Shown one piece after another: positions 1 through 30,455 of a stretch of 30,455 nt of DNA. Location: the IMG/VR virus record IMGVR_UViG_3300025131_000261, positions 1 to 30,455 of that record; one strand, written 5' to 3'. A program made the position numbers and the translations under genes. Each line of letters begins with the position of its first letter. The first letter of the stretch is position 1. Below the pieces are notes generated by a model. It had not been told where the DNA came from. It did no database searches and saw only the letters and a program-made list of their open reading frames with translations. The stretch comes from a virus.

Positions 1-1
1 G

Positions 2-289
2 GTGGAATACTGGGAGAACTCACATACGGAAAAGAGATACATTCCACATCCTGCTACTTTCTTAAATCAAGAGAGGTTTATGGACACTCCTGATGAACTA
101 GAGTCAGAGGTTGTTTATTCTTTAGACAGCACAGGAAACTTTTACATAGGATATTGTTCTAATCCAAAATGTAAACAGAGTGCGTTCTATCGAAAAGAAG
201 AACTTTCACAGGATTCAAAATGCTGCAGGGCCAAGATATTACCTAGCAGAGATGTAAATGAAATACAAGATATAAATGCAGAAGCATAA
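2..289 (+). CDS. Replication initiator-like protein, C-terminal part (5' partial)
   Basis: The frame is open from the left edge, so the GTG at position 2 is probably an internal valine and the gene starts outside the window. Residues 14-26 read IPHPATFLNQERF, which resembles the 'PHPxTWLNxxRW' motif near the C-terminus of many phage replication initiator/replisome organizer proteins (DnaD-like or winged-helix type). After this motif comes an extension with C52, C57, C74 and C75, spaced like a small zinc ribbon. The N-terminal DNA-binding half is absent. The gene starting at 30162 has exactly that missing half and may be the same gene. Function is inferred from one short motif, so it is moderately sure. 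An untranslated structured block follows. Confidence 0.6.
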   Translation: MEYWENSHTEKRYIPHPATFLNQERFMDTPDELESEVVYSLDSTGNFYIGYCSNPKCKQSAFYRKEELSQDSKCCRAKILPSRDVNEIQDINAEA

Positions 290-294
290 AAAAA

Positions 295-421
295 TAGAGC
301 AGTCCTACTTTCCCTATCCCCCAACGTCTAACCAACTTCAGGGGGTTTCTTGCATACTTAATGCACACTTACTTGCCGATTGTGGGGCTGCTTTAGTATT
401 AGGTAAACTGATGTTTCCTAA
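295..421 (+). ncRNA. Predicted structured RNA (three-way junction leader)
   Basis: The 176-base gap between the first two genes is full of complementary segments. Bases 295-308 pair with 382-395 (14 bp, three G-U). Inside lie a CCCCC/GGGGG hairpin (318-322 with 341-345) and TGCAT/ATGCA (351-355 with 361-365), giving a three-way junction. Just 3' is another hairpin, TTAGG-AAAC with GTTT-CCTAA (399-403, 405-408, 413-416, 417-421). This could be a cis-acting leader, a riboswitch-like element or a free small RNA. I do not recognise a known family. Pairings were read by eye; no folding or covariation was run. Confidence 0.5.
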
Positions 422-426
422 GTCGA

Positions 427-468
427 AAAGGAGAAGGGTGGGCTAATATAAGTCCACCTAGACCCATG
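427..468 (+). promoter_or_regulatory. Shine-Dalgarno separated from start codon by a hairpin
   Basis: The strong AAGGAG (428-433) is over 30 bases from the ATG at 466, too far for normal initiation. Between them GGTGGGCT (437-444) can pair with AGTCCACC (451-458) over a six-base loop. Folding this hairpin out leaves about 10 bases between the Shine-Dalgarno and the ATG. There is no other good ribosome binding site. The arrangement recalls phage T4 genes whose Shine-Dalgarno is brought to the start by an intervening hairpin. Confidence 0.5.
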
Positions 469-675
469 AGTAGAATTGATAAATTTAAAAACCAACGAGC
501 AGTAACCATCAGTCATCGATACAAGAAAAGATTGGTGGATGGTGGTAAGATATGTCCAACGTGCAACAAGGTCAGGGAATTAGATGATTATTACAGACAT
601 CAAACATATTGCAAGAAATGTAAAAGTAGGATGGGGAAGGAAAGAAGAAAGAAACAAAAATTTAAATTATGGTAA
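466..675 (+). CDS. Small basic zinc-finger protein
   Basis: A 69-residue basic protein with two CxxC pairs (C30-P-T-C33 and C49-K-K-C52) separated by an aromatic-rich segment. It looks like a four-cysteine zinc-binding fold, as in the N-terminal zinc knuckles of phage HNH-type nucleases, but no HNH catalytic residues follow. The C-terminus is a lysine/arginine tail (KERRKKQKFKLW), suggesting nucleic acid binding. It lies downstream of the structured leader and upstream of RusA, so a role in DNA transactions is plausible but not shown. Initiation probably depends on the hairpin-bridged Shine-Dalgarno at 428-433. Confidence 0.7.
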   Translation: MSRIDKFKNQRAVTISHRYKKRLVDGGKICPTCNKVRELDDYYRHQTYCKKCKSRMGKERRKKQKFKLW

Positions 676-684
676 GGATAGAGC

Positions 685-876
685 ATGGCTATACAAAAAA
701 AACATTATTGGACTGACAAGGACGGAAAAGACCACGTTATAGAGTATATGGACGACTATTATTTAATAAATTGTATTACTCTTATAGAAAATCTAGAAAA
801 AAACAAAGAAGGATACAGAGTACCTCCAGTTTATTATAGCTTAATAGATGAATATAACCAAAGAGTAAAAAAATAA
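685..876 (+). CDS. Hypothetical small protein
   Basis: A 63-residue protein rich in charged and aromatic residues, beginning MAIQKKHYWTDKDGKDHVIE and ending in a lysine-rich tail. I recognise no domain, signal peptide or membrane segment. It starts 9 bases after the previous stop, with an AAGGATAGAG ribosome-binding-like stretch, and ends directly before the RusA start codon, so it is co-transcribed and probably coupled with the resolvase. The function is unknown. Confidence 0.65.
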   Translation: MAIQKKHYWTDKDGKDHVIEYMDDYYLINCITLIENLEKNKEGYRVPPVYYSLIDEYNQRVKK

Positions 877-1287
877 TTGATTAAGTTCTTGGTCAAGACA
901 AGGCCCAAACCACAACAAAGACATCGTAGTAGAGGTGGAAGATTCCAGTATGATCCATCAGCGAAAGACAAGAAAGACTTTCTATTACAATGTAAGCAGT
1001 TCGCACCAAAGACACCTACCCTAAGAAATATAGAAATGGAATTGACATTCTGTTATAAACGACCAAAAAACCATTTCAGAAGTAAAAACAAAAAACTAAT
1101 ACTTAAAGAAGATTCCCCATTATATAAAGGCAGTAAAGCAGATATAGATAATTTGGCTAAATTCTATATAGATTCTATGAATGGAGTGTTCTATAAAGAC
1201 GATGCTCAGATAGTATCATTAAGTGCAAATAAAGTGTGGGGAAGTGAAGATTATATCTACTGTAAAATATCGTATACAAAAAAATAA
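877..1287 (+). CDS. rusA: RusA-like Holliday junction resolvase
   Basis: A 136-residue protein of the usual RusA size. The diagnostic region KADIDNLAKFYIDSMNGVFYKDDAQIV spans residues about 87-113. D89, D91 and D108/D109 match the acidic metal-binding triad of E. coli RusA. The N-terminus (TRPKPQQRHR) also fits the family. RusA enzymes are dimeric, metal-dependent endonucleases that cut four-way DNA junctions. In phages they commonly resolve recombination or replication intermediates before packaging, and this gene sits just ahead of the terminase genes. The start is a TTG immediately after the preceding TAA, so expression is probably coupled to the upstream gene. The family assignment is secure; the exact start is less so. 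Confidence 0.9.
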   Translation: MIKFLVKTRPKPQQRHRSRGGRFQYDPSAKDKKDFLLQCKQFAPKTPTLRNIEMELTFCYKRPKNHFRSKNKKLILKEDSPLYKGSKADIDNLAKFYIDSMNGVFYKDDAQIVSLSANKVWGSEDYIYCKISYTKK

Positions 1288-1323
1288 GTAAAATTAAAAG
1301 AATAATCTTTTTATATTTGGATT

Positions 1324-1701
1324 ATGGATAAGACCAAAAAAGACACAAAAGACAATGTACAGTCCGTACAAAAAACAGACAAAAAGAAAAAAGACTTCTT
1401 AGTTTCACTTAAAAAGAACAATGGAAATATATCAGAAGCGTGTATTGCTGCAAACATTGGAAGGCAAACATATTATGACTGGATTGAGAAAGATGAGGTA
1501 TTTAGACAGGACTCCAACGATGCACAAGAATCATTGATTGATTTAGTAGAATCTAAGTTGTTGGAGAACATAGAAGATAACGACAATACGTCTATAATTT
1601 TCTTTCTAAAGACTAAGGGTAAGAAAAGAGGGTACATTGAAAAGCAGGAAATCGAGCATATCCGTCCAATTTCAGAAATAGAGTTCGATGAAGGGTTTTA
1701 A
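1324..1701 (+). CDS. terS: Terminase small subunit
   Basis: A 125-residue protein with a lysine-rich N-terminus, then a helix-turn-helix-like segment (GNISEACIAANIGRQTYYDWIEKDEVF, residues about 37-63), typical of phage small terminase subunits. The later stretch NTSIIFFLKTKGKKRGYIEKQEIEH is also characteristic. The small subunit recognises the packaging site and loads the large subunit. The next gene is the large terminase, overlapping or abutting this one. No Shine-Dalgarno precedes the ATG. A TATATTTG sequence lies 5 bases upstream, so the gene may have its own promoter with a very short leader, though this is speculative. Confidence 0.87.
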   Translation: MDKTKKDTKDNVQSVQKTDKKKKDFLVSLKKNNGNISEACIAANIGRQTYYDWIEKDEVFRQDSNDAQESLIDLVESKLLENIEDNDNTSIIFFLKTKGKKRGYIEKQEIEHIRPISEIEFDEGF

Positions 1702-1702
1702 A

Positions 1703-2971
1703 ATGACACTTCATAAGGATAAGTATCTTCCCCACCAATGGGATTTCCTAACCACTAATACAAAACATCCAGAGAAAAAAATATCAGCACTTGTCGGTGG
1801 ATATGGCTGCGGGAAAACGTGGGTCTTTACAAGGAAATGTCTATTTAATTTGATAATGAAGAAGAACGATGAGGGGCTCTCAAATGGGTGGGTCATCTAT
1901 CCAACGTATGATCTAGCGAATGAATTGTTCGTTGAACCAATGAAAAACTTGCTAGAAGAAAACGGAATCCATTACACATACAATGTACAGAACCATAGAT
2001 TCATTACTCCTTATGGGAATATGAAGATATACCAGTTACAAAAGAGTGAGAACATTGTGGGCTCCTCTCTGAGTTGGATTGGATTTGATGAGTTCGATGT
2101 GGGTAATTATCGTCAGACAGATTTAGCATATAAAAAAGCATTAGGGCGTATGAGAGGTAGCGAGGATTGTGAGATATTTATCGTCACAAGTCCCGAAGGA
2201 TTCCACAAGACTTATGAGGTCATGGTAGAGGATTACAATGATAGTAAGTATTTAGTTCATGGAAAGACAACAGACAACCCATATCTTCCTAAAGGTTATA
2301 TTAAACTACTAGAAGATAACTACGATAAGACGATGCTGAAGGCATATCGTGATGGTCAATTCGTGAACATCTCGGCACTATCGGCATATTATTCTTTTGA
2401 TAGGAGCAAGAATGTACAAGACTGCGAATACGACAGAACACAGCCAATCCACTTGGGACTCGACTTTAACGTATCGCCCTTTGTTGGAGTTCTATCACAC
2501 ATTTACCACGACAAGCCCCAAATCAGGGTCTTTGACACAATCACTCTCGAACATCAGGGTAGTGGGGATTTGCTCACACAAAGGATGTGCGACACAATCA
2601 AAGCGAAATACCCACAAGCAAAGTGTATAATATATCCTGATGCGAGTTCTATGCAGAGGGCAACTAACGCTGCTCACTCAGATTTAGATATAATTAAAAT
2701 GAACGGATTTGAAGTCAAACTAAGGAAAACAAATCCTTTAGTAATTGACAGACTAAATAGTGTAAACGCTCAGTTGGAGGGAAATATGATTATCAGTCCT
2801 AAGTGTAAAGTATTAATTCAGGACTTAGAGAAAGTAACCAACAAGAGAGGTAGTAGAGTAGAACTGGATAAGAGTAACCATAATTTGACCCACGCTACGG
2901 ATGCGTTGGGGTATATGGTTCATTGGAACTTCCCCATTACCCGCCCAACATTAGGAGCAATAGAACGATGA
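1703..2971 (+). CDS. terL: Terminase large subunit (ATPase/nuclease)
   Basis: The packaging motor protein, about 422 residues. A Walker A motif GGYGCGKT lies near residues 32-39, and a Walker B-like segment IGFDEFD about 95 residues later. The C-terminal nuclease domain is visible as HLGLDFNVSPF, then YPDASS, then HATDALGYMVHW, carrying the acidic metal ligands of the RNase H-like fold. It pumps DNA into the prohead through the portal and cuts concatemers. I chose the ATG at 1703 because AAGGG lies about 7 bases upstream and the small-subunit stop is directly before it. An in-frame ATG at 1688 is the alternative. It overlaps the portal gene by ATGA. Confidence 0.93.
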   Translation: MTLHKDKYLPHQWDFLTTNTKHPEKKISALVGGYGCGKTWVFTRKCLFNLIMKKNDEGLSNGWVIYPTYDLANELFVEPMKNLLEENGIHYTYNVQNHRFITPYGNMKIYQLQKSENIVGSSLSWIGFDEFDVGNYRQTDLAYKKALGRMRGSEDCEIFIVTSPEGFHKTYEVMVEDYNDSKYLVHGKTTDNPYLPKGYIKLLEDNYDKTMLKAYRDGQFVNISALSAYYSFDRSKNVQDCEYDRTQPIHLGLDFNVSPFVGVLSHIYHDKPQIRVFDTITLEHQGSGDLLTQRMCDTIKAKYPQAKCIIYPDASSMQRATNAAHSDLDIIKMNGFEVKLRKTNPLVIDRLNSVNAQLEGNMIISPKCKVLIQDLEKVTNKRGSRVELDKSNHNLTHATDALGYMVHWNFPITRPTLGAIER

Positions 2972-4302
2972 TACCGAACATAGGAGCATTATTAGTCCAA
3001 CAGAGTAAGTATGATGCGCAGCAGAACGCTAAGAATCAATGGCGTAAAAGAAGATTAGTTGCTAGGGATTTCTACAATGGATATACAGAAAGCTACACCC
3101 ACAAATATTTTAGTAAGAAGCTATTATCAAAGATACCAGTAGCTAATGTGAACATCACTAAGCGTATCATAGATAGAATCAGTCTAGTGTATATGAAACC
3201 ACCCAAGAGAGAATACTCTAATGAGAACTTTCCTACGTTATTGCATGGGAAAGAATCTAAGATGCAGAGAGCAGAGAGGATGACGAATCTTTTAGAGCAT
3301 ATCCTAATAAAGCCTACTTGGAGAAATGGTGTTCTTGATTATGACCTTATAATGGACTTTGAAGCAATGTTCGGCGATGACCCATTAAGACCTATCGGAT
3401 ACACATACCCACTATCTATCAAGGCCTCTGTAATGGATGACACTCCTGAACTAACTGCTTACTGGGATGAAGAAAACACATTTGTATTTGATGCTAATGG
3501 TAAGATACAAGATGACCCTGATAACCCTGACCACATCAATCCGTATGGTGTCCTTCCATTTGTAGAATGTTTTAAGAATGGTAGACCTGAGTATTCCTAT
3601 ATAGACACATCTCCTGCTATGGATATTGTCGCTACAAACTTAGAAGTGAATGTCTCGGAATGTAATAGTAACGCTAACACCATGTTCCAGTCGTTTGGAT
3701 ATATGTATGTAAATGGAAGCCAAGTAGAGAAGGATTCACTAGAGGTTGGTCAGGATAAAATTTCGTTTCTCGGCATAGACGGGACTATGAACATCGTTTC
3801 TCCACCGAATACAGTAGATGCTCTCGCAAGTTCAATCGAACATTCCTATAAACTCCTCGCACAGAACTATCATCTAAATATCTCATTCGTAGAGGGCGCA
3901 GTAGCTCAATCAGGTGTCGCACTAAAATTGAGGAATCAAGAATTGACGGATTCTCGTATATATGATGTAATTCGGTGGAGAGAAGTTGAACATAAGATGT
4001 TTGAATTAGAATCAATCATATTAGGTGTTGAAGCAGGAATTAATGGAGGAGAGTTATTAAAGCTCGATTATAAAGAAGATGAGATAATATTATCACAACA
4101 GGAACAACGAGAAAATTGGGAGTGGTTATTATCACACGGATTAATAGACGAAAATGATATATTAATGGAAATGGACCCCGATAGATTCCCCGATAGAGAA
4201 ACAGCACAGGCATATCTCGATGAACGAGTAGCAAAAACAACTGAAGAAGAAACCACTCCTAATGGCTCGTTACTTGAAGCACTAACAAGACCAGTTGAAT
4301 AA
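2968..4302 (+). CDS. Portal protein
   Basis: A 444-residue protein directly after the large terminase, with the SPP1/gp6-type portal pattern: an N-terminal region with FYNGY, the stretch NITKRIIDRISLVYMKPPKR, and a long helical C-terminal half (SSIEHSYKLLAQNYHLNISFVEGAVAQSGVALKLRNQEL). Portals are dodecameric rings at one capsid vertex through which DNA passes and to which the terminase and neck bind. The start at 2968 (ATGA overlap with terL) is supported by AGGAG at 2953-2957; an upstream in-frame ATG at 2923 lies inside terL. The stop overlaps the next start as TAATG. Confidence 0.9.
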   Translation: MIPNIGALLVQQSKYDAQQNAKNQWRKRRLVARDFYNGYTESYTHKYFSKKLLSKIPVANVNITKRIIDRISLVYMKPPKREYSNENFPTLLHGKESKMQRAERMTNLLEHILIKPTWRNGVLDYDLIMDFEAMFGDDPLRPIGYTYPLSIKASVMDDTPELTAYWDEENTFVFDANGKIQDDPDNPDHINPYGVLPFVECFKNGRPEYSYIDTSPAMDIVATNLEVNVSECNSNANTMFQSFGYMYVNGSQVEKDSLEVGQDKISFLGIDGTMNIVSPPNTVDALASSIEHSYKLLAQNYHLNISFVEGAVAQSGVALKLRNQELTDSRIYDVIRWREVEHKMFELESIILGVEAGINGGELLKLDYKEDEIILSQQEQRENWEWLLSHGLIDENDILMEMDPDRFPDRETAQAYLDERVAKTTEEETTPNGSLLEALTRPVE

Positions 4303-5024
4303 TGGCGTTGAACGAAAACTATATAGATGGAATAGCAGAAACCATTGCGTTGCAAGTAGAAACATTGCAGAAAGAAATGGTGCGTGATTTACTTAAACTA
4401 TCAAAAAGCACAAGGTTCAAGTCTATTGATGAGTTCTTAATGGCTATGGATCAACTCGATTTGGAACAGATTGTGCTATTTAAGTCAAATAAAATACTTA
4501 GAGGGTATGAAGCTGCACATACACAAATCCTTTCCGATATGACCTTATATGCAGACATAACAGAAGAAACATTACAAACACTAACTAACTTCTCCACATC
4601 ATCTTTCACAGATAGTTTAGGAAATATGGGTGGGGTATTTAAGCGTGAACTAGTCAAAGGGGCGTTAGGTGGTGTAAGTGAACAAGGTATATTCCAAGCA
4701 ATACAAGCACAAGCGGGGCTATCCAATAGACAAATGCGAACACTCGTCACCACAGGCCTTACAGATTACTCTCGTAGTGTAGGTAAGATAATGATGGATA
4801 ACTCTCCACCAACTACAAGATTTAGATACATTGGTGCAATAGATGATAGGACAAGAGATTTATGTTTACAGATATGGGCTGCGGGAGAGATGACTAAGAC
4901 TCAGATAATAAACCAATTTGGTGCAGATGTCTTAATACGTGGGGGTGGATTTAATTGTAGACACGAGTGGGTAGAAATTGCAGTAGAGGATAAGAGCAAA
5001 GACTTCAGGAGAGGTGATGCTTAG
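4302..5024 (+). CDS. Head morphogenesis protein, Mu gpF-like
   Basis: A 240-residue protein with a helical N-terminal half. Its C-terminal domain carries the Mu F-like signature: RYIGAIDDRTRDLC, then RGGGFNCRHEW. These conserved Asp, Arg, Cys and His residues define the phage head morphogenesis domain (SPP1 gp7/Mu gpF). Members are minor head proteins bound near the portal and are thought to act in head assembly or DNA ejection. The position directly after the portal is the usual one. It starts by TAATG overlap with the portal gene. The size is typical of stand-alone versions. Confidence 0.88.
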   Translation: MALNENYIDGIAETIALQVETLQKEMVRDLLKLSKSTRFKSIDEFLMAMDQLDLEQIVLFKSNKILRGYEAAHTQILSDMTLYADITEETLQTLTNFSTSSFTDSLGNMGGVFKRELVKGALGGVSEQGIFQAIQAQAGLSNRQMRTLVTTGLTDYSRSVGKIMMDNSPPTTRFRYIGAIDDRTRDLCLQIWAAGEMTKTQIINQFGADVLIRGGGFNCRHEWVEIAVEDKSKDFRRGDA

Positions 5025-5451
5025 TAAGAAATTCTTTAAACGATTAGGTATTAAGGCTCTAAAGATGTATAAGGAACAGATATTTGATAGAGCCACAGAT
5101 GTAAGAGGAAATAAGTTCAGAGGATATTCTACTGATTATGGTGAAAAGAAAAGAGCAGGTAAACTATTAGGACAATGGGCGGGTTCAACAGGGACAACCG
5201 CTCCAGTTGTTACACAAGCATTTAAAAATAATCTTAGATTCAGGGGAGCAACAGCCAATCAGTTTAAAATAGGATGGAGTTCTAGGGGTGGCATTGTTAA
5301 TCACTTAGCTGACCTAGATAGAATAGTTACAGAAGATAGAAATCCATTTCCTAAAGATGTAGTGATAGAGATTGAAAGACAAGTGAAAAGAGAGATGCAA
5401 AGACATAAAGATATGAAATCAAAGCATCATAAAATAGTTCTAGGAAAATAA
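5017..5451 (+). CDS. Virion morphogenesis-like minor structural protein
   Basis: A basic protein of about 144 residues, with FKRLGIKALKMYKEQIFDRATDVRGNKFRGYSTDYGEKKR near the N-terminus and NPFPKDVVIEIERQVKREMQRHKD near the C-terminus. This pattern recalls phage virion morphogenesis proteins (Mu gpG-like) or small head-tail joining proteins, which often follow the Mu gpF homologue. I use the ATG at 5017 because AGGAG at 5007-5011 is well spaced for it; a GTG at 5014 is also in frame. The family assignment is tentative and rests on residue pattern and position. Confidence 0.6.
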   Translation: MLSKKFFKRLGIKALKMYKEQIFDRATDVRGNKFRGYSTDYGEKKRAGKLLGQWAGSTGTTAPVVTQAFKNNLRFRGATANQFKIGWSSRGGIVNHLADLDRIVTEDRNPFPKDVVIEIERQVKREMQRHKDMKSKHHKIVLGK

Positions 5452-5540
5452 CTATTTTATTATTAGGGATAATATGTCTATTATACATATAACGATTTTA
5501 TAGTAATTTTGTTACTTAACTCACAAAAGAGGAAATAAAA

Positions 5541-6131
5541 ATGACCGAACAAAATGAAACCACACCCATAGCTGATAACAACAGCGTAACAAATGACAGC
5601 ACAAAAGCTGATACAAATGACCAACAAGGTATTCCACCTGCTAGAGTAGCCGAAATAACTGCTCAGAAGCATAAAGCTGTTGAGAGAGGGGATTCTTATA
5701 AAGCCAAGTACGAGCAAGAAATCGCACTAAAAGAAAGTGCTAGAAAGAAAGACCTCGAAAAACAAGGCGAGTATAAGACCTTACTTGATGAGCAAGCCAA
5801 AGAATTAGACAAGTACAAAGCTGATTCTACAGCATGGAATGATTATAAAACCAACAAACGAGAATCAATCATGGAAACAATCACTAATGATGAAGATAAG
5901 AAGATAGCTGAAAAGCTACCTATCTCTGAGTTGGAAATGTTTGCAAACAGGGTTACGCAAACTAACACAGTAGGCACACCAAATCAAAGACCTGCGAACT
6001 CAACAAAGGGAACAGGAGAGTATGGTGGTTATAGTTCTTATCAAGAATGGGCGTTAAGAGACCCAAAAGGATATGAACAGGCTAATGGTATAGTAGGTCT
6101 AAATACAGGCGAATCAGGTAAACTTGTCTAA
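5541..6131 (+). CDS. Capsid scaffolding protein
   Basis: A 196-residue protein, hydrophilic and strongly helical. It has an Asn/Thr/Asp-rich N-terminus, a charged coiled-coil-like region (residues about 45-95, for example ARKKDLEKQGEYKTLLDEQAKELDKYK) and a low-complexity Gly/Tyr tail. Composition and position, just before the capsid gene, match phage scaffolding proteins that form the inner core of the prohead and leave or are degraded on maturation. It follows the longest spacer of the head module (5452-5540) and has its own AGAGGAAAT ribosome binding site, which allows independent initiation. No protease motif is visible. Confidence 0.8.
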   Translation: MTEQNETTPIADNNSVTNDSTKADTNDQQGIPPARVAEITAQKHKAVERGDSYKAKYEQEIALKESARKKDLEKQGEYKTLLDEQAKELDKYKADSTAWNDYKTNKRESIMETITNDEDKKIAEKLPISELEMFANRVTQTNTVGTPNQRPANSTKGTGEYGGYSSYQEWALRDPKGYEQANGIVGLNTGESGKLV

Positions 6132-6390
6132 AGTTAAAAAAAATGACGGAGGACATAAGCCATTTGGTCTTAATTTAGATCCAGAATCTAACTTAGTTCA
6201 CAATACTCACAATGACGGATCTTATAGCACATATTATAAAGGCTCTAAAATGAAATATGATGATTATTTAGGGGAATTAGAATCAAGGTGTTATAAAAAT
6301 GTAGCAGGTAAAACAGTAGGTAAATCTATTGGTCTATTTGGAGGTGTAAATTTTAATGAAAATGGTAAAATAATTAAAAAATTAACTTAA
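6124..6390 (+). CDS. Hypothetical protein between scaffold and capsid
   Basis: An 88-residue protein that overlaps the scaffold gene by 8 bases and appears to start at TTG, since no in-frame ATG occurs until about residue 43. It is basic and glycine- and asparagine-rich, without transmembrane segment or recognised domain. Its place between scaffold and major capsid suggests a head accessory or decoration role, but the sequence itself does not show it. The start codon is uncertain. Confidence 0.55.
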   Translation: MSKVKKNDGGHKPFGLNLDPESNLVHNTHNDGSYSTYYKGSKMKYDDYLGELESRCYKNVAGKTVGKSIGLFGGVNFNENGKIIKKLT

Positions 6391-6408
6391 AAAGGTAGGT
6401 TATAAAGA

Positions 6409-7377
6409 ATGTTTAAATTATTAAATAACATACAAGGATATGTTCAGAATGGTCCATTTGGTAATGACCTTATGGCTTTAGATGATGGTAATACAACTGT
6501 TACAACATCGGCTTCTATTGTAGGTGGTGTTGGTAAAGTATTAGGAGATGCTGTAATTGCATTTAACAAAGCAAACGTAGTATCTCCTCTTGTAACATCA
6601 AGGACTGGTGTTGTGGGTGCTAAGTCCGTTGAATTCGCTGATTGGAAAGTAGCAGCATCTAGTGATGTAGCTGCAACAAATGAATTTGCAGAAGCAACTG
6701 TTCAGCAAATTGATACTGCAGCAAGAACTGCAACACTTGCCGAACACGTTATTCAAATTGATATTGCTGATTTAGCAGAACAGTCTTACGGTGCAGGTGG
6801 AAGTATTGGTGGAAATGCAGGTGCAGTTATTGGTAATGCTTTAGCAGCGAAACTTGATAATGACTTGGTTGCTTTATTTGCAGCAGGATCATTAACTAAT
6901 GATGCTTGTGGTGCAGGAACAGACTTGGCTATATCTCACGTTTTTGATTGCTTGAGATTACTTCACGCCAATCAAGCTCCAGCTCCATTGAACTTAGTTC
7001 TTGGTCCACAACAAATGTGGGGTCCAGCAGGTTTAGTTCAGATAATGCAAGGACACTTAACTGCTCCAACTGCAGCATCTATGTATGGAGTTAGTGATCC
7101 AGCACAAGAAGTTGTAAACACAGGATTTGTTACTAAATTCGCAGGATTTGATATTTATGTAACTCCTGAGATCGCTGAAGATGGTAATAATGACGAAGCA
7201 GGTTGTGCTTTTAGTGCAGGTGCATTTGGCTTTGCAACAGGAGCTAAAGGTATAATGAGCATTGAAACTCAAAGAGATGCTTCAAAAAGAATGACTGAGT
7301 ATGTTGGAACTGGCGTATGGGGAGAAACAATGATTAAAGACCTCTATGCAGTAAGTTTAACATCAGATGTTTCATAA
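6409..7377 (+). CDS. Major capsid protein
   Basis: A 322-residue, Ala/Gly/Val-rich protein with unusually few charged residues for this genome, located directly after the scaffold module. Segments such as VVSPLVTSRTGVVGAKSVEFADWK, the D/I-rich strand AEHVIQIDIADLAEQ, and KLDNDLVALFAAGS fit HK97-fold capsid proteins of siphoviruses and podoviruses from environmental samples. HK97-fold subunits build the icosahedral shell. Two stop codons in tandem and a strong hairpin terminator follow, consistent with a highly expressed structural gene. AAAGGTAGG upstream provides the ribosome binding site. Confidence 0.88.
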   Translation: MFKLLNNIQGYVQNGPFGNDLMALDDGNTTVTTSASIVGGVGKVLGDAVIAFNKANVVSPLVTSRTGVVGAKSVEFADWKVAASSDVAATNEFAEATVQQIDTAARTATLAEHVIQIDIADLAEQSYGAGGSIGGNAGAVIGNALAAKLDNDLVALFAAGSLTNDACGAGTDLAISHVFDCLRLLHANQAPAPLNLVLGPQQMWGPAGLVQIMQGHLTAPTAASMYGVSDPAQEVVNTGFVTKFAGFDIYVTPEIAEDGNNDEAGCAFSAGAFGFATGAKGIMSIETQRDASKRMTEYVGTGVWGETMIKDLYAVSLTSDVS

Positions 7378-7390
7378 TAACTGATTAACT

Positions 7391-7418
7391 GAGGGGAGTG
7401 TAAAAGCTCCCCTCGTTT
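7391..7418 (+). terminator. Hairpin terminator after the capsid gene
   Basis: GAGGGGAG (7391-7398) pairs perfectly with CTCCCCTC (7407-7414) over an eight-base loop, followed by GTTTT. The short U-tract suggests partial termination that would lower expression of downstream genes relative to capsid. Confidence 0.75.
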
Positions 7419-7433
7419 TACAAGGAGAAAAAA

Positions 7434-7592
7434 ATGGATTATTATTTTAAAAAACCTGATGGAGAAATCTTCCAATTTATTAATGGTAAAATGGTATTGA
7501 ATAAATGTAAAGAAAAATTTATTGAGTGCGATAAAGATGGAAAAGAAATCAAAAAAGAAACAAAAAAAACAAAAAAAAAGGCAGGTAAATAA
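7434..7592 (+). CDS. Small lysine-rich hypothetical protein
   Basis: A 52-residue protein starting at ATG 7434 after a good AAGGAG site (7422-7426 region) and ending in a TAATG overlap with the next gene. The N-terminus (MDYYFKKPDGEIFQFINGK) looks like a short folded domain; the last 15 residues are nearly all Lys, Glu and Thr. The spacing and coupling support a real gene. I recognise no family. Position after the capsid allows a minor head role. Confidence 0.65.
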   Translation: MDYYFKKPDGEIFQFINGKMVLNKCKEKFIECDKDGKEIKKETKKTKKKAGK

Positions 7593-7795
7593 TGGCTATT
7601 GTTGCAAAATCATTTTTACATAATGACGATAAAATAGTAGGAGCATCAGATGATGATGATGGAACTCTACCTGAAGATATACAAGATTATGTTAGTGCTA
7701 ATATTGGAACAGCAGATATTACAACTCAATTAAATATTACTTGCACAAAGTTTGGTAACAAGATATTCACATTAGTAGTATTAGAAGCTAACTAA
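7592..7795 (+). CDS. Hypothetical protein
   Basis: A 67-residue acidic protein with a DDDDGTLPEDIQDY stretch in the middle and a hydrophobic C-terminal strand (KIFTLVVLEAN). It is coupled to the upstream small gene by TAATG. No domain or membrane segment is recognised. The next gene, an M15 peptidase, begins five bases after its stop. Confidence 0.6.
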   Translation: MAIVAKSFLHNDDKIVGASDDDDGTLPEDIQDYVSANIGTADITTQLNITCTKFGNKIFTLVVLEAN

Positions 7796-7799
7796 AATA

Positions 7800-8192
7800 A
7801 TGCCTAGCTTTGGTAAGAGATCAAGAGAACGATTAGAATCTTGTAATAGTGATTTAAGGATGGTATTCAATGAAGTTATTAAACACGTGGATTGCTCAAT
7901 ACTCGAAGGTCATAGAGAAAAAGAAAGACAAAATCAGTTATTCGATGAAGGAAAGACTGAGGTTCTTCATCCTAATGGTCGGCACAACGATTTTCCTAGC
8001 AACGCTGTGGATGTCGTTCCGTATCCAGTAGACTGGGAAGATAGAGAACGAATGACCTTGTTCGCAGGTTTTGTTCTTGGTGTAGCCAATCAAATGGGAA
8101 TAACACTACGTTGGGGTGGGGACTGGGATCAGGACTTCGAAGTACATGATAATATGTTTGATGACTTTCCACACTTTGAGATAAAAAGATGA
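7800..8192 (+). CDS. M15 family peptidase endolysin
   Basis: A 130-residue protein of the phage L-alanyl-D-glutamate/D-Ala-D-Ala peptidase type (MEROPS M15). The motif GRHNDFPSNAVDVVPYP (residues 60-76) supplies the zinc ligands H62 and D71, and H125 in PHFE near the C-terminus supplies the third. The residues around GHREKERQNQLFDEGKT are also typical. These enzymes cut peptidoglycan cross-links or stem peptides at lysis. There is no signal peptide, so a holin or similar pore is needed. The three following membrane-associated genes support a lysis role. No clear Shine-Dalgarno precedes the ATG, and translation may depend on reinitiation from the upstream gene. Confidence 0.88.
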   Translation: MPSFGKRSRERLESCNSDLRMVFNEVIKHVDCSILEGHREKERQNQLFDEGKTEVLHPNGRHNDFPSNAVDVVPYPVDWEDRERMTLFAGFVLGVANQMGITLRWGGDWDQDFEVHDNMFDDFPHFEIKR

Positions 8193-8431
8193 TTGATAAA
8201 AATATCATAGGAACTGGATTAACAATATTGACGATATTAGGCACTTTTATCTTCTCGTTGGGGATTACTTCGCACAAGATGGAATCTTTTGAAAAAGACA
8301 TAAATACTCAATCAATAAAGATAAATAAGAACCATGAAGAAATCAATAACCTAGAAAATACTCAAATTAAAATAGAAACAATGATGAAAGAAAGATTTGA
8401 TAAAATCGAATCACTCTTAATGGAGATGTAA
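8189..8431 (+). CDS. Membrane-anchored coiled-coil protein, lysis-associated candidate
   Basis: An 80-residue protein. An N-terminal hydrophobic helix (about residues 6-26, IIGTGLTILTILGTFIFSLGI) is followed by a long charged, probably coiled-coil region ending in ERFDKIESLLMEM. This plan matches XhlA-like or i-spanin-like phage lysis accessories, but the membrane helix is at the N-terminus and no clear signature distinguishes the two. The start overlaps the endolysin stop by ATGA, indicating coordinated translation with it. Confidence 0.6.
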   Translation: MIDKNIIGTGLTILTILGTFIFSLGITSHKMESFEKDINTQSIKINKNHEEINNLENTQIKIETMMKERFDKIESLLMEM

Positions 8432-8436
8432 AGTGA

Positions 8437-8829
8437 ATGGGCGAGGAACAGTTAAAGGAACTTGGTACGAACTTAATTGGGAATTATGGATGGCTATTCT
8501 TTGTTGGGTTTGTCGCAATGATGTTCAGATCAACTATCGAAGGATTAGTAGAATCCGTAAAAATCTTTTGGGGAAATTCAATAAATATTGGCGATGTGAT
8601 TTACATTTGGATAGAGGGAAAGAAATATGCAGGCCGCATTGTAAGGCTTGGTTTGTTCAAGTGTTCAATCGTGGTTTATAATGTGGACCACAATGATGAT
8701 GGAAAACCATTTATTAGTGGTGGCGAAGATTTAGAAATACAGAATAGTAAGATAAAAGACTATACAATGACAAGACCTATGGACAATATAGATATAAGTA
8801 ATTTTAAAAAAAATGGATATAAGGAGTAA
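8437..8829 (+). CDS. MscS-like beta-domain membrane protein
   Basis: A 130-residue protein with one hydrophobic segment (residues about 14-31, IGNYGWLFFVGFVAMMFR), an amphipathic helix, and then NSINIGDVIYIWIEGKKYAGRIVRLGLFKCSIVVYN. This follows the order of the MscS mechanosensitive channel beta domain: a GD-V element, a G-x-V/I strand, and later a 'PNS'-like element, here IQNSKI at 101-106. True MscS proteins have three membrane helices and a C-terminal vestibule, both missing here. It lies between lysis-type genes, so it may contribute to membrane permeabilisation or osmotic control. The similarity was recognised by eye; function is inferred. Confidence 0.55.
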   Translation: MGEEQLKELGTNLIGNYGWLFFVGFVAMMFRSTIEGLVESVKIFWGNSINIGDVIYIWIEGKKYAGRIVRLGLFKCSIVVYNVDHNDDGKPFISGGEDLEIQNSKIKDYTMTRPMDNIDISNFKKNGYKE

Positions 8830-8831
8830 CA

Positions 8832-9113
8832 ATGGATTTTATAATGAATAATATAGCAACAATAGCAGGTGTTGGTTCGGGTGGAATCTTAATGGTTATC
8901 TTGAAGAAAATCCCCAACGAGAAGATATGCAAAGTAGTAGAAACATTCTTCTTCGGATTGGGGAAAACAGCAACACTAGGATTATCTAAATGGAGTTGGA
9001 GCAAGGGTGTTTGGAACAAGACCATCGAACCATACGTGGTAGACTTAATAGATAATGTGTTCGGGAGCATAGTCAGAGGAATAATAAAAGGACTAAAATC
9101 AGACAATGATTAA
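8832..9113 (+). CDS. Small membrane protein, holin candidate
   Basis: A 93-residue protein with one likely hydrophobic helix near the N-terminus (residues about 6-25, NIATIAGVGSGGILMVILKK). The rest is amphipathic with several Trp and Lys residues (KWSWSKGVWNKTIEPYVVD) and ends in charged residues. Holins are small, variable membrane proteins, so the assignment rests on size, hydrophobic segment and position in the cassette rather than on a motif. It follows the MscS-like gene by two bases and overlaps the next by eight. Confidence 0.45.
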   Translation: MDFIMNNIATIAGVGSGGILMVILKKIPNEKICKVVETFFFGLGKTATLGLSKWSWSKGVWNKTIEPYVVDLIDNVFGSIVRGIIKGLKSDND

Positions 9114-9363
9114 TCCATTTGCTATATTAAAGACTGTGTCCACTATCGGCAAAACTATTTCTGACGTAAAGAGGGAAATTAAGAAAGCCAAGAAAGATAT
9201 AAAGAACGATATGCAGCCATTAAAAACCTATGTAAATGAACCGAATCAAAACAATATAGATATTGCTAAGATGAAAGATGATATTATATTGCTAAAGAAT
9301 AAGGTCAAACAACATGATACCAAAGCAAATAGAAAACGTGATAAAAAATGGTATGACGAATAA
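9106..9363 (+). CDS. Small coiled-coil protein
   Basis: An 85-residue, very lysine-rich protein with heptad-like repeats (KTISDVKREIKKAKKDIKNDMQ and KMKDDIILLKNKVKQH). It has a short hydrophobic N-terminus (MINPFAILKTVSTIG) that may touch the membrane, but no full transmembrane helix. It overlaps the preceding membrane gene and ends in a TAATG overlap with the first fibre-like gene. It could be a lysis accessory or a small structural linker; the sequence does not decide. Confidence 0.55.
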   Translation: MINPFAILKTVSTIGKTISDVKREIKKAKKDIKNDMQPLKTYVNEPNQNNIDIAKMKDDIILLKNKVKQHDTKANRKRDKKWYDE

Positions 9364-10100
9364 TGGCTTACGGAACATCAAATAGAATAAATGGTAATAA
9401 GAATCAGGAGAATCTTGATAGACATCTCAAGCTAGATGATAGATTAGATTCCCATCAAAAGCCAGTTAAGATAGGCGATGATATTACTGGATTGCTATTA
9501 TCAGACAAGGATGTAAAAGTAGAGGGAGATTTAGATGTTTATGGTGCATTAAATGTTAGTGGAAATATGGGAGTTAATCTATATAATGATTTTGCTCCAT
9601 CAGAAAGTGCTTATGCAGGAATGATACTTGGATATACAAGGATTCAAAACAATGGAACTACCTCAGGTCAAGCTAATATTTCTGTTAATACTGGTTCTAT
9701 GACAGTCCTCCAAACTGTACAAGGAACTGATTTATCTGTTACATTTAAAGCTCCATCAAGTGGTAATGTTGAGGTTGAATGTTCCTTTTGGACTACTGCA
9801 ACTTCTAAAGGTGTTAAATTCAGTTTATCAGATAATGCTTCTTATAATGAAGTAGACGAAACTCACACTTACGATGCAGATTATACTATTTATGTAGATG
9901 AATCTGACCACGCTATGCACACAGTAAGATTCGCAGTTTCAGGGCTTACAGCAGGAACATCTTATACATATTTTTTAGCAGGGTTAGCAAGTGGAACATT
10001 TAATCTATCACACGGGAGAAATAGAACAGCAGGGACTTTCTACCCACCAATAATTTTAAAAGCAATAGCGTTGCCTGCAACAATAACAACAGGAGAATAA
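9363..10100 (+). CDS. Fibre- or decoration-like structural protein
   Basis: A 245-residue protein. The segment DDITGLLLSDKDVKVEGDLDVYGALNVSGNMGV (residues about 38-72) has the alternating short-strand pattern of trimeric beta-helical phage fibre or spike shafts. A Ser/Thr/Asn-rich beta-strand domain follows, with a FKAPSSGNVEVECSFWTTA region like receptor-binding or decoration folds. It begins a run of three such genes lying between the lysis cassette and the neck genes, rather than after the tail genes. It could decorate the capsid or form a neck or tail fibre. No enzymatic motif is seen. Confidence 0.6.
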   Translation: MAYGTSNRINGNKNQENLDRHLKLDDRLDSHQKPVKIGDDITGLLLSDKDVKVEGDLDVYGALNVSGNMGVNLYNDFAPSESAYAGMILGYTRIQNNGTTSGQANISVNTGSMTVLQTVQGTDLSVTFKAPSSGNVEVECSFWTTATSKGVKFSLSDNASYNEVDETHTYDADYTIYVDESDHAMHTVRFAVSGLTAGTSYTYFLAGLASGTFNLSHGRNRTAGTFYPPIILKAIALPATITTGE

Positions 10101-10126
10101 TGAGCTTAACGAAAGGAAATTTTTGA
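10100..10126 (+). other. Eight-codon ORF running into the next gene: frameshift or indel site
   Basis: An ATG at 10100, coupled by TAATG to the upstream gene and preceded by GGAG (10092-10095), opens a frame encoding MSLTKGNF before a TGA at 10124. The sequence A AAT TTT (10117-10123) has the X XXY YYZ form of a -1 slippery heptamer, and slipping there enters the downstream structural gene. Alternatively, the five-T run has lost one T by mutation or sequencing error. Confidence 0.5.
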
Positions 10127-10128
10127 TT

Positions 10129-10917
10129 ATGACTCTCGTCGGGAAAACATTAGCAGGAAGCTATAAAGATTTATTACAGGTAGATAATTCTAACAATGGA
10201 ATTGATGGAAATGCGAGAAGGATTAAAGATGGAGAGGGAACTGCGTCTGTTATTAGTTTCTCTGATGATATTCTAGCAGTACAACCAGTTAATGATGATA
10301 CGGCAGCAACATTTGTAGTAAATAATTCAGCAGGAGATGTTTTATTCTTTGTAAATACAACAGACACTAAAGTAGCAGCACTCGGCAATAATCTCAATAC
10401 TCAGTATGCACATTTCGGAGTAACAAACGGACAATCACAAGCGTATGTAGACGATACTCATCAAGCAATTCCATTTAATTCTGCTCCCTACGGAGCTTAT
10501 CTTTTCCCTCCCTCTTTTGGAACATCAACTGATCCTGCAACAACATTTACAACAGCAGACGGGAACGGAACAAGAGCAGGGGATTTAGTTCCTGTTGTAT
10601 GGTTTGTACCTGATGCAATATCTATTGATAGTGTAACATCTTTTGAGGGGGCAGATAATGCAACTGGAGATACTACTCGTATGCACCTATTCAGCTATGA
10701 TTTTACAAGTGGATCAACATCTGCGTTGACGGGTGGGACATTACTCGCACACAATAGCGATGTAACTAATGCAGGTAGTGAACAATCATATAAAACCAGT
10801 TGGACTGTTGATAGTGCAGCAGTATCATCAGGAAAAGTAATATTAGCATTTTTCAGGTCGGATAGCATTAATTCTGATTATTCAATAACTATAACAGTAA
10901 AATATCATTTAACTTAG
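10129..10917 (+). CDS. Fibre- or decoration-like structural protein
   Basis: About 262 residues, rich in Asp, Asn, Ser, Thr and Ala with alternating hydrophobic strands (DVLFFVNTTDTKVAALGNNL; SDYSITITVKYHLT), characteristic of phage fibre or decoration proteins. The start is unclear. The frame is open from TTG 10123, and ATG 10129 is the first methionine, but the best ribosome binding site serves an ATG at 10100 in another frame. A -1 shift at 10117-10123 would add MSLTKGNF to the N-terminus. It is followed by a GGAG site and the next structural gene. The function in the virion is unknown. Confidence 0.6.
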   Translation: MTLVGKTLAGSYKDLLQVDNSNNGIDGNARRIKDGEGTASVISFSDDILAVQPVNDDTAATFVVNNSAGDVLFFVNTTDTKVAALGNNLNTQYAHFGVTNGQSQAYVDDTHQAIPFNSAPYGAYLFPPSFGTSTDPATTFTTADGNGTRAGDLVPVVWFVPDAISIDSVTSFEGADNATGDTTRMHLFSYDFTSGSTSALTGGTLLAHNSDVTNAGSEQSYKTSWTVDSAAVSSGKVILAFFRSDSINSDYSITITVKYHLT

Positions 10918-10927
10918 GAGTAGAATT

Positions 10928-12484
10928 ATGGGTTCAGGAGCAGGTTCAGGAGCAACAACAAGTTATGCAGCAGCAGGGGGAGGGTTTGAAGGGAAACGAG
11001 GTAGAAGGGGTTTTGGAAAGCCTATAGATAAAAAAACAAAATCAATAACATATAGTGCAGATACCCCTGATCTTCTACTTGATTTAAACGCAACAGCAAG
11101 TTCAACAGTATCTAAAACTGCACAAATCCAAGCAGTAAAAGTGAAGAACGATGGGTATGTTCCTGCATTAGCAGAATTTGTTTATAATTCATATACAGCA
11201 GAGGGAACAATAGATACCGATGCAAGTGGGCTTAGATATGTGAAATATCTATTAAATCCAAATGAAGAAATCATATTACCAACTACAAGAGCAATAGTAG
11301 GAGATGCAGTAGGAGAATGGGACGGAACTGCTGTTGATAGTGCAGCACCTGATTCTAATGAATATACAGACAGCGGTGCAGACATTGACACAGCGACTTC
11401 AGGGGATGTAGCTTCAGATGCAGCAGTTACAACAATATATCTAGAAGATGGACACTCTAACTTTCTAAGAGCAGGAGATTTAATTCGTTTAGAAAATGAG
11501 ATACTAGAGGTATTAACTGTTGGGGATGGCTCTGATTTAGCAAATAGCACAATAACAGTAAAAAGAGGAGTTTATGGTTCAACAGGAGCAACTCACGCTG
11601 ACGATGTTGCAGTTAGATTTCCATTCTTTAATGCTTATCACGATTTCGATAAATACTCAGTTGCTCAGACGGATTCTAGGGGTAGATGGAAAGCACATAA
11701 CTTCTTTGGCTATGGTAGAGCAGCATCAGGCCAAGCAGGACTAACAGCGGGTTCAATCGCTATCCAATTTTATACTCAGGGCATAGCAAAAGCAGGGTTG
11801 TCAGACATAACATCTAATTCTGAAAGTGGACTAACTGCTTCTACTTCATACGAGTTTGATATAACAGTCGATGGTGGAACTACATTTGATAATCTATCAT
11901 TCACAACAGATTCATCTAATCTAAAATTTGGTGGCTCTGATGGGATTATACAGAAGATACAAGACGCCCTAGACACTCAATATTACACAGCGGGGAATTT
12001 GTTTGAGAAGAAAATTACAGTCGGACTTGAAGGCTCAGATATAGTTTTTAAAAGTGGCTCTTATCTATCAACATCTGCAATAGCTATTGGAGCGGGTAGT
12101 AGTGGAACTGCCGAATTTCTAGGAACAGGAAGAATCCCCGCAGCATTTACATCGGTAGATGCTAGATTAGAAACAGATAAGTTTTATGATCCTATTACAG
12201 ATGGCTCAGCATATAAGCAGATATTTATTCGTGATGATGGTTATGGAAATCTTATATGGAAGAATAATAGAAAAGTGGGAGAAATTTCCTATGAATCGGG
12301 ATTACATTCATTTACTGTGTCAGAGCGACCTAATGCAGAGTTTGTTGTAAGTGTATTACATACAAGTCCATTTAGTGGAAAGTTAGACCCTACCACATCA
12401 GGTAGATTAAACTCACTAAGACAGATACTAGGTAATACTCCACAACAGAAATGTGAAGCTAAACTAACAGTAACAACTTACTAG
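10928..12484 (+). CDS. Large structural protein, fibre or neck appendage candidate
   Basis: A 518-residue protein. The N-terminus is glycine/serine/alanine-rich (MGSGAGSGATTSYAAAGGG), with a repeated GSGAGSG-like DNA segment, followed by a basic stretch (GKRGRRGFGK). The remainder is beta-strand-rich with Thr/Ser/Asp repeats, including SGLTASTSYEFDITVDGGTTFDNLSF (residues about 300-325), which resembles an immunoglobulin-like or fibronectin-like strand pattern. I find no catalytic motif. It lies between two smaller fibre-like genes and the head-tail connector. Likely a virion appendage; the exact site is not evident. Confidence 0.6.
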   Translation: MGSGAGSGATTSYAAAGGGFEGKRGRRGFGKPIDKKTKSITYSADTPDLLLDLNATASSTVSKTAQIQAVKVKNDGYVPALAEFVYNSYTAEGTIDTDASGLRYVKYLLNPNEEIILPTTRAIVGDAVGEWDGTAVDSAAPDSNEYTDSGADIDTATSGDVASDAAVTTIYLEDGHSNFLRAGDLIRLENEILEVLTVGDGSDLANSTITVKRGVYGSTGATHADDVAVRFPFFNAYHDFDKYSVAQTDSRGRWKAHNFFGYGRAASGQAGLTAGSIAIQFYTQGIAKAGLSDITSNSESGLTASTSYEFDITVDGGTTFDNLSFTTDSSNLKFGGSDGIIQKIQDALDTQYYTAGNLFEKKITVGLEGSDIVFKSGSYLSTSAIAIGAGSSGTAEFLGTGRIPAAFTSVDARLETDKFYDPITDGSAYKQIFIRDDGYGNLIWKNNRKVGEISYESGLHSFTVSERPNAEFVVSVLHTSPFSGKLDPTTSGRLNSLRQILGNTPQQKCEAKLTVTTY

Positions 12485-12491
12485 GAGAAAT

Positions 12492-13481
12492 ATGGCTACT
12501 GATTTTAAATATGCAGCACAGACAGATTTAGAGATGTATTACCCTAACTTCTCATCTTATGATGCTAAAAGACAGATACTAGGTTGGGAAACCACAGGAG
12601 TTACGCATTTCTATAAATCATATAATACAGGGCTTATTACTAAATTATTTTTTGATGGTATAGAAGGAACAGCAGTAACAGATGATCCTGATGCAAATTA
12701 TGAGTTTAGATATTCTTCTGGGAACGATTCTGTTGAAGTTTATATAGATACAGCGAATCCAATAGACCTATTAATGGAAGGTGGAATTGACAATGCTACC
12801 TATTTTGACCAAATGCTTGTAAATGCTTCAATGGAGTTGAATAATTTGCTTGATGGTAGATATGCTACCCCATTGCCTAAAGTTGCTCAAATAGACCAAA
12901 ATACAGCGTCAAGTAGCCAATCTAAAGAATATGATGCAATCGTAATTAAGATGACCTGCTATATTTGTGTATCTAACATACTTAGAGCCGAAGGTCAAAC
13001 AGAAGAAGCTGACTACTATTATTCACAAGTTACAAATAGCGAAAGAACTGGAATGGTAGATAGATTAAATGCAGGGGAATTTAAGTTGTCTTATGAAGTT
13101 GATGCAAAAGATAGACAAGGTGCAGTTAATAATAAAAATGTTTCAGGAAGTATGGATATAGTTGAAACAGCAGGAGAATACTATGGAGAAAAATACGATT
13201 TGTTAAAAATAGAAGCAACTGTTACTGGGGTTTATGGTGTTGGTAAAGTAAAAGTTCATTATTACGGAAGTGATAAGATATGGGGTCAAGAATCATCTGA
13301 AGAATTTGTTACTGGGGGGTTACAATCATTATCGGGACTAGGTGGACTGCTTGTAAGGTTTCAAGGAGCAAGTATTACAGATGGAGATACTTGGGAGATA
13401 GAGGTTAATAGTGCAGATAGAAAAATAACCAATGCACAATCATCAGCGATTGAATTAAATAGAACAGGATACACTTATTAA
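12492..13481 (+). CDS. Head-tail connector, DUF1320/Gp36-like with C-terminal beta domain
   Basis: A 329-residue protein. The N-terminus (residues 1-35, DFKYAAQTDLEMYYPNFSSYDAKRQILGWE) and a central helical block (about 105-175, FDQMLVNASMELNNLLDGRYATPLP and IKMTCYICVSNILRAE) follow the Mu gp36/DUF1320 pattern of head-tail joining proteins that attach below the portal. It is much longer than the usual 130-160 residues. An insert of about 60 residues separates the two blocks, and a beta-rich C-terminal domain is added. These additions may decorate the neck. An AGGAG site lies before the ATG, and the stop overlaps the next gene. Confidence 0.7.
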   Translation: MATDFKYAAQTDLEMYYPNFSSYDAKRQILGWETTGVTHFYKSYNTGLITKLFFDGIEGTAVTDDPDANYEFRYSSGNDSVEVYIDTANPIDLLMEGGIDNATYFDQMLVNASMELNNLLDGRYATPLPKVAQIDQNTASSSQSKEYDAIVIKMTCYICVSNILRAEGQTEEADYYYSQVTNSERTGMVDRLNAGEFKLSYEVDAKDRQGAVNNKNVSGSMDIVETAGEYYGEKYDLLKIEATVTGVYGVGKVKVHYYGSDKIWGQESSEEFVTGGLQSLSGLGGLLVRFQGASITDGDTWEIEVNSADRKITNAQSSAIELNRTGYTY

Positions 13482-13918
13482 TGGCCATAACCCCCATAAA
13501 TAATTTTAAGAATATTCTTGATAAGTTGTCTAGTAAATTAAGAGCAGAATTTGGAAACACATTACCAGTATATGTTGGACACCAAACGAAGAATGTTAGT
13601 AGTCAATATTTAAGATTAGAACCAGTTAGTAGTGATTTAGTTGAATATACTAAGGGCTCAGAAAAAAGAGAATTTGCAGTTAATATGTTTTATTATTCTA
13701 ACAAGAAGAATATAGAGCAAGTACAATTAGAAAATGTGCTCAGAATAGTATCAAGGATAGAAGCATTAGTACATGATAATATAAATATTACTTTGGCTGA
13801 TTCGACTGTCGCATATAATTGTAGAATAGAATCAACAGAACTTAATGTTTTAGAAGAAGAAGAAGCGTATGTTGTGCAATTTGTTTGGCAATGTATACAT
13901 CTTGGCAATCTATCTTAA
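13481..13918 (+). CDS. Tail terminator/neck protein candidate
   Basis: A 145-residue protein following the connector by TAATG overlap and preceding the tail tube region. It starts with a helical segment (PINNFKNILDKLSSKLRAEFGNTLPVYVGHQ), then strands (YLRLEPVSSDLVEYTKGSEKREFAVNMFYYS) and a terminal strand (EEEAYVVQFVWQCIHLG). This alpha-then-beta order, size and genomic position fit tail terminator or tail completion proteins such as lambda gpU or HK97 gp10-like. The evidence is positional and general. Confidence 0.6.
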   Translation: MAITPINNFKNILDKLSSKLRAEFGNTLPVYVGHQTKNVSSQYLRLEPVSSDLVEYTKGSEKREFAVNMFYYSNKKNIEQVQLENVLRIVSRIEALVHDNINITLADSTVAYNCRIESTELNVLEEEEAYVVQFVWQCIHLGNLS

Positions 13919-13931
13919 CAAGGAGAAAATA

Positions 13932-14117
13932 ATGATAATAAAAGCAAAAGCAACATACAATGAGTTGGGTGATGGTGATAATTTTAATTCATTATTATCT
14001 GCTTCAACACATTTAAAACTTTTGGCGGGAGAACAAGTAGAATGGAAATCTCCTATACCAAAAAAATTAATGGAACATTTAACAGAAGTAAAAAAGTCTG
14101 AAGGGAGTAAGAAATAA
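13932..14117 (+). CDS. Small hypothetical protein before the tail tube gene
   Basis: A 61-residue protein starting at the ATG at 13932, chosen because AAGGAG lies at 13920-13924; the open frame upstream runs inside the previous gene. It reads MIIKAKATYNELGDGDNFNSLLSASTHLKLLAGEQVEWKSPIPKKLMEHL and ends with a lysine tail. It resembles small phage proteins of unknown function that sit beside tail tube genes. TAATG overlap links it to the tail tube gene. Confidence 0.65.
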   Translation: MIIKAKATYNELGDGDNFNSLLSASTHLKLLAGEQVEWKSPIPKKLMEHLTEVKKSEGSKK

Positions 14118-15112
14118 TGGCTAAATCCGCAACATTTCAAACAAAACAAAATTCAAAAGTAGTAATCGGAACAGAGGTCACTATGGGAACAGCGACACTA
14201 GCAGCAGGAACAACATTAGAACTACCTGTCACTGATTTTTCTTTTAGTGATATTAAAAAACACACATTGAGCGTTGCTCCTGCTAGGTCGGGTGTTGGAG
14301 GAATGACACAATCAGATGATATGGTAAAATGGCAAAGACATGATAGAATGTTTGATATTTCTGTAACATTTCATGCAACAGCACAAGCAATAGATAGAAT
14401 ATGTTTAGCACTTTTTGGCGATGGTACTACTCCTAATTCTTTACTTGGTTCAATGCCTGCTGTGCTTGATTATAGACATGGGCAATCTAATACCACCCCT
14501 GTAACATTATGGTTTGAAAACGCAGGACATGATGGGGAAGGTGTTGATATGTATTTTAACTCTTGTTTATGCACAGGATTGACATTAACAGGAGATATTG
14601 GTTCTAATGGTGGTGTTGTTATTGGAACTGCAACATTCCAAACAGCATATATCCCTACGCAGGGTGCTTTGACCTTTACTGGTGGAACACATACACTTTT
14701 GACTGCACAGACTACCATGTTTAATATGCACGACTTACAAACAACAACACTTGATAGTGAAGATTTGTTGCTTTACAGTTTTGATGTTAATATAGCAAGA
14801 CCAGTAACTCGAATTGGATTTGATTCAGGTAATGATTTCAGGCCAATGGGTTATAGTGTTGGTCAGTATGAAGTTACAGGTTCACTTACTTGCAAAAGAG
14901 ATGGAGAAGTAGATGATGCTATTGATAACGAAGCAGGGATGGCTCTTGATATAGACACAACAGTCTTTCAAATTACAGGAACCAAAGTATTTGTAGATGA
15001 AGCAGGTATTAGTTTTGATGAGGATGGTTGGAAACAAACAATACCATTGAGATTCACATACGATAGTGCAGCGACATCAAATTCGGTAATTTCAATAGGT
15101 ACAGCAGCATAA
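14117..15112 (+). CDS. Major tail tube protein
   Basis: A 331-residue, beta-strand-rich protein located after the neck proteins and before the tail chaperones, where the tail tube gene is expected. Features include FQTKQNSKVVIGTEVTMGTATLAAGTTLELPVTDFSFS at the N-terminus, RMFDISVTFHATAQAIDRICLALFGDG, and repeated strands such as GYSVGQYEVTGSLTCKRDGEVDDAI, typical of environmental siphovirus tail tube proteins. The subunit polymerises as rings around the tape measure to form the tail. Its size suggests an added domain compared with the shortest family members (about 150-200 residues). Confidence 0.8.
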   Translation: MAKSATFQTKQNSKVVIGTEVTMGTATLAAGTTLELPVTDFSFSDIKKHTLSVAPARSGVGGMTQSDDMVKWQRHDRMFDISVTFHATAQAIDRICLALFGDGTTPNSLLGSMPAVLDYRHGQSNTTPVTLWFENAGHDGEGVDMYFNSCLCTGLTLTGDIGSNGGVVIGTATFQTAYIPTQGALTFTGGTHTLLTAQTTMFNMHDLQTTTLDSEDLLLYSFDVNIARPVTRIGFDSGNDFRPMGYSVGQYEVTGSLTCKRDGEVDDAIDNEAGMALDIDTTVFQITGTKVFVDEAGISFDEDGWKQTIPLRFTYDSAATSNSVISIGTAA

Positions 15113-15141
15113 TAACATAGGAGTAGTTTTAAATACCAACT

Positions 15142-15411
15142 ATGGAACAAAAAATAAAAAGTACATCAACGGGGAAAGATTTAATATATAATCTTAAAGA
15201 GATAACGATGCCCTTGCGAGAAGAATTTATGGATGCTTATATGTTAGCTGAATCAAGTGAGCCACAAAAATTCTCTTTATGGGTTAATTGTGTTAGAATA
15301 GTTACGACTTTAACAGATGATGATTTATTAAAACTTACTGATATTGAAATAGTACAAGTGGCGGTAGATTCTTTGCTTGTTATAAATAATAAAAAAAAAG
15401 TGAAGAAGTAA
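15142..15411 (+). CDS. Tail assembly chaperone (short form)
   Basis: An 89-residue protein between tail tube and tape measure, the position of lambda G-type tail assembly chaperones. It has KEITMPLREEFMDAYMLAESSEPQKFSLWVNCVRIVTTLTDDDLLKLTDIEIVQVAVDSLL, which looks helical and acidic as in the family. The 3' end contains a nine-adenine run at 15391-15399, and a -1 slip there continues into the next frame without a stop for the rest of that gene. The short product is the in-frame form. Confidence 0.8.
   Translation: MEQKIKSTSTGKDLIYNLKEITMPLREEFMDAYMLAESSEPQKFSLWVNCVRIVTTLTDDDLLKLTDIEIVQVAVDSLLVINNKKKVKK
15393..15399 (+). promoter_or_regulatory. -1 ribosomal frameshift site in tail chaperone genes
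   Basis: The heptamer A AAA AAA inside the nine-adenine run fits the slippery pattern X XXY YYZ in the chaperone frame. Slipping gives AGT GAA GAA GTA and an open frame through to the second chaperone gene. The zero frame ends at a TAA at 15409-15411. G/GT-type frameshifts are well established in siphophage tails. Confidence 0.8.
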
Positions 15412-15425
15412 AATTAAGACTAAAT

Positions 15426-15815
15426 GTGCAGATTTCATTAAATGGATTACAATCAAAACATAGTTTTCCAAATGAGTTTCCTTATGATGCGATAAATCCA
15501 ATTTCTGCAAAAAAACAGACATTTAATAGTATTGACGATGTATATGAACTATTAGTTGAGTGTTATGATAGAGGGAAAGAAGAAGGGTTTAAAAATTTAG
15601 GGAAAGCATTATATGAACAATCATTATTTTTTGTCGATATGGACAAAATGATAGATGGAAAGATGCAAAGCTATATTAAACAATATAGGTTCTGTAAGAA
15701 CTTTAACTGCCCTCCATATCAATCTCTACAAGAAACTCCTATCAAGACTATCGACTATTTTATGATAATAGACGAAGAAATAGAACAATTTAAAGCAAAG
15801 GGAACCAATGGCTAA
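15426..15815 (+). CDS. Tail assembly chaperone, frameshift extension
   Basis: The -1 frame is open from the slippery site at 15399 through 15815. Reading from the nominal GTG at 15426 gives 129 residues, but no Shine-Dalgarno precedes that codon. I read it as the T domain made as a fusion to the short chaperone (-KKK-SEEVKLRLNVQISLNG...). The sequence includes SIDDVYELLVECYDRGKEEGFKNLGKALYEQSLFFVDMDKM. These chaperones bind the tape measure and tube subunits before assembly. The next gene, the tape measure, begins inside its 3' end. Confidence 0.75.
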   Translation: MQISLNGLQSKHSFPNEFPYDAINPISAKKQTFNSIDDVYELLVECYDRGKEEGFKNLGKALYEQSLFFVDMDKMIDGKMQSYIKQYRFCKNFNCPPYQSLQETPIKTIDYFMIIDEEIEQFKAKGTNG

Positions 15816-17736
15816 TAAGGTAACATTTGAGATAATTGCAAAGGCGTTAGGATTTAAAAAAGCAGAAGGTGGCGTAAAACGATTATCAGGAAGCATGAAA
15901 AGATTTGCAGCGGGTCTTGTAACAACCGCAGCTGCTTATAAAGCGATTGGTGCTGCTATTGAGGGCGTTCAATTAGCAGGTAGACTGGAGGGTGTAGAAA
16001 AAGCATTTGATGGAATGAGAAAACAAGCAGGATTCTCTGTTAATACATTTGCAAAATTAGATAAGGCTCTTGATGGAACAGTAGATAAATTGACAGTTAT
16101 GGAACAAGCAAATAATGCAATGTTATTAGGAATTGCTGATAGTGATGACCAAATGGCTGAGATGTTTGACACAGCACAACGATTAGCACAGGCGGTTGGA
16201 CAAGATGCTACATTTGGTATTCAATCACTTGTTACAGGACTGGGAAGGCAATCTAAGTTGATGCTCGATAATTTGGGTATCATTGTTGATGTCGCAAAAG
16301 CCAATGAGGAATATGCGAAAGACTTAGGCAAGACAGCATCGGCTTTATCTGATGGAGAAAGAAAACAAGCATTTATAAATAAAGCATTATCTGAAGGAAA
16401 GAGATTAGTAGAAGGTTTAGGAGAAGAACAGAAAACAGCAGCACAAAAAATTGAAACATTCTCTGCATCTATTACAAATCTAAAAACAGCAGTAGGGGAA
16501 GCATTAATAGAATCAGGGGCATTAGATAGTTGGACTAAATATTCAGGAATATTAATAAATGTAGCCAATCAATATATAGCCACACAAAAGCAGGAAGAAT
16601 CCTACTCAGCAGAGATAATAGCCAATGCAAAAGAGATAGATAAGTGGACTACTGCAAACGAAGATTATATGCACAGAATAAGATTAGTAAAATTAAAACA
16701 AGGAGAGGAAGAACAAGCATATTTTGGAGAAAGAGCACAGGCAGAACACGAATTAAATACATTAATGCTTAGAACTGGTCTTACAGAGCAGGAAATCCAC
16801 GATAAGTCAATGAGAGGATTAATAAACGCACGAGAAAAATTACAGCAATATCTTGAAATCCACAAAGAACTTGTCAAAGAAACAGAAGATGAAGCCGAAG
16901 CAACTGAAAATGCAAGAAAAGTAACAAAGAAAAAATTAGACGAACAGCTAGAACAAGCAAGAAAACAACTGGCTTTTGAAGAAGGGGCTGAATCATTTAA
17001 TGAAAAAAGGGCTGAACTAGATAAACAACGAGCAGAGGAAAAAATACAACTAGAACAAGAAAACCTTGCTAGTATGGAAGAATCATATCTCTCTTGGTTA
17101 GATACTAATATGACATCAGAGGAAGAAAGATTAGAGATTGAAAGAGAGAATATGAAGTTAAATGTTGAACAATATCACGACAAAGAAAAAAGAAAAGAAG
17201 AAATAGATAAATTTTATGACAAAAAGAAAAAGGCATTTTTAAAGGCAGGAAAAGCAGCAGAATTTCAAGATGCTATGGGGTCAGTTTCATTGTATGCTGA
17301 TTCATTTGCAGCAATATTTGGTGCTTTCGGGAAGAACCAAGAACTTGTAAAAAACTTGACAATAGCAAGTGCTCTTGCAGATACCTTTGCAGGTGCGAAC
17401 AAAGCCTTTGCACAGGGTGGTGTTACTGGATTTGTTACTGGAGCAGCTATAGTTGCACAGGGATTGGGGAATGTCCAAAAAATAGAACAGGCATATAGCC
17501 AAGCAAGTGCTCAGTATGGATTTGAAGGAGTTGTAGATGAGCCAACTCAGTTCACAGTTGGAGAAGCAGGAGCAGAAATGGTTACTGTAACACCACTAGA
17601 GGGAGTAGATAATGCGGGTGGTGGTGGTACAACAATTTTGATTCAGGGAAACGTGATGATGGACGATTTTGTCGAGGAACTTGCACCAAAAATAGCAGAA
17701 GCAGTTAGGCGTGGAACGGACTTCGGTATCTCGTGA
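15808..17736 (+). CDS. Tail tape measure protein
   Basis: A 642-residue, alanine- and lysine-rich helical protein directly after the chaperone pair. The N-terminus (VTFEIIAKALGFKKAEGGVKRLSGSMKRFAAGLVTTAAAYKAIGAAIEG) is typical of tape measures. Long charged coiled-coil regions occupy residues about 350-480 (for example ENARKVTKKKLDEQLEQARKQLAFEEG), and a more hydrophobic, glycine-rich region follows (490-570). Tape measures set tail length and may form a channel in the host membrane. At roughly 1.5 angstroms per residue, a helical protein of this length implies a fairly short tail. No peptidoglycan hydrolase domain is evident. Confidence 0.88.
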   Translation: MANKVTFEIIAKALGFKKAEGGVKRLSGSMKRFAAGLVTTAAAYKAIGAAIEGVQLAGRLEGVEKAFDGMRKQAGFSVNTFAKLDKALDGTVDKLTVMEQANNAMLLGIADSDDQMAEMFDTAQRLAQAVGQDATFGIQSLVTGLGRQSKLMLDNLGIIVDVAKANEEYAKDLGKTASALSDGERKQAFINKALSEGKRLVEGLGEEQKTAAQKIETFSASITNLKTAVGEALIESGALDSWTKYSGILINVANQYIATQKQEESYSAEIIANAKEIDKWTTANEDYMHRIRLVKLKQGEEEQAYFGERAQAEHELNTLMLRTGLTEQEIHDKSMRGLINAREKLQQYLEIHKELVKETEDEAEATENARKVTKKKLDEQLEQARKQLAFEEGAESFNEKRAELDKQRAEEKIQLEQENLASMEESYLSWLDTNMTSEEERLEIERENMKLNVEQYHDKEKRKEEIDKFYDKKKKAFLKAGKAAEFQDAMGSVSLYADSFAAIFGAFGKNQELVKNLTIASALADTFAGANKAFAQGGVTGFVTGAAIVAQGLGNVQKIEQAYSQASAQYGFEGVVDEPTQFTVGEAGAEMVTVTPLEGVDNAGGGGTTILIQGNVMMDDFVEELAPKIAEAVRRGTDFGIS

Positions 17737-20700
17737 TAGATTTAGGATCAAAAATAAAACAAGACTTATCCTCTAGTATTAATAATTTTGACTTATTGGT
17801 TCATATTAATTCAAGTGGACAAGATTACTATCTAGGCACTCAGCCAATAACATTAGATGGAAACTATTATGACGATGTTATTGCAAAGATTGGGGGTGCT
17901 AAAGAATCCATTGATTTAAGAAGTAAAAAATTAAAGCTAAGTGGAACATCAATAACTATTAATAATGCGGAAATCAACGGAAAACGCTTCTCAGATAAGG
18001 TTCAGGGCGAGATGTTCGGTGGTGTTGTTAATATATATATAAAAACTCAGTCTTGCGAAACATTAGATGATTGCAAAATAATATCATCTTTACAAATAAG
18101 CGGAGTCACGCACGACAGTTCTTCAATTATTTTAAAATGTGAAGATAAATACATAGATGAGTTCCACAAAGAATTACCACTAATAGAAAACACACTATAT
18201 GAAGGGGTTGATACCTTTACTGGGGACAATGAAAGACGGATCCCTATTTTATATGGACATTTGAAAAAGGCTCCCGCAGTAGTATATATCCGAAACAATG
18301 AATCAGAATCTCCATTTACAGATAATAATATTTTAATTGCTCCCGATAAAGCGTTTAAAGATGATAGCGGATATGACATTATTGGGATTAAACAACTTTC
18401 CCCTTTTGTTTTGGAATCTACGTTTGGTGGAAGCATGAATCAACTGGTCAAACAAGATGTATTAAGTATTAAGTTAGGCGATTTTGCAGCCAATGTTTAT
18501 TCTAATCCCCCCGACAGACTTCACAAAGAGTTAGTAAGCGGGAACCAACAAGCAGATTTAGAATATAGAACAGACTGGATAACTCAATTTTCAGTATCAG
18601 ACGATAGAAGTTTCATTAATTTATTTACGGAATCCCACGCAGATGCTTCTAATAATTTAGCTAGTGGAAATTTATTTTGTGGGGAGGTATCTAAACTAAT
18701 AGGAGCTAAAACACATAAGGTTAAAGTATATAGAGCAGATTCTTCTCTATTCGATTTATCTTGGAATATTCACGACATTCACTTGAGCACCCCCCATTAT
18801 ACTGGATTAACGACAGATTTGGCATCCACCTCTCCGAACCCTCAAAATTTTGATATGTTAAGTTTACCCGCATTTTATTTAAACGACACAGATGTAGCCA
18901 CGAATTACACAACAGGGATGTCCGATGGGTTGAAAATAGGAATAAATCAAGAGAATTATATCCTACAAATATTGTATGATATAGGTGACCACAACATAGA
19001 GTTTGGGGCACATTTAAGTTTTGATATTCCCACGTTTGAATTAGAATTTGAGCCATTAAAAGCTAGTGCATCGTTATCAAAGGGAAATAAAGAAGCCTTA
19101 ACGGATGCAAATCTAATATCTTCTTTTCGCCATCACGAGAAAACAATAAGTGATACAGGGAATCTAATAGATGAGGGTAAACTAGAGTATATGCAGTATT
19201 GTTTTTATCCTGCACAGGGGAACCAAACAACAGACGAACAGGTTAATGTAGATTTCTTTACTTCTGATGGTTTAGATTTAGTAGAACACCCAGACTCTCC
19301 TCTCGTTTGCTCTAAGAATGTGTTGGGTGTTCCAAGTTATGCCTATGGGGGTTATAATCTTTCATTTTGGGGAAGTGCTTATAATCTGAGTGATTGGTAC
19401 AATGAGTACGTAAATACAGAGGATGATGAATATAACCTTACTTTGCGTACTTTTACTAACCATTTACGTGAAGCCGCAGCAATTAGGGGTACTGCACACA
19501 TTGCTTGGAGTGTGAATGGTTCTATAAAAGACTATCGACACACATTTCACACAGCATTACAGAATGATTTTGGACATCATAATAATACTTGGCGTGTGTG
19601 GCATAAATTTGCAGAAAGAACAAACTGGCTATCTCAAAATATATATACAGGCCTTGCATTCCCTGCGTTCAAAGCAGGAGTAGATTGGGATGGATATAAC
19701 CAAAGATGTGAATTAGCAATAAACACCACATTTAATGGAATGTATCTAAAGCGTTCTTGGTATCAAAAGGAAGTGTTCAACGAGAATTTCTTTGTTAACG
19801 CTAAAGGTAAATACACCCAAATGGCCAATGTTGAGTTGCTTGATGGTTACAATCGGATAATGTATGGAGAGAACCTATCCATATCTTTTCTCTCGGATGA
19901 AGTAGATGCTCCAAGTAGTGGAGATTATCGGAGCAAAAATGATCACGTATTGTTCCAATTAATGGACTATTTGACAAAAGATAGATTTAAAAAGTATTAT
20001 GAGGATGGAAAGGAATATGAATTAATTATTAGCGGGGAGATAGACGATACATCTCCTCCAACAGATAACTCTAAAGAAATTATATTTTTTGATTTTGATG
20101 TAAATGATTTTAGAGCAACCCCTGCTGTTTATATAACAAAATATTTATATCAATTTTATTTTAATTCTAAAATTTTTAGACCCGAAATGAGTTCTGTTGC
20201 CACCGAGTATATGCACTACTGGGATTATGAAAACAATACGGGAGCCCCGTTTTATGTCGGTAATATTAAACTAGAATATGCCTACAGGAATCTTGACCCC
20301 GTTACTGGGGTAATTGATTCATTTACAAAATTGGATGATGCAGAGGTTGGTGCAACTGGAACTCCGTTTACTATTCTAAATGATGAGGATGAAATAGTGA
20401 ATCGGCAAAAGATTACGTTTGGAAATGAAGGGGCAGGAGCATCGGAAGATAACGCCAACTCTGCTGTATTTATGTATATATCAACACAATCTTATTTAGA
20501 ATGTCCCGAACCCCATACTCCTGTTGTAATACATACGGATTCATCTTATTTAAAAGAATTAATAACGAAGCCATCAGACGTAGTTCAAGATGTTGCTAGT
20601 AGAGAATTAGGTCTATCTTCTGATATAATTAAAAAAGATGTATCAGATAATAGATATAAATTAGATTTTTCTATTGATAAAACAGAAGAAGGTATTGATG

Positions 20701-22739
20701 TGATGCAAAAAATAGCACAATCTTCTCCGTTTTTCTATAAGAATCAGCTATCAACTGGGAAGCCATCGATAGTTGGAACAAAACCTTTTTACGATAAAAC
20801 CGATGTTGATAAAGCAATAAATGTAAATCAGATTTTAAAATATAAGTTTACTAAAACTAAAAAAGAAGATGTTGCTCTTAAATGTATAGTTAAGTACGGA
20901 TATGATTATGTGTCCGAAGAATACACAAAAACAACAGGGGCGGGTGTGGAGGAATCGATGACTTCGCACGATGCAGAAACAAAGGCTATGTATATAGATT
21001 ATTATGATATAAAAGACGAAGAAACATATACCCTAGAACACGAAGCCCCATACATACAAGACAAGGCAAGTGCTGAGATGTTAGCTAAACATTTATTTGA
21101 AATTCACAAGAACCAACATTTGAATATATCTTTTCAGGTTCCGCTAGGAGATAGTGTTGAGTTAGAGGTCGGGGATATACTGTCATTTGTCGATAATAAT
21201 GGGCTTCGAACAAACATAAATAACACAAAGCCCTTTGGTGTAGATATGAGGAGTGTTTCGTTTTTACCAAAGCCTGATGGAGAGTTTGTTAGACAAGCAG
21301 TATTTCCTTATTTTATGATTACCTCTATCAAAAAAGATTTAACAAAATCAGATATTTTAGTAACCCAGTTACACGAACTAGCCCCCTCTCTTTATGATAG
21401 TTGGTCACCATTTGATTGGAGCCCATATATTTTTGACCCTGTTACTGGGGATTATATTATCCCACCACCTGCAAATAATCCACCCTCTGTTCAAATACTC
21501 ACCGCAACTGGGGTGGATACTTTTTCTTCGGATTTGAGTGCTAATTTGGCTTATTCCGCTTCAGATGGAGATGGGGAATTGATTGGATATATGTATCAAA
21601 TTACATATACAGACACGGGAGAGGTCTTAGAGGGTCAGTCTTTTCAGGATAACCTTGTCGTGTTTGAATCACCAGTAAATGATTTAGCTCTTTCTGTTAT
21701 AGATTTAGGAACGATGCCTGATTATGGGAATTATACTTTTCATCTAAGGGTTTATGATGATGATTTTGCTTTTACGGAAGATACTATATCAGCCGTGTTT
21801 ATGTTGTATGAAGAACAAGACCCAGTTGGTATTCTTAGGTATCAGGGTGGATTAGACGATGTTACTATCACAGATGATAATGGAGAAACCCATACATGGG
21901 AGGTTGGACAGCAAATAGCAGGAGAAAATATTGATTTTGGGGGCTCTGATGGAGAGTTGGTTTTTGATAGTGATACGTTCTATTTGCCTTACAGAGAAGG
22001 AGGATATAATATTATGTTCTCTGCTGCCGATAGCTACTCATTGATTCCCGAACCATACGATACTTCTCTTTCTTATCTGTGGAGTGTGTGGAATACTGAA
22101 GATGGACAGATGCCTGAAGGCACAGGTGCACAGTATATAATTCAAATGCAATCTGTGGGTGTTGAGTGGGAAGTGGCATTAGAGGTTATAGATGCAGACA
22201 ATAATCAGGCAGGAGTTATGGGAATTAATTTCGAAATGCTAGAAGAAGAAGAAGAAGACGATTACCCCCTTGGAATTGATTTCCCCTCAGATGGGGTGGT
22301 GACTCAATGGGATATAGATGAAGACCCCTCCTCGCCTACGTATGGAGATATAGATATATATTCAGACTATTTGAGTTCACATACCGAAGGACAATTCAAA
22401 ATGGTCTTTACCATATATGACGAAGATAATGTTAATTATTATCGTTTCAAGAAGAATATGTACTGGCTAGCAGATACTGAACATAATCATTGGAACGGAG
22501 TAGGGGGGTCTGGTCTAGCAGATGAATTAGTTAATAAAAATGGATTTTCGACAACCTATAATCCATATCCAAGTAATCACGTTTCGGTAGATTCTCTTTT
22601 ACATGGGGAATATAATCAAAACCTCTGGAACGCACACGACCACGAATTTTATTTTGTTATTGAAATACAAAATGAAGCATTGGAAACACAATATTCAAGA
22701 AGAATCAATGTTAGACATCATACTGGGAGTGGTAAATGA
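17733..22739 (+). CDS. Tail hub/tip protein with C-terminal Ig-like domains
   Basis: A 1668-residue protein, the largest here, after the tape measure with GTGA overlap. The N-terminal region (FDLLVHINSSGQDYYLGTQPITLDG; RRIPILYGHLKKAPAV near 168-183) resembles central tail proteins of environmental siphophages. A segment near residues 950-1200 (EGIDVMQKIAQSSPFFYKNQLSTGKPSIVG; LGDSVELEVGDILSFVDNNG) has a baseplate-hub-like pattern. From about residue 1248 a PKD/cadherin-like domain (NPPSVQILTATG...YSASDGDGELIGYMYQIT) is visible; other beta domains and an acidic EEEEEDD run near 1505 follow. It probably combines hub, tip and host-binding functions. The start codon is GTG with a weak ribosome site. 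Confidence 0.75.
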   Translation: MIDLGSKIKQDLSSSINNFDLLVHINSSGQDYYLGTQPITLDGNYYDDVIAKIGGAKESIDLRSKKLKLSGTSITINNAEINGKRFSDKVQGEMFGGVVNIYIKTQSCETLDDCKIISSLQISGVTHDSSSIILKCEDKYIDEFHKELPLIENTLYEGVDTFTGDNERRIPILYGHLKKAPAVVYIRNNESESPFTDNNILIAPDKAFKDDSGYDIIGIKQLSPFVLESTFGGSMNQLVKQDVLSIKLGDFAANVYSNPPDRLHKELVSGNQQADLEYRTDWITQFSVSDDRSFINLFTESHADASNNLASGNLFCGEVSKLIGAKTHKVKVYRADSSLFDLSWNIHDIHLSTPHYTGLTTDLASTSPNPQNFDMLSLPAFYLNDTDVATNYTTGMSDGLKIGINQENYILQILYDIGDHNIEFGAHLSFDIPTFELEFEPLKASASLSKGNKEALTDANLISSFRHHEKTISDTGNLIDEGKLEYMQYCFYPAQGNQTTDEQVNVDFFTSDGLDLVEHPDSPLVCSKNVLGVPSYAYGGYNLSFWGSAYNLSDWYNEYVNTEDDEYNLTLRTFTNHLREAAAIRGTAHIAWSVNGSIKDYRHTFHTALQNDFGHHNNTWRVWHKFAERTNWLSQNIYTGLAFPAFKAGVDWDGYNQRCELAINTTFNGMYLKRSWYQKEVFNENFFVNAKGKYTQMANVELLDGYNRIMYGENLSISFLSDEVDAPSSGDYRSKNDHVLFQLMDYLTKDRFKKYYEDGKEYELIISGEIDDTSPPTDNSKEIIFFDFDVNDFRATPAVYITKYLYQFYFNSKIFRPEMSSVATEYMHYWDYENNTGAPFYVGNIKLEYAYRNLDPVTGVIDSFTKLDDAEVGATGTPFTILNDEDEIVNRQKITFGNEGAGASEDNANSAVFMYISTQSYLECPEPHTPVVIHTDSSYLKELITKPSDVVQDVASRELGLSSDIIKKDVSDNRYKLDFSIDKTEEGIDVMQKIAQSSPFFYKNQLSTGKPSIVGTKPFYDKTDVDKAINVNQILKYKFTKTKKEDVALKCIVKYGYDYVSEEYTKTTGAGVEESMTSHDAETKAMYIDYYDIKDEETYTLEHEAPYIQDKASAEMLAKHLFEIHKNQHLNISFQVPLGDSVELEVGDILSFVDNNGLRTNINNTKPFGVDMRSVSFLPKPDGEFVRQAVFPYFMITSIKKDLTKSDILVTQLHELAPSLYDSWSPFDWSPYIFDPVTGDYIIPPPANNPPSVQILTATGVDTFSSDLSANLAYSASDGDGELIGYMYQITYTDTGEVLEGQSFQDNLVVFESPVNDLALSVIDLGTMPDYGNYTFHLRVYDDDFAFTEDTISAVFMLYEEQDPVGILRYQGGLDDVTITDDNGETHTWEVGQQIAGENIDFGGSDGELVFDSDTFYLPYREGGYNIMFSAADSYSLIPEPYDTSLSYLWSVWNTEDGQMPEGTGAQYIIQMQSVGVEWEVALEVIDADNNQAGVMGINFEMLEEEEEDDYPLGIDFPSDGVVTQWDIDEDPSSPTYGDIDIYSDYLSSHTEGQFKMVFTIYDEDNVNYYRFKKNMYWLADTEHNHWNGVGGSGLADELVNKNGFSTTYNPYPSNHVSVDSLLHGEYNQNLWNAHDHEFYFVIEIQNEALETQYSRRINVRHHTGSGK

Positions 22740-23236
22740 ACATTCAATTAATTCAAAGCCCTGATGAAGTAAACATAGAGAATATGCACAATCTATCTAT
22801 GCTAGAGATTAAATATAGAGGTTCATTAATAGCAGATTTCAAAGAAGAAGTGATTGTCATTATAAGACAAAATAAAATAAAGATATATTTTAAAGAAGCT
22901 CCGCAGAGTGATGTCTTAATGCAATATTATGGTAATTTCAAGATAGGTTCATTGTTTGCAAGAGATAGAAATAATAGAAAAATAAAAGTAACAAGGAAAC
23001 ATACAAGTGATGAGATGCAACTTGTGCTATCTAAGTGGAACGAATCAACAATGAAATATACTGATTATAAAAGAAGCAATAGATATGCGGGCTCAGTTCC
23101 AAGTGTAATATCATATACTTTTAAGGGGAAAAGAAAATATAAAGATTCAAACAATAGAAGCATTAAAGAAAGAAAACTATCAAGGACTTATTTTAATAAG
23201 TTAAACAAGTTTAGGAGTAATTATGGCGTTAAGTAA
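22736..23236 (+). CDS. Hypothetical tail-region protein
   Basis: A 166-residue protein in the distal tail module, overlapping both neighbours (ATGA with the hub gene, 14 bases with the following gene). It is basic: the N-terminal half has beta-like segments (YRGSLIADFKEEVIVIIRQNKIKIYFKE) and the C-terminal half is Lys/Arg-rich (FKGKRKYKDSNNRSIKERKLSRTYFNKLNKFRSN). No domain is recognised. Tight overlap suggests a tail protein or assembly factor. Confidence 0.6.
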   Translation: MNIQLIQSPDEVNIENMHNLSMLEIKYRGSLIADFKEEVIVIIRQNKIKIYFKEAPQSDVLMQYYGNFKIGSLFARDRNNRKIKVTRKHTSDEMQLVLSKWNESTMKYTDYKRSNRYAGSVPSVISYTFKGKRKYKDSNNRSIKERKLSRTYFNKLNKFRSNYGVK

Positions 23237-24359
23237 TAATAGATATGGGGAAGTATCAACAATAAGGGCGTATTTTGACATAATTTCATACGCTAAAAGT
23301 ATTGGATATGTTAAAGAACTGCGTAATTGGCAGAATTCTCCAGTAATTGATTCTGGGTCATCCCCATTTGATTATAATCCTGCAAAGGTAGAAACATATG
23401 TAGTAGATGGTAATTATACTTACCTTTCCTTTATGTGTTATTTTAAGAGCAGGTATGTCGGGGACAGAAATTTTGCACAACTATTAAAGTCAATTAACTA
23501 CTATGGAATTTTTGGTCATAATATACAAACAGCATCATCTGTCTATGGAAAAACATCCCTCGGATGCCAAGGACATGATGGGTTCCAAAATCTTTTCGCA
23601 TACCCAACTGGCTATACAGAAATTGTGGGAGATAGAACCGATGTGGGGAATGGTTATACCATTGTTGGGGTTGATGGTTGGGATACAAGCGATTCAAAGC
23701 GTTTTGAAGCAGTAGGTGTTAAAATAAGTGCAGGAACTGATCAAACATTTACAGGTTCAGATGCGTTTAACATTGGGGCTATATCGATTGGTCGTTATAT
23801 GGACTTCCCGCACTCGGCAAATCTCAGCATGAACATCAAGTATAACTATGACGGAATTAAATCAAAGAACAGCACATCGGGAAGAACGATTAACAACATA
23901 AACTATTACAAGCCACCTGATTGGGGCAACTATCCAAGATGGACACATATCTCTAAAGGGGTTTTAGACGCTTCGGGCTCAACAGATGAAGACTGGGTAA
24001 ATAAATATAACATGAAAGCGGTATCGGGTAATGGTCGTAGGGAGTGGGATTTAACGTGGTCATTTTTATCTAAAGAAGACACATTCCCTAAAATAAGCGA
24101 AGGCAATATGTTTGCTCATAATATGGACAAAGTAAGATATACTGCTGATGGTGTAGATGCCTTGTCCCTAAAATCTAATGATAGTATTATAAGTACCATG
24201 ATGACGCTTTCTCTCGGAGGAAACTTGCCTTTTCTGCTGCAAATGGATAATACTCAGCAGGACTTCGCATTTGTTAGAATCAATCAGAAATCTATCTCAA
24301 TACAGCAGAGTGCTCCGTCCCTCTATACTTGTAAGCTGAAGCTACAAGAATGTTGGTAG
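23223..24359 (+). CDS. Distal tail protein
   Basis: A 378-residue protein closing the tail module. Its C-terminal segment (about 328-378) reads LSLGGNLPFLLQMDNTQQDFAFVRINQKSISIQQSAPSLYTCKLKLQECW, a pattern I associate with phage tail tip or baseplate proteins of environmental siphoviruses. The middle is aromatic- and glycine-rich (NYYGIFGHNIQTASSVYGKTSLGC). An AGGAG site is present before the ATG at 23223. A strong terminator lies just after the stop. It could be a minor tail tip or receptor-binding protein. Confidence 0.65.
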   Translation: MALSNNRYGEVSTIRAYFDIISYAKSIGYVKELRNWQNSPVIDSGSSPFDYNPAKVETYVVDGNYTYLSFMCYFKSRYVGDRNFAQLLKSINYYGIFGHNIQTASSVYGKTSLGCQGHDGFQNLFAYPTGYTEIVGDRTDVGNGYTIVGVDGWDTSDSKRFEAVGVKISAGTDQTFTGSDAFNIGAISIGRYMDFPHSANLSMNIKYNYDGIKSKNSTSGRTINNINYYKPPDWGNYPRWTHISKGVLDASGSTDEDWVNKYNMKAVSGNGRREWDLTWSFLSKEDTFPKISEGNMFAHNMDKVRYTADGVDALSLKSNDSIISTMMTLSLGGNLPFLLQMDNTQQDFAFVRINQKSISIQQSAPSLYTCKLKLQECW

Positions 24360-24368
24360 AATTTCCCT

Positions 24369-24439
24369 CCAACTAATCGGATTAAATCCGTTTGGTAGGT
24401 ATAAAAGAGCCTTATTCTTAATTGGATAGGGCTTTTTTT
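24369..24439 (+). terminator. Rho-independent terminator of the late/structural operon
   Basis: Two hairpins follow the last tail gene. The first has CCAA/TTGG outside CGGAT/ATCCG (24369-24395). The second has AGCCTTAT (24408-24415) paired with ATAGGGCT (24426-24433), followed directly by a run of seven T. The second is a textbook terminator and would insulate the downstream RNA and early genes from structural transcription. Confidence 0.88.
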
Positions 24440-24493
24440 ATAATTATTTCTCCTCGCAATGTTCAATTATATTAAAATAAATGACGATTTTAC

Positions 24494-24523
24494 TTGCAAA
24501 TGTGATTGTTTTAGTTTTAATAT
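24494..24523 (+). promoter_or_regulatory. Possible promoter for the structured RNA
   Basis: TTGCAA (24494-24499) and TAATAT (24518-24523) are separated by 18 bases in a sigma70-like arrangement, in the gap between the terminator and the folded RNA. Both are imperfect matches in AT-rich sequence, so this is only a candidate. Some promoter is needed here, because the upstream terminator is strong. Confidence 0.25.
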
Positions 24524-24540
24524 TAGTCAAGTTTAGATAA

Positions 24541-24549
24541 TGGTTAGAC
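24541..24549 (+). repeat. Short direct repeat TGGTTAGAC (first copy)
   Basis: TGGTTAGAC occurs at 24541-24549 and again at 24949-24957, flanking the structured RNA. GGTTAGACAA also occurs at 24950-24959 and 25268-25277. It may be a protein-binding or processing signal, or chance. Confidence 0.3.
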
Positions 24550-24568
24550 GATTTTTAAAATAAATAGG

Positions 24569-24941
24569 TTAAGGCACTTGGTAAGAAAACCGAAATAGTG
24601 AAATTCCTTAATATCAGATGGGAGCAAAAAATTAAAAGAAGTGTTGTAGGAATTGCTTTAATAGGTAATGCTAAGTGAAGACAATGTTAGTAGATTAAGT
24701 TCGAACCTCATCTTTAAAGGGTTGTTAGTAAATTAAATTAGAAAGCAAAACCACTAGAGCCACCGAGCGAGAATGTTCTACAACACCTCTAAAAAATAGA
24801 ATTAAAATTGGGGATATGAAATATTTGATGTCTTAGCTTTTTATTTTTAATAGAGGTAGCAATATCTTATTAGTAAAAATAAATCCGTAACTGGTGGAGG
24901 CAGAGTTTTTTATCCCCATTGCAAATTAAAATGCTCCCATC
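24569..24941 (+). ncRNA. Large structured non-coding RNA, predicted multi-helix fold with pseudoknot
   Basis: About 375 bases with no protein gene but many long complementary segments. Helix 1: TTAAGG (24569-24574) with CCTTAA (24606-24611), enclosing CACT/AGTG and GGT/ACC. A closing helix GATGGGAGC (24617-24625) with GCTCCCATC (24933-24941) holds two domains. Domain A: GTGTTGTAG (24641-24649) with CTACAACAC (24778-24786), and inside it TTGCTTT (24653-24659) with AAAGCAA (24742-24748). Domain B: TGGGGATA (24809-24816) with TATCCCCA (24911-24918), and inside it a 10-bp stem (24840-24849 with 24874-24883). CCACTAG (24751-24757) can pair with CTGGTGG (24891-24897), a pseudoknot between domains. 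Size and phage context recall ornate RNAs such as GOLLD and ROOL, but I cannot match it to either. Its function is unknown. Confidence 0.7.
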
Positions 24942-24982
24942 AAAAATTTGGTTAGACAAAAACAAAACAAGGAGTAAGTGAA

Positions 24983-25183
24983 ATGAAATGCTTTAAATGT
25001 AAAAATGAAAGTCCTGATAATAATATTATTGGCGATGGGAATCACGAATCAATTAAGGGTAAACATTATTGCGAGAAACATTATTGGACACCTAGTAGAA
25101 AAGCTGATTTAAAAAAGAATAGTGTTTCGTTGGTAGAATATATTAACAATCCAAATATCTTTAAAGACTGGGGTATTAAATAA
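24983..25183 (+). CDS. Small zinc-binding protein
   Basis: A 66-residue protein with C3-F-K-C6 at the N-terminus and H28-Y-C30-E-K-H33 later, consistent with one zinc site (treble-clef-like CxxC...CxxH). It is the first gene after the structured RNA, with an AAGGAG ribosome site, and its stop overlaps the next start as TAATG. It is a typical small early phage protein; the role is unknown. Confidence 0.65.
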   Translation: MKCFKCKNESPDNNIIGDGNHESIKGKHYCEKHYWTPSRKADLKKNSVSLVEYINNPNIFKDWGIK

Positions 25184-25320
25184 TGGAAACCCATAAATAC
25201 ATCAGAGGTGTTCAATGTGATTCTCCAAGCTGTTATGCTTGTGGTAAGCAACATAAGAATTGTAATCGGTTAGACAAGTTAGATAAACAACAAAAAGGAG
25301 AGCAAGTAAATGATAAATAA
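25183..25320 (+). CDS. Very small cysteine-rich protein
   Basis: A 45-residue ORF starting in TAATG overlap with the zinc protein upstream and overlapping the next gene by 11 bases. C12, C17, C20 and C27 (CDSPSCYACGKQHKNC) suggest a small metal-binding knuckle. The hydrophilic C-terminus (NRLDKLDKQQKGEQVNDK) may be coding mainly because the next ribosome site lies in it. It is probably real given the coupling and conserved-looking cysteine spacing. Confidence 0.55.
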   Translation: METHKYIRGVQCDSPSCYACGKQHKNCNRLDKLDKQQKGEQVNDK

Positions 25321-25567
25321 TATCGTAGGCGAAGTATTCGGCAAGGATAAGCAAAAGTTATTGGAAAGTGATACCAATACATCAAAAACAGATAAACATC
25401 GCCAAATCATACAAAATAAGCTAAATCTGATAGGTTGGGGTAGTCATAAGATTAGTGGATATATGATTGGTGCAAAATATTACAAGGTAAAATTGAATGA
25501 TGGAACTCTGATCACTATGCAAAAAGATGGCCGAGTGATGCACATCTACCAAGATAGGACTAAATAA
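25310..25567 (+). CDS. Hypothetical protein
   Basis: An 85-residue protein. The N-terminal half is charged (GEVFGKDKQKLLESDTNTSKTDKHRQIIQNK), and the C-terminal half is strand-rich (YMIGAKYYKVKLNDGTLITMQKDGRVMHIYQDRTK), suggesting a small beta domain. A good AAGGAG site is contained in the end of the preceding gene. No family is recognised. It belongs to the early gene cluster. Confidence 0.6.
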   Translation: MINNIVGEVFGKDKQKLLESDTNTSKTDKHRQIIQNKLNLIGWGSHKISGYMIGAKYYKVKLNDGTLITMQKDGRVMHIYQDRTK

Positions 25568-25677
25568 TGTCAGATTCCATGTATGAATTATTAATGATGA
25601 TAGATTACATAACGAGTAGCATAATGTATATATTTATATGCTTTGCGTGTTGCTCATTCATAAGAAGGAGAAAATAA
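25567..25677 (+). CDS. Tiny membrane protein
   Basis: A 36-residue ORF, coupled by TAATG to the gene before it and ending two bases before the next ATG. It reads as an amphipathic N-terminus, a hydrophobic segment (YITSSIMYIFICFACCSFI) and a basic end (RRRK), as expected for a single-pass peptide with cytoplasmic C-terminus. The role is unknown. The ORF is short, so the call rests on start-stop coupling. Confidence 0.45.
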   Translation: MSDSMYELLMMIDYITSSIMYIFICFACCSFIRRRK

Positions 25678-25678
25678 A

Positions 25679-26281
25679 ATGAGTAAAGAAACAAACAAAC
25701 TACCAACAATAAAGATTCAAGGTAAAGAATATGTTGAGGTTAAAACAAGAATACTTGAATTACATAGACAGAATGATTCTTTTAGTATGACCACAGAGAT
25801 TTTATCTGATGATGATACGAAAGTAGTTATGCAGACACGATTGAAGATTGATAATCGTATATTTACAGGGATTGCTAGTGAGAATAAGAATCAAGCATCT
25901 CCTTATGAAAACTGCGAAACTTCAAGTGTGGGTAGATGCGTTGGATTTTACGGAATCGGAATTGTGGATTCTGTCGAGAGTTCTGATGGAATGACCAAGT
26001 ATCATAATAACGCAGCAGGGTCTAACCCAAAACCTAAGATAGAAGTCAATGATGATTATATTCCATTTAAAAATGGAAAGAACAAGGGCAATAGAATAGC
26101 CGATATAGATGTTGGATCTTTAGAATGGATTGTTCACGAATCAGGAATGGCTCAAGAGGTTAAGGATTATGCAAACAGGGTGTTGGGAGAGAAATATCTT
26201 GGAGTAGAAGAAGAAACTAAAATAACAGCAGAGCCAAAAGAAAACGGGGATTTATCAGATAGTGAAGAACTACCATTTTAG
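25679..26281 (+). CDS. ssDNA-binding/recombination-like protein with SSB-like acidic tip
   Basis: A 200-residue protein. Residues 77-95 (ENCETSSVGRCVGFYGIGI) match the 'ETSAVGRALGxxGIG' motif of a widespread phage protein family found in recombination or early gene clusters; I cannot say whether its exact biochemistry is single-strand annealing or ssDNA binding. The N-terminal part (KIQGKEYVEVKTRILELHRQ...VVMQTRLKI) looks beta-rich. The extreme C-terminus SDSEELPF resembles the acidic, Phe-terminated tip of bacterial SSB proteins that recruits partner enzymes. It is preceded by AGGAG and followed by another AGGAG. RusA, at the other end of the window, could act on the same intermediates. Confidence 0.6.
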   Translation: MSKETNKLPTIKIQGKEYVEVKTRILELHRQNDSFSMTTEILSDDDTKVVMQTRLKIDNRIFTGIASENKNQASPYENCETSSVGRCVGFYGIGIVDSVESSDGMTKYHNNAAGSNPKPKIEVNDDYIPFKNGKNKGNRIADIDVGSLEWIVHESGMAQEVKDYANRVLGEKYLGVEEETKITAEPKENGDLSDSEELPF

Positions 26282-26290
26282 GAGAAAACA

Positions 26291-26485
26291 ATGAACATAT
26301 ATGAAGTGAGGTTCGCAGAAAGAACAAAGAAAAACTCGGCTTATTTCTCTAGTAAATCAAAAGCAGATAAGTTTGTGATAGACAATATGAGTTACTTTAA
26401 AGTTGAAAAGCCGATTAAACATAGTGTGGACAAGACAAAGTGTGAGATAATCAAATTCTTAAATCGAGATAACGGATTAGGATAG
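26291..26485 (+). CDS. Hypothetical protein
   Basis: A 64-residue protein, MNIYEVRFAERTKKNSAYFSSKSKADKFVIDNMSYFKVEKPIKHSVDKTKCEIIKFLNR, with alternating strand/helix pattern and a good AGGAG site. Such small alpha-beta proteins are common in phage early regions, but I recognise no family. The next gene starts immediately after its stop. Confidence 0.6.
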   Translation: MNIYEVRFAERTKKNSAYFSSKSKADKFVIDNMSYFKVEKPIKHSVDKTKCEIIKFLNRDNGLG

Positions 26486-27088
26486 ATGAAGATTGATATA
26501 AAAAAATATAAGCGAGAGCATTATTTAAAAAACAAAGAAAGATATGCAGAGCTTAATAAGAAATGGAAACTAGAGAATAAAGATAAGGTTAGGGGGTATT
26601 GTAAAAAATATGATGAAAAAAATAAGGATAAGAAAAAAGCATATGGGAAAGAATGGAGATTAAAAAATAAAGATGAGATTAAAAAAGATAGGCTAGAAAA
26701 TAAAGACAAAATCAAGGAATATAATAAGGCATATTATTTAAAGAAGAAAGATGATATAATAAAGCAACACAAAGAATATTACTCAGAAAATAAAGATGAA
26801 GTGTTAAGAAAACAACACGAATACTATTTAAAAAACAAAGACCAATCATATAAAAGCAGCAGAAAATGGGTATTAAAAAATAAAGATAAGGTAAAAGAAT
26901 ATCATAAAGAATATAAAATAATTCAAAGAGATCAAATTACTGATGTTTATATAAAGAGATTACTAACAGAAGGCAACAATCTACTTTCTGAAGATATACC
27001 CAAATTTTTAATTGAGGCAAAAAGAAATGAATTAAAACTAAAAAGAATTTTAAAGGGAGAAAGTGAAAATGACAATGAAAACAAATAA
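26486..27088 (+). CDS. Lysine-rich tandem-repeat protein
   Basis: A 200-residue, extremely Lys/Glu/Tyr/Asn-rich protein built of about nine or ten degenerate units of 12-15 residues around the core Y-x-L-K-N-K-D-K-x-K-E-Y, for example at KEYNKAYYLKKKDD, KEYYSENKDEV, HEYYLKNKDQ. They should form one long charged helix. The last 50 residues (TDVYIKRLLTEGNNLLSEDIPKFLIEAKRNELKLKRILKGE) form a different, non-repeat segment like the C-terminal domain seen in other phage basic-repeat proteins. A nucleic-acid-binding or scaffold role is possible; none is proven. The start follows a TAG stop directly. The repeated AAAATAAAGA runs are a possible site of repeat-number change. Confidence 0.65.
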   Translation: MKIDIKKYKREHYLKNKERYAELNKKWKLENKDKVRGYCKKYDEKNKDKKKAYGKEWRLKNKDEIKKDRLENKDKIKEYNKAYYLKKKDDIIKQHKEYYSENKDEVLRKQHEYYLKNKDQSYKSSRKWVLKNKDKVKEYHKEYKIIQRDQITDVYIKRLLTEGNNLLSEDIPKFLIEAKRNELKLKRILKGESENDNENK

Positions 27089-27338
27089 ACCAAAGATAGA
27101 TAAAAGACAATTAGATGACTTTAGTGATTTTGAAGAAATGGTTACTGCTCATAGAGGAGTGTTAAAATCATTAATTGACCAAGATGGTTACTTTAGAAGA
27201 AACGAGGCTGTAGAAATTAATAATGGTTTTGGTAAGCAGTTGAGTTATCTGAAGTTGAAACTAGAGGCATATAAAATGCTAAGAGAAAAACCAAGTAGAG
27301 AAGATTTATTTTTATCGCCATCTAAGGAGAAAAAATGA
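27069..27338 (+). CDS. Hypothetical protein
   Basis: An 89-residue helical protein (RQLDDFSDFEEMVTAHRGVLKSLIDQDGYFRRNEAVEINNGFGKQLSYLKLKLEAYKMLREK). I use ATG 27069, since GGGAG at 27055-27059 is well spaced; a GTG at 27063 is the upstream alternative. It overlaps the end of the repeat protein by 20 bases and is coupled to the next gene. No domain is recognised. Confidence 0.6.
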   Translation: MTMKTNKPKIDKRQLDDFSDFEEMVTAHRGVLKSLIDQDGYFRRNEAVEINNGFGKQLSYLKLKLEAYKMLREKPSREDLFLSPSKEKK

Positions 27339-27493
27339 CAGAAGAAGAAGTAAAACAAGAAAAATATGTTTATGTATCAAATAAGCATAACAGACTAAAA
27401 ATAAAATGGGATACTGGTTTTCAATATTTTACATTTAATGTGTCGGTCGATGATTTATTAGAAATGCACATTGAAGAAATGGAGATGAAATGA
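27335..27493 (+). CDS. Small hypothetical protein
   Basis: A 52-residue ORF with ATGA overlap at both ends and AAGGAG before the start. It reads as a mostly acidic peptide with a strand-like centre (KYVYVSNKHNRLKIKWDTGFQYFTFNVSVDDLL). The close coupling on both sides supports it being translated. The function is unknown. Confidence 0.55.
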   Translation: MTEEEVKQEKYVYVSNKHNRLKIKWDTGFQYFTFNVSVDDLLEMHIEEMEMK

Positions 27494-27633
27494 AGAATAC
27501 TACATACTTGATTATAGGACTTGTTATAGGTTATTTTATGGCTATGGGTTGTGGCTCTAGCATAATGGCCTCCAACGATGTATTTGAATTGGGAACACAA
27601 TACAACCCAATGTACGTGAAGGTGGTAGATTAA
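27490..27633 (+). CDS. Small membrane or lipoprotein-like protein
   Basis: A 47-residue ORF starting in ATGA overlap with the previous gene and ending in TAATG overlap with the next. The N-terminus has a hydrophobic stretch (YLIIGLVIGYFMAMG) ending in G20-C21-G22, which partly fits a lipobox, so the protein could be a phage lipoprotein or a single-pass membrane peptide. Phage small lipoproteins can act in superinfection exclusion or lysis, but nothing here shows which. Confidence 0.5.
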   Translation: MKNTTYLIIGLVIGYFMAMGCGSSIMASNDVFELGTQYNPMYVKVVD

Positions 27634-28019
27634 TGATAAGAAAAACATCAAAAAATGCTTACGAGCATAATAAGAAAAGTGGAATATCAGGATCACAGAA
27701 AAGAGAGCTATTTGATTTAGTAGATAGAATGACCAATGGAAGAAGCAGCTATGGGGTTACATTGAAAGAACTTTCAAGGGAATCAGGGTTGGAGATCAAT
27801 GCAGTATCAGGTAGAATCAACGACCTAAAAAAAGAAGGTATGATAGCTGAGTGTAGTAAGAGAAAATGCTCTATTACCAATAGAACTGTCGTTCCAGTAA
27901 CCATTGGAGATGGAGATGTTGGTGGAACTTCTTATCCTAATATAAATGACAAAAATCATTTAGAGGAACAATCTGAACTTGATTTAGGAAATACAAACAG
28001 ATATGAATATCCTGATTAA
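27633..28019 (+). CDS. Winged-helix DNA-binding protein
   Basis: A 128-residue protein. Residues about 20-75 form a helix-turn-helix pattern: QKRELFDLVDRM, then VTLKELSRESGLEINAVSGRINDLKKEGMIAE, followed by two strands (KCSITNRTVVPVTIG) as in winged-helix regulators that pair recognition helix and wing. The C-terminal 40 residues are acidic and likely disordered. It may regulate phage genes or act as a replication accessory. It is coupled to the small gene upstream by TAATG and lies just before the radical SAM gene. Confidence 0.65.
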   Translation: MIRKTSKNAYEHNKKSGISGSQKRELFDLVDRMTNGRSSYGVTLKELSRESGLEINAVSGRINDLKKEGMIAECSKRKCSITNRTVVPVTIGDGDVGGTSYPNINDKNHLEEQSELDLGNTNRYEYPD

Positions 28020-28046
28020 AAGACAAGAAAAAAGGAGGTTGAACTG

Positions 28047-29162
28047 TTGAAAAAATTTAATCCATTAAATGTTAGTAGCAAAATATTGATTTGTGGGCAA
28101 CCATTAAGAGTTGATTCTTATAGGGAGTGTACTTATGGTTGTGAATATTGTTTTGCTACAAAAAGAGTTATTATGGGGAATGATAATATTCAGGTTGCAG
28201 ATGTTGGTATGGTTGAAAGAAAGTTAAAGAAAATATTTGTTGATAAAAATATTGGAGAAAAAAACATATTAGATAATTTGATAAATAAGAGAATAACGTG
28301 GCATTTTGGGGGAATGAGTGACCCATTTGCTTTATTTGAAAAAAAACTTAAAATAACAGAGCAGATAGTAGATATTACAAACAAATATGATATTAAAATA
28401 CTATTCTCAACAAAATCAGATACTTCTTTTGGAGCAAAATTAATTCCTGAATTACATACTTTACATTTTAGCGTAAGCAGCGTAGATGATATTAAGCATA
28501 TAGAAAAATATGTTCCAAACATAAAGTTAAGGAAAAGGTGGTATGATTCTTTAAAAAAACAAGGATTTAAAGTGGGTATAAGGATTCAGCCATTTATTCC
28601 AAACATATCAGATGTTAGAATAGTTGAAATGTTTGATGACGCTGACCATATTACCATAGAAGGAATAAAACTTGTTCCACAAGATGTTGAATATGTTAAT
28701 AAAATGTGTTCTTTGCTTAATATAGATAGAAAAGAGTTTAAGCAGAAGGGCTTATTGGCTTTAACTCCACAAAAAAGATTGGAAATGTATGAGCCTGTAA
28801 TAGAAAGAATTAAAGAACTGGGGTTGTCTTATAGTGTTGCAGATAATGATTTAAGATTTATGACTACCGATAATTGTTGCTGTGGAGATTCTTTAAGTAA
28901 GTCGTTGGGAGTTGATACAACTTATATGATTAAAAATCTTGGATTCGAATATAAAAAAGAAGCCTTAGTTAAAAAAATAAATGATAGTGGAATTAGTCAA
29001 TGTAATATTAATCATCTTTTTTCATCTAATAGACAAGAAGGATTAAAAACAGTTGAAGAATTTGCAAAAGCTAGAACAGTTCGTAGCACATCTCCTGTAT
29101 CAGCAAACAGTTTTCAACATAGACAAGTAGAATTAAAATTAGAATCAAATGAAAAAGATTAA
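28047..29162 (+). CDS. Radical SAM enzyme, SplB-like
   Basis: A 371-residue protein with C28-T-Y-G-C32-E-Y-C35, the CxxxCxxC motif that binds the 4Fe-4S cluster and S-adenosylmethionine of radical SAM enzymes. The next block WHFGGMSDPFALFE resembles the G-x-x-SDPF/Y element of spore photoproduct lyase-type and related phage enzymes. Near the C-terminus, C277-C278-C279-G could hold a further metal or substrate. Radical SAM enzymes generate a 5'-deoxyadenosyl radical; SplB members act on DNA bases. The start is a TTG about 8 bases after a perfect AAAGGAGG. The next gene, after a tiny membrane ORF, is a DNA cytosine methyltransferase, suggesting related work on nucleic acid. The substrate is not known. 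Confidence 0.8.
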   Translation: MKKFNPLNVSSKILICGQPLRVDSYRECTYGCEYCFATKRVIMGNDNIQVADVGMVERKLKKIFVDKNIGEKNILDNLINKRITWHFGGMSDPFALFEKKLKITEQIVDITNKYDIKILFSTKSDTSFGAKLIPELHTLHFSVSSVDDIKHIEKYVPNIKLRKRWYDSLKKQGFKVGIRIQPFIPNISDVRIVEMFDDADHITIEGIKLVPQDVEYVNKMCSLLNIDRKEFKQKGLLALTPQKRLEMYEPVIERIKELGLSYSVADNDLRFMTTDNCCCGDSLSKSLGVDTTYMIKNLGFEYKKEALVKKINDSGISQCNINHLFSSNRQEGLKTVEEFAKARTVRSTSPVSANSFQHRQVELKLESNEKD

Positions 29163-29243
29163 ATGACAGACCTCGCAGGATATGTAGTATTGGTAATAAT
29201 TATATGGTTTATATACGATACATTTTTTAAGGAGAACAAATGA
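29163..29243 (+). CDS. 26-residue membrane peptide
   Basis: The ORF starts at the base after the radical SAM stop and overlaps the methyltransferase start by ATGA. It encodes MTDLAGYVVLVIIIWFIYDT followed by FFKENK, a single hydrophobic helix with a short polar tail. An AAGGAG for the next gene lies inside its end. Translation is plausible from the tight packing, but without its own strong ribosome binding site it may only couple translation of its neighbours. Confidence 0.4.
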   Translation: MTDLAGYVVLVIIIWFIYDTFFKENK

Positions 29244-30097
29244 ATGTTTTAAGTTTATTTAATGGAATGTCCACAGGACATACAGCTTTAGATAATGTTG
29301 GTATTAAAGTTGATAAATACTATTCATCTGAAATTAAACCTGCTGCAATAAAACTTACTCAACATCATTATCCTGATACTATTCAAGTGGGAGATGTTAC
29401 TAAATGGAAAGAATGGGATATAGAGTGGGCTAAGATTGATTTGGTTTTAAGTGGTAGTCCGTGTCAGGATTTATCTATTGCAAGTAAAAATAGAGTAGGA
29501 TTAGAGGGTAGTCGTAGTAGTTTGTTTTGGGTGTTTGTGGATATTCTTAATCATATAAAAGACCTCAATCCGAATGTTTTGTTTTTACAAGAGAATGTTG
29601 GTTCTGCTAATAGAAAAGATGTCGGCATTATGTCAAGAGCCTTAGGTGTATATCCCGCTAGGCTTAATTCATCACTTGTAACAGCACAGCTGCGAGATAG
29701 ATATTATTGGACAAATATTAGAACTACAAAAGACGGATTATTTGGAGATATTGTTGTAGATATACCACAGCCAAAAGATAGGAAGATATTGTTTGAAGAT
29801 ATAATAACCAGCGGAATAGTTAAGGTTGATAAACATTCTTGTTTAAACACAGGAAGTGGGCGTGGTGGTAGTCAAGATAGTCTAATCCACAGAAACAACA
29901 CAACTGGAATGATTACTTTAATATATGAAAACAAAACTCCTTGTGTTAGGACTGTAAATAAGATTGAAATGTGTAGGCTGCAGGGTTTTAAAGATAATTG
30001 GTGTGATATATTGACAAGAACACAAGCAGGAAGTTTATTAGGAGATGGGTGGACATTACCAGTAATAGAACATATTTTCAGTTACATAGAAAAGTAG
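29240..30097 (+). CDS. DNA (cytosine-5) methyltransferase
   Basis: A 285-residue protein. Motif I is LSLFNGMSTGHTAL (4-17), which binds S-adenosylmethionine. Motif IV SGSPCQDLS has the catalytic C75 in the PCQ core. ENV follows near residue 118 (motif VI), QLRDRYYWTNI near 150 (motif VIII), and the C-terminal GDGWTLPVIEHIF matches motif X. All key elements are present, so it is probably active. The target recognition domain is short, and the protein is smaller than most restriction methyltransferases, as in solitary phage enzymes; no restriction gene is adjacent. It could protect phage DNA from host restriction or serve as a step in base modification with the radical SAM gene upstream. AAGGAG precedes the ATG. 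Confidence 0.9.
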   Translation: MNVLSLFNGMSTGHTALDNVGIKVDKYYSSEIKPAAIKLTQHHYPDTIQVGDVTKWKEWDIEWAKIDLVLSGSPCQDLSIASKNRVGLEGSRSSLFWVFVDILNHIKDLNPNVLFLQENVGSANRKDVGIMSRALGVYPARLNSSLVTAQLRDRYYWTNIRTTKDGLFGDIVVDIPQPKDRKILFEDIITSGIVKVDKHSCLNTGSGRGGSQDSLIHRNNTTGMITLIYENKTPCVRTVNKIEMCRLQGFKDNWCDILTRTQAGSLLGDGWTLPVIEHIFSYIEK

Positions 30098-30112
30098 TGG
30101 TTGAAATAAATA

Positions 30113-30140
30113 GCTGAATTAATTAAGTTATTAGTTCGGC
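30113..30140 (+). promoter_or_regulatory. Long perfect hairpin before the replication gene
   Basis: GCTGAATTAAT (30113-30123) pairs fully with ATTAGTTCGGC (30130-30140), 11 bp including two G-U, over a six-base loop. No T-run follows, so it is not an ordinary terminator. It lies just before the AGGAG of the next gene and may be an RNA processing or translational control element. Confidence 0.5.
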
Positions 30141-30161
30141 AGAAAGGAGTAAGTAAGTGTT

Positions 30162-30455
30162 ATGGCTAGAAATAGAATATTAAAAAAAGAGTTTTGGTGT
30201 GATGAGAAGATTATTGAATTATTATACATTGAACGATTATTATTCTTAGGAATGACCAACTTTGCAGATGATAAGGGGATTCAGTTATACTCTCCAAAGG
30301 GATTAAAGGCAAAGATATTTCCTGCTGACGATTTAAGTGCAAATGCGATTGAAAATGGACTAACTAAAATGGAAGAACTAGGGTTAATTGAGTTTGGTAA
30401 TGATAATACATTGATTAGGATCAAGAATTGGGATTTACATCAGAAAATCAATAGG
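30162..30455 (+). CDS. Phage replication initiator, N-terminal part (3' partial)
   Basis: An open frame of 98 codons running off the right edge. It begins MARNRILKKEFWCDEKIIELLYIERLLFLGMTNFADDKGIQLYSPKGLKAKIFPADDLSANAIENGLTKMEELGLIEF and ends WDLHQKINR. This is the N-terminal winged-helix-like domain common to phage replication initiation/replisome organizer proteins ('RIlkkxFfxdexia...LFxGLxxxaDdxGxxxxxPkxlkaxifP'). Such proteins bind the origin and load the helicase. AGGAG lies about 12 bases upstream, rather long. The missing C-terminal half may be the gene at the left edge, which has the matching IPHPATFLNQERF motif. Confidence 0.75.
   Translation, partial: MARNRILKKEFWCDEKIIELLYIERLLFLGMTNFADDKGIQLYSPKGLKAKIFPADDLSANAIENGLTKMEELGLIEFGNDNTLIRIKNWDLHQKINR

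Follow-up and report, generated by a model that had tools for sequence, protein, structure and literature searches.

It is proposed that the phage analysed here has acquired, in the accessory slot with which its early genes begin, a discrete and structured, multi-branched noncoding RNA of ~375-400 nt that acts in the cell. We give this reading a probability of roughly 0.45; it is the simplest one, since a structured RNA has probably been gained in an accessory slot. As far as its sequence can tell, the element matches no known RNA family.

The phage and its early gene slot

The window (the whole stretch of DNA analysed) corresponds to one IMG/VR virus record and is 30,455 bases long. It encodes a terminase, a portal, a major head protein and tail genes; beyond 24.4 kb comes an early block whose products include winged-helix, radical-SAM-like and C5-methylase proteins, and a RusA-like protein is encoded near the left end of the window. 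A single contig (L003) bridges the two ends of the window by 269 bases, which makes a circular or circularly permuted genome of ~30.7 kb probable: L003 1-674 corresponds to window 29782-30455, 675-943 are the linking bases, and 944-4803 corresponds to window 1-3860. The window contig is thus probably nearly complete. Related phages were gathered from IMG/VR with the terminase, tail and early proteins. From the IMG samples that gave these relatives, the phage is presumably marine; a search of GTDB genomes for terminase relatives, which might have indicated a host, returned none.

Twelve related phage loci keep the order of tail gene, TTCCCTCCRAC motif, terminator, ~100 nt and first early gene. 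In the window this region is laid out as follows.

24403-24438 (+), late intrinsic terminator (terminator scan), at the same position in 12 relatives
24550-24948 (+), structured core and probably acquired insert, 399 bp between direct repeats, marked by its absence from L012 and all other relatives and by helix statistics
24983-25183 (+), first early gene, 66 aa, with AAGGAG in front and an RBS stretch that matches L012

The first early ORF varies in length and content among the window, L006, L010-L013, L017, L023, L025, L035 and L041, which are otherwise syntenic, as expected for an accessory gene slot. In phages, such slots often hold genes acting on the host. The gap between the late terminator and this gene (24439-24982) contains no plausible gene. 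It had been described as free of ORFs from the sequence alone, and the insert indeed lacks any ORF of at least 40 aa; among the frames that run from start to stop and touch it, the longest have 20-31 aa, in addition to a 39-aa minus-strand frame across its right edge. ARAGORN found neither a tRNA nor a tmRNA in the window.

Predicted helices of the RNA

The RNA would fold into a two-domain body closed by the helix P1, with a separate 5' hairpin (P0) in front of it. The predicted elements are the following.

24568-24612 (+), P0, 5' hairpin, separate, in front of P1, mean pair probability 0.90-0.97
24617-24626 (+), P1 closing helix, 5' strand GATGGGAGCA, partner 24932-24941, probability 0.98
24932-24941 (+), P1 closing helix, 3' strand TGCTCCCATC, partner 24617-24626
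24637-24651 (+), P2, 5' strand, partner 24776-24790, probability 0.85-0.97
24776-24790 (+), P2, 3' strand, partner 24637-24651
24653-24659 (+), P3 (alternative), 5' strand TTGCTTT, perfect 7 bp with 24742-24748, extending P2, outside the MFE structure
24742-24748 (+), P3 (alternative), 3' strand AAAGCAA, partner 24653-24659
24809-24816 (+), P4, 5' strand, 8 bp with 24911-24918, probability 0.96
24911-24918 (+), P4, 3' strand, partner 24809-24816
24840-24883 (+), P5 (24840-24849/24874-24883) with the apical hairpin P6 (24853-24868), probability 0.90-0.93
24751-24757 (+), CCACUAG, possible pseudoknot with CUGGUGG at 24891-24897, 7 bp, -8.3 kcal/mol

P1 (GAUGGGAGCA/UGCUCCCAUC, 24617-24626/24932-24941) has 10 bp and closes a span of 325 nt, in agreement with the more than 300 bases claimed earlier for the closing helix. 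Inside it lie two domains, one made of P2 with the alternative P3, the other of P4 with P5 and P6. Within P2, 24641-24651/24776-24786 forms 11 bp with one G-U, around a Watson-Crick core of 9 bp; the perfect 7-bp pair of P3 competes with the MFE structure, and P5 consists of 10 bp of A-U pairs only. All five complementary pairs named in the sequence-only reading are present and nested, and its separate 5' hairpin is present too. The CCACUAG/CUGGUGG pseudoknot is not significant, an equally good pairing being reached by 9% of shuffles.

Transcription and a possible leader role

The RNA is preceded by a promoter-like stretch.

24494-24523 (+), candidate early promoter TTGCAA-18 nt-TAATAT, predicted start ~24530

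Its hexamers agree with the consensus at 8 of 12 positions and score below the cut-off of the promoter scan, for which reason it is treated as a candidate. It falls within 24361-24524, which is noncoding and yet 89% identical in L012. A promoter of the element's own across the left end of the insert (TTTAGA-18-TAAAAT, 24532-24561) was rejected, as it is equally frequent in shuffles. The terminator scan found no terminator or processing site fixing the 3' end of the RNA.

It had been suggested that the RNA is an independent transcript, insulated by a terminator. This holds for the upstream side, where the late terminator lies, but not for the downstream side. Because a conserved promoter-like stretch precedes the RNA, no terminator follows it and the RBS of the first early gene comes next, it probably serves as the early operon's leader, either processed or cis-acting; an independent transcript would need processing on the 3' side of the RNA. 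The cis-acting form, a structured 5' leader that would regulate elongation, stability or translation of the early mRNA while remaining part of it, fits both the missing terminator and the conserved upstream stretch, as well as an RBS stretch that runs on directly from the right repeat. We nevertheless consider it rather unlikely, given that the same operon has a leader of ~100 nt in 12 of 12 relatives, so that such control is not needed in the family, and that no riboswitch or leader family in Rfam was matched.

Probable acquisition of the element

The insert is flanked by two direct repeats.

24541-24549 (+), direct repeat TGGTTAGAC, left copy
24949-24957 (+), direct repeat TGGTTAGAC, right copy, matched by TGGTTAGGC at the L012 empty site

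The closest relatives, L012 and the overlapping locus L008, have a near-clean empty site: window 24361-24524 (at the 89% given above) and 24949-24985 (at 87%) align with only 4 bases between them. The related loci lack the entire element, as opposed to carrying an unpaired version of it. Since this empty site is found in the closest relatives and the same slot is short in 12 of them (96-172 nt from terminator to ATG, against 543 nt in the window), the element appears to have been acquired; ~420 bases were probably gained in the window phage, and independent loss in every other lineage seen is less likely.

The empty site of L012 carries TGGTTAGGC once, and the 9-bp direct repeat TGGTTAGAC may be a target duplication, though not a proven one, because the bases between the promoter and the left TGGTTAGAC differ from those of L012 (left flank ~16 nt versus 4 nt). 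With TGGTTAGAC at both ends and a near-clean empty site, the insert could be seen as a non-autonomous (MITE-like) or intron-like mobile element, with a 9-bp target duplication and a structure serving its own mobility. We regard this as improbable: terminal inverted repeats are at best ~6 bp and A/T-rich, no further copy occurs in the window, the related phages or the phage, plasmid and E. coli collections, Rfam gives no group I or II intron match, and the unlike left flank leaves the duplication unproven.

The sequence GGTTAGAC has five copies against 0.57 expected, at window 24542, 24950 and 25268 (+) and at 326 and 26020 (-). The copy at 25268 sits in a short early reading frame, and its L010 counterpart encodes NRLDELDKQ.

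Structure against chance

Measured against dinucleotide shuffles, the MFE z-score of the insert is -3.0 to -3.4 on the plus strand and -1.8 to -2.0 on the minus strand, the plus strand folding ~16 kcal/mol better. In a coarse scan of the window the insert ranks second of 154 stretches by this z-score. The sole stretch below it, 7201-7600 (+; z -4.0), contains a GC-rich hairpin that follows the gene for the major head protein.

For long-range architecture we used a helix score, the sum over the best three mutually compatible helices with a span of >90 nt. With G-U pairs allowed, the insert scores -40.5 kcal/mol, a value reached by 0 of 1000 dinucleotide shuffles (mean -21.7, best -36.4), and its region comes first of 604 positions along the whole window, where the two strands give similar scores, Watson-Crick helices being strand-symmetric. 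When only Watson-Crick pairs are counted, it scores -38.5 kcal/mol (z -6.5), first of ~3,950 stretches drawn from the window together with 30 related loci, which partly overlap; the next best has z -3.1. When G-U pairs are allowed, coding stretches of L012 and L013 likewise reach z -6.5 to -6.8. The similar architecture found at L012 8601-9100 and L013 8501 was rejected, as it belongs to a conserved 134-aa gene and its signal is lost with Watson-Crick pairs only; since a coding gene scores high with G-U pairs, the Watson-Crick-only control was relied on as the fair one. The region had been picked in the sequence-only reading for its structured look, a selection for which the window-wide ranking largely corrects.

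The organisation was said to exceed what an AT-rich spacer would give, and the shuffles and the Watson-Crick control bear this out. A relic or chance origin, in which an acquired spacer or dead gene pairs by accident, would suit a single, AT-rich copy in a region chosen for looking structured, but it is improbable when none of the 1000 shuffles reaches the score, none of the ~3,950 control stretches comes close with Watson-Crick pairs, and the helices nest compatibly.

Proposed role of the RNA

Returning to the discrete acquired RNA, we propose that it would be transcribed at the onset of infection, presumably as the plus strand, from the early promoter just upstream. Folded as above, it would end up as a discrete stable RNA, either as it stands or after excision, and would act in trans in the cell, like the accessory early proteins that probably act on the host. 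A role in the host or in anti-defence is a guess from the slot. Against the proposal stand the single copy known, a 3' end set by neither a terminator nor a processing site, the lack of significance of the long-range pseudoknot, and a lineage-specific presence that a neutral insertion would equally show. It is a bolder and doubtful step to see the element as a large phage RNA of a new class, gained as an accessory early element, which would target the host as a separate RNA when infection begins; its target might be, for instance, one of the host's RNA-binding proteins or a defence system.

A conserved motif at the late 3' end

A short motif upstream of the gap is shared with the relatives.

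24363-24373 (+), TTCCCTCCAAC, conserved noncoding motif that follows the tail-gene stop and precedes the late terminator, outside the RNA; TTCCCTCCRAC in all 13 aligned phages

Loci with this 11-nt motif are the window, L006, L010-L013, L017, L022, L023, L025, L031, L032, L035 and L041. In ~30 loci the terminase gene contains the complement of this motif, GTTGGAGGGAA (window 2773-2783, minus strand), with one G-U where R is G. The GTTGGAGGGAA site is invariant at the nucleotide level in the terminase genes of these ~30 loci; its codons TTG GAG GGA are common to the whole set of terminases, whose identity to that of the window is 60-73%, and of the 166 amino-acid columns that are invariant in the terminase alignment, only 16 keep the third base. 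The GTTGGAGGGAA site is missing from more distant terminases (L042, L045-L049), whose available sequence did not show the motif at any other place either. The pattern suggests base pairing of the late 3' end with the terminase message, or one protein binding both DNA sites.

A second 11-nt terminase stretch, TATCCTGATGC (alignment column 948), which codes for YPDA, has a nucleotide conservation equal to that of the motif site. Within the region of window 24360-24441, a further short segment that resembles a hairpin and varies in sequence lies between motif and terminator in most relatives. Motif, hairpin and terminator look like a 3'-UTR-derived small RNA; RNAalifold on the alignment of this region confirmed the terminator stem alone.

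Comparison with known systems

At the gathering threshold, Rfam gives nothing for the window, and up to E 10 the insert gives only implausible matches far under their thresholds (4227 families). The earlier reading could assign the RNA to neither GOLLD nor ROOL, and the Rfam check agrees, neither of them nor any of the 4227 families being matched. Homologs were sought by exact 22-mers in IMG/VR, by blastn against phages, plasmids and E. coli, with short sub-blocks of the insert, by a 21-mer in GTDB genomes, and in the contigs of relatives; only chance matches of 11-52 nt were obtained, and one copy of the element is known from these collections. The searches are sequence-based, and a homolog alike in structure alone would escape them.

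ROOL RNAs are large, multi-branched and noncoding, are encoded by phages or prophages and have no known function (PMC12286853); GOLLD is a large ornate phage RNA, found in marine samples among others (PMC12286853). The insert resembles ROOL in being large, multi-branched, noncoding and phage-borne, but it has ~400 nt as compared with 659 nt in the solved ROOL example, sits in the putative early-operon leader, has no tRNA in its window and gives no match to the ROOL covariance model in Rfam, at the gathering threshold or up to E 10. With GOLLD it shares the character of a large phage RNA, whereas many GOLLD RNAs exceed 800 nt and lie near tRNAs (frequently, not strictly); the insert has ~400 nt, no tRNA or tmRNA occurs in the window, and the GOLLD covariance model is not matched.

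OLE, HEARO (associated with IscB) and raiA are large structured bacterial RNAs, and HEARO is tied to mobile elements. The insert matches none of their Rfam covariance models, and no IscB-like gene was noticed beside it. Group I and II introns are, like the insert, structured RNA inserts with an empty site in relatives; however, no Rfam match to an intron, and with it no catalytic core, was found up to E 10, the insert lies in a putative leader outside any gene, and introns would not be expected to have direct repeats at their ends.

ROOL assembles into an RNA-only multimeric cage. For ROOL and GOLLD the structure is known but the function is not; a comparable RNA in an accessory slot, set against sister phages in which the site is empty, would allow a with/without comparison of the benefit of the RNA to the phage.
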